This document shows, one piece after another, positions 1 through 64,000 of a stretch of 64,000 bases of DNA. Position 1 is the stretch's first letter. Each line of letters starts with the position of its first letter. Origin of the DNA: Aureimonas altamirensis (GTDB lineage Bacteria; Pseudomonadota; Alphaproteobacteria; Rhizobiales; Rhizobiaceae); assembly GCF_001463885.1 (NCBI RefSeq), contig NZ_BBWQ01000005.1:62001-126000 (forward strand), read 5' to 3'. Under the pieces are notes generated by a model. That model was not told the DNA's origin and searched no databases. It saw only the letters and a list, made by a program, of their open reading frames with translations. Both the position numbers and the translations under genes were made by a program.

Positions 1-683
1 TGTCCAATCGGGGCCTGCAGACACCCATTGCCGTCTGGGGCGATCTCGCCTGGATGACGGGGGTGGCGCTGCTGGCCGGCATCGTGCTGACGTTCATCCT
101 GGGCCGGATATTCCGCGCGCAGCAGATGAAGACGGGCAAGCGGCGCAAGCTGTGGCCCATCGCACTCGGCCTGATCGTCGCGCTGCCGCTTGTCGTCTTC
201 CTGGCAACCGGCATGCCGGCAACGCTGGAAACACCGACACGCGGTACCTTCAACCTGACGGGCGGCTTCCAGATCCGGCCGGAGTTCCTGGCCATCTTCC
301 TCGCTTTGTCGGTCTATACGGCCTCCTTCATCGCGGAGATCGTGCGCGCCGGCGTGCTGGCGGTATCCAAGGGGCAAAGCGAGGCTGCGGCTTCGCTGGG
401 GCTGCGCCGCAATCTTGCGCTGCGTCTGGTGATCGTGCCGCAGGCGCTGCGGGTCATCATCCCGCCGCTGACAAGCCAGTATCTCAACCTGACCAAGAAT
501 TCGTCGCTGGGCCTTGCGATCGGTTACCCCGATCTCGTTGCCGTCGGATCGACCGTTCTCAACCAGTCGGGCCAGTCTATCGAGGTCGTGATGATCTGGA
601 TGACGGTCTATCTCGGATTGAGCCTCACCGTGTCCATCCTGATGAACTGGTTCAACCGTCGCATGCGGCTGGTCGAACGCTGA
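1..683 (+). CDS. aapQ: General L-amino acid ABC transporter permease AapQ (5' truncated by window edge)
   Basis: The reading frame is open from base 3, so the gene begins before the window; about 226 C-terminal residues remain of a family usually near 400. It is one of the two inner-membrane permeases of the Aap amino-acid importer. The conserved cytoplasmic EAA loop that contacts the ATPase is visible (EAAASLGLRRNLALRLVIVP), followed by a helix pair ending in MNWFNRRMRLVER. It lies 55 bases before aapM and in line with aapP, so the three form one operon; the binding protein AapJ would be expected upstream, outside the window. Identification rests on the family signature and the gene order. 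Confidence 0.9.
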   Translation, partial: SNRGLQTPIAVWGDLAWMTGVALLAGIVLTFILGRIFRAQQMKTGKRRKLWPIALGLIVALPLVVFLATGMPATLETPTRGTFNLTGGFQIRPEFLAIFLALSVYTASFIAEIVRAGVLAVSKGQSEAAASLGLRRNLALRLVIVPQALRVIIPPLTSQYLNLTKNSSLGLAIGYPDLVAVGSTVLNQSGQSIEVVMIWMTVYLGLSLTVSILMNWFNRRMRLVER

Positions 684-738
684 GGAACCCCCATGAACCG
701 CAATCATCTTCAGTTCTTCGATCGGGGGAATTAACCGC

Positions 739-2238
739 ATGGAAGAACAAGTTTCCGCATATGTCGCCCGCGAGCCGAAGGCGGCACTACCGCCGCCGGG
801 CAGCGAAAGGGGTGTGTTCGGCTGGACGCGCACGCATCTGTTCGCCACCCCGTTCGACAGCGTGCTGACCATCGTTCTGTCGTTGTTCGTCGCCTGGCTT
901 GCCTGGAACATCTATCAGTGGGGCTTCGCCACCGCCGTCTTCACCGGGCAGGACCGTACGGCATGTCTTGCGCAGGACGGGCAGGCGGTCGGTGCCTGCT
1001 GGGCCTTCATCCGGGCCCGCTTCAGCCAGTTCGTCTACGGCCTCTATCCGGTGGACCAGCGTTGGCGCGTCGACCTGGTGTTCGCGGCTTTCGCCGTGCT
1101 TCTTGTCGCCGTCGCCATTCCGCGCGTGCCGTTCAAGAAGCTGACCGCGGTGCTGCTGCTCGCGGTGCTGCCGCCGGTGGCGCTCGTCCTGCTCACGGGC
1201 GGCCGTTTCACCCTCGGCGGCGGCGCCATCGCGCTCTTCTTCCTGGTCGCGGCGGCCATCGCCGTGGCGCAGGCCGTTGCGATAAGCCCGCTCGTCAACC
1301 GGCACGTGATGATGAAGGCGGCCAAGGTTCTGCTGGCGGTTTCGCTGGCGGCCATCCTTGCCAACTATGTCCTCAATTCCGGCCGGGTCGGCATCCTGAC
1401 CTACCGCTTCTCGCAATTGTCTGCGGTTGCGCTGTTTGCCGCGCTGGGTGCGAACCTGTTGGCGTTGGCGGCGACGGCCGCGACGGCGGAGCGCAAGTCT
1501 GCGGCTGTTTCGCTGATCGTACCGCCCATCGTGGCGGCAGCCCTCACGCTGGTGCTGACCACGCATTTCGGCCTTTCCCATGTTCCCACGAACCTCTGGG
1601 GCGGCCTGCTGGTGACACTGGTGGTGGCGGTTGTCGGCATCGTCGCATCGCTGCCCATCGGTATCCTGCTGGCGCTCGGGCGGGTCTCGTCCATGCCGGC
1701 GGTGCGGCTGCTCTCGGTGATCTTCATCGAGTTCTGGCGCGGCGTTCCGCTGATCACCGTGCTGTTCATGGCCAACTTCATGTTGCCGCTGTTCATGCCG
1801 GCAGGCACGAGCTTCAACCAGCTCCTGCGTGTCCTGGTGGGTGTCGCCCTGTTCTCTGCCGCCTACATGGCGGAAGTGATCCGCGGCGGGCTCCAGGCCA
1901 TTCCGAAGGGCCAGTATGAAGGCGCCGACGCAATGGCGCTGACCTACTGGCAGAAGATGCGGATGATTATCCTGCCGCAGGCGTTGCGGCTGGTGATCCC
2001 GGGTATCGTGAACACCTTCATCGGCCTGTTCAAGGATACGAGCCTTGTCTACATCATCGGTATCGCAGATCTGCTCGGTACGGTTCGGCGCGGCTTCAAC
2101 GACCCGGCCTGGATAACCCCATCCACGCCGGCAACGGGCCTCGTCTTCGCCGGTTTCGTGTTCTGGTTGTTCTGCTTCGCCATGTCGCGCTACTCCATCT
2201 ACATGGAAGGGCGCCTGAGTACCGGCCACAAGCACTAG
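739..2238 (+). CDS. aapM: General L-amino acid ABC transporter permease AapM, enlarged
   Basis: This is the second permease of the amino-acid importer and pairs with AapQ in the inner membrane. The C-terminal part (about residues 290-490) is a standard HisM-type permease domain with the EAA loop near residue 392 ([20 protein letters not shown]). At 499 residues it is over 100 longer than the usual AapM of about 385. The surplus appears to lie around residues 100-250 and is strongly hydrophobic, suggesting several additional membrane helices. The N-terminal segment (residues 40-95), with a periplasmic stretch containing two cysteines, matches the ordinary AapM layout. The ATG follows a GGGGGAA stretch. 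A GC-rich hairpin separates it from aapP. Confidence 0.88.
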
Positions 2239-2255
2239 CCGAATAATAGATCCAA

Positions 2256-2284
2256 CGGCGGTCGCCCCTGCGGCCGCCGGTTTT
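2256..2284 (+). terminator. Hairpin plus short T run between aapM and aapP
   Basis: A 10-bp stem (2256-2265 with 2270-2279, one G-T pair) with a 4-base CCCT loop is followed by G and TTTT. It resembles an intrinsic terminator but sits inside an operon, 25 bases before the aapP start, so it may be a partial terminator or an mRNA-end stabiliser that sets permease to ATPase ratios. Confidence 0.5.
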
Positions 2285-2308
2285 CCCCCAATATCTCGGA
2301 GTTTCGGC

Positions 2309-3082
<774 letters not shown>

Positions 3083-3109
3083 AACCCGGCAGCAACATCG
3101 CTTTTTTCC

Positions 3110-3139
3110 AAGGGGTGGCGCATTGCGCCGCCCCTTTTT
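3110..3139 (+). terminator. Intrinsic terminator after aapP
   Basis: A 12-bp stem (3110-3121 with 3125-3136, one G-T pair) closes on a 3-base loop and runs into a T tract. It ends the aap operon before the AI-2E family gene. Confidence 0.85.
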
Positions 3140-3224
3140 GCTTGCTGCCTGGCAAGAGGCGGTTGCCGGCGGAACGACCATGCCTGCGACACGTTAGCTC
3201 ACCAGATCGAGGGGTGAGAATACG

Positions 3225-4394
3225 ATGGCAGACGACAGGTCGTCAGACGAGGGCAAAACCATTGTTGCCCCGAATATCGGGCTCGTCACCAAGCAGACCG
3301 TTCAGGTGGGCCCCCGTTGGGCCGTCATCGGCATTTTTCTCATCCTCTTCGGGGGCATGCTGTACCTGACGGCAAGCTTCATCCTGCCGGTCGTGTTCGC
3401 GCTTCTGTTCGCCCTGGTGCTCAGCCCGATCGTCCGCTTCTTCCGGCGCCGGCTGAAGGTGCCCGAGCCGATTACCGCAATCTTCCTGGTGCTGGGAACG
3501 CTGGTCGGCCTGACGGCGATGTTCTACGCCCTCAGCGATCCGCTGACGCAGATCGTGCGCAACGCGCCGAGCTACGCGCAGGCCGTGGAAGAGGAAGTGT
3601 CGTCCGTCCAGCAGCAGTTCGGTCGGCTAACGCGCCTGCGCAGCGGCGTGGAGGATGCATCGGCGGTCACCGTACCGCAGGATGAGGTGCAGGGGCCGCA
3701 GCCGGAAGAGCCCCGCGAAGTGGTGGTGCGCTCGCCCACATTGCTGGATACGGCGGCCAACAGTGCGCCGCAGATGCTGGCGGGAGTTGGCTTTGCGCTG
3801 ATCTTCCTGTTCTTCCTGCTGGCATCGGGAGATCTGTTCCACCAGAAACTCGTCCAGTCGATGCCGACCTTTTCGGACAAGAAGCGGGCCCTCTCCATCG
3901 CGCATGAAATCGAAAAGGAGCTGTCTCGCTACCTGTTCACCATCACGCTCATCAATATCGGACTGGGCGTTGCCGTGGGGTTCAGCCTGTGGATGGTCAA
4001 CATGCCGACGCCGGCCGTTTTCGGCGCGCTGGCCACCGTCCTCAACTTCATTCCCTATATCGGCGCGATCGTCGGCATGGCGCTGGTCGGTGTCATCGCG
4101 CTGGCGGAGTTCGGCGATGTGACCGCGGCGTTGATTCCCGTGCTCGTCTATTTTGCCTGCACCTCGCTGGAAGGGCAGTTCCTGACGCCGATGATCGTCG
4201 GACGGCGGCTGGAGATGAATGCCGCTGCCGTGTTTCTTTCGGTGGCGTTCTGGGGCTGGATCTGGGGTGTCACCGGCATGTTCCTGGCGGTGCCGATCAT
4301 GGTGGGCGTGAAGATCCTCGCCAGCTATGTGGACAGCCTGCAGCCGCTTGGAAACTTCCTGGCATCCGACAGGACGCCGCCTGCCCAGGAATAG
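3225..4394 (+). CDS. AI-2E family transporter (membrane permease)
   Basis: This is a 389-residue integral membrane protein of the AI-2E / PerM-like family, whose members export small molecules, sometimes by ion antiport; the substrate here cannot be read from sequence. Two N-terminal helices (about residues 28-75) are followed by a third, a soluble loop (about 115-180, containing an acidic Pro/Glu patch), and a C-terminal helix block. The family's conserved C-terminal segments are present (LNFIPYIGAIVG and SLEGQFLTPMIVGRRLEMN). The ATG follows GAGGGGTGAGAATACG. It stands alone between the aap terminator and the convergent OmpA gene. Confidence 0.85.
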   Translation: MADDRSSDEGKTIVAPNIGLVTKQTVQVGPRWAVIGIFLILFGGMLYLTASFILPVVFALLFALVLSPIVRFFRRRLKVPEPITAIFLVLGTLVGLTAMFYALSDPLTQIVRNAPSYAQAVEEEVSSVQQQFGRLTRLRSGVEDASAVTVPQDEVQGPQPEEPREVVVRSPTLLDTAANSAPQMLAGVGFALIFLFFLLASGDLFHQKLVQSMPTFSDKKRALSIAHEIEKELSRYLFTITLINIGLGVAVGFSLWMVNMPTPAVFGALATVLNFIPYIGAIVGMALVGVIALAEFGDVTAALIPVLVYFACTSLEGQFLTPMIVGRRLEMNAAAVFLSVAFWGWIWGVTGMFLAVPIMVGVKILASYVDSLQPLGNFLASDRTPPAQE

Positions 4395-4435
4395 AAGACA
4401 TCACTCGCCGGCCGGGGGCCTTCAAGCCGCCAGGA

Positions 4436-4457
4436 AGGGGCCGCCGTGGCGGCCCCT
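4436..4457. terminator. Perfect hairpin between two convergent genes
   Basis: A 10-bp perfect inverted repeat (4436-4445 with 4448-4457) with a 2-base centre lies between the converging ends of the AI-2E gene and the OmpA gene. There is no T tract on either strand, so if it terminates transcription it may need help from Rho or act only as an RNA-end structure. Confidence 0.4.
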
Positions 4458-4464
4458 ACGCCAT

Positions 4465-6279
4465 TCAACGCTGGCTGGTGACGACCGGCTTGACCAGGGG
4501 CGTTATGCGCCGAAGCGTGACGCGGCGGTTTTCCCGGTTGGGCTCCTGCGTGACGACCTTCAGCTGTTCTTCGCCATAGCCCTGCGTGATCAGGTTTTCA
4601 GGCGGGATGCCGAAATATTCCGTCAGCGCCACCGCAACGGACTCTGCGCGTCGATCCGATAGCGCAAGGTTGGCGATATTGCTGCCCACGGCGTCCGTAT
4701 GTCCCTCCAGCAGGAATGACTCTGAAGGGTTCTCGTCGATCACCCGCGCAACGGCATCGGCCAGGGCCTGCAGGTTGCGAACCTCGTCCTGTTCGATATC
4801 GGCAGAGCCGAACGCGAAGTTGATCGTCGCCAGGTCGATGCGCCGTACTTTGTCGCGGATACGGGCCGAGCGCCGCACCTCGTCCACCGAATAGATGCGC
4901 TCCACCGTCTCGACCGGAGGCGCGACGATCGTATCGTAGTACAGGTCTTCGTCCGGCTGCATCACATCCACGATGTAGCGGTCTCGCGGAATGGCGACGC
5001 GCAGCGGCGGCAGGTCGGCGCCCGCGTCGTAGGCGTAGCCGGCACGCGTGTCGTCTTCCGCATAGGGATCGTAGAACAGGACGTCCTCGCGTCCGTCCGG
5101 GCTGATGCGCGAGCGCTGGATGACGTCGCCATACTCATTGGTGATCGTCACCACCTGCACGCCATTGTCGCGCACTACCGTTTCACGCGTCATTCCGCGT
5201 GGAAGCTGTTCCACATAGTAATCGCGGGAATCGCGTTGCAAGCGCTGCCGGTCGTCCGGGCGGATGAAATAGGATGCCGCGGCCCCGGCCGCCGCGCCGG
5301 CAAGGCCCGCTCCGACGATGGTCAGGATATCGCGGTTGCCCGAGCGCTGCACAACCTCCACGTCGGGCGGTAGCTGCGGCTGCGGCGCAGCCTCGATCCG
5401 CTGCCCGGCCTGCTGCGTGATCGGCTGAATCTCTACGGGTTCGATCAGGCGTTGCACACGGGCATCGCTGGCGCCGACCTCGCCGGGTGCAACGGGTGCG
5501 GTCTGGATTTCCGCATCCACCGGCTGCGGCTGCTCTGCCGGAGGTGCGGCTTCGGCCGGTGGCGGCGGCGGAGTTGCAGCTTCGGGCGCGGGCTCCTCGA
5601 CGCCTGGCGGCGGTGTCGGCTGAGACGGCGGAACCGGTACGGGCTGCGTGGCGCCATCGGGGGCCGGCGCGGCATCCGGGGCGGGCTCGGGAGGTGTCGG
5701 GGCTGGCGGAGCCGTCTCTTCCGGTTGCGCCGGCACGTCGCTTTCTGTCCCTTGGTCGACCGGCAGGTCTTCCGGGTCTCCGACGGTCGCGTTCGGGTCC
5801 GCGCGTGTTTCGGATGCGGGCGGCACGGGTGAGGGGGGCGGCGGTGCAGGCTCGGCCGGAACGGGCTCCGACGGGCCGGGCTCGGCGGGTGCAGGTACCT
5901 CCAACGGGGCAGGCGGAGCCTCCTCGGCCGGCGGTGCGATCTCCTCTGGCGGTGCGGGCGGCACTTCTACCGGAGGCTGCGGGATCGGCTTGGGTTGCGG
6001 CTCTGGCTGAGGCTCCGGTTCGGGCTGGGGTGCGGGCTCCTCCACCGGCGGTGGGGCAGGCACTTCCGCCGGTGGCGGCGGGGTGATCTCGGCAGGCGGT
6101 TCCACGGGCGGCTCCTCGATCGGGGGCGCCGGCTGCGGCTCAGGCTCCGGTGGTGGCACTTCCTGCTGCGTTTCGGGGGCGGGCTCCTGAGCCATCGCGG
6201 ACAGCGGGCCGGCAAGCGCCGTCGATGTCACGAGCGCTCCGATACAGGCCAGGCGGGCGGCCTTCTTGATTTTTGACAC
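4465..6279 (-). CDS. OmpA-family outer membrane protein with a very long proline-rich region
   Basis: A signal peptide (about residues 1-30, ending AMA-QEP) is followed by some 260 residues dominated by Pro, Glu and Ala repeats, a short hydrophobic Gly/Ala segment (about 320-345), a charged middle region, and a C-terminal OmpA domain (about 480-595). The peptidoglycan-binding elements are visible: LEGHTDAVGS with its Asp and the NRENRRV Arg. It likely anchors the envelope to the cell wall from the outer membrane or periplasm, the proline stretch acting as an extended spacer. The start is GTG at 6279, preceded by AAAGG. The repeats generate long meaningless open frames on the opposite strand. 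Confidence 0.85.
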   Translation of the reverse strand: MSKIKKAARLACIGALVTSTALAGPLSAMAQEPAPETQQEVPPPEPEPQPAPPIEEPPVEPPAEITPPPPAEVPAPPPVEEPAPQPEPEPQPEPQPKPIPQPPVEVPPAPPEEIAPPAEEAPPAPLEVPAPAEPGPSEPVPAEPAPPPPSPVPPASETRADPNATVGDPEDLPVDQGTESDVPAQPEETAPPAPTPPEPAPDAAPAPDGATQPVPVPPSQPTPPPGVEEPAPEAATPPPPPAEAAPPAEQPQPVDAEIQTAPVAPGEVGASDARVQRLIEPVEIQPITQQAGQRIEAAPQPQLPPDVEVVQRSGNRDILTIVGAGLAGAAAGAAASYFIRPDDRQRLQRDSRDYYVEQLPRGMTRETVVRDNGVQVVTITNEYGDVIQRSRISPDGREDVLFYDPYAEDDTRAGYAYDAGADLPPLRVAIPRDRYIVDVMQPDEDLYYDTIVAPPVETVERIYSVDEVRRSARIRDKVRRIDLATINFAFGSADIEQDEVRNLQALADAVARVIDENPSESFLLEGHTDAVGSNIANLALSDRRAESVAVALTEYFGIPPENLITQGYGEEQLKVVTQEPNRENRRVTLRRITPLVKPVVTSQR

Positions 6280-6366
6280 GGATCGACCTTTTTCTATCTG
6301 TCCCTTACAGATTTCGGGTGCATTGCCTGGCGGCGTTCAGAGCCGCAAGGCGCTCCCGGTCGATTG

Positions 6367-7539
6367 TCAGCTAGCGTTTCTTTGCGATGTTTCAAAGGCG
6401 GACCCGGGCAATTCGGGTGGCGCCCAGTCGTAGAGCCATGACAGCGATGCCGCCAGCCGGGCCGGCGGCGTCAGGCGCATGACCGCATCGCGCGCCAGCG
6501 AAACGGGGCGCGGCAGGTGGTAGACACGGTCGTGGAAGCGTACCCGCTTCAGCACGCTGGCAATGCGCGGCCGCCGCAGCGCCTCGTAGCGCGTCAAAGG
6601 CTCAGGCGCGCCATCGGCAAGGCAGGCGGCCAACACGGCCGCATCCTCGATGCCCATGGCTGCGCCCTGCGCCGCAAACGGCAGCATCCCGTGCGCCGCA
6701 TCACCGACAAGCACGATGCGGTTTCCCTTCGCATAGGGGCGCTCAGGCGGAACGGCCGACATCTGCCAGCATCCGACGAAGGCGCCCCCTTGTATGGTTT
6801 CGACAAGGCCGGGGGCGGCGCGGCCCGACAGGGCGGCGGCCAGTCGGGCGGGGGAGCCGTCGTCCGGCGCCACGAAATCGGTCCGCGCGATGACGACGAG
6901 GTTACGCGAGCCCCCGGCGTGCACGGGATAGGTCACCGCGTGCCAGCGCGCGTCCAGCCAGGCCTCTATACCGCTGGTTTCGCCATTGCCCGCAGGCCGC
7001 AGAAAGCGCCAGGCCGCATACGGAGAGCGCCCGGGTGAAGAAAAGCCGAGGTCGGCCGCGACGGCAGAGCCGACGCCATCGGCCGCCACCAGAAGCTTGA
7101 ACACATGTTCGTCGGCACCGAAGCGCAGGCCTACCCAAGCCTCCGTTTCGTTTAGGGCCGTCAATGTGTGTCCGAAGCTCACGCTGATCGCGGCATCGGC
7201 CAGGGCTGCATCCAGCAGCACGGAATGCAGGTCGGCGCGGTGGATGGACAGATAGGGTGTGCCATCGGCGGCCTGCACCGGCACATCAGCGAGCGTGCGG
7301 CCGGTACGCCCGTCGCGCAGCGTTACCGCGGCAGCAAGCGTCCCGCGCGCCACCAGCGCTTCCAGGCAGCCCAGCCGGGCCATGACCCGCAGCGCATTGG
7401 GCGAAAGCTGGATGCCGGCGCCAACCGGCTGGGCCGCTGCCGCGCGCTCGAATACGCGAACGCGAGAGCCGGTGCGGGCCAGGCACAGGGCTGTCGTCAG
7501 ACCGGCAATGCCGGCCCCGACAATGGCGATATCGTGCAA
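6367..7539 (-). CDS. FAD-dependent monooxygenase (salicylate hydroxylase / UbiH-like)
   Basis: This is a 390-residue aromatic-ring hydroxylase-type flavoprotein. It has the N-terminal dinucleotide fold VGAGIAGLTTALCLA, a central substrate domain, and the second FAD motif VGDAAHGMLPFAAQGAAMG near residue 275. Members use NAD(P)H and O2 to hydroxylate or oxidatively decarboxylate aromatic compounds; the substrate is not predictable here. The Rossmann motif begins at residue 5, which fixes the start at a TTG codon (7539), with a GAGG close upstream inside the end of the preceding gene. It begins 4 bases after the stop of the zinc-finger gene, so the two are probably translationally coupled. Confidence 0.85.
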   Translation of the reverse strand: MHDIAIVGAGIAGLTTALCLARTGSRVRVFERAAAAQPVGAGIQLSPNALRVMARLGCLEALVARGTLAAAVTLRDGRTGRTLADVPVQAADGTPYLSIHRADLHSVLLDAALADAAISVSFGHTLTALNETEAWVGLRFGADEHVFKLLVAADGVGSAVAADLGFSSPGRSPYAAWRFLRPAGNGETSGIEAWLDARWHAVTYPVHAGGSRNLVVIARTDFVAPDDGSPARLAAALSGRAAPGLVETIQGGAFVGCWQMSAVPPERPYAKGNRIVLVGDAAHGMLPFAAQGAAMGIEDAAVLAACLADGAPEPLTRYEALRRPRIASVLKRVRFHDRVYHLPRPVSLARDAVMRLTPPARLAASLSWLYDWAPPELPGSAFETSQRNAS

Positions 7540-7543
7540 CGCC

Positions 7544-7798
7544 TCAGGCGGCGCGCGCGCGCGGATCTTCGTAGTAGCATCCGGCCGGCACCGTTTGGTC
7601 GTAATGCAGGGCGGCGTTGAAGCGATAGAGCGTCGAGCAGTATGGGCAGACCTTCTCGGTCTCGTCGCCCATGTCGAGATAGACGTGCGGATGGTCGAAA
7701 GGCGCCGTCGCGCCGACGCACATGAATTCCTTCACGCCGATCTCGATCGTGGCGTGTCCGGCGTCGTTCTGGAAATGGGGCGTTGCGTGCGCGGCCAT
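7544..7798 (-). CDS. Small zinc-finger domain protein (zf-CHCC, NDUFS6-like)
   Basis: This is an 84-residue protein with the CHCC zinc-finger pattern: a cysteine in EFMCVG, histidines in DHPHVY, and the CPYC pair. The domain is shared with the complex I accessory subunit NDUFS6, and small stand-alone copies are common in alphaproteobacteria, where a role in respiratory-complex assembly is suspected but unproven. The ATG at 7798 is preferred over one six codons upstream because it has a GGAG 8 bases before it. The FAD monooxygenase follows after 4 bases. Confidence 0.8.
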   Translation of the reverse strand: MAAHATPHFQNDAGHATIEIGVKEFMCVGATAPFDHPHVYLDMGDETEKVCPYCSTLYRFNAALHYDQTVPAGCYYEDPRARAA

Positions 7799-7951
7799 GA
7801 GACCGTCTCCGTTCATTCAGCGTGTCGCGTCGGCGCGGACCATATTGGAAAGGGGCCCGGTTAGGCAATGCTTCGATTGTATCGTGCGGGGGGTAGCCTT
7901 CTGCAAAGCGGGTAGGGTAACAGGCGGACGGGATCGGCACGGGAACGCGGC

Positions 7952-8737
7952 ATGGAAACCTTCGAGAACGATGGATTGAAATTCGCCTATCTGGACGAAG
8001 GGCCGCGTGACGGCCTGCCGATCCTGCTCGTGCATGGCTTTGCCTCGTCCGCACGCGTCAACTGGATAGAGCCGGGCTGGGTCCAGACCCTCGGCGATGC
8101 CGGCTACCGCGTCATCGCGCTGGATCATCGCGGCCACGGCGCCAGCGACAAGCCGCACGAGGCCCCGTTGTATACGCCTCCGGTCATGGCGGGAGACTGC
8201 ATAGCCCTTCTGGATCATCTGTCCCTGAACAAGGCGGTATGGTTCGGCTATTCCATGGGCGCGCGCATCTCCGTCTTCGCCGCGCTGGAGCATCGGGCGC
8301 GCGTCGCGGCGCTGATCCTTGGCGGCCTCGGCTACGGCCTCGTGGAAGGCGTCGGCGACTGGGACCCGATCGCCGAGGCATTGCTGGCCCCCTCGCTGGA
8401 CGATGTCACGCACGAGCGCGGCCGCATGTTCCGCAGTTTCGCCGACAGGACGCGCAGCGACAGGCTGGCGCTTGCCGCCTGCATCCAGGCCAACAGGCAG
8501 GAGCCTTCGCGCGAGGCGATCGCCGCGCTCGACGTGCCGACGCTGATCGCCGTCGGTACGAAAGACGATATCGCAGGGTCGGCCGACAAGCTGGCGCAGC
8601 TTATGCCGGATGCCAAAGCCCTTGCGCTGGAGGGGCGAGACCATATGCTGGCGGTGGGAGACCGCAACTTCAAGGCGGCGGTTTTGCGCTTTCTCGCCGA
8701 ACGCGGGTTCACGCCCGATGCTTCCTCGTTTAATTGA
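7952..8737 (+). CDS. Alpha/beta hydrolase
   Basis: This is a 261-residue serine hydrolase of the alpha/beta fold. It has the oxyanion segment LVHGFASS, the nucleophile elbow GYSMGA (Ser near residue 98), a candidate acid in VGTKDDIAGS and the catalytic His in EGRDHML near residue 230. There is no signal peptide, so it is cytoplasmic; the substrate is unknown. It is divergent from the zinc-finger / monooxygenase pair across about 150 bases and runs in the direction of cysE, 78 bases downstream. Confidence 0.85.
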   Translation: METFENDGLKFAYLDEGPRDGLPILLVHGFASSARVNWIEPGWVQTLGDAGYRVIALDHRGHGASDKPHEAPLYTPPVMAGDCIALLDHLSLNKAVWFGYSMGARISVFAALEHRARVAALILGGLGYGLVEGVGDWDPIAEALLAPSLDDVTHERGRMFRSFADRTRSDRLALAACIQANRQEPSREAIAALDVPTLIAVGTKDDIAGSADKLAQLMPDAKALALEGRDHMLAVGDRNFKAAVLRFLAERGFTPDASSFN

Positions 8738-8815
8738 AGCGCCTGGGCTGACGTGGACCGCGCGCCAGACTATCTATTTCCGGTGAACCGGCGTTAAGGG
8801 CATGCAGGAGCTTCT

Positions 8816-9637
8816 ATGAGCGTCATCGGCAACAGGACACGTGAGCGCCTACAGGCGGTCGATCCGATCTGGCTGGGCATCCGCGACGAGGCGCTGGCGA
8901 TCGGCGAAAGCGAACCTGCGCTCAGCGGCTTCATCTACGCGACCATCCTGAACCACGATACGCTGGAAGCCGCGCTGGCGCACCGCGTTGCCTCTCGCCT
9001 TGGCCACCCGGACGTGCCGGCCGCGCTGATCGTCCAGGCGTTCGGCCAGATGGCCGCTGCCGAACCCGCCTTTGCCGATACGCTCCGCATCGACCTGCAG
9101 GCCGTCTTCGACCGCGACCCGGCCTGCGAGCGGTATGTCGAGCCTCTGTTGTACTTCAAGGGTTTCCACGCCATCCAGGCGCACCGGCTGGCGCACTGGC
9201 TGTGGCAGCAGGGCCGGCGCGACTTCGCCTTGTACATCCAATCGCGCTCGTCCTCGGTCTTCCAGACCGACATCCACCCGGCCATGCAGATGGGACGCGG
9301 CATCTTCCTCGATCATGCGACGGGCCTTGTCGTGGGCTTCACCGCGCGGATTGGCGACAATGTCTCTATCCTGCAGGATGTGACCCTGGGCGGAACGGGC
9401 AAGGAATTCGGCGACCGGCATCCCAAGATCGGCGACGGCGTGCTCATTGGCGCCGGGGCAAAGATCCTCGGCAACATAGAGATCGGCCGTTGCTCGCGCA
9501 TTGCGGCGGGCTCTGTCGTCCTGAAGGAAGTTCCGCCCAACTCCACGGTAGCGGGCGTTCCGGCCAAGATCATCGGAACATCCGGTTGCCCCGAGCCGGC
9601 GCGCAGCATGGACCAGTGCACCGGCTGCGACGACTAG
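8816..9637 (+). CDS. cysE: Serine O-acetyltransferase
   Basis: This enzyme transfers acetyl from acetyl-CoA to L-serine, giving O-acetylserine, the carbon skeleton for cysteine synthesis. The family layout is clear: a helical N-terminal domain (about residues 1-140), then a left-handed beta helix of hexapeptide repeats containing DIHPAMQMGRGIFLDHATG and LQDVTLGGTGK. The active-site His pair lies in these segments. Length 273 is typical. The C-terminal tail ends in a cysteine-containing stretch (CPEPARSMDQCTGCDD), a little unusual, although the tail is where cysteine feedback is exerted in this family. Confidence 0.95.
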   Translation: MSVIGNRTRERLQAVDPIWLGIRDEALAIGESEPALSGFIYATILNHDTLEAALAHRVASRLGHPDVPAALIVQAFGQMAAAEPAFADTLRIDLQAVFDRDPACERYVEPLLYFKGFHAIQAHRLAHWLWQQGRRDFALYIQSRSSSVFQTDIHPAMQMGRGIFLDHATGLVVGFTARIGDNVSILQDVTLGGTGKEFGDRHPKIGDGVLIGAGAKILGNIEIGRCSRIAAGSVVLKEVPPNSTVAGVPAKIIGTSGCPEPARSMDQCTGCDD

Positions 9638-9728
9638 TTCGTTGCCTGCCGGGGCGCGAACGCCTCGGCCCCGGTAGCCGACCCAACACAAGAATCCGTC
9701 CGGACATGCGGACCGAACAATCAAGGAG

Positions 9729-9950
9729 ATGCCCGTGAAGGGTGATGAGATCAAGAAGCTCGAATCCTACCTGAAGAAGACCTTCAAGGGTGGCGACATC
9801 GAAGTGCGGGCGCTGCCGAAGAAGAGCGGCGATACCGCCGAAGTCTATGTCAACGACGAATTCGCCGGCCTGATCGCCAAGGATACGGACGAGGGCGAGC
9901 TCTCGTACCATTTCACCATGACCATCCTGGATATCGACCTGGAAGACTGA
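9729..9950 (+). CDS. DUF3126 family protein
   Basis: This small acidic protein of 73 residues (AEVYVNDEFAGLIAKDTDEG in the core) belongs to a family confined largely to alphaproteobacteria and without a known function. It has no signal or membrane segment. It commonly lies beside cysE, as here, with a gap of 91 bases that contains a 7-bp hairpin (9649-9674). The ATG at 9729 is an internal choice: an AAGGAG stands immediately upstream and the protein matches the family's full length. It is followed by a strong terminator. Confidence 0.85.
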   Translation: MPVKGDEIKKLESYLKKTFKGGDIEVRALPKKSGDTAEVYVNDEFAGLIAKDTDEGELSYHFTMTILDIDLED

Positions 9951-9981
9951 TCCGCCCACGCGGTCACCTGCAAATAGATAA

Positions 9982-10014
9982 AGGGCCGTCGCGGCATCGC
10001 GGCGGCCCTTTTTG
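9982..10014 (+). terminator. Intrinsic terminator after the DUF3126 gene
   Basis: A GC-rich hairpin (GGGCCGTCGC with GCGGCGGCCC around GCAT) is followed by a run of five Ts. It ends the cysE-DUF3126 unit and also lies between this and the convergent peptidase gene. Confidence 0.85.
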
Positions 10015-10027
10015 CTGCGCTCAGAAG

Positions 10028-10627
10028 TTAGCGGACGCTGCCGACCAGCATCATGTCGCGGTCGTCGGCGATGCCGGCCCACTTGCCCGAATTGGCTTCC
10101 GCCTGGCGCTTCAGGAAGCGGTAGGGGGTATCGGTCCAGCGCAGGACCCGCTCGTCCAGATTGTCGAGGACGTAGTCGCCGGCGTCGGTGCGCACGGTCA
10201 GTACGGCATGGCCTTCGCCGTTCGGCTGCTGAACGACGGTGATGAGCAGGGAAGAGCGCGGCAGGCCGGCCTTTTCCAGCATGTACTGCTTGAGAAGCGC
10301 GAAGTCCTCGCAGTCGCCCTCGGTGGTCGGGTACGACCAGAGCTCCGGCACACCGTGCATTTCCAGATCGGTCTTCGGCGTGATCGCCGTGTTGACCGTG
10401 TTGTTCACCTCGACGATCAGGCGCCACGTGGCGTCGTCCATGCGGGTCAACCGCACCTGCCGGTTCGGCTGGCATTGCTCGGGGTAGGACTGGCAGAACA
10501 CGTAATGTCCAACCGGCTGGCTCGTCGGTCCGGTTACCGGCATGTCCGCCTTCGCAGGGGCGGTGAACACCCCGAGTACGAACCCGATTGCCACAGTGCT
10601 GATGGTCAGAAACTTGTTCACGGCCAT
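10028..10627 (-). CDS. Secreted transglutaminase-like cysteine peptidase (BTLCP family)
   Basis: This is a 199-residue periplasmic or exported protein of the bacterial transglutaminase-like cysteine proteinase family. A clear signal peptide (residues 1-26, ending PAKA-DMP) fixes the start at 10627; an ATG 22 codons upstream would bury it. The catalytic Cys lies in TEGDCEDFALLK, the His in GEGHAVLT and the Asp in YVLDNLD. Family members process surface adhesins or other envelope proteins when linked to a type I secretion or c-di-GMP module; no such partner is adjacent here, so the target is unknown. Confidence 0.85.
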   Translation of the reverse strand: MAVNKFLTISTVAIGFVLGVFTAPAKADMPVTGPTSQPVGHYVFCQSYPEQCQPNRQVRLTRMDDATWRLIVEVNNTVNTAITPKTDLEMHGVPELWSYPTTEGDCEDFALLKQYMLEKAGLPRSSLLITVVQQPNGEGHAVLTVRTDAGDYVLDNLDERVLRWTDTPYRFLKRQAEANSGKWAGIADDRDMMLVGSVR

Positions 10628-11089
10628 GTCTCCCGTCTTCGGGAATGACAATGGCAGTGCCCTTTTACCGGCTTTCCAAGACGCGGGAGACAATCTGTCT
10701 CAAATCCGTGGCGGGCTGTTCAGACCTCGTGCTTGCGGCCGCCTGAAGCCGTTTCGATGCATTTCAGCGGTGTCGGTAACATCCCCGCAAGCTTAAAAGA
10801 ATGCGAATTCAAACAGGTTTCCAGCCGCCATCCCCATGCCCGCAATTGCCGGGGCAAAAGTTAATGCGGGCATGCGCCGACACGGTGCCGGCGTTAACCT
10901 GTCCGGCAGCGGGCGGAGATGGCAATCGTAAATCCGGTTGCAAGGTCGCTTAACGGGGCATGATAGGCGGGTTAACAGAGGCGGGGGATAACCCCCCTGA
11001 AAGCGCCGCTTTTGCCATGAAATAAACTGGATGGCGGTGAAAACAGGCTTTATCAAAGGTTTATCCGCTCCTTCGAGGACAATTCCCGC
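10628..11089. other. 462-base non-coding stretch between divergent genes
   Basis: No convincing gene was found between the peptidase start and the rhomboid start. The stretch holds a nested inverted repeat (10835-10874: a 10-bp outer stem and an inner TTGCC/GGCAA) and a possible sigma-70 promoter for the rhomboid gene (TTGCAA at 10938-10943, 17 bases, TGATAG at 10961-10966). A 26-codon minus-strand frame ending at 10793 has a hydrophobic translation but no Shine-Dalgarno sequence. Confidence 0.5.
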
Positions 11090-11818
11090 GTGACGCCAGA
11101 GTATCGGCCCGTACGGCCATCCAATCCGCCGGCCTTCAACATACCGGGCATCGTGCTGGCCACGATTGCGCTTCTGGCCGCGATCCACTTCGTCAGGATG
11201 AACCTTTTGAGCGAAGATTCGGATTTCCGGGTGCTGCTCGACTTTGCCCTGATCCCGGCCTGTTACTCGCTGCCGATACAGGAATGCCTGTCGCGGCCGT
11301 CGGGCGCGGATCTGTGGGCGCCGTTCACGCATGCCTTCCTGCACGGAAGCTGGGGCCATCTCGGCGCCAACACGCTGTGGCTCGTCGCATTCGGCACGCC
11401 GGTTGCGCGGCGCCTGGGCAGTGGCCGCTTCGTCCTGTTTTCGCTGGCCGGCGCGCTGGGCGGCGCGGCGCTGTTCTACATCATGAACCCGGACCTCCTG
11501 CAGCCGATGATCGGCGCATCGGGCGTCGTTTCAGCCCTGATGGGCGGGGCATGTCGCTTTGCGCTGGGCGCGCCGGGCCAACTGACCTCGGGTGCGATCG
11601 CGCTTGCGCCGCGTATGACGGTGGCGCAGTCGCTATCCAACCGGACCGTCCTCATCTTCACGCTCATCTTCTTTGCCACCAATATCGCCATCGGTTCGGT
11701 CGGCTTTGGCGGTGACGGCGCATCGGTGGCCTGGGAAGCACATCTTGGCGGCTTCGCCCTCGGCTTTCTCGCTTTCGGCTTCTTCGACCCCGTCCCCTGG
11801 CGCAACACCCATCATTGA
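11090..11818 (+). CDS. Rhomboid-family intramembrane serine protease
   Basis: This is a 242-residue polytopic membrane protein that cleaves helices within the bilayer. The catalytic dyad is visible: Ser144 in GASG and His218 in WEAHLGGF, with the upstream HGSWGHLGAN segment of helix 2 that helps form the oxyanion hole. About six helices are predicted. The start is GTG at 11090, with GAGG about 11 bases upstream; an in-frame ATG would lose the first helix. The natural substrate cannot be inferred. It is followed, 72 bases later, by the CBS protein gene in the same direction. Confidence 0.9.
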   Translation: MTPEYRPVRPSNPPAFNIPGIVLATIALLAAIHFVRMNLLSEDSDFRVLLDFALIPACYSLPIQECLSRPSGADLWAPFTHAFLHGSWGHLGANTLWLVAFGTPVARRLGSGRFVLFSLAGALGGAALFYIMNPDLLQPMIGASGVVSALMGGACRFALGAPGQLTSGAIALAPRMTVAQSLSNRTVLIFTLIFFATNIAIGSVGFGGDGASVAWEAHLGGFALGFLAFGFFDPVPWRNTHH

Positions 11819-11890
11819 TTGCCGGCGCGTCTTGCCGAAAGACCGCGCCTGGCGCACCATCCTCCGGAAAAGATCATTGTGGAGGAAACG

Positions 11891-12328
11891 ATGACGGTCA
11901 GGCAAATACTGGAATCCAAGGGACGTTCGGTCGAAACGATCAGTCCGGACGTGACGGTGTCGGACGCGGTGGCGATCCTGTCGGAGCGGCGGATCGGCGC
12001 CCTTGTGGCCCTGTCCGAAGGTGGGCGGGTGGCCGGCATCCTTTCCGAGCGGGATATCGTCCGCGTCATCGGCCGCGACGGCCCGCAGGCCCTGGTGGGC
12101 AAGGTGGCCGACGTGATGACGACGAAGGTCGTGACCGCGCGGGAAGAGATGACCGTCGACGAGGTGATGGATCTCATGACGCGCGGACGCTTCCGCCACC
12201 TGCCCGTGTGCGAGGATGGCGTGCTGGTGGGTGTCATCTCCATCGGCGACGTCGTCAAGCGGCGGATCGAGGATGCAGAGCGCGAGGCCGAGGACATGCG
12301 CGCCTATATCCACACCGCTGCCGGTTGA
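11891..12328 (+). CDS. Two-CBS-domain protein
   Basis: This is a 145-residue cytoplasmic protein made almost entirely of a CBS pair: domain 1 about residues 8-65 (VAILSERRIGALV and GILSERDIVRVI) and domain 2 about 75-130 (DVMTTKVV and GVISIGDVV). Such stand-alone pairs bind adenine nucleotides or similar ligands and act as regulators; the partner is unknown. The ATG at 11891 has a GGAGG 6-8 bases upstream, so the longer frame reaching back to 11819 is not used. Confidence 0.9.
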   Translation: MTVRQILESKGRSVETISPDVTVSDAVAILSERRIGALVALSEGGRVAGILSERDIVRVIGRDGPQALVGKVADVMTTKVVTAREEMTVDEVMDLMTRGRFRHLPVCEDGVLVGVISIGDVVKRRIEDAEREAEDMRAYIHTAAG

Positions 12329-12349
12329 AGCAGCATCGCCCCGGCGGGT

Positions 12350-13288
12350 TCAGCGCCGGGGCAGACTTTCCGCCAGCCGGGCGATTTCCGGCAATTGCCG
12401 CTGCGCCTCGGCATAGCCGAAGTCGATCGCCTCTCGCGCGCGGAAAAACTCCGACAAGCCGATATCCCGCACGCGGGGGTGCAGCGACAGGTCCGGCGGG
12501 TCGCCGGCCAGCCGGGCGCGCGATATGCGATCCTGGATGATACCGAAGGCGTCCACCATGGAACGGGCGATGCCCACCTTGTCGGGCTTCACCTCTTCGT
12601 CGCGCGGGGTGTCGTCGCCGCCTTTGTCGGCGCCGGCGCGCAGGCGCAGCACAGCCGCCCGCCCGAACAGGTCGTAATTCAGGTTTACCGCCACCACCAA
12701 CGGCTCCTCGTAGACGCGGCACACGGCCACGGGCACGGGGTTGACGAGGGCTCCGTCCATCAGCATCCGCCCGCCGCACTTGACCGGCAGGAAAACGCCG
12801 GGCAGGGCGTAAGAGGCGCGCATGCCGGTGACGAGAGAGCCGGAGTCGATCCAGACTTCGTGCCCAGTGCGCGCTTCGGTCGCCACGCAGACAAGGCGTT
12901 TGGGAAGGCTCTCTATCTGCATGTCGGACAGGGCTTCGACCAGCCTGCGGTTCAGCCGCATGCCGCCGATCAGCCCCGCGCCGCTGATGCTGAAATCGAG
13001 GAAGCGGATGATACCGCGCCGGGTGAGAGAGCAGGCGAACTCTTCCAGCGCATCGAGCTTGCCGGCGAGATAGCAGCCGCCGACAAGCGCACCGATGGAG
13101 GTGCCGGCAATCATGCTGATCGGGATGCCGCCTTCGTCCAGTGCGCGCAGAACGCCGATATGGGCCCAGCCGCGCGCCGCGCCGCCTCCGAGGGCCAGGG
13201 CCACGCCGGTACGGGGGCGCTCCTGTACCGCAATAGGCTGGAGGCTACCTCGGAAGGGTTCGTTACGCTTGAAGACCCGTCGGAACAT
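12350..13288 (-). CDS. Patatin-like phospholipase
   Basis: This is a 312-residue patatin-fold serine acyl hydrolase. It has the oxyanion loop GGGAARG near residue 35, the nucleophile elbow GTSIG near residue 64 and the catalytic Asp of MDGAL near residue 177, forming the Ser-Asp dyad that cleaves phospholipid or lysophospholipid esters. It resembles the RssA / NTE group of cytoplasmic patatins. It has no signal peptide, and the C-terminal part is helical and charged. It converges with the CBS gene (21 bases between stops). Confidence 0.88.
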   Translation of the reverse strand: MFRRVFKRNEPFRGSLQPIAVQERPRTGVALALGGGAARGWAHIGVLRALDEGGIPISMIAGTSIGALVGGCYLAGKLDALEEFACSLTRRGIIRFLDFSISGAGLIGGMRLNRRLVEALSDMQIESLPKRLVCVATEARTGHEVWIDSGSLVTGMRASYALPGVFLPVKCGGRMLMDGALVNPVPVAVCRVYEEPLVVAVNLNYDLFGRAAVLRLRAGADKGGDDTPRDEEVKPDKVGIARSMVDAFGIIQDRISRARLAGDPPDLSLHPRVRDIGLSEFFRAREAIDFGYAEAQRQLPEIARLAESLPRR

Positions 13289-13376
13289 TCAGTGACCATG
13301 TGATTCCGTCGGCCAGTCGGCCGCTCTTGCGCGCAGATTAGTTCATCGCGCCGCCAAACGGAATTCGTGGATCCCC

Positions 13377-14255
13377 TTACGCCCCGAAGCGAGGCTCCGG
13401 CAGGCCGCGGACGCCGAGGTCGTGCAGCGCGAAAAGGCTGCCGCGCTGGACGCCGTCGCCGGGAAAGCGCGGCAAGGGCGGTTTCGCCATGGAGGTGACG
13501 AACAGGATATCGAGGTTCGGCCCCCCGAACATGACGCTCGTCACCTTCTTCACCGGCATGTCGACGATACGGTCCACTGCGCCGTCCGGGGTGTAGCGCA
13601 CCAGCCGGCCATCATAGACGAGGGCGTTCCAGAGGCATCCTTCGGCATCCACGGTGGAGCCGTCCGCCGCGCCGCCCCTGGATGTGTCCACGCGCGCGAA
13701 GGTCCGCCGGTTGGAAGCGGTGCCCGTTTCGATGTCGTAGTCGTAGGCCCAGATCTCGCCCGTCCAGGTATCGGCGAAATAGAAGGTTTTGTCGTCCGGA
13801 GAAAAGCACGGCCCGTTGGAGCAGATGATGTCGGTGTCGATCCTATGCACGGAAAAGTCGGGGTCGAGCCGGTAGAGGGCGCCGAAGGGGCCTTCCTCCA
13901 TCGTGTCCATGGAGCCGGCAAAGAACCGTCCGCGCCTGTCCACCTTGCCGTCGTTGATTCGGTTGGCGGGACTGTCCGGCTCCGGATCGTGGATCAGGTC
14001 GCAATCGCCGGACTTGAAGTCCAGCGCGTGGAAGCCTTGCTGCAGGGAAACGATCGCCCCTTCGCCATCCTTGCGCAGGGCCATCGAGCCGATCTTGCCC
14101 GGCACGTCCCAGGCGCGGATTTCGCCTCCGTCGACCGTCGTGCGGAAAACACGACCGTCGAAGCTGTCGATGAAATAGAGACGCTCCTGTTCGGCGTCCC
14201 AGAGCGGGCCTTCACCCAACGTCGTCTTGACGTCCAAAAGAACCTCGATGCGCAT
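13377..14255 (-). CDS. SMP-30/gluconolactonase-family lactonase
   Basis: This is a 292-residue six-bladed beta-propeller of the SMP-30 / gluconolactonase / regucalcin family, which hydrolyses sugar lactones to aldonates using one divalent metal. The metal ligands are recognisable: Glu in LGEGPLWD, Asn in RINDGK, Asn in SNGPCFS and Asp in ADGSTVD. It is the last gene of the seven-gene locus I operon; 39 bases separate it from the beta-keto acid cleavage gene and a GGGGAGG precedes its ATG. In context it would open the lactone made by the SDR dehydrogenase encoded upstream. Confidence 0.88.
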   Translation of the reverse strand: MRIEVLLDVKTTLGEGPLWDAEQERLYFIDSFDGRVFRTTVDGGEIRAWDVPGKIGSMALRKDGEGAIVSLQQGFHALDFKSGDCDLIHDPEPDSPANRINDGKVDRRGRFFAGSMDTMEEGPFGALYRLDPDFSVHRIDTDIICSNGPCFSPDDKTFYFADTWTGEIWAYDYDIETGTASNRRTFARVDTSRGGAADGSTVDAEGCLWNALVYDGRLVRYTPDGAVDRIVDMPVKKVTSVMFGGPNLDILFVTSMAKPPLPRFPGDGVQRGSLFALHDLGVRGLPEPRFGA

Positions 14256-14294
14256 GTAGAACCTCCCCTTCTTCTACGCTGGCCGGCGGCCTGT

Positions 14295-15251
14295 TCAGAA
14301 GCCGACCTTGTCGCCGCCCTTCAATTGCAGGATCGCCCTGGCCTCGGCCGGTGTCGCGACCGAGAGGCCGAGCCCCTCGATGACCTGATGCACCATCCGC
14401 ACCTGGTCCGCGCTGGACGTGGCAAGCTTGCCCTTGCCGGCCCAGAGCGAATCCTCCAGCCCGACGCGGACATTGCCGCCCATCGCGGCGGCCTGCGTTG
14501 CGATGCGTAACTGGCTGGAGCCGGCACCCAGCACCGACCAGCGGTAATTGTCGCCGAAGAGCCGGTCCGCCGTCCGCTTCATGTGCATGACATCTTCGGG
14601 GTGAGTGCCGATGCCGCCGAGCAGGCCGAACACGGACTGCACGAAGAACGGCGCCTTCACGAGGCCGCGATCGGCAAAATGGGCGAGGTTGTAGAGATGC
14701 GCGATGTCGTAGCACTCGAACTCGAAACGCGTGCCGTTGTCGTAGCAGGTCTCCAGTATGTACTCGATGTCCTTGAACGAGTTGCGGAAGACAAGGTCCC
14801 GCGTCGCCTCAAGATGCGGCTTCTCCCAGTCGAACTTGAACGTCTCGTAGCGCGGGGCGAGGTGATACAGCCCGAAATTGATCGACCCCATGTTCAGGGA
14901 AGCGACTTCCGGCTTGAAGGTGGCTGCCGGCAGCACGCGTTCTTCCACCTTCATGTACGGGCTGCCACCGGTCGTGATGTTGATGGCGGCGTCGGTGGCC
15001 TGCTTGACCCGGGGCAGGAACCTGGCGAAGGCCTCCGGCGTCTGGTCGGGCCTGCCGTTTTCCGGGTTGCGGGCATGCAGGTGCAGGATCGCCGCTCCGG
15101 CCTCGGCCGCGCCGATGGCATCCGCTGCGATCTCGTCGGGCGTGATCGGCAGATAGGGCGACATGGTCGGCGTATGGATGGCGCCGGTAACGGCACAGGT
15201 TATGATGACCTTTCCGGAAGGCATGGCGGTCGGGGCGGGGGTGGTGGACAT
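14295..15251 (-). CDS. Beta-keto acid cleavage enzyme (BKACE, DUF849 family)
   Basis: This is a 318-residue TIM-barrel enzyme of the BKACE family. Members condense a beta-keto acid with acetyl-CoA and release a new acyl-CoA plus an acetoacetate-type product; the founding member acts on 3-keto-5-aminohexanoate in lysine fermentation. The zinc-binding pair is seen at His57 and His59 (AILHLHARNP), with family motifs ITCAVTGAIHTPTMSPYLP and GLEDSLWAGKG. The ATG at 15251 follows AGAGGAAAC; the longer open frame upstream is an artefact. Its partners (sugar importer, SDR, 3-hydroxyacyl-CoA-type dehydrogenase, lactonase) argue for a sugar-acid substrate rather than an amino-keto acid. Confidence 0.9.
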   Translation of the reverse strand: MSTTPAPTAMPSGKVIITCAVTGAIHTPTMSPYLPITPDEIAADAIGAAEAGAAILHLHARNPENGRPDQTPEAFARFLPRVKQATDAAINITTGGSPYMKVEERVLPAATFKPEVASLNMGSINFGLYHLAPRYETFKFDWEKPHLEATRDLVFRNSFKDIEYILETCYDNGTRFEFECYDIAHLYNLAHFADRGLVKAPFFVQSVFGLLGGIGTHPEDVMHMKRTADRLFGDNYRWSVLGAGSSQLRIATQAAAMGGNVRVGLEDSLWAGKGKLATSSADQVRMVHQVIEGLGLSVATPAEARAILQLKGGDKVGF

Positions 15252-15271
15252 GATCGTTTCCTCTGGTCGGG

Positions 15272-16219
15272 TCACTTGCCGAATTGCGCGTCGGCGGCGC
15301 GTTTGTGGGCGCGCAACGCCATAAGGCGCGCGTCGCGCCAGCGCTGCCGTTCCGACAGGCCGTCTGCGGGCAGGGCCTGCCGGCGCTCCGCTCCGATGCC
15401 GGCCGCCGTTATGCCGGCCCAGTCGGGCTGGCGGCGCATGCTTTCCGCAAGGCCGGCATACATGGGCCCGTAGCGCGCGACATAATCTTCGATGCCGCCC
15501 GGCGCATTCAGGTCTATCGTTTCGAAAGGTCCGATGAAGCTCCAGCGCAGCGCCAGGCCATCGGCAATGCCACGGTCCACATCGGCAGCGCTGGCATAGC
15601 CGCCCTCGACCAGGCGGAATGCCTCGTCCAGCAAGGCGCCCTGCAGCCGGTTCATGATGAAGCCGTCGATCTCGCGTTCCATGACCAGCGGCACCTGGCC
15701 GATGGCTCGCAGAAACTCGGCGCCGCGCTCCATCGTCCGCGCGTCCGTCCACGGCGCCGGCACCAGCTCCACCGCAGGAACCAGATAAGGCGGGTTGATG
15801 GGATGCGCCACGACGCAGCGTTGCCGACCTGCAAGCCCTTCGGAAATCGCCGAGGGCAGAAGGGCAGAGGATGACGATGCCAGTATGGCCTCCTGCGAGG
15901 CCATCTCGTCCATGAGGGCGAAGGTTTCCCGTTTTGTGTCGATGCGCTCGGGGCCGCACTCCTGCACCCAGAGTGCACCTTGCAATGCCGCCGCAAGCGT
16001 ATCGCTGCCTTTAATGCCGTCGATCATGGCATCCCGGCTGAGGCCGCCAGCCAGATCGTTGCGGACGAGGTCGTCGACCACGGATGCGATATAGGCGAGT
16101 GCCTCCGGAATGGCCTTCGGCTCCGGGTCCCACAGGCGCACGCGGCATCCCGCCCGTGCGAAGGTAATGGCCCATGCGCGGCCGATCAGGCCTGCGCCGA
16201 TGACTGCGACCGTCTCCAT
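15272..16219 (-). CDS. 3-hydroxyacyl-CoA dehydrogenase-family NAD dehydrogenase (L-gulonate / carnitine dehydrogenase type)
   Basis: This is a 315-residue NAD-linked dehydrogenase. It has an N-terminal Rossmann motif (VIGAGLIGRAWAITFARAG), the catalytic Ser/His region (SSSSALLPS, then HPINPPYLVPAVELV) and a helical C-terminal domain. The HPxNPP signature is that of the small-molecule branch (L-gulonate 3-dehydrogenase, L-carnitine dehydrogenase) rather than fatty-acid beta-oxidation. It would oxidise a 3-hydroxy acid to the 3-keto acid that the neighbouring BKACE enzyme could cleave. Its ATG overlaps the stop of the SDR gene by one base (TGATG), and BKACE follows after 20 bases. Confidence 0.85.
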   Translation of the reverse strand: METVAVIGAGLIGRAWAITFARAGCRVRLWDPEPKAIPEALAYIASVVDDLVRNDLAGGLSRDAMIDGIKGSDTLAAALQGALWVQECGPERIDTKRETFALMDEMASQEAILASSSSALLPSAISEGLAGRQRCVVAHPINPPYLVPAVELVPAPWTDARTMERGAEFLRAIGQVPLVMEREIDGFIMNRLQGALLDEAFRLVEGGYASAADVDRGIADGLALRWSFIGPFETIDLNAPGGIEDYVARYGPMYAGLAESMRRQPDWAGITAAGIGAERRQALPADGLSERQRWRDARLMALRAHKRAADAQFGK

Positions 16220-17004
16220 CACAGCGTCTCCACATTGCCGTCGACGTTGAAGGACATCGCCGAAAGGTTGCGGCCGGCATCCGACATCAGGAACGCGATG
16301 GACGCCGCCACATCCTGCGGCGTCACCATGCGCCTCAGCGATACGGTCTGGAGGTATTGCGCCTTCATCTCGTCGAAGGACAGGTCGAGCCGTTCTGCAC
16401 GGTCGCGGATGACGCCGTCCATGCGCGGTCCTTCCACGATGCCGGGCAGTACGGCATTGACGCGGATATTGGACGGCCCGAGCTCCTTGGCGAGCGATTG
16501 GGTAAAGCCGACCACGCCCCATTTGGCGGCCGCATACGGCGTGCGGTAGGCATAGCCGTGGCGCCCGGCGGAAGACGACATGTTGACGATGGCGCCTCCG
16601 CCAGCCGCCTTGATGTGCGGAACGGCCAGGCGCGCGCACAGGAACTGGCCGGTCAGGCCGATATCCAGGCAACGCCGCCAATCCGCCACCGAGATATCCT
16701 CCACCCCGCCGGTCGGCCCGGCGATGCCGGCATTGTTGACGAGGGCGTCGAGGCCGCCGAGCGCCGACAGTGCAGCCTCGAAGAACCGCGCGACATCGCC
16801 TTCGTCGGATACGTCGGCGCGCAGGGTGGTGATGCCGGGCAGCTCCGAGCCGATCCTGCCCAGCGCTTCGTCGGATACGTCGCAAAGGGCGATGCGGCAT
16901 CCCTCTGCATGCAGCAGCCGCACGGTCGCCTCGCCGATGCCGCCGGCCCCTGCCGTCACGATGACGCGCTGCCCGCCGAGACCGCTCATGATGTTCTGCG
17001 ACAT
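16219..17004 (-). CDS. SDR-family NAD(P) dehydrogenase
   Basis: This is a classical short-chain dehydrogenase of 261 residues. It has the cofactor motif TAGAGGIGEA, the NNAGIAG motif, catalytic Ser in NMSSSAG and the YxxxK pair in YAAAKWG, and a C-terminal substrate lid. Substrate class is not given by sequence. Encoded between the sugar importer and the 3-hydroxy-acid dehydrogenase, it is a candidate for oxidising the imported sugar at C1 to a lactone. The ATG at 17004 has GGAG 9 bases upstream and starts 6 bases after the permease stop. Confidence 0.85.
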   Translation of the reverse strand: MSQNIMSGLGGQRVIVTAGAGGIGEATVRLLHAEGCRIALCDVSDEALGRIGSELPGITTLRADVSDEGDVARFFEAALSALGGLDALVNNAGIAGPTGGVEDISVADWRRCLDIGLTGQFLCARLAVPHIKAAGGGAIVNMSSSAGRHGYAYRTPYAAAKWGVVGFTQSLAKELGPSNIRVNAVLPGIVEGPRMDGVIRDRAERLDLSFDEMKAQYLQTVSLRRMVTPQDVAASIAFLMSDAGRNLSAMSFNVDGNVETL

Positions 17005-17009
17005 TCCGT

Positions 17010-19100
17010 TCAGCTCCGTTTTTCTCGAAGGGCGATCACGGCTGCCAGCACGACGCAGCCGAAGAAGATGGCCCGGAAGGCGTAGGGAAGGGTGGTGCCG
17101 GCCAGCAGCGTCTGCAGGGCGGTGAGCAGCAATGCGCCGCCCACCATGCCGAGGAAGTGGCCGCGACCGCCGGTGATCAGCGCGCCGCCGACGACGACGA
17201 TGGCAATGGACGGCAGCAGGTAATCATCGCCCATGCCAAGGCTTGCCTGTCCGGAAAAGCCGGTCAGCAAAATGCCCACCAGCGCGGCGCAGAGCGCCGA
17301 AAGGACATAGACGCCGATAACGACGCGGCCGGTGCGGACGCCGGACAGGCGCGCCGCTTCCATGCTGTTGCCGACGGCATAGATACGCCGGCCGAAGGCC
17401 GTGCGCCCGAGCAACAGCGTGCCGGCCACCAGGAAGACCGCCAGCAGCACGAGAACCGGCGTGATCTGACCGAGGCGGCCCGTCATCAGCCAGCGCAACC
17501 AGGGCGATGCGAAGCCCGAGGGCGTGCCGTTGGAGTAGATCAGCGCAATGCCTTGCAGAATGCCGTTGGCGGCAAGCGTGACGACGATGGGCGACAGGCC
17601 CAGTGCGACGACGCCGAGCCCGTTGAGAAGCCCGATGCACGCGGCGACCAGAATCACCAGCGGCACCGCATACAAAAGGGCGACGTCGGACCCTTGCACG
17701 ATGCCGGCCAGGAGGATGCCGGACAGGCCGATGGTCCACGGCACGGAAAGGTCCAGCCCACCCGTCAGGATAACGGAGCCTTGCCCGAGCGCCAGGATGA
17801 CCAGGAAAGTGGACAGGACCAGAAGTGAGTTCCAGAAGCCCCAGCTCGCCAGCGTATTGCCGAGCAGGAATTGCGTGGCGATCAGCACCAGCACCAGGCA
17901 GATATAGGCCGGCAGCGCATGGCGCAGGGTGGCCCCATTGCGCCGGATGAAGCCGGGCGCGGCGATACTGTCGGACGGCGGGCGGGGCCTTGCCGCTGCG
18001 GTGGCGAAAGGCAGCCGCCGGTCGACGGTGCCGCGCCTGGATACGTGCGTGCCCGCCGCATGCGACGCGGCAATGCCACGCAGGCGCTGCAACTGGCCCA
18101 ACAGGACGCTGTCGCGTGCGAACGAGCCCAGCAGAACGGCAGCCAGCAGCACCACCCCTTCGGCGATGGTGGAGTAATAGGCCGACACGTTGAGCGCCAG
18201 AAGGATGTTCACTACGATCATCAGCACGAAGGCGCCGAAGATCGTGCCGACGAGGCCGCCCTTGCCGCCGCCCAGCCGCGTACCGCCAATGACGACCGCC
18301 GCGAACATGGACAACAGCAGGGAATTGCCGACGAGCGGATCGCCCGACCCTGTCTGGGCGCTGACGAACACCCCCGCAAGTCCATAGAACCCGCCGGCGA
18401 GGACATAGGCGCCGAAGCGCACCCAGGGTACACGCACGCCGGTCGCTTCGGCTGCCGCAGGATCGCTGCCCACGGCATAGAGGGCGACGCCGAAACGGGT
18501 TTTCTTCAGCCAGAGCCAGAACAGCACTGCCACGCCCAGAAGCACCAGCGAGGCGGGGACAAGCTCGGGTACGGCATCGCCCATGTAGAGATTGCCGAGG
18601 GACGGCGACACGAAGCCGCCGGGCTGGTTGAGCACGAGCAGTGTCAGCCCCTGCACGATGAACATCGTCGACAGCGTCACCACGATGGGTTGCAGGCGCA
18701 GGAAGGCGACGAACAGCCCGTTGACGGCCCCGACGCCCATGCCGACGGCAATGCCGACAAGCGTCCACAGGAATACCGAGGCCTCCATCTGGGTGGGGTC
18801 CATGCTGGCGGCCAGCACGGCATTGACCAGCGAAACGACCGCCCCGGCCGAAAGGTCGAAGCCCCCGGACAGGACCACCAGCGTCTGCCCCATCGCTGCC
18901 AGCGCCAGCGCGGTGCCGCCGCTTGCCTGGAACGAGATGTCGAAATAGGTCATCGGACCGGGGCTGAGCCAGTCCACGAAGGCGAACAGCAGCAGGAAGA
19001 CGACGAGTGCCGTCAGCGCTGCGCGGTTGCGCGACAGCCAGCGGGGGACAGAGCCCGCGGCCGCGGGACGCGCTTGCGAAAATGGTGTCGCCCGGCTCAT
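17010..19100 (-). CDS. Sugar ABC transporter permease, two RbsC-type permeases fused in one chain
   Basis: At 696 residues this is about twice the usual length of an RbsC-type permease (about 320-340). Two complete copies of the family domain can be read. Copy 1 (about 25-330) has GGFDLSAGAVVSLVN and YAVGSDPAAAEATGV. Copy 2 (about 395-690) has GGLDLSVPWTIGLSG and YAVGNSMEAARLSGV. They are joined by a polar linker rich in Arg, Ala and Pro (about 342-394). The chain could thus form the whole transmembrane pore that is normally a dimer. Its ATG overlaps the ATPase stop (ATGA). Both halves retain the permease motifs, so it does not look like a degenerate duplication. Confidence 0.9.
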   Translation of the reverse strand: MSRATPFSQARPAAAGSVPRWLSRNRAALTALVVFLLLFAFVDWLSPGPMTYFDISFQASGGTALALAAMGQTLVVLSGGFDLSAGAVVSLVNAVLAASMDPTQMEASVFLWTLVGIAVGMGVGAVNGLFVAFLRLQPIVVTLSTMFIVQGLTLLVLNQPGGFVSPSLGNLYMGDAVPELVPASLVLLGVAVLFWLWLKKTRFGVALYAVGSDPAAAEATGVRVPWVRFGAYVLAGGFYGLAGVFVSAQTGSGDPLVGNSLLLSMFAAVVIGGTRLGGGKGGLVGTIFGAFVLMIVVNILLALNVSAYYSTIAEGVVLLAAVLLGSFARDSVLLGQLQRLRGIAASHAAGTHVSRRGTVDRRLPFATAAARPRPPSDSIAAPGFIRRNGATLRHALPAYICLVLVLIATQFLLGNTLASWGFWNSLLVLSTFLVILALGQGSVILTGGLDLSVPWTIGLSGILLAGIVQGSDVALLYAVPLVILVAACIGLLNGLGVVALGLSPIVVTLAANGILQGIALIYSNGTPSGFASPWLRWLMTGRLGQITPVLVLLAVFLVAGTLLLGRTAFGRRIYAVGNSMEAARLSGVRTGRVVIGVYVLSALCAALVGILLTGFSGQASLGMGDDYLLPSIAIVVVGGALITGGRGHFLGMVGGALLLTALQTLLAGTTLPYAFRAIFFGCVVLAAVIALREKRS

Positions 19101-20650
19101 GCGGCCTCTCCCACGCCGGCAGCCAGCAGGCTGTGCGCGCCGCCCAGCGCCGCGTTCATGATGGTGCGCTCGTCCGCCTCGTCGACACTTAGCCTTGCCG
19201 CGACGCGTCCTTCGTAAAGGACGATCATCCGGTCGCTCAGATGGACCAGTTCGGGGATCTCGGTGGAGTGGAACAGGATCGCGCCGCCGGCATCGGCAAA
19301 AGCGCGCATCAGTTCATAAAGCTGATGCTTGGTGCCGACATCGATGCCGCGCGTCGGATCGAAGAGAAGCAGGATGCGGCTTTCCGCCACCAGCCATTTG
19401 GCGATGGCGATCTTCTGCTGGTTGCCGCCGGAGAACGCGCCCGCCTCGGTGAAGGAGGCGACGGGCGAAACGTCGACGGTCGCGAACACGCGTTCCGTCG
19501 CCGTCCGCTCCGCCTCTCGGTCGATCAGGCCGCCGCGGGTAAAGCGCTCTATCACCGGCAGGCTGGCGTTGATGGTGCCGTCGAGCTTCAGGAACAGGCC
19601 TTGCGTCTTACGGTCTTCCGGCAGGAAACCGATCCGCAGAGAGGGGTGCAGCGCATCGGCGGGTGCGGAAAGATGGACCGGCTTGCCGTCCACAAGAAGG
19701 CTGCCGCCGCGCACCGGCGTTGCGCCGAAGCAGGCCGAGAACAGGTCGAGCTGGCCCATGCCCTGCAAAGCCGCAACACCGACGATTTCGCCTGGCCGCA
19801 ATTGCAGGTCGATGTCCCTGAGCTTTTCACCTGCACACAGCCCCTGCGTTTCCAGCACCGGCTCCGGCAACTGCATCGCGGTCGCCTTCCGGCGGGGCGG
19901 AAACGTCTGGTCGAGGGAGCGGCCGATGATCATCTCGATCACCTCGGCGTCGGTGAATTCCGCAACGCTGCCGCTGGCGATGTGGCTCCCGTTGCGCAGG
20001 ATCGTCATCGTATCGCAGAAGGCGCGCACCTCCGGCATCCGGTGGGATATGAACAGCACGGTGACGCCGCGTGAGCGGGCATCGGCGATTATGCTGCCGA
20101 GCCATTCGACATCGCTGCCTGTCAGGGCCGAGGTCGGCTCGTCTAGCAGCAGGATCGACGGTTCGCGGAAGAGTGCGCGGGCGATCTCGATCTTCTGGCG
20201 CATGGCGAGGTCCAGGCTGCCGGCTTCCGCATGCAGGTCGACACGCATGCCGAGCCTTTCAAAATGCGATTCGACGCGGTCCGCCACGGCGCGCCGGCGC
20301 AATGTGCCGAACAGGCTCGTCGGCGCGCTCGGCAGAAGCATGTTTTCGAGCACCGACAGGTCCCGGACCAGGGTCAATTCCTGGAAGGCGGTTCGGACGC
20401 CGGCCCGGTGCGCATCGCGCGGGCTGGACAGTTGTACTGTGCGGCCATCGATGGCGATGGTGCCGCTGTCCGGGGCGATCAGCCCGGACAGCAGCTTCAT
20501 CGTGGTGGATTTGCCGGCGCCGTTTTCCCCCAGGAGAGCGTGGACCATGCCGCGCTCGACCCGGAAGCTGACGTCGCTGACGGCCTTCGTCGCGCCGAAC
20601 GCCTTGGACACCGCGTCGAAGGAAACGGCGGGCGAGGCAGACGGGCTCAT
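19097..20650 (-). CDS. Sugar ABC transporter ATP-binding protein (RbsA/MglA type, two ABC domains)
   Basis: This 517-residue ATPase powers sugar import. Domain 1 (about 8-245) has Walker A GENGAGKST, a relaxed signature LDLAMRQKIEIARAL, Walker B ILLLDEPTSAL and the H-loop ISHRMPE. Domain 2 (about 260-510) lacks a true Walker A, as usual for the family, has signature FSGGNQQK, and reads LLLFDPTRGIDVG where others have DEPT, so its Walker B acidic pair is altered; sites like this are non-hydrolytic in some relatives. The start is fixed by an ATGA overlap with the binding-protein stop. A longer open frame upstream is spurious. Confidence 0.92.
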   Translation of the reverse strand: MSPSASPAVSFDAVSKAFGATKAVSDVSFRVERGMVHALLGENGAGKSTTMKLLSGLIAPDSGTIAIDGRTVQLSSPRDAHRAGVRTAFQELTLVRDLSVLENMLLPSAPTSLFGTLRRRAVADRVESHFERLGMRVDLHAEAGSLDLAMRQKIEIARALFREPSILLLDEPTSALTGSDVEWLGSIIADARSRGVTVLFISHRMPEVRAFCDTMTILRNGSHIASGSVAEFTDAEVIEMIIGRSLDQTFPPRRKATAMQLPEPVLETQGLCAGEKLRDIDLQLRPGEIVGVAALQGMGQLDLFSACFGATPVRGGSLLVDGKPVHLSAPADALHPSLRIGFLPEDRKTQGLFLKLDGTINASLPVIERFTRGGLIDREAERTATERVFATVDVSPVASFTEAGAFSGGNQQKIAIAKWLVAESRILLLFDPTRGIDVGTKHQLYELMRAFADAGGAILFHSTEIPELVHLSDRMIVLYEGRVAARLSVDEADERTIMNAALGGAHSLLAAGVGEAA

Positions 20651-21771
20651 TGTTCCGGCTGGCCCACAAGGGCGGCGTTCAGGCCCACTTCCGGCGTTTC
20701 TTCCGAGAAGATGGACGCGAACCACCCGGGATTGGCAACGATGGACGGCTTGAACGCATTGCAGCCGTTCTTCATTTCGTCCCAGCTTCCCGTTTCGCAA
20801 AGCTTGACCGTCTCGTTGGTGACGATGGGCAGGGGAAGCGTCGTATGTTGCGGCACATCGGTCTTGCCGTCGAGCATCTCGACAGCCAGCTTCAGCGCGT
20901 AGGCGCCGGAATAGGGCGGCGAGGCATAGGAGATGCGGGGCGCGCCCAGGGGTGCATAGGGGCCATCGGCGCCCTCCACCTCGGTGCCCGCCGGCAGCAT
21001 CTGGATGCGACCGCCGTTCGATCCTTCGCCGGCGCATGGTTTCAGCTGTTCGGCGGTGTGCCCCGCCTCAAGCTGCATCGCGTTGGCGGTATAGCAGCCG
21101 ACCTGCATCCACAGGCCGTCGATACCATCCCAGTTGCGGGTTGCGAGCAGCTTGGACAGTTCGGTGCGCGCCACGGCCTGGCTCCACATGCCGACAGCCT
21201 CGCCCACCACCTTGATATCGGGAAACTTGGCGAACACTTCCTTGGCGGCCGCCGTGCGGGCCGTATCCACCGATGTGCCGGGAACGCCCGTGACCAGAAC
21301 GATGTTGCCCTTGCCGCCCAGCCTGTCGGCAAGCCATTCAGCCGTGCGCCTGCCGGCCTCTGCCTGGTCGATCGTAACGTTGTAAGCGCAGGGTTCGGTG
21401 ATCTCGGCATCGTAGGCGACGATCTTGACGCCCTTGGCGCAGGCATTCTTGACGACCTGGTTCAGCGCGGTCGGCGAGATCGGGTAGACGATGATGGCAT
21501 CCGCGCCAGCCTGCACCATGGCGTTGATCTGCTGGATCTGCCGTTGGGCATTCGGGCCGGCAACCTGTACTTCCAGGTCCACCTTGTCCTTAAGCCCGGC
21601 AGATGCCGCCATGGCCTTGACCATGTTGGAGGCCTCTGCCTGCCAGTCGTTGCCGATGTAGCTCATCGACAGAAAGACCTTGTGCTTCTCCTGGGCGGTG
21701 GCGAAGGGCGTCATCAGGGCCGACAGGCCAAGCGCCATCGCCAGCGTCCCGCATCGGGTCGCGAACGTCAT
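20647..21771 (-). CDS. Sugar ABC transporter substrate-binding protein (RbsB-like)
   Basis: This is a 374-residue periplasmic binding protein, first gene of the locus I operon. It has a signal peptide (about 1-26, ending ATA-QEKH) and a type I periplasmic-binding fold with features such as MVQAGADAIIVYPISPTALN and GNIVLVTGVPGTSVD. It presents the sugar to the fused permease. The ATG at 21771 follows GAGGAAATA with ideal spacing. It is divergent from the GntR regulator across about 146 bases holding a TTGAT/ATCAA operator. Ligand identity is unknown; it would need thermal-shift screening or close homologues to assign. Confidence 0.9.
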   Translation of the reverse strand: MTFATRCGTLAMALGLSALMTPFATAQEKHKVFLSMSYIGNDWQAEASNMVKAMAASAGLKDKVDLEVQVAGPNAQRQIQQINAMVQAGADAIIVYPISPTALNQVVKNACAKGVKIVAYDAEITEPCAYNVTIDQAEAGRRTAEWLADRLGGKGNIVLVTGVPGTSVDTARTAAAKEVFAKFPDIKVVGEAVGMWSQAVARTELSKLLATRNWDGIDGLWMQVGCYTANAMQLEAGHTAEQLKPCAGEGSNGGRIQMLPAGTEVEGADGPYAPLGAPRISYASPPYSGAYALKLAVEMLDGKTDVPQHTTLPLPIVTNETVKLCETGSWDEMKNGCNAFKPSIVANPGWFASIFSEETPEVGLNAALVGQPEQ

Positions 21772-21830
21772 TATTTCCTCCCTGAAGCGCATGGATCGCA
21801 TCTCCCTGCGATCATTCTCAACGCTCTAAA

Positions 21831-21845
21831 TTGATATTAGATCAA
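21831..21845. promoter_or_regulatory. Probable GntR operator between locus I and its regulator
   Basis: A perfect inverted repeat TTGAT-N5-ATCAA lies in an AT-rich patch of the divergent region, 60 bases from the binding-protein start and 73 from the GntR start. The spacing (5 bases) and position suit a FCD-type GntR protein, and not FNR, which needs a 4-base spacer. It is the natural site for autoregulation and for repression of the catabolic operon. Confidence 0.65.
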
Positions 21846-21917
21846 AAATCGAAAGGACTTCAAGTCCGTCCTTCGAGGGGCTATCCTTGCTGCTGTGATT
21901 CATGCCGGGAGCCATTC

Positions 21918-22580
21918 ATGTCCGCCATCCGAGACCGCGTCCTGCCTCTGCGCAAGGAAACCCTGCAGGACGGCGTTTTCCGGCGTCTGTGCGAGCTCAT
22001 TCTGGAAGGGGGGATCGCACCGGCCCAATCCATTACCGTCGCCAGCCTGGCCAATGCCTTCGAGGTAAGCCCGATGCCCGTCCGGGAAGCGCTGACGCGG
22101 CTGACGGAGGCGGGCGCCCTCACGGTCATTTCCGGTCGCACCATCGGCATCCCGCAGTTGACGCGGGAGCGGCTGGACGATCTGCGCAATGTGCGGCTTG
22201 AAGTGGAGTCGGCGGCGGTGCGGTGGGCAACTGCACGCAGCAGCAAGGCCTTCCTGACGGATCTGGCCCAGCCACTCGACAGGCTTCGGCAGGCGGAGCG
22301 GACCAACGACCCGGAGCTTTACATCGCCGCCAATTACGATTTCCATTTCCGGATCTATCGACAGGCCGGTTCGCCGATCCTGCTTGGCATGATCGAAAAG
22401 CTATGGCTGCAGATCAGTCCCTATTTCCACCTGCTGCGGGAAACGGGAAATTTCCGCATCTCCAATACCTGGCACCAGGCGCTGCACGATGCGCTGGGGC
22501 GCGGCGATGCAGATGCCGCCACGGCGGCCCTGGTGGCCGATATCGATGGTGCCTATGCCGTCCTGTGCGATGCCATCTAG
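21918..22580 (+). CDS. GntR-family transcriptional regulator (FCD subgroup)
   Basis: This 220-residue repressor-type protein has an N-terminal winged helix-turn-helix (about 15-80, with FEVSPMPVREALTRLTEAGA, the family hallmark) and a C-terminal all-helical FCD ligand domain with the usual metal/ligand positions (YDFHFRIYR, then HQALHDALGRGD). It is placed head to head with the locus I operon and probably controls it in response to a pathway intermediate. The ATG at 21918 has GGGAG 8 bases before it; the open frame begins earlier, at 21831, but overlaps the operator. Confidence 0.9.
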   Translation: MSAIRDRVLPLRKETLQDGVFRRLCELILEGGIAPAQSITVASLANAFEVSPMPVREALTRLTEAGALTVISGRTIGIPQLTRERLDDLRNVRLEVESAAVRWATARSSKAFLTDLAQPLDRLRQAERTNDPELYIAANYDFHFRIYRQAGSPILLGMIEKLWLQISPYFHLLRETGNFRISNTWHQALHDALGRGDADAATAALVADIDGAYAVLCDAI

Positions 22581-22595
22581 CGCCGCGCTGACGGC

Positions 22596-23000
22596 TCAGC
22601 GCAAAGCCTTCGCAAGAACCTCGGTCAACTCGCCGGACGGCTTGCCGAGTTCGACGCGCCGATAGAAGCAGGACGTGCGGCCGGTGTGGCAGGTTTCTTC
22701 CGGCCGGGCGACGCTCACCTTCAGCCAGACGGCGTCCTGGTCGCAGTCGATCCGCATTTCCTGGATGGTCTGCAGCGCGCCGGATGTCTCGCCCTTCTTC
22801 CACAGTTTCCTGCGCGAGCGGCTCCAGTAATGGGCGATGCCGGTGGCGATGGACAGGTCCAGCGCCTCGCGGTTCATGTGGGCAAGCATGAGCACATCGC
22901 CGCTGGTGCCGTCCGTCACCACCGCCGTAATCAGGCCGGCATCGTCGAAGCGCGGCATCAGCCGCGCGCCTTCTTCGCGCTCCAGGGTGGCGTCGCTCAT
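22596..23000 (-). CDS. hisI: Phosphoribosyl-AMP cyclohydrolase
   Basis: This enzyme opens the purine ring of phosphoribosyl-AMP in the third step of histidine synthesis. The 134-residue chain carries the family's metal-binding features: the Asp of [10 protein letters not shown] and cysteines in DCDQD and [14 protein letters not shown], with [13 protein letters not shown] and [18 protein letters not shown] in the N-terminal half. It is the single-domain HisI form without HisE. Its ATG overlaps the folE stop (ATGA), so the two are co-translated, an arrangement often seen in related bacteria. Confidence 0.95.
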
Positions 23001-23617
23001 CGGTTCAGGATCATCGACAGGAAGCGGTCGCGCTCGGACTTGTCGTCCTTGAACACGCCGTAGAACGAGCTGGTGGTGGTTATGGAGCCCTTGCTGCGGA
23101 TGCCGCGCATCGACATGCACATGTGCTCCGCCTCGATCAGCACGGCAACGCCGCGCGGGGCGAGGGCGCCGTCGATGATGGCCGCGATTTCCTCGGTCAT
23201 GGTTTCCTGCGTCTGCAGGCGACGCGCATACAGGTCGACGACGCGGGCCACCTTGGACAGGCCGAGAACCTGTCCATCCGGGAAATAGGCCACGTGCGCC
23301 TTGCCGATGATGGGCACCATGTGATGCTCGCAATGCGAGACGAAGTCGATATCGCGCACCAGCACCATGTCGTCGTAGCCGGACACCTCCTCGAAGGTGC
23401 GCGCAAGAATGTCGGCAGGATTGATGCAATAGCCGCCGAAAATCTCTTCATAGGCCCGCACCACACGTTGCGGCGTATCGACAAGCCCCTCGCGGCGCGG
23501 ATCGTCTCCGGCCCAGCGTATCAGGGTCTGGACGGCGGCTTCCGCTTCCTCGCGCGTCGGGCGCGGGTGGCTGTCCTGGCCGGCCGACCCGGAAAACTTT
23601 CTGACGGTGGCGTCCAT
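22997..23617 (-). CDS. folE: GTP cyclohydrolase I
   Basis: This zinc enzyme converts GTP to dihydroneopterin triphosphate at the head of folate synthesis. The 206-residue chain has all signatures: the zinc ligands in [10 protein letters not shown] and in [10 protein letters not shown], and the catalytic segment [20 protein letters not shown] with [13 protein letters not shown] 20-residue N-terminal tail precedes the domain. The ATG at 23617 has a GAGG just upstream. It heads a folE-hisI operon and is divergent from the Fe-S scaffold gene across 134 bases with two palindromes. Confidence 0.96.
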
Positions 23618-23678
23618 TCCTCAACCTTTGACCGTCGCGTCTTGTCATCTTCGGCTTTTGGAGACGCGGCTTCACTCC

Positions 23679-23737
23679 TATATACGGGCTCGATCCGCGG
23701 ATGGGTAGATGCTCCACGCGCGGATATGTATCCGCGC
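23679..23737. promoter_or_regulatory. Promoter/operator region between folE and the Fe-S scaffold gene
   Basis: A perfect 9-bp inverted repeat with a 2-base centre occupies 23718-23737 (GCGCGGATA and TATCCGCGC). A self-complementary ATCCGCGGAT lies just before it at 23693-23702. A TATATA element at 23679-23684 could be the -10 of the plus-strand gene, placing the palindromes around its transcription start. No regulator was assigned. Confidence 0.5.
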
Positions 23738-23751
23738 TGAGATGGTGCCCC

Positions 23752-24192
23752 ATGATCGACGATGTCTACAATACCCGCATCCTGGAACTGGCAGGCAATA
23801 TCGAACGCATCGGCCGGCTGCCGGCCCCCGATGCCAGCGCGACCGCCCATTCGCGCCTGTGCGGCTCCACGGTAACCGTGGATGTCTGTCTTGAGGGCGG
23901 GGTCGTATCCGATTTCGCCCATGAGGTCCGTGCCTGCGCGCTTGGCCAGGCGTCCTCGGCTATCATGGCCAAGGTGATCGTCGGCGCGACGCCGGCCGAG
24001 CTCCGGTCGGTGCGGCAGGCCATGCAGGCCATGCTGAGCAACGGCGCGTCGCCCCCGGAGGGCCGGTTCGCCGAACTGCGCTTCCTGGAGCCGGTCAAGG
24101 ATTACAGGGCGCGCCATGCCTCCACCATGCTGACCTTCGATGCCGTCGTGACCGCTCTGGACGAGATCGACGCGCGCCAACGGACCGCCTGA
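23752..24192 (+). CDS. Iron-sulfur cluster assembly scaffold protein (NifU N-terminal/IscU-like)
   Basis: This 146-residue protein has the NifU_N scaffold fold, with its cysteines in RLCGSTVTVDVCLEGG and VRACALGQASSAIM and a C-terminal LRFLEPVKDYRARHASTML. Compared with IscU, the third Cys is missing; this divergent branch is common in alphaproteobacteria between folE and yidD, and its function as a true scaffold is unproven. The ATG at 23752 begins the conserved part; an earlier ATG (23701) would overlap the palindromes. YidD starts 3 bases after the stop. Confidence 0.85.
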   Translation: MIDDVYNTRILELAGNIERIGRLPAPDASATAHSRLCGSTVTVDVCLEGGVVSDFAHEVRACALGQASSAIMAKVIVGATPAELRSVRQAMQAMLSNGASPPEGRFAELRFLEPVKDYRARHASTMLTFDAVVTALDEIDARQRTA

Positions 24193-24195
24193 GCC

Positions 24196-24489
24196 ATGGC
24201 CGCGGCGCGCGGGCGCAATTATGACGGACCGTACCGCAAGACGCCCGGCCGCCTGTTCGGCATGGGGTTCGTGCGCCTCTACCAGTTGACATTCTCGCCG
24301 CTGGTGGGCGGGCATTGCCGCCACATTCCGACCTGCTCCGAATACGCCTACGAGGCCATTGCGCGGCATGGCCTGTGGCGGGGCGGCTGGCTGTCGGCAC
24401 GGCGTGTGTCCCGCTGCGGCCCCTTCGGCAAGGCCGGGCACGATCCGGTGCCGGACGATGTCTCCACGCAATGTCGCCATCATCGCTGA
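24196..24489 (+). CDS. yidD: Membrane protein insertion efficiency factor YidD
   Basis: This small amphipathic protein of 97 residues assists YidC-dependent insertion of inner-membrane proteins. The family core is unmistakable: LYQLTFSPLVGGHCRHIPTC, then EYAYEAIARHGLWRGGWL and RVSRCGPFGKAGHDPVP. The three cysteines of the family are kept. The gene follows the scaffold gene after 3 bases, and 117 bases separate it from thrS. Confidence 0.93.
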   Translation: MAAARGRNYDGPYRKTPGRLFGMGFVRLYQLTFSPLVGGHCRHIPTCSEYAYEAIARHGLWRGGWLSARRVSRCGPFGKAGHDPVPDDVSTQCRHHR

Positions 24490-24606
24490 AGCATTTCCGT
24501 TTGCGCGACGATGGGCTAGAAGGCGGCGGTCCGGCCCGTCGGTGGCCGGCCATCGATCGATAAGCTTTCCCGCATGGTAGGCGGGGGTGAGCGGAAAGGA
24601 CATGAC

Positions 24607-26571
24607 ATGATCGACCTTCAATTCCCCGATGGTTCCATACGCCAATACGCCCCGGAAACGACCGGGGCGGACATTGCGATGGGCATCTCCAAGTCGCTGG
24701 CCAAAAAGGCCGTTGCCTACGCGCTCGATGGCGAAGTGCGCGATCTTGCCGATGCCGTCGGGCAGGGCGGCAAGCTGGAGATCATCACCCGGGAAGATCC
24801 GCGCGCGCTGGAACTCATCCGCCACGACGCGGCGCATGTCATGGCCGAAGCGGTGCAGGAATTGTGGCCGGGGACGCAGGTGACGATCGGCCCGGTGATC
24901 GAGAACGGCTTCTACTACGACTTCGCGCGTGACACGCCCTTTACGCCCGATGATCTGCCGGTCATCGAAAAGAAGATGGTGGAGATCATCCGCCGCAACG
25001 CTCCCTTCACCAAGCAGGTCTGGACGCGCGACAAGGCGCGGCAGGTGTTTGCCGACAAGGGCGAGGCGTTCAAGGTCGAGCTCGTCGATGCCATCCCCGA
25101 GGGGCAGGATCTGAAGATCTACAGCCAGGGCGACTGGTTCGACCTGTGCCGTGGACCGCACATGGCCTCCACGGGCCAGATCGGCGAGAACTTCAAGCTG
25201 ATGAAGGTGGCCGGCGCCTATTGGCGCGGCGATTCCAACAACCCGATGCTGACGCGCATCTACGGCACGGCCTGGGCCACGGCGGAAGAGCTGAAAGCCT
25301 ATCTGCACATGCTGGAAGAGGCCGAGAAGCGCGACCATCGCCGCCTCGGCCGGGAGATGGACCTGTTCCATTTCCAGGAAGAGGGGCCCGGCGTCGTCTT
25401 CTGGCACGGCAAGGGCTGGCGCATCTTCCAGACGCTGGTTGCCTATATGCGCAGGCGGCTTGCCGGCACCTACGAAGAGGTGAATGCGCCCCAGGTGCTG
25501 GACCATTCCCTGTGGGAGACATCGGGCCACTGGGGCTGGTACCGCAACAACATGTTTGCGGTCACCGTGGCCGACGAGGAATCGGACGACGACCGGGTCT
25601 TCGCGCTCAAGCCGATGAACTGCCCGGGCCATGTCATGATCTTCAAGCATGGCCTGAAGTCATACCGCGAACTGCCCATCCGGCTGGCCGAATTCGGCTC
25701 CGTCCATCGCTATGAGCCGTCCGGCGCCCTGCATGGCCTGATGCGGGTACGCGGCTTTACGCAGGATGATGCGCATGTGTTCTGCACCGACGAGCAGCTT
25801 GCAGCCGAATGCCTGCGGATCAACGATTTGATCCTGTCGGTCTACCGCGATTTCGGCTTCGAGGAAGTCGTCGTCAAATTGTCGACGCGTCCGGACAAGC
25901 GCGTCGGCTCCGATGCGCTCTGGGATCGCGCCGAAGGCGTGATGAGCGAGGTGCTGGAAACCATCCGGATGCAGTCCGGCGGCCGCATCAAGACGGGCAT
26001 TCTCGAAGGTGAGGGAGCATTTTACGGTCCGAAGTTCGAGTATACATTGAAGGACGCCATCGGGCGTGACTGGCAATGCGGCACGACCCAGGTGGATTTC
26101 AATCTGCCGGAGCGGTTCGGGGCCTTCTATATCGACCAGTCGTCCGAGAAGCGGCAACCGGTGATGATCCATCGTGCCGTGTGCGGCTCGATGGAGCGCT
26201 TCCTCGGCATCCTGATCGAAAACTTCGCCGGGCATTTCCCGCTGTGGCTCGCGCCGGTGCAGGTGGTTGTGGCAACCATCACGGACGAGGCGGACGATTA
26301 TGCCCGCGAGGTGGCGCAGCGCTTCCGCCGCGCCGGGCTTCACGTCGAGACCGATTTGCGGAACGAGAAGATCAACTACAAGGTCCGCGAGCATTCGCTG
26401 GCCAAGGTGCCCGTGATCCTTGTCTGCGGACGCCGCGAGGCGGAGGAGAATACCGTCAACCTGCGTCGTCTGGGCTCTCGCGACCAGCAGTCCCTGCCGC
26501 TGGAAGAGGCGCTTGCGCGCCTGACGGAAGAGGCGGTTCCGCCGGACCTCAAGCGCGAGCGCGCCGCCTGA
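24607..26571 (+). CDS. thrS: Threonyl-tRNA synthetase
   Basis: This 654-residue class II synthetase charges tRNA-Thr. The order of domains is standard: TGS domain (about 1-62), editing domain with the [17 protein letters not shown] motif (about 63-225), catalytic core with motif 2 ([20 protein letters not shown]) and motif 3 near [10 protein letters not shown], and the C-terminal anticodon-binding domain (about 540-640). Zinc ligands include the Cys of MNCPGHV and the His residues of the core. The ATG at 24607 is chosen because it begins [10 protein letters not shown], the family N-terminus, with AAAGGA upstream. Confidence 0.97.
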
Positions 26572-26589
26572 GGCGGCTGACGCGGCCCG

Positions 26590-27762
26590 TCATTCGTGAT
26601 CCACGATATCGGGCCGCGTCACGCCATCCAGATCCAGCCATCCGGCAAGGGCCGACAGTTCGGTTTCCAGCGCCTCGACGGTGCCGTCCGGTGCGCCCTG
26701 CTCGACGTGGATGGCATGAACCCGCAGCATGCGGGCCTGCCGGTCGGCCTTCAGGTCCACCCGTGCCACCAGCGTATCGCCTAACAGAAACGGCAGCACG
26801 TAATAGCCGTGCTGACGCAACTCGGCGGGAACATAGATTTCGATCCGATAGCGGAAGCCGAACAGCCGTTCCGCCCGTGCCCGCTCCCAGACGATGGGGT
26901 CGAAGGGCGCCAGCAGGGCCGCCGCATCGATGCGCCGCGGCTTGCGGGCCTCCGGATCGATGTAGGCGGCCGGCCAGCCATCCACTGCCACGGGCAACAG
27001 GGCGCCATCCTCGACCAGTTCGGCAATGGCGGTGCGCGTCTCTTCCGGCCCAAGGCGAAAGTAGTCCCTGAGCTCTCCGGCAGTGGCGATGCCCAGTGCC
27101 TTCGCCGACCGCAGGATCAGCGCGCGGTGCGCTTCGGCCTCCGGCACCGGCGGCAGCGCCATGACCGCTTGCGGAATGACCCTTTCGGTCAGGTCGTAGA
27201 CGCGCTCGAAGCTACGCCGCCGCGTGGCGGTGGTGATATGGCCGGCATAAAACAGCCATTCCAGGATACGCTTGGATTCGCTCCACTCCCACCAGCCGGT
27301 GCGGCTGGATTCGAACTCCGACGCCGCCATCGGACCTTCGGCGCGGATGCGCTCCAGCAGCGCCATGGCCTCGGCCCGCCGCTCGCCGGCAAACAGGCGC
27401 ATGCCCTTGTAACCGGCCATCCCGCGATCGGCCCGCTCCATCCTCCAGCGCAACAGGGGGAACAGGTCCATGGGCAGCAGCGAAGCTTCGTGCGCCCAAT
27501 ACTCGAAAACGCGGCGCTCCCGGCGGGGGCCCCAAGCGGCGCGGTCGAAAAGCGCGCGGTCATAGGCGCCAAGGCGCGAGAAGGCGGGCAAGTAATGGGC
27601 ACGCGCCAGCACGTTGACGCTGTCGATCTGGTGCAAGGCCAACCTGTCCAGCACGCGGCGCAGGTGCCCCTTTTGCACGGCGTTTGGGCGTGGCTGTGCA
27701 AAGCCCTGTGCCGCCAGGGCGATGCGCCGCGCAAGCGGCAGGCCGATGCGCTGGATGGTCAT
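26590..27762 (-). CDS. YcaQ/AlkX-type DNA glycosylase (winged-helix protein)
   Basis: This 390-residue protein belongs to the YcaQ family (crosslink-repair DNA glycosylases made of three winged-helix domains). The family's active-site pattern QxD is read in LHQIDSVNVLARAHYLPAFSR, and downstream features (RVFEYWAHEASLLPMDLFPL, then LLAPFDPIVWERARAERLFGF) fit across the whole length. Members unhook N7-alkylated bases in interstrand crosslinks. It is convergent with thrS and has no obvious partner. Confidence 0.85.
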   Translation of the reverse strand: MTIQRIGLPLARRIALAAQGFAQPRPNAVQKGHLRRVLDRLALHQIDSVNVLARAHYLPAFSRLGAYDRALFDRAAWGPRRERRVFEYWAHEASLLPMDLFPLLRWRMERADRGMAGYKGMRLFAGERRAEAMALLERIRAEGPMAASEFESSRTGWWEWSESKRILEWLFYAGHITTATRRRSFERVYDLTERVIPQAVMALPPVPEAEAHRALILRSAKALGIATAGELRDYFRLGPEETRTAIAELVEDGALLPVAVDGWPAAYIDPEARKPRRIDAAALLAPFDPIVWERARAERLFGFRYRIEIYVPAELRQHGYYVLPFLLGDTLVARVDLKADRQARMLRVHAIHVEQGAPDGTVEALETELSALAGWLDLDGVTRPDIVDHE

Positions 27763-27960
27763 GACGTCGGCTCCGACCTTGGCGCACCCAGGCGTGCCGG
27801 CATTTGGCGCGGATTGAAGGGCGCATTGCCCCGGTCGAGCATCATGGCAGGCAGTCTTTCGTGCGGTTCGTCATGCCGACTGCGTCGGCATCGAATATGT
27901 CTCTTTTCAATGGCTTGAGGACATGAGCTTACCTTGCCACGCAGCCGGCGCGCGCGGTAG

Positions 27961-29163
27961 TCAGTCGCCGGAGCCCAGATCTGCATCGCCCGATGCGTCG
28001 CCGGCGGCCTCTGCCGCCGCTTCGCCTTCCAACTCCTCGAAGCTCGGCACCGGGCCGGCGGATATCTCGTCGCCGCTGCCGTCGGCCGGCGCCTGAGGCG
28101 AGGCGGTGCCGTTGGCCACCAGCTCGACCTCTTCGTTCTGGCCGGCCGCGACATTGTAGACGCGCTGGTAGATGCGGTCCTTGTTCTTGGCGACGATGAG
28201 GTATTCGCCCTCGGCCAGCACCATGGACGAGAAAGCACCGACATTCTCGCGGATGAGGTCGCCCTGCGAGGACGAGATCGACCAGGCGGTGTCGGCAAGC
28301 GCCTCGCCTCCGGCCTCGCGCACCAGCTTCAACGTCACCTCCGCCGCACGCTGCGTCAGCCGTGCGTCGGTAACGCGCGCGGTTTCCACCTTGATGTCGG
28401 CACGCGCCACCGCGTTGACCGCGCCATAGTTGGAAACGACATGATAGTCGCCGGCGTTCAGCCGCACCACGGTTCCGGGCACGACGTCCTCGGCCACCAG
28501 TCGCCGGTCCTGCGCGGTCGGCCCCTGCGTATAGATGTCGAAGGTGAGGAGCTTGGAGGTGATCGGCTCGCCGTTGCCGGTGGTGGCGCTGAGCCGCAAT
28601 CCGCCCGCCTCCAGAACGACGGAATCCGTCAAACGCTTGCCGTCGAAGTCGATGCGCTTGGTCACCCCGGCGCGGCCATATCCGACATGCAGCAGGTAGG
28701 AGCCCGTCGGTACGTTGAACTGGACACTGCCGCCCCGCTGGATGCCGATCAGTTGCAGCTTGCCTTCCCGGTTGAGACGGGTGGAGAAAAGCCGCCAGAC
28801 CAGGCCGTCCGGAATGGTGGCGCCATCCTCGCCCATGCGCGCATTGAACGTCAGCGCGCCGCCATGGGCAGCCTCATCGAGCTGCGGCAGGATATCGCCC
28901 GGAATGGCGGGCAGGTTGGGCACCGCATAGGACGACAGGCCGTCGGCGGGCATCGGCAGCTCGATCCGGTCCTGCGGGCCGCGTCCATTGCCGAAAGGAA
29001 TGCCGAGACGTTCGTTCTGCATCGCGTCGGGAATGCCCGAGGGCGAGGCATAGGCGCCGCCGCCGTCGTCTTCCCCGCCGCCCGGGGGCGGGCCGCCCTG
29101 CGCATACGCGTTCGACGACGCCACTGCGAGCGCGACAAGCAACATGGCACTCGACTTTCTCAC
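27961..29163 (-). CDS. Secreted repeat protein of unknown function
   Basis: This 400-residue protein of unrecognised family is exported by a signal peptide (residues 1-22, ending AYA-QGG). The segment after it is Gly/Pro-rich (about 23-45). From about residue 105 three divergent beta-rich repeats can be traced, each with an aromatic-x-hydrophobic start (LVWRLFS, LLTFDIY, TAWSISS) and a G-x-Y strand (TGSYLLHVGY, AGDYHVVSNY, EGEYLIVAKN). This pattern suggests tandem Ig-like or carboxypeptidase-regulatory-like sandwiches. The C-terminus is an acidic Ala/Glu/Asp tail. It stands alone; 198 bases without visible features separate it from the YcaQ gene. Confidence 0.7.
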   Translation of the reverse strand: MRKSSAMLLVALAVASSNAYAQGGPPPGGGEDDGGGAYASPSGIPDAMQNERLGIPFGNGRGPQDRIELPMPADGLSSYAVPNLPAIPGDILPQLDEAAHGGALTFNARMGEDGATIPDGLVWRLFSTRLNREGKLQLIGIQRGGSVQFNVPTGSYLLHVGYGRAGVTKRIDFDGKRLTDSVVLEAGGLRLSATTGNGEPITSKLLTFDIYTQGPTAQDRRLVAEDVVPGTVVRLNAGDYHVVSNYGAVNAVARADIKVETARVTDARLTQRAAEVTLKLVREAGGEALADTAWSISSSQGDLIRENVGAFSSMVLAEGEYLIVAKNKDRIYQRVYNVAAGQNEEVELVANGTASPQAPADGSGDEISAGPVPSFEELEGEAAAEAAGDASGDADLGSGD

Positions 29164-29294
29164 GCGCAGCCCTTCATCCCATTTCGCATTGGCAAAGTTT
29201 GGTCGCCCCGATATGGCTGACGATCCGGTCGGGGCGCAAGGTGCGCCTGAAAATCAGGCCGAAAAGTGATGATGGCAGAGGAAGATCGACGACG

Positions 29295-29864
29295 ATGACG
29301 GAACTGAAGCACCATCTGGCGACGCGGCGTTCGATCTCGATCCCCGATATCAAGGCGCCGGCGCCCGAGGGTGAGGAACTCGACCAGATTCTGCGGCTCG
29401 CTGTCCGCGTGCCCGATCACGGCAAGCTTGCGCCATGGCGCCTGATTCTCATTCGCGACGACGCCTCCGCGCTGCTGGGCAAGACGATGGCCGACATCGC
29501 CGAAAGCAATGAGGGGCCGCTTTCGGAGGCGCGCCGCGCCTTCGAGCTGGACCGCTTCACCCGCGCGCCGCTCGTTATCGTCGTGGTGTCCAGAGCTGCC
29601 CCGCACTTCAAGATACCGGAATGGGAACAGGTGCTGTCCGCCGGCGCGCTGACCATGAATCTGATCCATGCGATGGGCGCGCATGGCTATGCCGCCACCT
29701 GGCTGACGGAGTGGCCGGCCTATGACGAGGGTGCCAAGGCTGCCCTTGGCATTTCGCCGGAAGAGAAGGTGGCCGGCTTCCTCTATGTAGGGACACCGGC
29801 GGACGAGCGGTCGGAGCGTCCGCGCCCCGAACTGTCGCAGATCGTTACGCTGGCGAAGGGCTGA
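29295..29864 (+). CDS. Nitroreductase family protein (YdjA-like)
   Basis: This 189-residue flavoprotein of the nitroreductase fold binds FMN at a dimer interface. It has the N-terminal RRSISIPDIKAP segment, RVPDHGKLAPWRLILI and the C-terminal GFLYVGTPADERSERPRP. It resembles the small YdjA branch, which uses NAD(P)H to reduce nitro or quinone compounds. The ATG at 29295 follows GAGGAAG at about 11 bases. The flavin-reductase gene begins 6 bases after its stop, so the two form an operon. Confidence 0.85.
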   Translation: MTELKHHLATRRSISIPDIKAPAPEGEELDQILRLAVRVPDHGKLAPWRLILIRDDASALLGKTMADIAESNEGPLSEARRAFELDRFTRAPLVIVVVSRAAPHFKIPEWEQVLSAGALTMNLIHAMGAHGYAATWLTEWPAYDEGAKAALGISPEEKVAGFLYVGTPADERSERPRPELSQIVTLAKG

Positions 29865-29870
29865 GGCACC

Positions 29871-30494
29871 ATGTTCTACGAGACGTCCGACAATCGCCAC
29901 GGCCTCGCGCACGATCCGTTCAAGGCTATCGTGTCGCCCCGGCCCATCGGCTGGATCTCTACACGGTCGCGCATTGGTGCGGTGAATCTGTCGCCCTACA
30001 GCTTCTTCAACGCCATTTCGGACAAGCCCAAACTGGTGATGTTCTCGTCTGCCGGCATGAAGGACTCCGCCACCTTCGCGATCGAAAGCGGCGAATTCGT
30101 CTGCAATTTCGTAACGGAGCAACTGGCCGAAGCCTTGAACCGCAGTTCCGCGCCGGCGCCGCGCGGCACGAGCGAGTTTCCGTTTTCCGGTCTGACCGAG
30201 GCGCCCTGCCACCTCGTCTCGGCGCCGCGCGTTGCGGAAAGCCCTGCCGCCCTGGAATGCAAGGTGACGGAGTGGTTCCACCCGCGCGATATCGATGGCG
30301 GGCATTCCGGCAATGTGGTGGTGATCGGGCAGGTGGTCGGCATCCATCTCGACGACGCGCTGATCCGCGATGGGCGGATCGACATGGCGCTGGCCGCGCC
30401 CTTATCGCGCCTCGGCTACATGGACTATGCCGTGACGCGCGAGGTGTTCGAGATGCTCCGGCCCAAGGCGCCCGACGCCAGCGACCTCGACTAG
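29871..30494 (+). CDS. Flavin reductase family protein (split-barrel FMN-binding)
   Basis: This 207-residue protein has the split beta-barrel flavin fold of the DIM6/NTAB family. Typical segments are VSPRPIGWISTRSRIGAVNL, PYSFFNAISDKPKLVMFSS and GEFVCNFVT. Members reduce FMN or FAD or transfer electrons to monooxygenases. It lies 6 bases downstream of the nitroreductase gene and converges with nadK, the stops overlapping by 4 bases (30491-30494). Confidence 0.85.
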   Translation: MFYETSDNRHGLAHDPFKAIVSPRPIGWISTRSRIGAVNLSPYSFFNAISDKPKLVMFSSAGMKDSATFAIESGEFVCNFVTEQLAEALNRSSAPAPRGTSEFPFSGLTEAPCHLVSAPRVAESPAALECKVTEWFHPRDIDGGHSGNVVVIGQVVGIHLDDALIRDGRIDMALAAPLSRLGYMDYAVTREVFEMLRPKAPDASDLD

Positions 30495-31252
30495 TAGCGG
30501 AACTGCTCCGCCAGGATGCGCTCGTCCCAGCTATGGTCGCGGTCGAACAGGATCGCGCAGCTGGAGCCGCGCTCCTCGTTTATGCGGATGCGCAGGATGG
30601 ACTTGACCTCGAAATGGTCGGCCACGGCGTTGACGGGCCGCTTCTCCGGTTCCAGCACCTCGATCTCCACCGTCTGCCGGTTGTGCAGCACCGCGCCGCG
30701 CCAGCGCCGCGGGCGGAACGGGCTGACGGGCGTCAACGCCAGCAGCGGCGCATCAATGGGGATGATGGGGCCGCCGGCCGACAGATTGTAGGCCGTCGAG
30801 CCGGTGGCCGTGGCCACCATGACGCCATCGCAGGCGAGTTCGTCCAGCCGGACCTTGCCGTCGATGGAAATGCGAAGCCGCGCGATCTGGAAGGATTGGC
30901 GGAACAACGCCACCTCGTTGATCGCCAACGCCTCGTAGTCGCGGCCGTTCTTGTCGCTCGCCACCATGCGAAGCGGGTGGATGGTGCTGCGAAGCGCGAC
31001 GCTCAGACGCGCTTCGAGACCTTCCTCGCGGTAGGCGTTCATCAGGAAGCCGACCGTGCCCCGGTTCATGCCGTAGATGGCCTTGCCGCTGTTCATGAAG
31101 CGGTGCAGCACCTGAAGCATGAAGCCGTCGCCGCCCAGCGCCACGATCACGTCGGCCTCGTCGGCGGGCACGGCATCGTAAAGCGCGGTCAGCCGCGACA
31201 GGGCCGACTGCGCTTCCGGCGTATCGGATGCAAGGAATGCGAAGCTTGGAAT
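30491..31252 (-). CDS. nadK: NAD kinase, probable ATT start codon
   Basis: This enzyme phosphorylates NAD to NADP with ATP (or polyphosphate in some relatives). Motifs are plain: ALGGDGFMLQ, NRGTVGFLMN and TGSTAYNLSAGGPII. The first ordinary start codon, GTG at 31171, would remove the family's first beta strand. In-frame translation upstream of it gives IPSFAFLASDTPEAQSALSR, matching the usual NadK N-terminus. The only in-frame initiator-like codon there at the right distance is ATT at 31252, with GGGGGCAGG upstream; no ATG lies between it and the preceding stop. That start gives 253 residues, the usual length. An internal sequence error remains possible. Confidence 0.88.
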   Translation of the reverse strand: MPSFAFLASDTPEAQSALSRLTALYDAVPADEADVIVALGGDGFMLQVLHRFMNSGKAIYGMNRGTVGFLMNAYREEGLEARLSVALRSTIHPLRMVASDKNGRDYEALAINEVALFRQSFQIARLRISIDGKVRLDELACDGVMVATATGSTAYNLSAGGPIIPIDAPLLALTPVSPFRPRRWRGAVLHNRQTVEIEVLEPEKRPVNAVADHFEVKSILRIRINEERGSSCAILFDRDHSWDERILAEQFRY

Positions 31253-31311
31253 GAGACCTGCCCCCGGCTCGAATCTGCGCAGCCCCTTTCGTAAGCCATC
31301 GCGCCTTCAAG

Positions 31312-31929
31312 TCAAAGGGCGAGAAACTCCGCCGAATGGCGAAGGTCCGCCTGCGTCAGCCCGTGCGACGCCGGCAGGTTTCGGTAGGTGACATCGGCTC
31401 CGCACGCCTTGAGATGCTCTGCAAGCATTGCCGCGTTGGCGGCGGGGATGATCGGATCCATGGCGCCCGACAGCATCAATATCCGCTTGCCCGACAGGTC
31501 GGGTGAGGGCATCTGCCGCAGCGGCACCATGGCCCGCAGCAGCACCGCGCCGGCAAGCGCCTCCGGACGCAGCAGCAGAAGCGCCGCCGCGATGTTGGCG
31601 CCGTTGGAAAAGCCGAAGGCAATCGGCGTATCCAGCCCGTAGGCCAGGCGCGACTCCGCTACGAAATCGGCCAGTTCGTTGGCCCGGAACCTCACGTCCT
31701 CCTCGTCGAAGACGCCTTCGGCAAGCCGGCGGAAAAAGCGCGGCATGCCGTTTTCGGTGACCTTGCCACGCGGCGACAACAGGGAAGAGCCGGGCGATAC
31801 CGTCTGGCCGAGGTCGACAAGGTCATCCTCGTTTCCGCCTGTTCCGTGCAGCAGCAGCAAGGGGCGGCGGGTTTGGTCCTGCCCCGCACTGTATCGGTGG
31901 ATGAAGCTGTCCGGTCCTGTCTGTGTCAT
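31312..31929 (-). CDS. Alpha/beta hydrolase (phospholipase/carboxylesterase type)
   Basis: This 205-residue serine hydrolase is of the short carboxylesterase branch. It has the oxyanion motif [12 protein letters not shown], nucleophile [12 protein letters not shown] near residue 108, acid in [10 protein letters not shown] near residue 157 and His in [10 protein letters not shown] near 188. Similar proteins accompany quinone or thiol stress genes in other bacteria, but no such link shows here. It precedes nadK by 59 bases in the same direction and diverges from the LysR gene. Confidence 0.85.
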
Positions 31930-32052
31930 CGTCGTCGCGCTCCGGCGTGTTCCGTCCGCCCAAAGGTAATGCCCCTTGGCGCCTGTGACATGCCCATGCC
32001 TGTTGACGGTGCTTCCACGCTTCGGGCCTTATGCGCGTCGCAAGGAGGGCGC

Positions 32053-32973
32053 ATGCAGATCCGGACCATCGAGTATTTCGTCGCGCTGGCGCGAGAGCGG
32101 CATTTCGGCCGCGCGGCGGCTGCCTGCGGCGTAACGCAGCCGACCCTGTCGTCCGGGATCGGCGCCCTCGAAGACGAGCTCGGCGTGCGCCTGGTGTTGA
32201 GGGACCGGCGTTTTGCCGGTTTGACGGTCGAGGGCGAGGCCGCGCTGCCGTGGGCGCAACAGCTTCTGGCGGATGTTTCGGGCCTGCGCGATGCGGCAGA
32301 GACGCCGCCCGGCGGCGATGTGACCGGCTTGATGCGGCTTGGCATCATCCCGGCGGCCATGCCGGTATGCGGAGTCTTCGTTGCGGCCCTGCGCAGCCTG
32401 CATTCGGCGGTTGCGGTGCAGATCCATTCCCTGACCTCGCGTGAGATCGACCGTGCGCTCGCCGGCTACGAGATCGACGTCGGCATGACCTATCTGGACA
32501 ACGAGCCGCTGCCCGACGTGATTTCGGCCACGCTGTACCGCGAGACCTATATCTTCGCCACGCCGTCCGGGGGGCCGTTGGCCGGCCGCGCCGCGATCGG
32601 CTGGGCCGAGGCGGTCGCAACGCCTCTGTGTCTTCTGGCGCCCGACATGCAGAACCGCCGTATCCTCGACGCGCATCTGGCCGGCATCGGCCTCGATGTC
32701 CGGCCGGCGGCCATGGCCAATTCCTATGCCGCCCTCCTGTCCATGGTGCGGGTTGGAGAGTTTTCCTGCATCCTGCCGCAGACCTACGCCCAGACCATTG
32801 CCTGCGATCCGGCCATCTCCACCATGCCGTTCGATCCGCCGGCGCGGCCGCAACCGGTCGGGTTGGTGGTGCCCAACCGCCATCCAAGCTCCGTGATGGC
32901 GCGGATCGCGCTGTCCTGCGGGCGGTCGGCCCATCTGCGACAGGCGCTGGCCGACATGCTCGGACCACATTGA
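32053..32973 (+). CDS. fdsR: LysR-family regulator of the formate dehydrogenase operon
   Basis: This 306-residue protein has a LysR-type winged helix (about 1-60, with [20 protein letters not shown]) and a two-lobed effector domain. The ATG at 32053 has an ideal AAGGAGGGC. It sits directly upstream of fdsGBAD in the same orientation, the arrangement in which FdsR regulators occur in other bacteria; regulation by formate is inferred. A perfect palindrome straddles its stop codon and probably is the binding site in the fds promoter. Confidence 0.82.
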
Positions 32974-32990
32974 TAGACATCGTCTATCAA
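32970..32990. promoter_or_regulatory. fdsGp: LysR-type binding palindrome before fdsG
   Basis: A perfect inverted repeat of 9 bp with a 3-base centre (TTGATAGAC-ATC-GTCTATCAA) contains the LysR T-N11-A signature. It overlaps the stop of the LysR gene and lies 71 bases before the fdsG ATG. A TTGACT (33008-33013) follows it as a possible -35 element, so an activator bound at the palindrome would be upstream of the polymerase. Confidence 0.7.
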
Positions 32991-33060
32991 CCAGTGACGC
33001 CGACTATTTGACTGGTTCTAAATTTGGATCGACTCTTCCACCCTGCAGGAGGAGTGCGCA

Positions 33061-33546
33061 ATGCTGGACAGGGTAGGTGGCAATCACGGGTACGATGCCG
33101 GACGGCTGGCCGAAATACTTGCCGCCCATGCCGGTCGCAAAGGTGCGCTGCTGCCCATACTGCACGATGTGGTGGGCGAATTCGGTTTCGTGGACGACGC
33201 CATGGTGCCGGCGATTGCCGACGCGCTCAACCTGTCGCGCGCCGAAGTGCATGGTGTGGTCACCTTCTATCATGATTTCCGCCGCCGGCCTGCCGGCCGC
33301 CATGTCGTCAAGCTGTGCATCGCCGAGGCCTGCAAGTCGCGTGGAGCGGACGCGCTCGCCGAGGCCGCCGAGCGCCAGCTCGGCATACCCATGCACGCGA
33401 CCGGCGGTGACGGCGCGGTAACGCTTGAGCCGGTGTACTGCCTTGGCCTATGTTCGCTGTCGCCGGCCGCCATGGTGGACGGAAAGTTGCATGCGCGCCT
33501 GACGACCGAGCGGCTGGCCACCGTGCTGGCGGAGGCCGGACTATGA
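33061..33546 (+). CDS. fdsG: NAD-dependent formate dehydrogenase gamma subunit
   Basis: This is a 161-residue NuoE-like [2Fe-2S] subunit. The cluster cysteines are in KLCIAEACKSRG and in VYCLGLCSLSPAAM. It carries electrons between the FMN-containing beta subunit and the alpha subunit of the soluble formate dehydrogenase. The ATG has an AGGAGGAG in front. Its stop overlaps the fdsB ATG (ATGA). Confidence 0.93.
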   Translation: MLDRVGGNHGYDAGRLAEILAAHAGRKGALLPILHDVVGEFGFVDDAMVPAIADALNLSRAEVHGVVTFYHDFRRRPAGRHVVKLCIAEACKSRGADALAEAAERQLGIPMHATGGDGAVTLEPVYCLGLCSLSPAAMVDGKLHARLTTERLATVLAEAGL

Positions 33547-35126
33547 GCCGCAAGCTCTTCGTGCCCGGAGATGCCGCCGCCGTCAGCGTCGGCGCCGATG
33601 AAGTTGCCAGGCGGCTAGTCGAGGCCGCCAACGGGCTGGGTATCGAAATCGTCCTGATCCGCAACGGATCGCGCGGGGCGCATTTCCTGGAGCCGCTGAT
33701 CGAGGTGGAAATGCCCGGTGGCCGCATCGGCTATGGGCCGGTCACGCCGGAGGATGTAGCCGGGCTTGTGGAGGCCGGGGTCTTCGAGGGCGGGGAGCAT
33801 CCCTTGCGCATCGGCCGGCCGGAGGATCATCCATTTTTGAAAGGGCAGGTGCGCAGCACCTTTGCCCTGTGCGGCATCGTCGATCCGCGATCGCAGGCCG
33901 ATTACGCGGCCCATGGCGGCTGGAGGGGGCTGAAGGCGGCGCTGGCGATGCTGCCGCAGCAGCGCGTCGATACGGTGAAGGCGTCCGGCCTGCGCGGACG
34001 CGGCGGAGCCGGGTTTCCGACCGGCATCAAGTGGGAAACTGTTTTCAAAGCCGATGGCGACGAGAAATTCGTCGTCTGCAACGCCGACGAGGGCGACAGC
34101 GGCACCTTTGCCGACAGGATGCTGATGGAGGGCGACCCCTTCCGCATGGTCGAGGGCATGGCGATCTGCGGGGTCACCGTGGGCGCCCGGTACGGCTACA
34201 TATACATTCGCTCCGAGTACCCTCATGCGATTGCCGCAATGGAAGGCGCCATCGCGCAAAGCCGGGAGGCTGGCTGGCTCGGCGCCGATATCGATTCTTC
34301 CGGCATCGCCTTCGACATGGAAGTCAGGGTCGGAGCGGGGGCCTATGTCTGCGGCGAGGAAACGGCGCTGCTCAACTCGATAGAGGGCAAGCGCGGGATC
34401 GTGCGGGCCAAGCCGCCGCTGCCGGCATTGCAGGGCCTGTTCGGCAAACCGACCGTCATCAACAATGTGCTGAGCCTGGCGACGGTGCCGGCGCTGTTTG
34501 CCGACGGCCCCGAAAGCTACAACGCCATGGGCATCGGCCGCTCGCGCGGGACGATGCCGGTGCAGCTTGCCGGCAATATCCGCTATGGCGGCCTTTACGA
34601 GGTGCCTTTCGGCATAACGCTCGGCGAACTGGTGCTTGGGGTAGGCGGCGGCACGGCCAGCGGGCGGCCGGTGCGCGCCGTGCAGGTGGGCGGGCCGCTG
34701 GGCGCGTACTTCCCGCCACATCTGTTCGACACGCCCTTCGACTACGAGGCTTTCGCGGCGAAGGACGGGTTGATCGGCCATGGCGGCATCACCGTTTTCG
34801 ACGATACGGTCGACATGGCCCGGATGGCGCGCTTTGCGCTGGAGTTCTGCGCGGTCGAAAGTTGCGGCAAATGCACGCCCTGCCGCATCGGCGCGGTGCG
34901 CGGGCAGGAGGTGATGGACCGCATCCTTGCCGCGCGGCAGACGCTGGCGCCGGTGGGGGCGGATCTCGGCCTTCTGGCCGACCTGTGCCAGACCATGAAG
35001 TTCGGCTCGCTCTGCGCGCTCGGCGGCTTCACGCCGTATCCGGTGTCCAGCGCGATGACGCATTTTCCCGAAGATTTCGACCTGACCCTGCGGGCCTTGC
35101 CGGCATCGCTGGAAGCGGCCCGCTGA
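33543..35126 (+). CDS. fdsB: NAD-dependent formate dehydrogenase beta subunit
   Basis: This 527-residue subunit reduces NAD with electrons from formate. An N-terminal thioredoxin-like segment is followed by a NuoF-like domain: NADH/FMN-binding LRGRGGAGFPTGIKW (near residue 150), CNADEGDSGTFADRM, and the [4Fe-4S] ligands SCGKCTPCRIG near residue 441. The start is the ATG at 33543 overlapping the fdsG stop; the frame upstream is not used. Confidence 0.94.
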   Translation: MSRKLFVPGDAAAVSVGADEVARRLVEAANGLGIEIVLIRNGSRGAHFLEPLIEVEMPGGRIGYGPVTPEDVAGLVEAGVFEGGEHPLRIGRPEDHPFLKGQVRSTFALCGIVDPRSQADYAAHGGWRGLKAALAMLPQQRVDTVKASGLRGRGGAGFPTGIKWETVFKADGDEKFVVCNADEGDSGTFADRMLMEGDPFRMVEGMAICGVTVGARYGYIYIRSEYPHAIAAMEGAIAQSREAGWLGADIDSSGIAFDMEVRVGAGAYVCGEETALLNSIEGKRGIVRAKPPLPALQGLFGKPTVINNVLSLATVPALFADGPESYNAMGIGRSRGTMPVQLAGNIRYGGLYEVPFGITLGELVLGVGGGTASGRPVRAVQVGGPLGAYFPPHLFDTPFDYEAFAAKDGLIGHGGITVFDDTVDMARMARFALEFCAVESCGKCTPCRIGAVRGQEVMDRILAARQTLAPVGADLGLLADLCQTMKFGSLCALGGFTPYPVSSAMTHFPEDFDLTLRALPASLEAAR

Positions 35127-35145
35127 CGGCAGAGGAGGCGACCCC

Positions 35146-38022
35146 ATGTCCCTGATCCATGAAAAGGATTTTGGCACCCCGCCCAGTGCGTCGGGCCAGA
35201 CCGTTTCCCTGACGATCGATGGCGTCCGCGTGACGGCCGCCGCGGGAACGTCGATCATGCGGGCGGCCTCCGAGATGGGAACCGCCATCCCGAAGCTGTG
35301 CGCGACCGACAGCCTGGAGCCATTCGGCTCATGCCGGCTCTGCCTGGTGGAGGTGGATGGCCGCATGGGCACGCCGGCCTCCTGCACGACGCCGGTTACG
35401 GAGGGCATGGTCGTGCGTACCCAGACCGAGCGCCTGAAGACGCTGCGCAAGGGGGTGATGGAGCTCTACATCTCGGACCACCCGCTGGACTGCCTAACCT
35501 GCGCGGCCAATGGCGATTGCGAGCTGCAGGACATGGCCGGGGCCGTCGGCCTGCGCGAGGTCCGGTACGGCTACGACGGCGCCAACCACGTCAAGGCGCG
35601 GAACGGCGAGGCGGACAATTTCGCCTATATGCCCAAGGACGAATCCAACCCCTATTTCACCTACGATCCGTCCAAGTGCATCGTATGCTCGCGCTGTGTA
35701 CGCGCCTGCGAGGAAGTGCAGGGCACATTCGCCCTCACCATAGCCGGGCGCGGCTTCGACAGCCGCGTATCGCCCAGCCAGTCGCAGGATTTCTTCTCGT
35801 CGGAATGCGTTTCGTGCGGCGCCTGTGTCCAGGCCTGCCCGACCGCCACGCTGACGGAGCGCAAGGTTATCGAGATCGGCCAGCCGGAGCATTCGGCGAT
35901 CACCACCTGCGCCTATTGCGGTGTGGGCTGCACCTTCAAGGCCGAAATGCGCGGCGAAGAGCTGGTCCGCATGGTGCCGTGGAAGGACGGCAAGGCCAAT
36001 CACGGTCATTCCTGCGTCAAGGGGCGCTTCGCCTGGGGCTACGCCAACCACCGGGAGCGGATCACCACGCCGATGATCCGCGCCTCGACGGCCGATCCGT
36101 GGCAAGAGGTGAGCTGGGAAGAGGCGATCGCCTACGCCGCGTCCGAGTTTCGGCGCATCCAGGCCAGGCATGGCACGGGAAGCGTCGGCGGCATCACCTC
36201 GTCGCGCTGCACCAACGAGGAAACGTTCCTGGTGCAGAAGCTGGTGCGCGCAGGCTTCGGCAACAACAATGTCGATACGTGCGCGCGCGTCTGCCACTCT
36301 CCCACCGGTTATGGCCTGAAAACCACTTTCGGTACGTCCGCCGGCACGCAGGATTTCGATTCCGTCGACCATGCCGACGTCATCATGGTGATCGGCGCCA
36401 ACCCCACCGACGGGCACCCTGTCTTCGGCTCCCGCATGAAGCGGCGGCTGCGGCAGGGCGCAAAGCTGATCGTGGTGGACCCGCGCCGGATCGACCTCGT
36501 GCGGACGCCGCATGTGGAAGCCGCTTTCCACTTGCCGCTGCGCCCCGGCACCAACGTTGCGATGCTGACGGCGATGGCCCATGTGATCGTGACCGAGGGC
36601 CTCATAGACGAGGACTATATCCGCAACCGATGCGACCTGGATGCCTTTGCCGAATGGGCGTCCTTCGTGGCGCAGGAGCGCCATTCCCCCGAAGCCGTGC
36701 AAGACCGCACCGGTGTCCCGGCGGCCGATGTGCGCCAGGCGGCGCGCCTGTACGCGACGGGCGGCAATGCCGCCATCTATTACGGGCTCGGGGTGACAGA
36801 GCACAGCCAGGGCTCCACCACCGTCATGGCGATCGCCAACCTTGCGATGGCCACCGGCAACGTCGGCAAGCCTGGCAGCGGCGTCAATCCGCTACGCGGC
36901 CAGAACAATGTGCAGGGGGCCTGCGACATGGGCTCCTTCCCGCACGAGTTTTCGGGCTACCGGCATGTTTCTGACGGCGCGGCGCGCGGCCTGTTCGAGG
37001 ATGCGTGGGGCGTGCACCTCGACGCGGAGCCCGGCCTGCGCATACCCAACATGCTCGACGAAGCGGTCGCCGGCCGCTTTAAGGGGATCTACATCCAGGG
37101 CGAAGACATCCTCCAGTCCGACCCCAATACCCGCCATGTCGCCGCCGGGCTCGACGCGATGGAATGCGTCGTCGTGCAGGACCTGTTCCTCAACGAGACG
37201 GCCGTCCACGCGCATGTCTTCCTGCCCGGCTCGACCTTCCTGGAAAAGGACGGGACATTCACCAATGCGGAACGGCGCATACAACGGGTGCGCCGCGTCA
37301 TGACCCCGCGCAACGGCTATGCCGACTGGGAGATCACCCAGATGCTGTCCAATGCCTTGGGCTACGAGATGTCCTACGACCATCCGTCGCGCATCATGGA
37401 CGAGATCGCCGCCCTGACGCCGACGTTCCGCGGCGTGACATACGACCGGCTGGACCAGGCGGGTTCCCTGCAATGGCCGGTCAACGAGGCCGCGCCGGAC
37501 GGCACGCCGACCATGCACATGGACGGTTTCGTACGCGGCAAGGGCCTGTTCGTGCTGACGGAGTACGTGCCCACGGACGAGCGGACCGGCCCCCGCTATC
37601 CGCTACTGCTGACCACCGGCCGCACCCTCAGTCAATATAATGTCGGGGCGCAGACGCGGCGCACCGAAAATGTCCGCTGGCACGAGGAGGACCTGCTCGA
37701 AATCCACCCGCACGACGCGGAAGAGCGCGGCATCAAGGACCGCGACTTCGTGCGCGTCGCCAGCCGGGCCGGGGAGACGGCCCTGCGCGCCCACATCACC
37801 GACAGGGTTGCGCCGGGTGTCGTCTACACGACGTTCCACCACCCGCTCACACAGGCCAATGTGGTGACGACCGACTATTCCGACTGGGCCACCAACTGCC
37901 CCGAATACAAGGTGACGGCGGTTCAGGTATCGCCATCCAACGGTCCGAGCGACTGGCAGGAGCGTTACGAGGCGCTCGCAAGCCGCAGCCGCAGGATTGT
38001 ACCGGCGGAGCCGGCGGAATGA
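35146..38022 (+). CDS. fdsA: NAD-dependent formate dehydrogenase alpha subunit (molybdenum/tungsten catalytic subunit)
   Basis: This 958-residue subunit oxidises formate to CO2. The N-terminal 250 residues hold Fe-S sites: a [2Fe-2S] domain, a His-ligated cluster (HPLDCLTCAANGDCELQ), and two [4Fe-4S] motifs (CIVCSRCVRACE and CVSCGACVQACP). A further cluster motif (CAYCGVGCTF) begins the bis-MGD-binding catalytic region. The metal ligand is Cys383, followed by His384 in CARVCHSPTGYG, the Cys-His pair of this family. The molybdopterin dinucleotide domain lies at the C-terminus. The fdsD ATG overlaps its stop. No separate fdsC lies in the operon. Confidence 0.95.
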   Translation: MSLIHEKDFGTPPSASGQTVSLTIDGVRVTAAAGTSIMRAASEMGTAIPKLCATDSLEPFGSCRLCLVEVDGRMGTPASCTTPVTEGMVVRTQTERLKTLRKGVMELYISDHPLDCLTCAANGDCELQDMAGAVGLREVRYGYDGANHVKARNGEADNFAYMPKDESNPYFTYDPSKCIVCSRCVRACEEVQGTFALTIAGRGFDSRVSPSQSQDFFSSECVSCGACVQACPTATLTERKVIEIGQPEHSAITTCAYCGVGCTFKAEMRGEELVRMVPWKDGKANHGHSCVKGRFAWGYANHRERITTPMIRASTADPWQEVSWEEAIAYAASEFRRIQARHGTGSVGGITSSRCTNEETFLVQKLVRAGFGNNNVDTCARVCHSPTGYGLKTTFGTSAGTQDFDSVDHADVIMVIGANPTDGHPVFGSRMKRRLRQGAKLIVVDPRRIDLVRTPHVEAAFHLPLRPGTNVAMLTAMAHVIVTEGLIDEDYIRNRCDLDAFAEWASFVAQERHSPEAVQDRTGVPAADVRQAARLYATGGNAAIYYGLGVTEHSQGSTTVMAIANLAMATGNVGKPGSGVNPLRGQNNVQGACDMGSFPHEFSGYRHVSDGAARGLFEDAWGVHLDAEPGLRIPNMLDEAVAGRFKGIYIQGEDILQSDPNTRHVAAGLDAMECVVVQDLFLNETAVHAHVFLPGSTFLEKDGTFTNAERRIQRVRRVMTPRNGYADWEITQMLSNALGYEMSYDHPSRIMDEIAALTPTFRGVTYDRLDQAGSLQWPVNEAAPDGTPTMHMDGFVRGKGLFVLTEYVPTDERTGPRYPLLLTTGRTLSQYNVGAQTRRTENVRWHEEDLLEIHPHDAEERGIKDRDFVRVASRAGETALRAHITDRVAPGVVYTTFHHPLTQANVVTTDYSDWATNCPEYKVTAVQVSPSNGPSDWQERYEALASRSRRIVPAEPAE

Positions 38023-38324
38023 GCGGGCGCGCCGATACGCTGGATACGCTGGTGCGGATGGCCAACCAGATCGCGAAGTTCTTCGAAAGCCAGGGCCACG
38101 AGCCGGGCGCGCTTGGCATGGCCGACCATCTGGCCACGTTCTGGACGCCCCGCATGCGGGACGACATCCAGCGCCATGCCGAAAACGGCGGCGAGGGGCT
38201 GCTTCCGCTGGCCACTGCGGCCCTTATCATCCTGCAAAAGCGCGCCACGCCGGACCTTGCCCGTGCGCTGGAGGATGCCGGTGGCGTGTCCGTGGCGACG
38301 GAGCGCGGCAGCGACGCGGGGTAA
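38019..38324 (+). CDS. fdsD: Formate dehydrogenase delta subunit
   Basis: This small 101-residue protein is present at the end of fds operons and associates with the soluble formate dehydrogenase; it is needed for activity in some organisms, but its role is unclear. Family features are LVRMANQIAKFFESQG and MADHLATFWTPRMR. The ATG overlaps the fdsA stop (ATGA), so production is coupled. The usual fdsC between A and D is absent. Confidence 0.9.
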   Translation: MSGRADTLDTLVRMANQIAKFFESQGHEPGALGMADHLATFWTPRMRDDIQRHAENGGEGLLPLATAALIILQKRATPDLARALEDAGGVSVATERGSDAG

Positions 38325-38398
38325 TCCTTTATAGCGGGCTTGCGGCCGGCCGGGAGCGGGTGCAGTGTCGTCCCGTCTCGGGGAGGAGACCGACCGAC

Positions 38399-38656
38399 AT
38401 GCCCATTCCCTTAAAGGCCATCCTTGTGCCACTTCTGCTTCTGTCGGCCATTCCGGCAGGGTGCCGAACCCTGACGCCCGAAGAGGTGCGCGCTGCAGAC
38501 GAGGCACAATGCAGCGATTACGGCTTTCGGCGGGGCACCGACGCCTATGCCGCATGCCTGCAACGGATAGACCTTGCAAGGCGCGCGGACCGACGCGAGA
38601 TGATGCGCGATCTGGATGATCCGATCGTGATCTACCGGTCGGTGTATATCCGCTAG
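38399..38656 (+). CDS. Small lipoprotein of unknown function
   Basis: This 85-residue protein has a short hydrophobic leader and a lipobox with Cys22 (SAIPAGC), so it should be lipid-anchored in the envelope. The mature part holds two more cysteines (DEAQCSDYGFRRGTDAYAAC) and a basic stretch. Small lipoproteins with a CxxxGFxxGTxAYAxC type core are widespread in alphaproteobacteria but have no known function. A GGAGGAG precedes the ATG. It lies 74 bases after fdsD and may be transcribed separately. Confidence 0.78.
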   Translation: MPIPLKAILVPLLLLSAIPAGCRTLTPEEVRAADEAQCSDYGFRRGTDAYAACLQRIDLARRADRREMMRDLDDPIVIYRSVYIR

Positions 38657-38705
38657 AATTTCAGCCGAACTAGTTCAGAAGACGTATTTTGGCCAGGGCA
38701 AAAAG

Positions 38706-38721
38706 CGGTATATTAACCGCG
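38706..38721. promoter_or_regulatory. Inverted repeat in the promoter region of the Crp-family gene
   Basis: GCGGT-N6-ACCGC, with an AT-rich centre (ATATTA), lies 124 bases before the ATG of the Crp-family regulator. The centre could be part of a -10 element. No binding protein is assigned; autoregulation is one possibility. Confidence 0.35.
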
Positions 38722-38844
38722 GCCTTAGGCTTCTGGTTCGGGTCTTCAAGGGATGTAATATTCATCCGGGAAGCCACATGACGAGGCCGCCGCGGTAACG
38801 TTTTGTGCTTTCCGGGGCTTCGTGTTGCATGCGGAGAGGACTGG

Positions 38845-39609
38845 ATGCATATGCTGTATCAACCGTCAGGTGCCCAGATGCTGGCGCGCAAGCTGTCCGG
38901 TATCGGCAATCTCCTGCCGGAGGACGAGGCGGCGATCGCCGCGCTGGACATGACCGTCATGAATGTCGCGGCCGGCCATCTGATCGCGGAAGAAGGCTCC
39001 AGCCCCCGCCACTGCTGCGTCATCATCGCGGGCCTGGCCTGCCGGTACAAGATCCTCGTCGACGGCAAGCGACAGATCATGTCCTTCCACACGCCGGGCG
39101 ACTTTCCCGATTTCTACAGCCTCCATGTCGATGTGATGGACCATAGTCTCGCGGCGGCGACGCCCTGCCAACTCGGGCTCGTTCCGCATTCCATATTCCG
39201 GCAGTGGGTGCGACGGCACCCCCACCTGGCCAACCTGTTGTGGCGCGATACGCTGATCGACGGATCGATGTTCCGGGAATGGATCGTCAATGTCGGCCGC
39301 AGGCCGGGTCCGCGCCGCATATGCCATCTCCTGTGCGAACTGGCGGTCAGGCTGGAGAATGTCGGTCTGGCGGAGGCCGGACGCATTCCCTTTCCGCTCA
39401 CGCAATCGGACCTCAGCGATGCCGTGGGCCTGTCGGTGGTGCATGTGAACCGGGTGCTTCAGGATCTGAAGTCGCAGAACATCGTGCTGTTCCACAACAA
39501 GGAGGCCGTCATCGCCGACTGGCCCAAGCTGCGGGCCATGGCGCAATTCGACGGTGCCTATCTGCATCTGAAAGATGGCGGACGGCAGTTGCGCCACTTC
39601 AAGATTTGA
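38845..39609 (+). CDS. Crp/Fnr-family transcriptional regulator
   Basis: This 254-residue protein has an N-terminal cyclic-nucleotide-type sensor barrel (about 15-135) and a C-terminal Crp-type helix-turn-helix (LTQSDLSDAVGLSVVHVNRV). It lacks the N-terminal cysteine cluster of oxygen-sensing FNR, so it is not a [4Fe-4S] sensor; a CC pair in PRHCCVIIAG is of unknown meaning. The sensor ligand is unknown. ATG 38845 has GAGAGGA upstream; two further in-frame starts nearby are possible. It ends at a bidirectional hairpin. Confidence 0.85.
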   Translation: MHMLYQPSGAQMLARKLSGIGNLLPEDEAAIAALDMTVMNVAAGHLIAEEGSSPRHCCVIIAGLACRYKILVDGKRQIMSFHTPGDFPDFYSLHVDVMDHSLAAATPCQLGLVPHSIFRQWVRRHPHLANLLWRDTLIDGSMFREWIVNVGRRPGPRRICHLLCELAVRLENVGLAEAGRIPFPLTQSDLSDAVGLSVVHVNRVLQDLKSQNIVLFHNKEAVIADWPKLRAMAQFDGAYLHLKDGGRQLRHFKI

Positions 39610-39619
39610 ATGCCGGAAG

Positions 39620-39650
39620 CGGGCGACGGCGCACGAGGCGCCGTCGCCCG
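39620..39650. terminator. Long perfect hairpin between Crp-family gene and ilvD
   Basis: A perfect 13-bp stem (39620-39632 with 39638-39650) and a 5-base loop ACGAG lie between two convergent stops. There is no T tract, but the stem strength and symmetry suit a shared terminator. Confidence 0.6.
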
Positions 39651-39655
39651 TCTGG

Positions 39656-41485
39656 TCAGATGTTGCGGACGGCGCCCTTGGCGGCGCTTGTCGTCATGGA
39701 CGCATAGGCCCGCAGCGCAGCGGTGACACGGCGCTTGCGCGGCTCGGCCGGCTGCCAGCCGAGCTTTTCCTGTTCGGCGCGGCGATGTGCCAGTTCGTCA
39801 TCGGCCACGGCCAGATGGATGCTGCGGTTGGGGATGTCAATCTCGATCCGGTCACCGTCCCGCACCAGACCGATGGTGCCGCCTTCCGCCGCCTCGGGCG
39901 AGACGTGGCCGATCGACAGGCCGGAAGAGCCGCCCGAAAAGCGTCCGTCCGTCACCAGCGCGCAGGCCTTTCCGAGGCCCTTGGACTTCAAATAGCTCGT
40001 TGGATAGAGCATTTCCTGCATGCCGGGGCCGCCGCGCGGGCCTTCGTAGCGGATCAACACCACGTCGCCAGCCTGCACCTGCTTGTTGAGGATGCCGTAG
40101 ACAGCTGCGTCCTGGCTTTCGAAGATGCGTGCGGTGCCGTGGAATTTCAGGATGCTTTCATCCACGCCCGCCGTTTTGACGATGCAGCCGTACTCGGCCA
40201 GATTGCCGTACAGTACCGCCAGGCCGCCATCCTTGGAGTAGGCATGCTCGACGTTGCGGATGACACCCTTCTGGCGGTCGGTATCCAGATCGGCGAAGCG
40301 ACGATCCTGGCTGAAGGCCACCTGCGTCGGCACGCCGCCCGGCGCGGCGCGGAAGAACTCGCTGACCGAACGGCTTTCGGTCCGGATGACGTCCCAGCGG
40401 TCGAGCGCGTCGGCCATGCTTTCGGCATGGACGCAGCCGACGCTGGTATCCAGGAGGCCGCCGCGATCCAGCTCACCCAGAATGCCCATGATGCCGCCGG
40501 CGTGGTGCACATCCTCCATGTGGACGTTGGCAACGGCGGGGGCCACCTTGCACAGGACGGGCACGCGCCGGGACAGGCGGTCGATGTCCTCCATGGTGAA
40601 ATCCACCTCGGCTTCGTGTGCCGCCGCCAGGAGGTGAAGGACGGTGTTGGTGGAGCCGCCCATGGCGATGTCCAGCGTCATCGCGTTTTCAAAGGCGGCA
40701 AAGGTGGCGATGGAGCGCGGCAGGACCGACGCATCGTCCTGTTCGTAATAACGGCGCGCCAGATCTACCACCAGGTGGCCGGCCTCGACGAAGAGGCGGC
40801 GCCTGTCGGCATGGGTGGCCAGCGTGGACCCGTTGCCCGGCAGCGAAAGCCCGAGCGCCTCCGTCAGGCAGTTCATGGAGTTGGCGGTGAACATGCCGGA
40901 GCAGGAGCCGCAGGTGGGGCAGGCCGACCGTTCGATCGCCTGCACCTCTTCGTCGGAGATGCGGTCGTCGGCCGCGGCCACCATCGCGTCGACGAGGTCG
41001 AGCTTCTTTTCGGTGCCTTCCCGGGTCACCTTGCCGGCCTCCATCGGGCCGCCAGACACGAAGACGACCGGTATGTTCAGCCGCATGGCGGCCATCAGCA
41101 TGCCGGGCGTGATCTTGTCGCAGTTGGAAATGCACACCATGGCGTCCGCGCAATGGGCGTTCACCATGTATTCGACGCTGTCGGCGATCAGCTCGCGCGA
41201 GGGCAGCGAATACAGCATGCCATCATGCCCCATCGCGATGCCGTCATCCACGGCGATCGTGTTGAACTCCTTGGCGACACCGCCGGCAAGCTCGATCTCC
41301 CGCGCGACGAGCTGGCCAAGATCCTTCAGGTGCACATGCCCCGGCACGAACTGCGTGAACGAGTTGACCACCGCGATGATCGGCTTGCCGAAATCGCTGT
41401 CCTTCATGCCGGTGGCGCGCCACAGGCCACGGGCACCGGCCATGTTGCGGCCGTGCGTGGTCGTGCGTGAGCGATATGGGGGCAT
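39656..41485 (-). CDS. ilvD: Dihydroxy-acid dehydratase
   Basis: This enzyme dehydrates 2,3-dihydroxy-isovalerate and -methylvalerate in valine, isoleucine and leucine synthesis. The 609-residue chain has the Fe-S cysteines in [12 protein letters not shown] and [17 protein letters not shown], and [20 protein letters not shown] near the C-terminus. The ATG at 41485 follows AGGAAGCAGGG and begins [15 protein letters not shown], the normal family start; the open frame extends further upstream but over a promoter-like region. Confidence 0.96.
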
Positions 41486-41593
41486 TTCCCTGCTTCCTCT
41501 GCTTGACGTCTCCCGGCTCGGCGGTCTTGTGCCGCTCGATCGTGCCGGACCGTTCCACACATATGACATGGATTGGAACGAGTACAAGTTATC

Positions 41594-41609
41594 CGTAACG
41601 CATGTTACG
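41594..41609. promoter_or_regulatory. CGTAAC-N4-GTTACG palindrome upstream of ilvD
   Basis: A perfect 6-bp inverted repeat with a GCAT centre lies 109 bases from the ilvD start and 117 before the ATPase start. On the minus strand it is directly upstream of a possible ilvD promoter (TTGTAC, 17 bases, CATATG). The binding protein is unknown. Confidence 0.4.
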
Positions 41610-41642
41610 CCTTCCCGCAAACGTTGGCCAGCCCATGCTTTT

Positions 41643-41656
41643 TTGATTTCGATCAA
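41643..41656. promoter_or_regulatory. FNR/FixK-type box before the P-type ATPase gene
   Basis: TTGAT-TTCG-ATCAA is a perfect match to the FNR/FixK anaerobox (TTGAT-N4-ATCAA). It is centred about 76 bases before the chosen ATG at 41726, and a class II promoter would put the start of transcription near 41691. This predicts induction of the ATPase and universal stress protein at low oxygen. Confidence 0.75.
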
Positions 41657-41725
41657 TTCCTGCTTGCCGCGAATCGTTCATGAAGCAACCTTTGGTGGCA
41701 GATGACGGAGAGCGGGAGCGCGGAC

Positions 41726-44419
41726 ATGAGCAAAGCGCCGGATGCCGAGGCCCAGGAAAGCGCACTCGATAACGCCTATTCGATGTCGCCCACGCACGTC
41801 ATGCGTGTTCTTGCCGCGCGGGCCGATGGCCTTACGGGCGAGGAGGCGCGCGAGCGTCTGGCCACGCATGGCCCGAACCGTCTGCCCGAACGGCGCCGGA
41901 AGCACCCCGCCATGCGCTTTCTGGCGCAGTTCAACAATGTGCTGATCTACTTCCTGCTTGCCGCCTCGCTTGCAGCCTTCGCGCTCAACCACGTCATAGA
42001 TGGCGCGGTGATCGTGGCCGTCGTCTTCATCAATGCCGTTATCGGCTTCGTTCAGGAAGGCAAGGCAGAGAACGCGCTGGACGCGATCCGCGACATGATC
42101 GCGCCCCACGCCTTCGCCCTGCGGGACGGACGGCGGACCAAGCTGGCGGTCGCCGACCTCGTGCCGGGCGATATCGTACTGCTGGAAGCCGGAGACAAGG
42201 TGCCCGCCGACCTGCGCATCATCGAAGCGCGTGCCGCGCTTGTCGACGAGGCGGTGCTGACGGGCGAATCTGTACCGGCGCACAAATCCGCCGAGCCCGT
42301 GGCGGATGCCGCGGCGCTGGGCGACCGCGCCTCCATGCTCTACTCCGGAACGCTGATGGCAACGGGGCAGGCGCGTGCCGTCGTTGTCGGGACAGGCGGC
42401 AACACGGAGATCGGCCGGATCAGCGCGCTGATGGGGGCGGTCGAAAGCCTGCAGACGCCGCTGCTGCGCCAGATCAACCATTTCGGCACGTTGTTCACCT
42501 ATTTCGCGCTGGCGCTCTCGGTGCTGCTTTTCGCCTTCGCCACGCTGGTGCGCGGCTACAACGCGGTGGACGCGCTGATGGTCGTGGTGTCCCTGGCGGT
42601 CGGCGTCGTGCCGGAGGGTCTCCCTGCGGTCATAACCATTACCCTGGCCATCGGCGTGCAGCGCATGGCGGCCCGCCACGCCATCGTGCGCCGCCTGCCG
42701 GCGGTGGAAACGCTCGGCGCGACATCCGTCATCTGCTCGGACAAGACGGGTACGCTCACCCGCAACGAGATGACCGCGCGTCATCTGGTTACTCCGGGTC
42801 TTGCGGCCGTCGTGGAAGGGGCGGGGTACCGGCCCGAAGGCCGGGTGGGCGATGGTTTCGTCGCGGTGGCGCCGCTTCCCCAAGGCGAAACCGACCTTCT
42901 TCTTTACTGCGCGGCGCTTTGTAACGATGCCGAGCTGGTCCACACGGATGGCGACTGGCGCGTTCTGGGTGATCCGATGGAAGGCGCTCTGTTGGCGCTG
43001 GCGCGCAAGGCCGGCCTGACGCCCGATGGCCTCGCCGCATGGAAGCGGCAGGATACGATCCCGTTCGATGCGGAGCATCGCTTCATGGCGACGCTGCACG
43101 CCGGGCCCGACGCAGAGCGCTGGGTGTTCGTAAAGGGTGCGCCGGAGCGCCTGCTGGCCATGGCCGCCGGCGCGGATACCGCGCGCTGGGAGGGCGAGAT
43201 CGCCGACGCGGCCTCGCGTGGCGAACGCGTGCTCGGCTTTGCCGCCCGTCCAGCCTCCGCAGGAGAGACGACCCTTGCCATGGAGCGGCTGGGCGAGGGA
43301 CTGACATTCGTGGGCATCGTCGGCCTGATCGATCCGCCCCGCGACGAGGCCATCACGGCCATCGCCGATTGCCGCACGGCCGGCATCACGGTCAAGATGA
43401 TCACAGGCGACCATAAGGACACGGCGGCCGCCATCGCGCGGCAGTTGCATCTGGCGGACGACCCGAAGGCGATGACGGGGGCGGAACTGGATGAAGTGGC
43501 CGAAGCCGATCTTCCTTCGGTGGCGCGCTCGGTCAGCGTTTTCGCGCGGACCAATCCGGAGCACAAGCTGCGTATCGTCCGCGCCCTGCAATCCAACGGG
43601 CAGGTGGTTGCCATGACGGGCGACGGCGTTAATGACGCTCCGTCCCTCAAGCAGGCCGACGTCGGCGTGGCCATGGGCCGCAAGGGTACGGAGGCCGCCA
43701 AGGAAGCGGCGGAGATGGTGCTGGCGAACGACGATTTCGCCTCCATCGTTGCCGCCGTGCGGGAAGGGCGCACCGTCTACGACAACATCCGCAAGGTGAT
43801 CGCCTGGACGCTGCCCACCAATGGCGGCGAAGTCCTGGCTGTCGTTGTCGCCCTGTTCATCGGTGCGACCTTGCCGATGTCGCCGGCGCAGATCCTGTGG
43901 ATCAACATGATCCTCACCATCACACTCGGCCTCGTGCTGGCCTTCGAACCGCCGGAGCCGCGCGTGATGGATCGTCCGCCACGCTCCGCCGATGCGCCGC
44001 TCCTGTCGCCGTTCCTGCTGTGGCGGATCTGCTTTGTCTCTCTGCTCTTCACGCTTGGCGTCTTCTTCATCTTCAACTGGGCGCTCTGGCGTGGCCATGG
44101 CGTCGATATCGCCCGCACCATGGTGGTCAACCAGCTGGTGGTGATGGAAATCTTCTACCTCTTCAACGTCCGCTACCTGCATCAGGGCTCGATCAGCCTG
44201 CGCGGCATTCTCGGCACGCCCGTGCTTCTGCTCGCCTTGGCGGCGGTCACGCTGGCGCAGTTCGCATTCACTTACCTTCCGGTCATGCATGCGCTGTTTG
44301 CCAGCGCACCGGTGCCTTTTGCAGACGGGACGCTGATCCTTTTGGTCGGCATCGTTCTGTTGCTGATACTGGAAGTTGAAAAGGTGCTCATCGGCAAAAC
44401 CGGATTTGGACGGGAATGA
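41726..44419 (+). CDS. P-type cation-transporting ATPase (type II)
   Basis: This 897-residue cation pump of the inner membrane is phosphorylated at Asp339 in DKTGTLT. Other parts are standard: N-terminal domain, actuator motif LTGESVPA, transmembrane PEGLPAVITITLAIG, hinge TGDGVNDAPSLK and C-terminal helices. The PEGLP motif is that of type II pumps for Ca2+, Mn2+ or Na+/K+, so calcium-type specificity is possible but not proven. The ATG at 41726 has GGGAG 7 bases away; one at 41702 is an alternative. The stop overlaps an ATG in the next frame, and the usp start lies 30 bases on. Confidence 0.9.
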   Translation: MSKAPDAEAQESALDNAYSMSPTHVMRVLAARADGLTGEEARERLATHGPNRLPERRRKHPAMRFLAQFNNVLIYFLLAASLAAFALNHVIDGAVIVAVVFINAVIGFVQEGKAENALDAIRDMIAPHAFALRDGRRTKLAVADLVPGDIVLLEAGDKVPADLRIIEARAALVDEAVLTGESVPAHKSAEPVADAAALGDRASMLYSGTLMATGQARAVVVGTGGNTEIGRISALMGAVESLQTPLLRQINHFGTLFTYFALALSVLLFAFATLVRGYNAVDALMVVVSLAVGVVPEGLPAVITITLAIGVQRMAARHAIVRRLPAVETLGATSVICSDKTGTLTRNEMTARHLVTPGLAAVVEGAGYRPEGRVGDGFVAVAPLPQGETDLLLYCAALCNDAELVHTDGDWRVLGDPMEGALLALARKAGLTPDGLAAWKRQDTIPFDAEHRFMATLHAGPDAERWVFVKGAPERLLAMAAGADTARWEGEIADAASRGERVLGFAARPASAGETTLAMERLGEGLTFVGIVGLIDPPRDEAITAIADCRTAGITVKMITGDHKDTAAAIARQLHLADDPKAMTGAELDEVAEADLPSVARSVSVFARTNPEHKLRIVRALQSNGQVVAMTGDGVNDAPSLKQADVGVAMGRKGTEAAKEAAEMVLANDDFASIVAAVREGRTVYDNIRKVIAWTLPTNGGEVLAVVVALFIGATLPMSPAQILWINMILTITLGLVLAFEPPEPRVMDRPPRSADAPLLSPFLLWRICFVSLLFTLGVFFIFNWALWRGHGVDIARTMVVNQLVVMEIFYLFNVRYLHQGSISLRGILGTPVLLLALAAVTLAQFAFTYLPVMHALFASAPVPFADGTLILLVGIVLLLILEVEKVLIGKTGFGRE

Positions 44420-44448
44420 CCCCGTCCGCAACAAGAGGAATCCCGTTC

Positions 44449-45297
44449 ATGTCACCTGCGTACAAGACTGTCATGCTGACGCTCCTGCCCGAGGCGCAAG
44501 TGCGCAGCGCCGCCAGCCCCGCAACCGCGATGGCCATTGCCATCACACGGCACTTCGGCGGGCGTCTTACCATCGATTTCCTGTCGCCGCAGCCGGCCTG
44601 GATTCCGTACAGCCTGGTCACCGACATGCCGGGCCAGATGCTGGCCGAGCAGACACGCAAGCTGGAAGCGCAGGCGCATGCCAGCATCGACCTGGCGGCC
44701 TCGGCTGCGCGGCAGGCGGGCATCGATCCGGAAGCACAGTTGATCTCGCTCGATTTCCTGGCTCTGGTCGGCCGTGCGGCCCTGCGCGCCCAGTTGCAGG
44801 ATGTCGTGGTGGTGGATGCCGGCGGCAGCAGCCTGCGCGACGAACGCGAGATCGTCGAGGCGCTGCTTTTCCGCAGCGGCCGTCCTGTGATCCGCGTTCC
44901 CGCCACAAGCCCAGGCACCCTGCCATCAAAGGTCCTCGTCGCCTGGGATGGCAGCGTGCCGGCCGTGCGCGCGGTGCGTGAAGCATTGCCCATGCTGCAC
45001 CAGGCCGGCGACGTTCAAATCGTCACCGTGCGCGGAGAGAAGGATGTGTCCAACATCCAGCCCGCCGAAAAGCTGGTTGGCTATCTGTCGGCGCATGGCA
45101 TATCGGCTTCAGAAACGGTGTTGACCGCGGCGCGCCGCAACGTCGCCGATGCGTTGCGCAACCATGCCCTGGATCAGGGAGCGGACCTTCTGGTGATGGG
45201 TGCCTATGCACATTCCCGCATGCAGCAAGCCGTTCTGGGCGGGGTCACGAGCGAACTCCTGAACGATAGCCCGATACCGCTTCTGCTGGCGCACTGA
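44449..45297 (+). CDS. Universal stress protein with two Usp domains
   Basis: This is a 282-residue tandem universal stress protein. The second domain (about 150-282) has the nucleotide-binding loop DLLVMGAYAHSRMQQAVLGG followed by SELLNDSPIPLLLAH, and begins VLVAWDGSVPAVRA. The first domain is more divergent. The start at 44449 has AGAGGA 9 bases upstream; an ATG at 44416 overlaps the ATPase stop. Pairs of Usp genes with pumps under FNR control are a recurring theme in low-oxygen responses; the actual ligand (ATP or AMP) is not determined. Confidence 0.85.
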   Translation: MSPAYKTVMLTLLPEAQVRSAASPATAMAIAITRHFGGRLTIDFLSPQPAWIPYSLVTDMPGQMLAEQTRKLEAQAHASIDLAASAARQAGIDPEAQLISLDFLALVGRAALRAQLQDVVVVDAGGSSLRDEREIVEALLFRSGRPVIRVPATSPGTLPSKVLVAWDGSVPAVRAVREALPMLHQAGDVQIVTVRGEKDVSNIQPAEKLVGYLSAHGISASETVLTAARRNVADALRNHALDQGADLLVMGAYAHSRMQQAVLGGVTSELLNDSPIPLLLAH

Positions 45298-45312
45298 CCT
45301 GCAGATGGAGGC

Positions 45313-45936
45313 CTATTTCCACGTTGCCGCGTACATGTTGCGCGATGCGCAATCAGCCTCCTCCCGCTGCAGCGACGGCAGGTCGCCCTGCAGTCTCTGC
45401 GGGCGGCCATTGCGCAGGTCCAGGATGGCGTCCGACACCGCCAGGCAGCGCTCGCGCGCGACATAGTACTGGAACGTGTCGGATGCGCCGAACGAGCCGC
45501 CATAGGCCCAATGCGCGAACAGCCCCAAGGCGACAAGAAGCGTTATGACGGCCGGCATGGATCCAAAGCGCGGCCGGTCCGCATCCCAATCGCTGTAGGC
45601 AGCGGTCTTTTCTGCCGCCGGCGCTGATTCCGGCTGACGGGTCGGGAGGCTCATCACAGGAACGATCGTGGCCGGCAGGGTGAAGGGGGCGCTTTCGCCC
45701 CGGCCCATGATGGCGGCTTCCAGATCGTGGCGCGCCTCGTGCAGCCGACGCTCGAACTCGATGCGTACCGAGGGGTCCGCATCGGCGTCGATTTCGCAGA
45801 TCATTTCGGCCTTGCCGAGCATGCGCGCCGTGGCGACCAACTGAAGAACATGAGACCGCAGCTCAGGTGACATCGGCTCCGCGGATAAAGCGGGACCAAC
45901 CGGTTCGGCATCCTTTGGGGGGCCGGACAAATGCAC
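45313..45936 (-). CDS. Hypothetical single-pass membrane protein
   Basis: This 207-residue protein has no recognised domain. The first 80 residues are charged and partly helical. A Pro/Ala-rich linker follows (about 85-115), then one transmembrane helix (about 128-147, MPAVITLLVALGLFAHWAYG) and a C-terminal region with two cysteines. It begins at GTG 45936, with a GGAG 8 bases upstream that fits well; the next ATG is 21 codons on. It converges with the Usp gene and diverges, across 283 AT-rich bases, from the phospholipase D gene. Confidence 0.65.
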   Translation of the reverse strand: MHLSGPPKDAEPVGPALSAEPMSPELRSHVLQLVATARMLGKAEMICEIDADADPSVRIEFERRLHEARHDLEAAIMGRGESAPFTLPATIVPVMSLPTRQPESAPAAEKTAAYSDWDADRPRFGSMPAVITLLVALGLFAHWAYGGSFGASDTFQYYVARERCLAVSDAILDLRNGRPQRLQGDLPSLQREEADCASRNMYAATWK

Positions 45937-46219
45937 GGTCGAAACTCCAGATCGATATAAACGTTAATATTAATAATTTGAACGAAATTTTATAGCTGAC
46001 TGTAGCCGAGAATCGTGTGCAGTTTCAACCCTCGCAAGGGGAGGGCTGCCGTTGCCTTTTGTCTCTAATGCGATAACTGAGGCATGAAAGGCTGGCAATC
46101 ATGACAAAGGCGTAGGCGCGACAGCAGTTTGCGCCGGACTTCGTTGAAACGGCCCTAACAAGACTTCCGTCCCATGCGGCATTCTGCCCCATGGGGCGAT
46201 ATTCGGGTTCCATCGGTTC

Positions 46220-47776
46220 ATGATGCGTTTTCTGGCCATCGCGCTTGTCGTCGTTCTGGTGTTTGCCGCGGCCTCGGTGATTGCCGCTTACGCCTTCGGT
46301 CGCTTCGCGGAGGGCGCACGCGGCGCGCCCAGCCACGCTTTGCCACGCGACGGGGCGCCGACCGTGCTGGACGCCTATGTGGATGGGCTGCGCAAGGGCC
46401 ACGATGCGGAAAGCGGGCTCGTGCTCGTATCGTCCAACCTCGACGCGTTTGCCGCGCGCGCCTTGTCCGCACGCATCGCCGGGCGCAGCCTGGACCTCAT
46501 GTATTATATCTGGAACGACGATCTGACCGGCCGTCTCATCCTGCGCGAGGCGCTGGCGGCGGCGGACAGGGGCGTGCGCGTGCGCCTGCTTCTGGACGAT
46601 ATCGGCGTATCCCTGTCCGACAAGACGTTTTTGGCTGTCGACAGTCATCCGCTGATCGAGGTGCGGCTGTTCAATCCCACCCATGCCCGCGAAAACAACA
46701 TTCGCCGCGGCATCGAAATGGCGCTGCGCATGGTGAGCGTGAACCGGCGCATGCACAACAAGGCCTGGATTGCCGATGGCCAGATTGCCCTCGTGGGCGG
46801 CAGAAACATCGGCGACGAGTATTTCGATGCGGCAGAGGCGTCGAATTTCCGCGACCTGGACATTATCGCCATCGGCGAAATGGCCGGCCAGGCGGAAGTG
46901 ATCTTCGACGAATACTGGAACAGCGGTCTGGCGCTGCCGGTGCGCGCCCTGGCCGAACGCAAGGCCCCGCCGCTGGACGGGCTGCGTCAGGCGTTTGGCC
47001 GGCTGGCCGATACTGCCCCCGCCAACCCTTATGTCCAGCGCCTGCGCGAGCGCCTTACCGTGGCTTCGCTGTTCGACGACGCCGACGTGCACTGGACGCA
47101 GGAGGCGCGGCTGGTATCCGACCCGGCCGAGAAGGCCGCCGGCAAAAGCGGCCGCAACGCGCTGCTGGAAGAACTGGTGCCGCTTCTGGCGTCCAGCGAG
47201 CGGCAGCTCAACATCTCGTCCCCCTACTTCATTCCGGGCGACGAGGGCACGCTGTTCTTTTCCCGGCTGGTGGAGAAGGGCGTCGACGTGACGGTGCTGA
47301 CCAATTCCCTGGCGGCCACCGATGTCGCGGCGGTCCACGGCGGGTATGCGCCCTACCGCGAGCCGCTCCTGCGCAGCGGCGTAAAGCTGTTCGAGCTCAA
47401 ACCCACCGCGGCCTCCGGCGGGATCAGCCTGCGCGGCTCCAGCCAGGCGAGCCTGCATACGAAGGCCTTCACCAGCGACGGAACGGCGGGCTTCGTCGGC
47501 TCTCTCAATTTCGATCCGCGCTCCGTTTCCCTGAACACCGAGATGGGCGTACTCTTTGCGGTACCGGAGCTCGTTGCCGAGATGGATCGCATCTTCGCCG
47601 AGGAAATATCGCCGGCAATGAGCTACCGCGTTACGCTGGATGGCGATGACGGCCTGATATGGAGCGCGACGGAATCGGGGGTTGCCGTCCAGCTGACGCA
47701 GGAGCCCGAAGCCAGCCTCGGCCGGCGGATACTGGCGAGGGTTGTCGGCTGGCTGCCACTGGAGTCGCAATTGTAG
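46220..47776 (+). CDS. Phospholipase D-family protein, cardiolipin synthase-like
   Basis: This 518-residue protein has a signal-anchor helix (about 1-25) and two HKD phosphodiesterase motifs: HNKAWIADGQIALVGGRNIG (about residue 178) and HTKAFTSDGTAGFVGSLNFD (about 413). The pair with the spacing and GGRNIGDEYF extension is that of ClsC-type cardiolipin synthases or other phospholipase D transferases acting at the membrane. Two adjacent ATGs (46220 and 46223) could both be used. No specific lipid is fixed by sequence. Confidence 0.82.
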   Translation: MMRFLAIALVVVLVFAAASVIAAYAFGRFAEGARGAPSHALPRDGAPTVLDAYVDGLRKGHDAESGLVLVSSNLDAFAARALSARIAGRSLDLMYYIWNDDLTGRLILREALAAADRGVRVRLLLDDIGVSLSDKTFLAVDSHPLIEVRLFNPTHARENNIRRGIEMALRMVSVNRRMHNKAWIADGQIALVGGRNIGDEYFDAAEASNFRDLDIIAIGEMAGQAEVIFDEYWNSGLALPVRALAERKAPPLDGLRQAFGRLADTAPANPYVQRLRERLTVASLFDDADVHWTQEARLVSDPAEKAAGKSGRNALLEELVPLLASSERQLNISSPYFIPGDEGTLFFSRLVEKGVDVTVLTNSLAATDVAAVHGGYAPYREPLLRSGVKLFELKPTAASGGISLRGSSQASLHTKAFTSDGTAGFVGSLNFDPRSVSLNTEMGVLFAVPELVAEMDRIFAEEISPAMSYRVTLDGDDGLIWSATESGVAVQLTQEPEASLGRRILARVVGWLPLESQL

Positions 47777-47913
47777 ATACGGCAGTTCGGCCTGATGGCG
47801 CGTTCGCCGAACATAATTCGGCAATCTTGCGAAAGAACGGCATTCACCTCCGCGCGTTGCCTGATTATCTGGATACCGGCAGTGGGCGCGGCGTGCGCTC
47901 CTTGGAGACAAAG

Positions 47914-50900
47914 ATGAGCGTAGCCAACCGGATCGCGGATCATGCGGAGCAACCCCAGCCCTTCGGCGCCTTCGATGCGCGGGTGACGGCCAATACGCCC
48001 TTGCGGCGCGCCATAACGCAGGCGACCCGACTGGCGGAACCGGAATGCCTGCCGCCGCTGCTGGATGCCGCGCGGCAGGCGCCTGCCACCGCCGAGCGCA
48101 TCCGCACCCTGGCCGGGAAGCTGGTTCGCGGCCTGCGCGCCAAGGCAAGCAACAGCGGCGTACCCGGCCTTATCCACGAATACTCGCTGTCGAGCCAGGA
48201 AGGCATCGCATTGATGTGCCTTGCCGAGGCGTTGCTGCGCATTCCGGACAAGGCGACACGGGATGCGCTGATCCGCGACAAGATTTCCAGGGGGGATTGG
48301 CGCGCCCATATCGACGATGACAATTCGCTTTTCGTCAACGCGGCGACGTGGGGCCTGCTGGTCACGGGCAGGCTGACGGCCACCGTCAGCGAGGCCGGCC
48401 TTTCCCGTGCTCTGACGCGGCTTGTCGGCCGCTTCGGCGAGCCCGTCATCCGGCAGGGGCTGGATATCGCCATGCGTCTGATGGGCGAGCAGTTCGTGCG
48501 GGGCGAGACCATCGAAGAGGCGCTGAAGCGCAGCCGCGCGATGGAGCGCAAGGGCTTCCGCTACTCCTACGACATGCTGGGCGAAGCCGCGATGACGGCG
48601 GCCGATGCCGCGCGCTACCTTGCGGAATACGAAAGAGCCATCCACGCCATCGGTGCGGCCTCGGGCGGCAAGGGCGTGCAGGAAGGGCCCGGCATCTCCA
48701 TCAAATTGTCGGCCCTGCATCCGCGCTATGCACGCGCCAAGGCCGAACGCGTCATGGACGAGCTCTACCCGCGCCTGGCGGCATTGGCGCTTCTGTGCAG
48801 GCGCTACGACATCGGCCTCAACATCGACGCGGAGGAGGCCGACAGGCTCGAGATTTCACTCGACCTTCTCGAAAGGCTGGCCTTCGAGCCCGAGCTCAAT
48901 GGCTGGGACGGCATCGGTTTCGTGGTGCAGGCCTATGGCAAGCGCTGCCCTCTGGTCATCGACTGGCTGGTGGATCTGGGGCGGCGCAGCGGCCATCGCC
49001 TCATGGTGCGGCTGGTCAAGGGCGCCTACTGGGATGCGGAGATCAAGCGCGCGCAGGTGGACGGCTTTGCCGATTTCCCGGTCTATACGCGCAAGGTGCA
49101 CACAGACGTCGCCTATATCGCGTGCGCCCGTCGGCTGCTGGCCGCGCCGGACGCTGTCTTCCCGCAGTTCGCAACCCACAATGCGCAGACGCTGGCCACC
49201 ATCTACATGATGGCCGATCCGGCAAAATATGTTCGCGGCCAGTACGAGTTCCAGTGCCTGCACGGGATGGGCGAACCGCTCTACGAGGAAGTCGTCGGCC
49301 CCGAAAATCTGGACAGGCCCTGCCGCATCTATGCACCGGTCGGCACGCACGAGACGCTTCTGGCCTATCTGGTGCGCCGCCTTCTGGAGAACGGCGCCAA
49401 CTCGTCTTTCGTCAATCGCATCGCCGACGAGGCGGTTCCCGTCGACGAGTTGGTGACCGATCCCGTCGACGCCGCATCCGCCATCGAACCGCTCGGCAGC
49501 ACCAACCCGGCCATCCTGCTGCCGGCACGGCTGTACGGAGACCGCCGGATGAACTCCAGCGGTGTCGACCTTGCCGACGAAGCGGTGCTGGCGACGCTGG
49601 GCGAAAGGCTGAAGGCCAGTGCCTCGGAAAACTGGACGGCGCGCGCCCCCCATGGCAGCGGCACCGGCGATCTTCAGGTGGTGGCCAATCCGGCCGATCG
49701 CCGCGAAGTGGTCGGCACCGTCGAGACGGTCGATCCCGGCAAGATCGACACTCTCGTGCAACGCGCTCGCGCCGGCGCAAGCGCATGGGGGGCCCGCTCG
49801 ACCGACGAGCGCGCCGCCATTCTCGACCGTGCGGCGGAGCTGTTCGAGGAGAACACCGCGCGCCTGCTTGGTATCACTGTGCGCGAGGCGGGCAAGAGCC
49901 TTCCCAACGCCGTGGCCGAGCTGCGCGAGGCGGTGGATTTCCTGCGCTACTACGCCGCCGAGATCCGTCAGCTTGGATCGCAGGCGGAATGCCGGCCACT
50001 GGGCGTCATTGCTTGCATCAGCCCCTGGAACTTTCCGCTGGCCATCTTCACCGGGCAGGTCGCGGCGGCCCTGGCCGCAGGCAATGCCGTTCTGGCCAAG
50101 CCGGCCGAAGAGACGCCCCTCGTGGCGGCCGAGGCCGTGCGCCTGATGCATGCGGCGGGCGTGCCCGACGACGCGCTGATCTTCACGCCTGGCGCGGGCG
50201 ATGTCGGCGCGGCGCTGACTGCCGCCCCGGACGTGTCCGGCGTCATGTTTACCGGGTCCACGGACGTTGCCCGGCTTATCGAGGCCAGCCTTGCCGGGCG
50301 CCGCACGGCCGATGGGCGCATCGCGCCGCTGATCGCCGAGACGGGCGGACAGAATGCGATGATCGTCGATTCCTCGGCGTTGACCGAGCAGGTCGTGGGA
50401 GATGTCGTCGCCTCGGCCTTCGATAGCGCCGGACAGCGATGCTCGGCCCTGCGTATCCTGTGCGTGCAGGAAGAGGCCGCCGACCGCACCCTCGCAATGT
50501 TGCGCGGCGCCCTTGACGAACTGGCGATCGGGCGCACCGACCGCCTTTCGTCCGACATCGGCCCCGTCATCACCGACGAGGCGCGCAAGACCATCGAGGC
50601 GCATGTGCAAGCCATGCGGGACAAGGGCTACGCAGTCAGCCGCCAGACCCTGCCGCCGGAGGCGGAACACGGAACCTTCGTGGCGCCCACCATCGTCGAG
50701 ATCGACGATATCGCAGCGTTGAAGCGCGAGGTGTTCGGGCCCGTCCTGCACGTCGTTCGATACCGCCGCGCCGATCTGGCCCCGCTGATCGAGGCGATCA
50801 ATGCGACGGGATACGGGCTGACCTTCGGCCTGCATACGCGCATCGACGAAACCATCGAAACGGTGCTTGGCCGCATCGCCGTCGGCAACGTCTATGTCAA

Positions 50901-51597
50901 CCGCAACGTCATCGGCGCGGTGGTCGGCGTGCAGCCCTTCGGAGGACGGGGCCTGTCCGGTACGGGGCCCAAGGCCGGCGGGCCGCTTTACCTGCGGCGG
51001 CTTCTGGCGGCGCAGCCGGAGCCCGCCTTCCGGGGGAAGGCACCGGCGCGGTTGAGCGATTATGCCAACTGGCTTGTCCAGATCGGGCAGGCGGCGGCGG
51101 CCGACAAGGTCCGGGCGCAGGCCGAGGAAACGCTTCTCGGCTATTCGACCGAACTGCCGGGGCCGGTCGGAGAGCGGAACGTCTACGATATCCATCCGCG
51201 CGGACGGGTGTTGCTTCTGGCCGAAACGGAAGAGGGGCTCGCCGTGCAGATGGGCGCGGCCTTCGCAACGGGCAATTCGGCGGCGATCCCGGCGCGCGAT
51301 TTCGACAGGTTCGCCCTCGACCGCCTGCCGTTGGATCTGCAGCCCGCCTTGTTGAGGGACGGTGCCATCCCCGCCGACATCGCTGCCGTGCTGGTGGAGG
51401 GTAATGCGGAGCGCGTCGCCAATCTGCAGCGGCGCCTGACCGAAAAGGACGGGGGTATCGCCCTCGTGCAGGCGATGACGTCGGCAGAAATTGCCGAGGG
51501 TGGTTTCTATCGTCTGGAATGGCTGGTCGAGGAGCGCTCCACCAGCATCAACACGGCAGCCGCGGGCGGCAATGCCAGCCTGATGGCGATCGCCTGA
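47914..51597 (+). CDS. putA: Bifunctional proline dehydrogenase / pyrroline-5-carboxylate dehydrogenase
   Basis: This 1227-residue enzyme oxidises proline to glutamate in two steps, passing the intermediate internally. The proline dehydrogenase barrel (about 170-470) has SIKLSALHPRY, LMVRLVKGAYWDAEIK and LAYLVRRLLENGANSSFVNR. The aldehyde dehydrogenase part (about 640-1040) has ISPWNFPLAIF, Glu in AETGGQNAM and catalytic Cys843 in GQRCSALR. The C-terminal 200 residues form the usual lid. No ribbon-helix-helix is present at the N-terminus, so it is not an autoregulator. GGAG stands 6 bases before the ATG; the earlier open frame is not used. Confidence 0.95.
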   Translation: MSVANRIADHAEQPQPFGAFDARVTANTPLRRAITQATRLAEPECLPPLLDAARQAPATAERIRTLAGKLVRGLRAKASNSGVPGLIHEYSLSSQEGIALMCLAEALLRIPDKATRDALIRDKISRGDWRAHIDDDNSLFVNAATWGLLVTGRLTATVSEAGLSRALTRLVGRFGEPVIRQGLDIAMRLMGEQFVRGETIEEALKRSRAMERKGFRYSYDMLGEAAMTAADAARYLAEYERAIHAIGAASGGKGVQEGPGISIKLSALHPRYARAKAERVMDELYPRLAALALLCRRYDIGLNIDAEEADRLEISLDLLERLAFEPELNGWDGIGFVVQAYGKRCPLVIDWLVDLGRRSGHRLMVRLVKGAYWDAEIKRAQVDGFADFPVYTRKVHTDVAYIACARRLLAAPDAVFPQFATHNAQTLATIYMMADPAKYVRGQYEFQCLHGMGEPLYEEVVGPENLDRPCRIYAPVGTHETLLAYLVRRLLENGANSSFVNRIADEAVPVDELVTDPVDAASAIEPLGSTNPAILLPARLYGDRRMNSSGVDLADEAVLATLGERLKASASENWTARAPHGSGTGDLQVVANPADRREVVGTVETVDPGKIDTLVQRARAGASAWGARSTDERAAILDRAAELFEENTARLLGITVREAGKSLPNAVAELREAVDFLRYYAAEIRQLGSQAECRPLGVIACISPWNFPLAIFTGQVAAALAAGNAVLAKPAEETPLVAAEAVRLMHAAGVPDDALIFTPGAGDVGAALTAAPDVSGVMFTGSTDVARLIEASLAGRRTADGRIAPLIAETGGQNAMIVDSSALTEQVVGDVVASAFDSAGQRCSALRILCVQEEAADRTLAMLRGALDELAIGRTDRLSSDIGPVITDEARKTIEAHVQAMRDKGYAVSRQTLPPEAEHGTFVAPTIVEIDDIAALKREVFGPVLHVVRYRRADLAPLIEAINATGYGLTFGLHTRIDETIETVLGRIAVGNVYVNRNVIGAVVGVQPFGGRGLSGTGPKAGGPLYLRRLLAAQPEPAFRGKAPARLSDYANWLVQIGQAAAADKVRAQAEETLLGYSTELPGPVGERNVYDIHPRGRVLLLAETEEGLAVQMGAAFATGNSAAIPARDFDRFALDRLPLDLQPALLRDGAIPADIAAVLVEGNAERVANLQRRLTEKDGGIALVQAMTSAEIAEGGFYRLEWLVEERSTSINTAAAGGNASLMAIA

Positions 51598-51601
51598 CCG
51601 C

Positions 51602-52960
51602 ATGCGAGAGGCGTTCGACGAACTGTTGGCCTGCCTCGGGCCGTCCGGCTGCCTTATCGGACCGGATGTCCCGGAGGCGTCGCGCACCGACGAAAGCCGC
51701 ACCGGCCGCACTCTGCCCGCCGCGCTTCTGCGGCCGGCAGATGTGGATGCGGTGTCGCAGGCCTTGGCGATCTGCCATCGGCATAGGCTTCGCGTCGTTC
51801 CGCAAGGCGGCATGACGGGCCTTGCCGGCGGCGCCAACGCTCTAGCGGGCGAGGTGGCGTTGTCGCTGGCGCGCTTCCATGGCGTCGAGGCGGTGGACGC
51901 ACAGGCCGCAACCATGTGCGTGCGGGCGGGCACCGTGCTGGCCGTCGCACAGGAAGCGGCGGCGGAGGCCGGCTTCGTGTTTCCCATCGACTACGGGTCA
52001 CGCGGCTCCTGCCAGATCGGCGGCCTCGTGGCAACCAATGGCGGCGGCCCGCGCGTCATCCGCTACGGCACCACGCGGGCGAACGTGCTGGGGCTGGAGG
52101 TTGTGCTGGCCGACGGGACGGTGCTGTCGCATCTGGGCGGCCAGTTGAAGGACAATACGGGCTATGACCTGAAGAGCCTCTTCGTCGGCTCGGAGGGGAC
52201 GCTCGGCGTCGTCACGCGCGCCGTCTTCCGCCTGTGGCCGAAGCCCGGTGAGACCTATACCGCGCTGTGCGCGCTGCCGGATGCCAGGGCGGCAACCGCG
52301 CTTCTGGCGGCGGCCCGCTCCGCCGTGACGCTATCCGCGTTCGAGGCTTTGTGGCCAGCCTATTACGATATTGGCTGCCTGCTGGCGAAAACGCGCCCGT
52401 TCGCCGCTACGCCGGCCGTGTGCATTCTCATCGAGGCCGAGCAGCCGCTGGAGGCGCTGCTGGAAACCGCCTTCGAGGACGGGCTTGTCGAGGATGCGCT
52501 GATGGCGCGTTCCTACGCCGATGCCCGGGCATTCTGGGCGGTGCGTGAGGCGGCCGGGCTGGATGACGCGCTGCCGGGCCTGATGAACTTCGACGTCAGC
52601 ATCGAGCTGCAGGCCATGCCGGCCTTTGTCGACGGCCTGACCGCGGCCATCGAAAACGTCTTTCCCGGTACGCGGAGCCTGTTCTTTGGCCATATGGGGG
52701 ACGGCAACCTGCACCTGATCCTGCACCGCGACGAAATGGACGCGCCGACGGCCCACGCGCTGGACGAGCTGGTTTACGAGCGCGTGCGCGGGGAAGGGGG
52801 CTCTGTCTCGGCAGAGCATGGCATCGGAACGCTGAAGCGCGAATGGCTGGGTTTCTCACGCAGTCCCGCTGAAATCCGCACCATGCAGGCGATTAAGTCC
52901 GCGTTGGACCCTCACGAAATCATGAACCCGGGCAAGTTGTTGACGAGTTGCCAATCATAG
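51602..52960 (+). CDS. FAD-binding oxidase/dehydrogenase (GlcD / D-2-hydroxyglutarate dehydrogenase type)
   Basis: This 452-residue flavoprotein of the vanillyl-alcohol oxidase fold has the FAD pyrophosphate loop PQGGMTGLAGGAN, a C-terminal FAD-linked oxidase domain, and the family's end signature SVSAEHGIGTLKREWL with HMGDGNLH. It oxidises a D-2-hydroxy acid (D-lactate, glycolate or 2-hydroxyglutarate are typical), feeding electrons to the quinone pool or another acceptor. It starts 4 bases after putA with no strong ribosome site, so coupling is probable. Chemistry relating the two could be glutamate/2-oxoglutarate by-products. Confidence 0.85.
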   Translation: MREAFDELLACLGPSGCLIGPDVPEASRTDESRTGRTLPAALLRPADVDAVSQALAICHRHRLRVVPQGGMTGLAGGANALAGEVALSLARFHGVEAVDAQAATMCVRAGTVLAVAQEAAAEAGFVFPIDYGSRGSCQIGGLVATNGGGPRVIRYGTTRANVLGLEVVLADGTVLSHLGGQLKDNTGYDLKSLFVGSEGTLGVVTRAVFRLWPKPGETYTALCALPDARAATALLAAARSAVTLSAFEALWPAYYDIGCLLAKTRPFAATPAVCILIEAEQPLEALLETAFEDGLVEDALMARSYADARAFWAVREAAGLDDALPGLMNFDVSIELQAMPAFVDGLTAAIENVFPGTRSLFFGHMGDGNLHLILHRDEMDAPTAHALDELVYERVRGEGGSVSAEHGIGTLKREWLGFSRSPAEIRTMQAIKSALDPHEIMNPGKLLTSCQS

Positions 52961-52968
52961 ACTTCTAG

Positions 52969-52997
52969 TTGATATCCGTCGGGAAAGCACATAATCA
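52969..52997 (+). promoter_or_regulatory. Sigma-70-like promoter for the manC group
   Basis: TTGATA (52969-52974), 17 bases, then TAATCA (52992-52997) stand 60 bases before the ATG of the mannose-1-phosphate guanylyltransferase gene, with no other gene between. Confidence 0.5.
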
Positions 52998-53057
52998 CCC
53001 GGTTCCCGAGCCTCGATATCGCTTGTCTCTGCGCGCGATAGGAAACTGGAGCGTGTG

Positions 53058-54491
53058 ATGGATTTTGATGGCGGCCTGGCAGCGAAGATCACTCCCGTCA
53101 TCATGGTCGGCGGTGCCGGAACGCGGCTGTGGCCGATTTCCCGCGAGACGATGCCCAAGCAGTTCATCGCCATCATGGATGACGGCCTGTCCACCTTTCA
53201 GGGCACACTGACACGGGTAGCCGGGCCGAACTTCAATCAGCCGATCATCATAACGTCCAACGACTTCAGGTTTGTCGTAGCAGAGCAGATGCGCTCGCTG
53301 GGCGTGCAGGGCGAAATCGTTCTCGAGCCTGAACGGCGCGACTCCGCCGCCGCCGTGGCCGTTGCCGCCGTCATGGTAGAGGCACGGCAGGCCGGCTCGC
53401 TCTGCCTCGTCCTTGCAGGCGATCATGTCATCGACGACGATGCGGCTTTCGTTCACGATTGCACGATCGCTGCCTCGCAGGCCGCCACCGGCAAGATCAT
53501 GACGATCGGCATCGTGCCGACATTCCCGGCTTCCGGTTATGGATATATCGCGGCCGGCAAGGCATTGGCGTCACAGAACAGTTTCGTCGTCGATCGCTTC
53601 GTCGAAAAGCCCGACGCCGAGACGGCGGCGCGCTACGTTTCGGAAGGCCTCCTCTGGAACAGCGGAAACTTCCTGTTCCGGTCGGATACGATGATTGCGG
53701 AAATGGAGCAGCGTTGCCCGGATATAATTCAGGCCGCCTCGGCCGCCGTCGCGGGGGGCAAGCGCGATCTCGACTTTCTGCGTCTCGACGCCGAGAGCTT
53801 CTCGACCTCGCCGAAGATCTCCATCGATTATGCGATCATGGAAAAGACCGATCGCGCCGGCGTGGTGAAGGCCAGTTTCGGCTGGTCCGATATCGGCGCC
53901 TGGGATTCCGTCTACGACGTCAAGAAGCACGATGATGCCGGCAACGTGATCGAGGGCCCTGTTTCGACGATCGGGGTGACGAACAGCCTGGTGATGTCGG
54001 ATGGCCATTTGACGACGGTCGTCGGGCTGGACGGAGTGGTGGTGGTGACGACGCCGGATGCGGTGCTTGTCGCTTCCAAGGACCAGGCTTCAAAGGTCAA
54101 GGATCTCGTCACCCAGTTGCGCACCGAAGGCTTCGGCGAGGCGACCGACCATTTGCGGATACACCGTCCATGGGGGTGGTATCAGCGCATCGATATCGGT
54201 GACCGGTTCCAGGTCAAGCATATCTGCGTGAAGGCGGGCGGGACGCTGTCTCTGCAGCGCCACTACCATCGCGCCGAGCACTGGATCGTCGTGCGCGGCA
54301 CGGCCGAGGTCACCATCGACGATACCGTCCGCTATTATCATGAAAACGAGGCCGCCTATCTGCCGATCGGCTGCGTGCACCGGCTTCGCAATCCAGGCAA
54401 GATCGATCTTCGCATCATCGAGGTGCAGGTTGGCAGCTATACCGGCGAGGACGACATCGTGCGGCTCGACGACGTGTACGCACGGACCTGA
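53058..54491 (+). CDS. manC: Mannose-1-phosphate guanylyltransferase / mannose-6-phosphate isomerase
   Basis: This 477-residue bifunctional enzyme makes GDP-mannose. The N-terminal nucleotidyltransferase domain begins with the signature GGAGTRLWPISRETMPKQF and has FVEKPDAETA and WNSGNFLF downstream. The C-terminal cupin isomerase domain has the metal-binding HYHRAEHWIVVRGTAEV and EAAYLPIGCVHRLRNPG. GDP-mannose would supply a surface polysaccharide. The ATG at 53058 has GGAG 7 bases upstream. The next gene begins 5 bases after its stop. Confidence 0.93.
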   Translation: MDFDGGLAAKITPVIMVGGAGTRLWPISRETMPKQFIAIMDDGLSTFQGTLTRVAGPNFNQPIIITSNDFRFVVAEQMRSLGVQGEIVLEPERRDSAAAVAVAAVMVEARQAGSLCLVLAGDHVIDDDAAFVHDCTIAASQAATGKIMTIGIVPTFPASGYGYIAAGKALASQNSFVVDRFVEKPDAETAARYVSEGLLWNSGNFLFRSDTMIAEMEQRCPDIIQAASAAVAGGKRDLDFLRLDAESFSTSPKISIDYAIMEKTDRAGVVKASFGWSDIGAWDSVYDVKKHDDAGNVIEGPVSTIGVTNSLVMSDGHLTTVVGLDGVVVVTTPDAVLVASKDQASKVKDLVTQLRTEGFGEATDHLRIHRPWGWYQRIDIGDRFQVKHICVKAGGTLSLQRHYHRAEHWIVVRGTAEVTIDDTVRYYHENEAAYLPIGCVHRLRNPGKIDLRIIEVQVGSYTGEDDIVRLDDVYART

Positions 54492-54496
54492 CGGCC

Positions 54497-55906
54497 ATGG
54501 CTGCAAGCGATCTCAAATTCGGGACAAGCGGGCTGCGCGGACTGGTCGTGGATCTTCAGGGTGCCGCCGCGCGCCAATGGACATCGGCCTTCCTGAGCAT
54601 CGTCGACACCAGGTCGCCCGGCGACGTTCTGATCGGTCGCGATCTTCGCGATAGCAGCCCTGCCATCGCCGGCGACTGCGCGGCCGGGGCCTGTGCCGCA
54701 GGGTGGCGGCCGCTGGATGCCGGAACGCTTCCAACCCCGGCGCTCGCCATGGCTGCCATGGCGCGGGGATGCCCGGCGATCATGGTGACGGGAAGCCACA
54801 TTCCCGAAGACCGTAACGGACTGAAATTCTATCTGCCGTCGGGAGAGATCACGAAGGCGGACGAAGCCGCCATACGCTCCGCATACATGGCTTCCGGCCC
54901 GTTCGTAGCGCCGGCAGAGTGCGAGTTTGCGACCGTGGACGTGGTGCAGGCCTATCTGGACCGATACCGCGCGTTCTTCGGTACGGGTGCGCTGGCCGGG
55001 CTGCAGGTCGGCGTCTACCAGCAGAGCGCCGTCGGTCGCGATATTCTTGTCGAGTTGATCGGCGCGCTTGGCGCAACGGTCGTTCCGCTTGGGCGGTCGG
55101 AGCGCTTCATTCCGATCGATACGGAAGCGCACCATCCACGCGATATCGAGCTTGTCCAAGGCTGGGCGCAAGAAGGCCGGTTCGACGCGATCGTATCCAC
55201 CGACGGTGACGGTGATCGACCACTGGTTGCAGACAGCGATGGAAACTTCGTTCGCGGCGATCTGCTCGGCCTGATGACTGCGATGCATCTCGACATCGAC
55301 GCCATCGTAACGCCAGTCACCTCCAGTACCGCTGTCGAGCGGTCGGGCGTTGCGCAGCGGGTGCTGAGGACGCGTGTGGGCTCCCCTTACGTGATCGAGG
55401 GCATGGAACAGCTCCGCGCAGACAATCTGCCGGGCGTACTTGGCTTCGAGGCAAATGGCGGCGTGCTGCTGGGTGGCGATCTAACCCGTGCCGGGCGGAC
55501 CTTGCACGCGCTTCCGACGCGGGATGCAGTCCTGCCCATCATAGCCGCGTTGGCAGAAGCGCGGGCCAAAGGCGGATCGCTACGGCACGCGGTGGACGCC
55601 CTTTCGCCCGGCCATGCCCTGGCGGACAGGCTGGAAAATGTGGCCCCGGAAAAAAGCGCGGCCTTCCTCACACGCCTTGGTGCGGACGAAGCCTTCGCAG
55701 CGGCGCTGTTTGCCGAACAGGGCGGGACCGTCGGTGTCGATGCGATCGACGGTGTCCGCTTCGTTCTGGCCGACGGTTCCGTGGTGCATTTCCGAGCATC
55801 CGGCAACGCGCCGGAGTTGCGCTGCTATGTCGAAGCCAAGGATGCGGCTCGCGCTTCCGCGCTTCTGGCGTGGGGAATTTCTGCGGCCCAACGCCAGGTA
55901 TCTTAA
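54497..55906 (+). CDS. Phosphohexomutase (phosphomannomutase/phosphoglucomutase)
   Basis: This 469-residue enzyme of the alpha-D-phosphohexomutase family moves phosphate between C6 and C1 of the sugar. The catalytic Ser loop reads TGSHIPEDRNGLKF (more often TASHNP) with metal loop DGDGDRPLVAD and sugar loop GFEANGGVLLGG. The loop resembles the branch containing rhizobial NoeK-like phosphomannomutases. Together with ManC it would make mannose-1-phosphate for GDP-mannose. It begins 5 bases after manC. Confidence 0.88.
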   Translation: MAASDLKFGTSGLRGLVVDLQGAAARQWTSAFLSIVDTRSPGDVLIGRDLRDSSPAIAGDCAAGACAAGWRPLDAGTLPTPALAMAAMARGCPAIMVTGSHIPEDRNGLKFYLPSGEITKADEAAIRSAYMASGPFVAPAECEFATVDVVQAYLDRYRAFFGTGALAGLQVGVYQQSAVGRDILVELIGALGATVVPLGRSERFIPIDTEAHHPRDIELVQGWAQEGRFDAIVSTDGDGDRPLVADSDGNFVRGDLLGLMTAMHLDIDAIVTPVTSSTAVERSGVAQRVLRTRVGSPYVIEGMEQLRADNLPGVLGFEANGGVLLGGDLTRAGRTLHALPTRDAVLPIIAALAEARAKGGSLRHAVDALSPGHALADRLENVAPEKSAAFLTRLGADEAFAAALFAEQGGTVGVDAIDGVRFVLADGSVVHFRASGNAPELRCYVEAKDAARASALLAWGISAAQRQVS

Positions 55907-55956
55907 ACCACTGATGATAAGTTCACTCTATCGTCTCAACGAGCAGGAGAGACGAC

Positions 55957-57033
55957 GTGCAAACCATCGGCCGCGCAAAGCATAGAAACGTCAACATCCA
56001 ATGGATGCGCGCGCTGGCCGCGCTGGCCGTGGCGATCTATCATATATCGCACTACATCGCCTTTGAGTTCGATGATCGACGGTTTGCCGACATCTTCGAC
56101 GGAAAATTCGGCCTTCTCGGTGTTGCGATCTTCTTTGCGATCTCCGGCGCCTTGATGGCGGATCTCCTGCACCGCACGCCTCCGACGCTCTTTCTCGCCC
56201 ACCGGCTGGTGCGCATCTACCCGTTGTTCATTCTGGTTTTCGTCGTCGTGGCGTTTATTCGGACGGGCGAGCTCGATGCCGATGTCCGGGCGATGTCGTT
56301 GGCGCTCGTCGGCACGCGGGTCGTGTTCGAGCTTAATATCGAATGGACCCTCGTTCTCGAGGTCTTCTTCTACGTCATCCTGTTTCTGCTGGCGGTGGCA
56401 GCAGGAGCAAGGTTCGTTGTTCCATTCGCCATCGCATGGCTTGCCGCAATCGGCGTTGCTTCGATTATCGACCCGGAGCAGATGGGCAATACCTTGTCGC
56501 CCACGCTGCTGCAGGCGTTCTTTCTGCCGGGGAACGCGGCCTTTGCCGGGGGATTGCTGATCCCGACGATCCTGCGGCAGGGGCGGGTGCAACCGATCTG
56601 GGCCGTGATCGCCCTGGGTCTGGGCGCAGTGACCATGTCGGTCGACCTTGCCTATGGCCGCATTGTCGGCTCGCTTGCCGCGGTCATCCTTGTCGCGATG
56701 GTGTATGGCGTCTCGACTAAGGAGCCGAAGCGCGGCAGTTTCGGCTGGGCCGCAGAGCGGCTCGGGGATTACAGCTATGCCCTGTATCTCATCCACGTGC
56801 CGGTAACGCATCTTGTTCTGGCCAATCTTCAGGCGACGCCGGCGGTTCTCTGGGCGGCGTGCGTCGGCGCAGCGCTCGCCGTATCGGTGCCGCTCGGTAT
56901 GCTGGATATCAGCCTTTACAGACGGTTGCGCAAACATGTCGATGGCGCGAACGCACGGCGTCTTGCCGCGGTGATCTGGCTTTACGTGGCAGCCTACAGC
57001 GCGGTCGGCGTCATTTTCATTTTCAAGCAGTAG
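55957..57033 (+). CDS. Acyltransferase family 3 membrane protein
   Basis: This 358-residue multi-pass membrane acyltransferase (ExoZ/NodX type) O-acetylates sugars of exported glycans. It begins NIQWMRALAALAVAIYHISH, the family signature with the catalytic His, and has about ten helices. The start is GTG at 55957, with AGGAGA 6-7 bases upstream. It follows the mutase after 50 bases, so it completes the polysaccharide group with manC. Confidence 0.85.
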   Translation: MQTIGRAKHRNVNIQWMRALAALAVAIYHISHYIAFEFDDRRFADIFDGKFGLLGVAIFFAISGALMADLLHRTPPTLFLAHRLVRIYPLFILVFVVVAFIRTGELDADVRAMSLALVGTRVVFELNIEWTLVLEVFFYVILFLLAVAAGARFVVPFAIAWLAAIGVASIIDPEQMGNTLSPTLLQAFFLPGNAAFAGGLLIPTILRQGRVQPIWAVIALGLGAVTMSVDLAYGRIVGSLAAVILVAMVYGVSTKEPKRGSFGWAAERLGDYSYALYLIHVPVTHLVLANLQATPAVLWAACVGAALAVSVPLGMLDISLYRRLRKHVDGANARRLAAVIWLYVAAYSAVGVIFIFKQ

Positions 57034-57109
57034 CGCATACGGGACTTGCCCATCCCCCACGACAAGCTGATGTAATGTCCGGGTTCAATGCCGCAGGAGG
57101 GGCAGGGCG

Positions 57110-57964
57110 ATGGGCGTGAGCGGATTTGGCGTGCACACCGCGATGTGGGCGATGGAATGGAACCGCGAGGCGGCGGAGTACGCCATACCCGAGGCGGTCC
57201 GACACGGGATCGACTTTCTGGAAATCACCATGCTGGATCCGGAAGGCGTCGATACCGACCACACCAGGCGCCTGCTTGAAAAGCACGAGGTCGAATGCGT
57301 CTGCTCTCTCGGCATGCCGCTCGATCGCCTTCCGACCAACGATCCGGATGGCGCGCTGGCCTTTCTGAAACTGGCGCTGGATCGCTCTCATGCCATCGGC
57401 GCCAAGGCGATGAGCGGCGTGATCTATGGCGGTATCGGCCAGCGCACCGGCTTTCCGCCCACCGAAGCCGAAATCGATGCAACGGCGCGGGTCGTGCGCG
57501 CGGCGGCCGCTTATGCTGCAGGGCTCGGCATGGAGTATGGGCTGGAGGCGGTGAACCGCTACGAAAACCATATCCTCAACACGGCCGAGCAGGCCGTCGC
57601 CATGGTGGAGAAGGTGGGCGCGGACAACGTCTTCATCCATCTCGATACCTACCACATGAATATCGAGGAGAAGGGGCTGGCCAACGGCATCCTCAAGGCG
57701 CGTGAGCACCTGAAATATATTCATCTGTCGGCAAGCGACCGTGGCACCCCCGGCTGCGATACCGTCCAGTGGGACGAGGTCTTCGCCACCCTTGCCGCCA
57801 TCGGCTTCAAGGGCGGCATGGCCATGGAAAGCTTCATCAGCGTACCGCCGCAGATCGCCAGCGCCCTGTCGGTCTGGCGTCCCGTGGCGCCCGACCGCGA
57901 GGAGGTTCTTGGCCAGGGACTGCCGTTCCTGCGCAACAAGGCACGGCAGTATGGCCTGATCTGA
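57110..57964 (+). CDS. Ketose 3-epimerase (D-tagatose / D-allulose 3-epimerase-like)
   Basis: This 284-residue TIM-barrel epimerase has all four expected metal-site features: Glu in LEAVNRYENH, Asp in HLDTYHMNIEE, a His near YIHLSASDRGTPG and Glu in AMESF. These signatures place it with D-tagatose 3-epimerase rather than hydroxypyruvate isomerase. Such enzymes interconvert ketoses at C3 (for example D-ribulose and D-xylulose). AGGAGG precedes the ATG. It converges with the ribitol-type SDR, 13 bases apart. Confidence 0.85.
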   Translation: MGVSGFGVHTAMWAMEWNREAAEYAIPEAVRHGIDFLEITMLDPEGVDTDHTRRLLEKHEVECVCSLGMPLDRLPTNDPDGALAFLKLALDRSHAIGAKAMSGVIYGGIGQRTGFPPTEAEIDATARVVRAAAAYAAGLGMEYGLEAVNRYENHILNTAEQAVAMVEKVGADNVFIHLDTYHMNIEEKGLANGILKAREHLKYIHLSASDRGTPGCDTVQWDEVFATLAAIGFKGGMAMESFISVPPQIASALSVWRPVAPDREEVLGQGLPFLRNKARQYGLI

Positions 57965-57977
57965 AACCGGGCTTCGC

Positions 57978-58709
57978 CTATACCCGGTCGAAATTGGTCG
58001 GCAGCACCAGAATGTCGCGGATGGTTACGGTGCGCTTGCGCGTCAGCATGTAGACGACTGCGTCGGCCACCTCGGACGGGTCGATCAGGCTGCCGGATTC
58101 CTTGGCCTTGCGCAGGTTCTCTTCCGGCCAGTCGGCCAGGAGGGCGGACACGACCGGCCCCGGCGAAACCTGGCCCACGCGGATACCGTGTGGAATCATC
58201 TGCCGGCGCATCGTCTGCACGAAGCACGTCATGGCCCATTTGGACGATGCGTAGACCGGCTCCCACCATGTGGGATAATGGCCCGCGATGGAGGAGGTGA
58301 CGACGATATCGCCGGTCTTGCGCTCGATCATATGCGGCGCCACGTCGTGCACGTTCTTCATGACGGCGTTGATGTTGAGGTTCAACATCCGGTCGATCGC
58401 ATCGGAGGTCGTCTCGGTCAGCTCGCCGCCGATATAGGTGCCGGCATTGCAGTACAGGATGTCGATCTGCGGCACCTTGGCGAGGATTTCCGGCACCATG
58501 GCGTTGCAGCTCGCCGGATCGAGCAGGTCCGTCACCTGCGGGATCGCATCCCCTCCAAGCCGCCCGGCCAGTTCGTGAAGACTTTCGGCGTTGCGGTCCA
58601 CCAGCACCACGCGCGCGCCCTGTTCCAAAAGCGCCTCTGTCGTGGCAAGGCCGATGCCCGATGCCGCCCCGGTGATGACCGCGACCTTGCCGCCCAGTGA
58701 TTCAGCCAT
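57978..58709 (-). CDS. Short-chain dehydrogenase, ribitol 2-dehydrogenase-like
   Basis: This 243-residue SDR has TGAASGIG, the YxxxK pair in VYASSKWAM, and segments typical of the bacterial ribitol dehydrogenases, such as YCNAGTYIGGELTE, MLNLNINAVMKNVHDV, GQVSPGPVVSALLADWP and VLPTNFDRV. Ribitol dehydrogenase makes D-ribulose. A GGGAGGGG stands just upstream of the ATG at 58709. It is third in a minus-strand group after the Gfo/Idh and isomerase genes, 109 bases behind them, so it may have its own promoter. Confidence 0.82.
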   Translation of the reverse strand: MAESLGGKVAVITGAASGIGLATTEALLEQGARVVLVDRNAESLHELAGRLGGDAIPQVTDLLDPASCNAMVPEILAKVPQIDILYCNAGTYIGGELTETTSDAIDRMLNLNINAVMKNVHDVAPHMIERKTGDIVVTSSIAGHYPTWWEPVYASSKWAMTCFVQTMRRQMIPHGIRVGQVSPGPVVSALLADWPEENLRKAKESGSLIDPSEVADAVVYMLTRKRTVTIRDILVLPTNFDRV

Positions 58710-58818
58710 TCCAATCCCCTCCCGAAATCCTCGCACATCCTGTGCGCCGGCTCCGACTGTATAGGTCATTCGGCCGCCTTCAACCGATACCGGTAAGGAT
58801 TATCCGGAACGGGTCGAT

Positions 58819-59979
58819 CTAGCGCCGCAGCGCGACGAAGGCGCCGTTCGACCTGGCGGATCGCACGCACGCGTCCACGAAGGCCACCCCTTCCACGCCG
58901 TCCTCGATGCCGGGCAGCACCGCATCCGGCTTTTCGCCCTTGCCCTGCGCCGCGCGGATCAGCGCCGCAGCGTCGGAGTAGATATTGGCGAACGCCTCGA
59001 TATAGCCCTCCGGGTGCCCGGCCGGCACGCGTGACGCGGTGGCCGACGCGGCATCGGACCCCGCGCCGTTGCGCGTGATCAGGCGCGTCGCCTCTCCATG
59101 CCGTGTATAGCGCAGCACGTTGGGCTGCTCCTGCTGCCAGTCGAGCCCGCCCTTGTCGCCGAACAGGCGCAGGCGCAATCCGTTCTCGTGCCCCGGAGCC
59201 ACCTGGCTGCACCAGAGCATGCCGCGCGCCCCGCCTTCGTACTGCAACAGGACATGGGCATTGTCGTCCAGCGCGCGGCCGTCACCGAACGACTGGAGGT
59301 CGGCCGCCAGCCGCTCGATGGCAAGCCCCGAGACATAGGACGCCAGATGAAAGGCATGCGTACCGATGTCGCCCAGTGCCCCACCGAGGCCGGCCCGCTC
59401 GGGGTCGGTACGCCATTCGGCCTGCTTGGAGCCGGCCTTTTCGACGCTGTCGGTCAGCCAGTCCTGGGCATACTCCACCTGCACCACGCGCAATCGGCCC
59501 AATGCACCCTCGGCGATCATCTGTCGCGCCTGACGGATCAGCGGGTAGGCCGAGTAGTTGTGCGTCAGCACGAACAGGGCGTTTCCACGCTCCACGGCGG
59601 CGCGCATGCGCCGTGCCTCGGCCAGCGTTCCCGTCAGCGGCTTGTCGCAGATCACGTGGATGCCGCGCTTCAGGAATTCGGTCGCGGCCGGCAGGTGCAT
59701 GTGGTTGGGCGTCACGATGGCGACGGCCTCGATGCCATCCTTCAACCGTGCTTCCCTCTGCGCCATCCGGCGGAAGTCGTCATAGGTGCGGTCGGGCGCA
59801 AGTCCGAGCGCCAGGCCGCTTTCCCGTGCCTTTTCCGGGGTGGACGACAGCGCACCGGCAACCAGCGTGTACCGGCCGTCCAGCCTGGCCGCCATGCGAT
59901 GGACGCCACCGATAAAGGCGCCGCTGCCGCCGCCGACCATGCCGAGGCGGATGGGGGTCGTGTCCGTGTTCAATGTCAT
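58819..59979 (-). CDS. Gfo/Idh/MocA-family oxidoreductase
   Basis: This 386-residue NAD(P) sugar dehydrogenase has the Rossmann motif GMVGGGSGAFIGGVHR, the cofactor/active-site Lys in ICDKPLTG and the catalytic GDIGTHAFHL. Family members oxidise or reduce sugars and inositols at ring hydroxyls, including 3-keto-sugar formation. The ATG at 59979 overlaps the upstream isomerase stop (ATGA), proving co-translation. The substrate is presumably the same as that of the isomerase. Confidence 0.87.
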   Translation of the reverse strand: MTLNTDTTPIRLGMVGGGSGAFIGGVHRMAARLDGRYTLVAGALSSTPEKARESGLALGLAPDRTYDDFRRMAQREARLKDGIEAVAIVTPNHMHLPAATEFLKRGIHVICDKPLTGTLAEARRMRAAVERGNALFVLTHNYSAYPLIRQARQMIAEGALGRLRVVQVEYAQDWLTDSVEKAGSKQAEWRTDPERAGLGGALGDIGTHAFHLASYVSGLAIERLAADLQSFGDGRALDDNAHVLLQYEGGARGMLWCSQVAPGHENGLRLRLFGDKGGLDWQQEQPNVLRYTRHGEATRLITRNGAGSDAASATASRVPAGHPEGYIEAFANIYSDAAALIRAAQGKGEKPDAVLPGIEDGVEGVAFVDACVRSARSNGAFVALRR

Positions 59980-61034
59980 CTCCCGAGACCGAGGATCTGT
60001 CGGTTGCGCGCGTCGTCCGTACCGGCGGCGGCGAAGTCGTCGAAGGCACGGTCGGTGACGCGAATGATATGATCGCGCACGAAGGCCGCGCCCTCGCGCG
60101 CACCGTCTTCCGGATGCTTGAGGGCGCACTCCCACTCGACGACCGCCCAGCCGTCGAAATCGTATTGCGCGAGCTTCGAGAAGACGGCGGTAAAGTCCAC
60201 CTGTCCATCGCCCGGGCTGCGGAACCGCCCGGCGCGGTCTATCCAGGGCTGATAGCCGCCATAGACGCCCTGCCGGCCGGTGGGGTTGAACTCGGCATCC
60301 TTGACGTGAAACATCGAGATGCGCTCGTGGTAGATGTCGATGTTCTGCAGGTAATCCAGCCCCTGCAGCACATAGTGGGACGGATCGTAGAGCATGCGGG
60401 CCCGCTGATGGCCGCCGACCCGCTCGAGGAACATCTCATAGGAGATGCCGTCATGCAGGTCTTCGCCGGGGTGGATCTCGAAGCAGATGTCGACGCCGAC
60501 ATCCTCCGCATGGTCGAGGATCGGTTTCCAGCGTTGTGCCAGTTCGTCGAAGGCCGCCTCGATCAAGCCGGCGGGGCGCTGCGGCCATGGGTAAACATAC
60601 GGCCAGGCCAGCGCCCCCGAGAAGGCCGCGATGGCCGGCAGGCCAAGGTTTGCCGCGGCGGACAGCGTCTTGCGGAGCTGGTCCACCGCCCACTCCTGAC
60701 GCGCCTGCGGCCGGCCGCGCACGGCCTCCGGGGCAAACCCGTCGAACAGAAGATCATAGGCCGGATGCACGGCAACGAGCTGGCCCTGCAGATGGGCGGA
60801 CAATTCGGTGAAAACCGTACCGTGTGCGCCCAGCCGCCCGGCAAGCTCCTGCGCGTAATCGCGCGATGTGGCCGCAAGGCCGACATCCATCAAGCGCATG
60901 TCGCCCGTCGGCACCTGCAGGCCGATATAGCCGCAATCGGCTGCCCACCCGGCAAGCCCATCGAGCGTGTCGAAGGGGGCCTCGTCCCCGACGAACTGAG
61001 CCAGGAACAGGCCGGGGCCCTTCATCGTCTTCAT
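59976..61034 (-). CDS. Sugar phosphate isomerase/epimerase family protein
   Basis: This 352-residue TIM-barrel protein of the AP-endonuclease-2 superfamily (IolE/IolH-like sugar isomerases) has metal-site features CFEIHPGEDLHDG, YDPSHYVLQGLDY, FHVKDAEF and VVEWECAL. It is first in the minus-strand group and is translated together with the Gfo/Idh gene. The ATG at 61034 with GGGAGG 6 bases upstream is chosen over a TTG two codons earlier. The LacI-type operator lies 41 bases before it. Confidence 0.85.
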   Translation of the reverse strand: MKTMKGPGLFLAQFVGDEAPFDTLDGLAGWAADCGYIGLQVPTGDMRLMDVGLAATSRDYAQELAGRLGAHGTVFTELSAHLQGQLVAVHPAYDLLFDGFAPEAVRGRPQARQEWAVDQLRKTLSAAANLGLPAIAAFSGALAWPYVYPWPQRPAGLIEAAFDELAQRWKPILDHAEDVGVDICFEIHPGEDLHDGISYEMFLERVGGHQRARMLYDPSHYVLQGLDYLQNIDIYHERISMFHVKDAEFNPTGRQGVYGGYQPWIDRAGRFRSPGDGQVDFTAVFSKLAQYDFDGWAVVEWECALKHPEDGAREGAAFVRDHIIRVTDRAFDDFAAAGTDDARNRQILGLGR

Positions 61035-61074
61035 CTGCAACCTCCCTGCAGCGAGCCGGATTGACAGCGGCTTC

Positions 61075-61088
61075 TGTAATCGATTGCA
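61075..61088. promoter_or_regulatory. LacI-type operator, divergent promoter
   Basis: TGTAATCGATTGCA fits the LacI-family consensus TGNAANCGNTTNCA without mismatch. It lies between the isomerase gene (minus) and lacI-type regulator (plus), next to a TTGACA (61061-61066), so it could block both promoters. A self-complementary TTGCATGCAA (61084-61093) overlaps its right arm. Confidence 0.72.
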
Positions 61089-61167
61089 TGCAAGGGTCGC
61101 ACAGCGCGTTTTGCTTTACAAGCAGCGCATACTCGGCATTAACGCGCTTTTGGCGGGGCGAGCGGTC

Positions 61168-62202
61168 ATGACGGTGCGCAGGGCAAGGGCAGGCGAAGCG
61201 GGCAAACCGCCGAGGGTGCGGGATGTCGCCCGGATTGCCGGCGTTTCCACGGCCACGGTCAGCCGTACCCTGTCCAACCCCGCGCTGGTGTCCGAGGCGA
61301 CCCGTCTTACGGTGGAGCAGGCGATCCGCGAGTCGGGCTACACGGTCAATCTGGCCGCGCGCAACTTGCGGCAGAACCGTACCGGCGGTGTCCTGGCGCT
61401 GGTGCCCAGCATCGCCAACCCGTTCTTCTCGCGCATTCTCGCCGGCATCGGCGCAGTGCTGCGGGCGGAGGGACTGAACCTCCTGATCGCCGATACGCGC
61501 GTCATGCCGGACGAAAGGGGAAGGCTGTTCGACCTCGCAAGCCGATCCAGGACCGACGGTCTTATCGTCCTGGACGGCTCCATCCCCCCGGACGTCCTGA
61601 CTGCCGAGGCCGCACCCCCCGTGGTGCAGGCCTGCGAGTGGATCGAAGGGCTGCATGCGCCGAGTGTCAGGGCCGACAATGCTGGCGGCGCGTTCCTTGC
61701 GGTGGCGCATCTGGTGAAACTCGGCCATCGCCGGATCGGCCATCTGGAAGGGCCGCCCGACAACCGGTTGACGCAGGCGCGCACGGAAGGGCTACTGGCT
61801 GGGCTTGCGGCGAGCGGCCTTGCGCTCGATCCGCAATGGAGCCTGAGCGGCAACTTTTCGCTGGAGAGCGGGCGGGCAGCGGCCCACCGGATCGCGGCGA
61901 TGCGCGATCGGCCGACCGCCGTGATCTGCGACAATGACGAGATGGCCTGCGGGTTTATTGCCGAGCTCCAGCGGTTGGGTCTGACCGTGCCGGACGATCT
62001 GTCGGTCGTGGGCTTCGACGATATCGAGTTTGCCGCCCATGTGACGCCCGCATTGACGACCATCCGCCAGCAAAGGGAAGAGATCGGCTCCGCCGCCGCG
62101 CGTCTGATGCTGGATCTGTTGGCCGGACGGGACACGAAGGCCGAGACGATCCTGTCGGTGGAACTCGTCGTCCGTGCCTCCACGGCAGCCATCCGGAGCT
62201 GA
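61168..62202 (+). CDS. LacI-family transcriptional regulator
   Basis: This 344-residue repressor has a LacI helix-turn-helix with hinge (about 12-65: VRDVARIAGVSTATVSRTLS) and a periplasmic-binding-like effector domain. It is placed between the isomerase operon and the importer operon, with matching operators on both sides. The ATG at 61168 (GGGGCGAG upstream) begins close to the HTH; the longer open frame reaches back across the operator. The effector is likely the imported sugar or its first product. Confidence 0.9.
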   Translation: MTVRRARAGEAGKPPRVRDVARIAGVSTATVSRTLSNPALVSEATRLTVEQAIRESGYTVNLAARNLRQNRTGGVLALVPSIANPFFSRILAGIGAVLRAEGLNLLIADTRVMPDERGRLFDLASRSRTDGLIVLDGSIPPDVLTAEAAPPVVQACEWIEGLHAPSVRADNAGGAFLAVAHLVKLGHRRIGHLEGPPDNRLTQARTEGLLAGLAASGLALDPQWSLSGNFSLESGRAAAHRIAAMRDRPTAVICDNDEMACGFIAELQRLGLTVPDDLSVVGFDDIEFAAHVTPALTTIRQQREEIGSAAARLMLDLLAGRDTKAETILSVELVVRASTAAIRS

Positions 62203-62231
62203 TTGCATCGGCCGATGTTATCGATTACATT
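62203..62231 (+). promoter_or_regulatory. Promoter with overlapping LacI-type operator for the sugar-binding gene
   Basis: TTGCAT (62203-62208), 17 bases, TACATT (62226-62231) make a plausible promoter. TGTTATCGATTACA (62216-62229) covers the spacer and -10; it has one mismatch to the LacI consensus and is the near reverse complement of the first operator. A perfect CATCGGCCGATG (62206-62217) overlaps it as well. Confidence 0.65.
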
Positions 62232-62264
62232 TCTACCCTGGGTTGGAGATCTCGGGAGGAAATC

Positions 62265-63281
62265 ATGCTCGGTAAACTGGTCGGCGCGGCCGTATTCGGC
62301 GCGCTCATGGCAGGTGTGGCGCATGCGGAGACATTCCGCATCGGGCTGTCGAACAGCTTCGTCGGTTCGGAATGGCGAACCCAGATGATCGAAGAGGCGC
62401 AGGCTGCCGCGGCGGCCTGGAAGGACAAGGGCGTGGATGTCGAAGTCGTCGTGCAGAGCGGCGATGTCGACGTGCAGGGCCAGATCGGCCATATCCGCAA
62501 CTTCATCAATCAGGGCGTGAACGCCATCATCATCAATCCGGGCAGCCCCACGGCTTTCAGCCCGGTCTTCGCGCAGGCCAAGGCGCGCGATATCCTGGTG
62601 ATCGCAACCGATGCCGAGGTTGCGTCGAAGGACGCCATCTATGTCGGGATCGACCAGAAGGCTTGGGCGGCGCAGTCGGCCGAATGGCTGGCCGAGGCGC
62701 TGGGCGGCAAGGGCAACCTCGTCACCATCAACGGCATTGCCGGCAATCCGGCGAACGAAGCCCGCGTTGCCGGGTATCGCGAAGTCTTCGCGCAGCATCC
62801 CGATATCAAGATCCTGAACGAGGCGAACGCCAACTGGGACCAGGCACAGGGCCAGCAGACGATGCAGAACCTGCTTGCCACCTATCCGGACATCCAGGGC
62901 GTGTGGGTGCAGGACGGAATGGCGGACGGGGCGTGGCGCGCGATCGAGGCCGCGGGCAAGAAGGATTCCATCGCGGCCACCGGCGAGATCCGCAAGGATT
63001 TCATGACCCGCTGGGAAAGCGAGGGGCTCAATTCGGCCGCCTCCGTCAACCCTCCGGGCGTCATGGCCAGCGCACTCAACGTGGCGGTCCTGGCCTTGCA
63101 GGGCAAGGAATTCAAGGATGGCGTCTTCGGTGGCCCGAACGCCAATGCCATCTACATTCCCATTCCCTTCGTCGACAATGACAACCTTGCCGAAAACCTG
63201 AAGGCCGCCGAGGACAAGCCCGGCTACTGGTCGGTTACGGCAACGGTCACTCCGGAAGAAGCAGAGGCCTTCTTCAAGTAG
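62265..63281 (+). CDS. Sugar ABC transporter substrate-binding protein
   Basis: This 338-residue RbsB-type periplasmic protein has a signal peptide (about 1-22, ending AHA-ETF). The mature part reads FRIGLSNSFVGSEWRTQMIE, with IIINPGSPTAF, GNLVTINGIAGNP and GVWVQDGMADG typical of type I binding folds for monosaccharides or polyols. GGGAGG precedes the ATG. It is the first gene of the second importer and is followed by a hairpin and the ATPase. Confidence 0.9.
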   Translation: MLGKLVGAAVFGALMAGVAHAETFRIGLSNSFVGSEWRTQMIEEAQAAAAAWKDKGVDVEVVVQSGDVDVQGQIGHIRNFINQGVNAIIINPGSPTAFSPVFAQAKARDILVIATDAEVASKDAIYVGIDQKAWAAQSAEWLAEALGGKGNLVTINGIAGNPANEARVAGYREVFAQHPDIKILNEANANWDQAQGQQTMQNLLATYPDIQGVWVQDGMADGAWRAIEAAGKKDSIAATGEIRKDFMTRWESEGLNSAASVNPPGVMASALNVAVLALQGKEFKDGVFGGPNANAIYIPIPFVDNDNLAENLKAAEDKPGYWSVTATVTPEEAEAFFK

Positions 63282-63287
63282 GACGCG

Positions 63288-63312
63288 CGGGCCGGGGTCA
63301 TGCCCCGGCCCG
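63288..63312 (+). other. Intercistronic hairpin between binding protein and ATPase
   Basis: A perfect 10-bp stem (63288-63297 with 63303-63312), loop TCATG, no T tract. It is the usual position of an mRNA-stabilising structure that gives binding protein in excess of the ATPase. Confidence 0.5.
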
Positions 63313-63336
63313 ATCCCGTCGCGGCAGGGAGTTTTC

Positions 63337-64000
63337 ATGGCGGCCATACTGGAGGCGACGCACGTCGCCAAATCCTTCGGCGCGGTCAGGGCGCTGGTCA
63401 AGGGTGATCTCGTCGTGCAGCGCGGCGAGATCCACGCTTTGCTTGGCGCCAATGGCTGCGGCAAGAGCACGCTGTGCAAGGTTATCGCAGGTGCGCTTGC
63501 CCCCAGCGGCGGAACGCTTCGCATCGACGGACAGGAGCGCAGCTTCGCCTCGCCGCGCGAGGCCGAGCGCGCCGGCGTGTCGCTGTTCTATCAGGAGCTG
63601 AGCCTCGTTCCGCAACTGTCGGTCGAGAGCAACATCTTCCTCGGGCACGAGCCGCGCCGCTTTGGTTTCGTCGACAGGGCGGCGCTGCGGCGCGAAGCGG
63701 ACCAACTGATCGGCCTCTTTTCCGGCGTGGTCGGCGCCTCGCTGACCCCATCGGCGACGGTTGCGGACCTGTCGCCCGACGAGCGGCAGATCGTGGAAAT
63801 CCTCAAGGTCTTCGCCACCCGGCCAAAGCTGATGATCATGGACGAGGCGACCGCCGCCCTCGATGGACGACAGGCGGCACGGCTGTTCGAGATATTGCGG
63901 GCAAAGCGCGGCGACGGTGTCTCCACCATCATGATTTCGCACCGGCTGGACGAAGTCTTCGCCGTCTGCGACCGCATCACCGTCATGCGCAACGGAGAAA
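63337..64000 (+). CDS. Sugar ABC transporter ATP-binding protein (3' truncated by window edge)
   Basis: This is the start of an RbsA-type ATPase; 221 codons are visible and the frame runs off the window. Motifs in the first domain: Walker A GANGCGKST, signature LSPDERQIVEI (in place of the LSGGQ type), Walker B KLMIMDEATAALD and H-loop MISHRLDE. GGGAG lies 5 bases before the ATG. The permease of this importer should follow. It belongs to the LacI-controlled operon with the binding protein. Confidence 0.93.
   Translation, partial: MAAILEATHVAKSFGAVRALVKGDLVVQRGEIHALLGANGCGKSTLCKVIAGALAPSGGTLRIDGQERSFASPREAERAGVSLFYQELSLVPQLSVESNIFLGHEPRRFGFVDRAALRREADQLIGLFSGVVGASLTPSATVADLSPDERQIVEILKVFATRPKLMIMDEATAALDGRQAARLFEILRAKRGDGVSTIMISHRLDEVFAVCDRITVMRNGE

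Follow-up and report, generated by a model that had tools for sequence, protein, structure and literature searches.

The regulons of FnrL, FnrN and FixK in Alphaproteobacteria, which are associated with the palindrome TTGAT-N4-ATCAA (the anaerobox), are the described systems closest to the locus reported here, and they share with it both the sequence of the box and the type of regulator. According to PMC2908626, hemN and uspA are predicted members of the core alphaproteobacterial FNR regulon; the P-type ATPase of that core regulon is of the heavy-metal type (RSP0690), whereas the ATPase described below is P2A-like. The ChIP-chip table for FnrL of Rhodobacter sphaeroides in the same source marks some canonical sites as negatively regulated. 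In Rhizobium leguminosarum, according to PMC7888657, activating anaeroboxes occupy a nearly fixed position before the transcription start.

Control of cation-transporting P-type ATPases by low oxygen is already known from two other bacteria. In Pseudomonas aeruginosa, the cation-transporting P-type ATPase PA1429 is found among a subset of anr regulon genes (Table 1 of PMC8087004) and is also tabulated in PMC8575079, which deals with Anr and anaerobic metabolism. The resemblance of PA1429 to the pump described here is one of description, and both its regulator and the bacterial class are different. PMC8087004 also reports an increase in universal stress proteins when anr is mutated in P. aeruginosa. 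In the actinobacterium Mycobacterium tuberculosis, the hypoxia regulator DosR controls the P2A ATPase CtpF (PMC9180918); CtpF is described as a Ca2+ ATPase that lacks the equivalent of D800 of SERCA, as well as A305, while keeping the other Ca2+-binding residues (PMC7525011). CtpF is thus regulated by low oxygen, as is predicted for the pump described here, and like that pump is devoid of D800, although DosR is not an FNR protein and the comparison is again one of descriptions.

No paper was found that treats FNR, a cation-transporting ATPase, a universal stress protein and an anaerobic binding site jointly. Among the matches listed, there was no report on the control of this pump-usp operon and no regulatory study on FNR in Aureimonas, and PMC4999443 makes no mention of ATPase, universal stress, Aurantimonas, cation or usp.

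The FNR/FixK box and the genes that follow it

The stretch of DNA that was analysed, 64 kb in length, is referred to as the window. It contains a predicted FNR/FixK box, TTGATTTCGATCAA, with all 10 specified bases of the TTGAT-N4-ATCAA palindrome, located in the intergenic region between ilvD and the pump gene (Table 1). An exact anaerobox at this place, followed by genes for a P-type ATPase and a universal stress protein (Usp), had been pointed out in the preliminary description, and both parts of that statement hold: the box is the single exact copy in the window, the first gene has the Pfam matches of a P-type ATPase, and the product of the second matches Pfam Usp in its C-terminal half.

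Table 1. Position of the box, of the neighbouring genes and of other sequence elements in the window.
Feature	Position	Strand	Remarks
Crp-family regulator	38845..39609	+	no Cys cluster, no E..SR helix; unlikely partner of the box
ilvD (dihydroxy-acid dehydratase)	39656..41485	-	divergent neighbour of the pump
Second palindrome, CGTAAC-GCAT-GTTACG	41594..41609	.	between the FNR box and ilvD
FNR/FixK box (anaerobox), TTGATTTCGATCAA	41643..41656	.	centre 41649.5
Putative -10 element, CATGAA	41679..41684	+	22 nt after the box; weak, 3/6 to TATAAT
Cation-transporting P-type (P2A-like) ATPase	41726..44419	+	897 aa from the conserved ATG
Universal stress protein	44449..45297	+	282 aa; Pfam Usp
Gene on the far side of the pump-usp pair	45313..45936	-	no Pfam or NCBIfam match

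The exact form of the box is rare. Dinucleotide shuffles of the window (n = 100) contained on average 0.01 exact copies, with a match in one shuffle of the hundred, and the whole genome (an assembly of 4.19 Mb) contains two, compared to ~0.37 expected from base composition. For the looser form TTGAY-N4-RTCAA, six sites are observed where ~3.1 are expected on the same basis, and therefore the exact form alone stands out in the genome; forms with at most one mismatch number 76. When the four remaining TTGAY-N4-RTCAA sites were inspected by eye, two were found to lie within reading frames and the other two shortly 5' of frames for a transporter protein and an oxidoreductase-like protein. A control pattern obtained by reading the box backwards (0 exact sites against 2, and 6 against 76 with one mismatch) was disregarded, because TAG, an uncommon trinucleotide in coding DNA, is part of it.

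The reading that we prefer, and to which we assign a probability of roughly 0.84, is that the box would be a functional operator of an FNR-type sensor encoded in the same genome, which would serve as a class II activator of an operon formed by the ATPase and usp genes. The two genes may well be transcribed together, with 29 bases separating the stop codon of the ATPase from the ATG used here for usp and with no terminator-like site found between them.

Predicted promoter layout

The distance between the box and the CAT(G/C)AA element is 22 nt in all four box-bearing genomes of the genus (the genome that carries the window, G000, as well as G005, G012, and G017). When offsets from 12 to 33 were compared over 18 box-bearing loci, the mean match to TATAAT was highest (2.22 of 6) at the same spacing of 22. 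Both observations are as expected for class II activation, with the box at about -41.5 and a transcription start probably near 41691. The ATG at 41726 is kept in the two closest relatives and an upstream ATG at 41702 is absent from both, so that a start near 41691 would yield a leader of ~35 bases. The placement at class II distance proposed in the preliminary description would fit the conserved spacing; the -10-like element itself is weak, and a consensus promoter scan of the region upstream of the pump found no promoter.

The sign of regulation is deduced from position only, since sites of this kind may also serve FNR for repression (PMC2908626). Among the alternatives to class II activation, the one that survives best is therefore that FNR binds to the box but mainly represses transcription, or that the box is part of a more complex promoter. 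The weakness of the -10-like element and a start position that is itself deduced leave some room for it, as do the canonical FnrL sites of R. sphaeroides that are marked as negative; we nevertheless consider it improbable, as the 22-nt spacing is conserved in four genomes and the mean match to the -10 consensus is highest at exactly that spacing.

An FNR-type regulator encoded in the genome

The genome contains 18 matches to HTH_Crp_2, of which 10 are over the cut-off. Six of these proteins also match the cNMP domain, and the sequences of all six were read. An FNR cysteine cluster together with an ETVSR recognition helix is present in one of the six, encoded at G000:C20:232876-233613 and called below the C20 protein. 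Its N-terminal cysteines are found in CETACASCDVRALSLC, and its central cysteine adjoins, in the alignment, the central cysteine of an FNR of known structure; in FNR, the N-terminal and central cysteines are the ligands of the [4Fe-4S] cluster. Scores of the C20 protein against the curated NCBIfam models for FnrL (164.7 of 300 bits) and Fnr (103.3 of 228 bits) are both below the cut-off, and the protein is accordingly called FNR-type and not FnrL. A candidate partner regulator encoded elsewhere in the genome, as had been expected when the box was first noticed, is therefore available.

Next to the gene of the C20 protein are cydC and cydD. The other perfect box of the genome is also found beside it, between cydDC and cydAB-hemN. 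In this arrangement, and in having no CcoN over the cut-off, the genome differs from those with the FnrL/FnrN/FixK regulons described. A regulon based on the cbb3 oxidase was considered and rejected, the CcoN match in the genome being weak and below the cut-off (29.2 of 583.15 bits). The gene of the C20 protein or a close relative (E < 1e-80) is present in 10 of the 21 genomes of the genus, and nine of these ten have a perfect box at a distance of no more than ~6 kb from it; for G019, the remaining one, the contig that carries the gene has no listed box.

According to the mechanism that we propose, a fall in oxygen would allow this FnrN/FnrL-like sensor, whose gene adjoins cydDC and cydAB-hemN, to carry a [4Fe-4S] cluster and to dimerise. 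The dimer would then bind at 41643-41656, about -41.5, and from this class II position would activate the ATPase-usp operon, which would be transcribed from near 41691. The pump and the Usp protein may in turn have a role in ion balance and in survival under limited respiration. Seen in this way, the pump-usp box would be a convincing and fairly ordinary low-oxygen switch, and what began as a guess about one site becomes a small testable regulon comprising cydDC, cydAB-hemN, and pump-usp.

Use of the site by another Crp/Fnr protein of the genome is somewhat less probable still than repression. One candidate would be the regulator encoded at 38845 in the window, since its gene lies ~2.8 kb from the box and is kept beside ilvD in G012, G005, and G014. 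However, this protein and the four others with both HTH_Crp_2 and cNMP domains (L016, L018, L020, and L021) have neither the E..SR residues nor the cysteine cluster, and G014 retains the homologue of the 38845 gene together with ilvD, yet has no box there. The absence of the cluster from the 38845 protein agrees with the earlier view that it is not the obvious partner. Two more proteins, of 218 and 167 aa, match the cNMP domain but not HTH_Crp_2; the twelve remaining HTH_Crp_2 matches, all weak (L022-L033, of which four exceed the cut-off), do not coincide with any cNMP place.

Boxes close to fnr-like genes may be singled out in two other genomes of the collection. On contig C12 of G010, nine of the ten perfect anaeroboxes of that genome are concentrated in ~27 kb (181073-208382), near an FNR-like gene at 209723. 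In G017, a perfect box (G017:C4:163621-163634) immediately follows an fnr-like gene; the gene after this box encodes a protein with 62% identity to HemN of G000.

Conservation within the genus

The pump is present in five of the 21 genomes of the genus, and in all five a Usp homologue is encoded directly downstream of it. A perfect box precedes the pump in four of the five (G000, G005, G012, and G017). The box of G017 has a different N4 spacer, and the identity of its pump is 73%. Among named genomes, that of Aureimonas altamirensis A31 has the nearest pump (93% identity to that of the window), and for this reason the genus is taken to be Aureimonas; the same box is present in A. altamirensis. 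In the fifth genome, G003, no box is found within 400 bp upstream of the pump. Directly upstream of its pump-usp pair and in the same direction as the pump, G003 has a FixK-like gene (L215, 6674-7369, minus strand), the product of which has an IETVSR helix and no cysteine cluster and scores 203.4 bits where the FixK model requires 300.

The locus of G014 (L224) may be described as empty: the 38845 regulator, ilvD, and the second palindrome are kept, and there is no pump, Usp, or box. A homologue of the 45313-45936 gene (42% identity) adjoins ilvD there, and a short match to the beginning of the 46220 frame is also present. Compared with the loci that carry the pump, this locus indicates that the pump, Usp, and box occur jointly or not at all.

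The same comparison bears on the possibility that the box controls the divergent ilvD and not the pump operon, which has in its favour a shared intergenic region with the box only 157 bases from the start of ilvD. The gene ilvD was found in 19 of the 21 genomes. Where the pump is beside it, the box is present in all four genomes, whereas in the 15 congeners that have ilvD with no adjacent pump, the 1500 bp preceding ilvD contain no TTGAY-N4-RTCAA. Outside the genus, no ilvD match was seen in the examined flanks of box-bearing pumps, with the exception of a dehydratase of 32% identity in L135. Control of ilvD is thus very unlikely. The genome comparison suggests that the pump is the gene to which the site belongs and that a matching oxygen sensor is encoded in the genome.

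Homologous pumps beyond the genus

A set of 101 close homologues, the window pump included, was assembled from 21 found in one search and the best 80 of 243 found in another. Two rows were dropped since they lie inside others (L035 inside L064, L039 inside L066), a homologue in G035 and second copies of the pump in G047, G050, and G051 were left out, and the distant homologues L057-L063 were counted apart. Upstream counts refer to 98 loci, as L082, L097, and L112 have less than 250 bp upstream; L042 and L133, which have identical pumps and no box, were both retained among the 98.

In this set, with its best 80 of 243, TTGAY-N4-RTCAA occurs within 250 bp upstream of 18 of the 98 pumps, of 14 of 93 after removal of the genus, and of 18 of 97 or 14 of 90 after clustering at 98% or 90% identity, respectively. 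For the 96 loci with both flanks (again including the best 80 of 243), the boxes number 18 upstream, none downstream, and none in a gene segment of equal length, and 300 shuffles of the 96 upstream regions yielded a mean of 0.06 boxes and a maximum of one. Extension to 400 bp upstream gives 19 of 96, and flanks of 1400 bp give 27 of 86 upstream vs. 2 of 86 downstream, both with the best 80 of 243 in the set; some of the more distant boxes precede an upstream Usp gene (L066, L075) or a hydrolase gene (Paracoccus). When spacers of 0-11 were tried upstream of the close homologues, a length of four alone gave matches. For 59 permuted half-sites, the average was 0.29 matches, and the two best, with eight each, overlap the perfect box. 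Judging by record titles, the box-bearing loci belong to rhizobia, Hyphomicrobium, Variovorax, Xenophilus, Xanthomonas, and a Porticoccaceae bin, some of them being metagenome bins. A chance match devoid of function is the least probable of the alternatives, for although ~0.37 exact sites are expected genome-wide and the looser form is hardly above its expectation, the box is conserved in G017 in spite of a different spacer, is missing where the pump is missing, and is enriched upstream of the homologues.

The trait is patchy. No box lies within 250 bp upstream of 80 of the 98 close homologues (best 80 of 243 included). With the same inclusion, clusters at 70% identity contain any box in 9 of 42 cases and have every member boxed in two, and clusters at 65% identity contain any box in 4 of 24 and have every member boxed in none. 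The link between box and pump is thus common, not general. The homologue encoded on a plasmid of R. sphaeroides 2.4.1 (54.7% identity) has no box even when one mismatch is allowed. An FnrL ChIP-chip peak of R. sphaeroides on P004 (RSP4201-4) was considered as a mark of this homologue; the plasmid that carries the homologue is named pC in the record used, the 14.5 kb around the homologue contain neither a box with up to one mismatch nor the published sequence of P004, and this interpretation of the peak was dropped.

Features of the pump and of the Usp protein

The pump has Pfam matches to E1-E2_ATPase, Cation_ATPase_N, and Cation_ATPase_C. It scores 617.4 of 798.3 and 609.9 of 703.4 against the NCBIfam models of Ca2+ ATPases, both below the cut-off, and its best matches in the PDB are SPCA1 and LMCA1. 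Homology to these Ca2+ pumps and to SERCA extends over the P2A fold as a whole, and the motifs PEGLP and DKTGT are retained, together with the M5 Asn and Glu, the M6 Asn, and the M8 Glu. The difference lies in the M6 aspartate, D800 in SERCA, the equivalent of which is T739 (numbered from the ATG at 41702). The complete set of P2A ligands of Ca2+, which includes this aspartate, is therefore not present: the motifs are kept and the Asp is replaced. As CtpF is reported to lack D800 and yet to be a Ca2+ ATPase, export of calcium by the window pump is possible by analogy.

In an alignment of 109 rows, in which the window pump appears twice, all rows have the M4 Glu and the phosphorylated Asp, and the M5 Asn is found in 98 rows, the M5 Glu in 106, the M6 Asn in 107, and the M8 Glu in 103. 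The position of Asp800 is occupied in the 101 close homologues (best 80 of 243 included) by Ala, Thr, or Ser in 98 and by Glu, Gly, or Val in three, with Asp in none, whereas of the seven distant homologues (L057-L063) six have Asp and one, L060, has Asn. The idea that loss of Asp800 alone marks the pumps with a box was rejected, as two of the distant homologues, L058 and L063, also carry a box at no more than 250 bp.

The Pfam Usp match of the 282-aa protein (48.1 bits, with a cut-off of 24) covers residues 161-281 only, and an NCBIfam search with this protein gave no match. A Usp-like frame was detected within 500 bp of 20 of the 101 pumps, a number that is probably too low since detection of Usp is probably incomplete. 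In M. tuberculosis, the Usp gene Rv1996 is a neighbour of ctpF.

We can speculate, tentatively and with odds somewhat against it, that the clade of P2A-like pumps lacking Asp800, often with a Usp neighbour, is a low-oxygen cassette with its own FNR/FixK operator that has been wired repeatedly to oxygen regulators. This draws on the FNR/FixK boxes in alpha-, beta-, and gammaproteobacteria, on the FixK-like gene of G003, and perhaps on DosR and CtpF. If this were the case, the pump could have a job specific to respiratory arrest and a changed ion specificity, and the Usp protein could be its energy-sensing partner. The results also add evidence from across genomes that ties cation pumps without Asp800 to low-oxygen control, and the role of these pumps and the ion that they truly carry become a testable question.

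Flanking sequences

The second palindrome probably belongs to the promoter region of ilvD and would lie outside the FNR unit. Its arms are kept, with altered spacers, in G017 and in G014, the latter having neither the pump nor the box at this place, and its pattern occurs in three copies in the genome vs. one for the control read backwards. Just upstream of the gene of the 38845 Crp-family protein, the window encodes the alpha subunit of a formate dehydrogenase (35146-38022; TIGR01591 over the cut-off).
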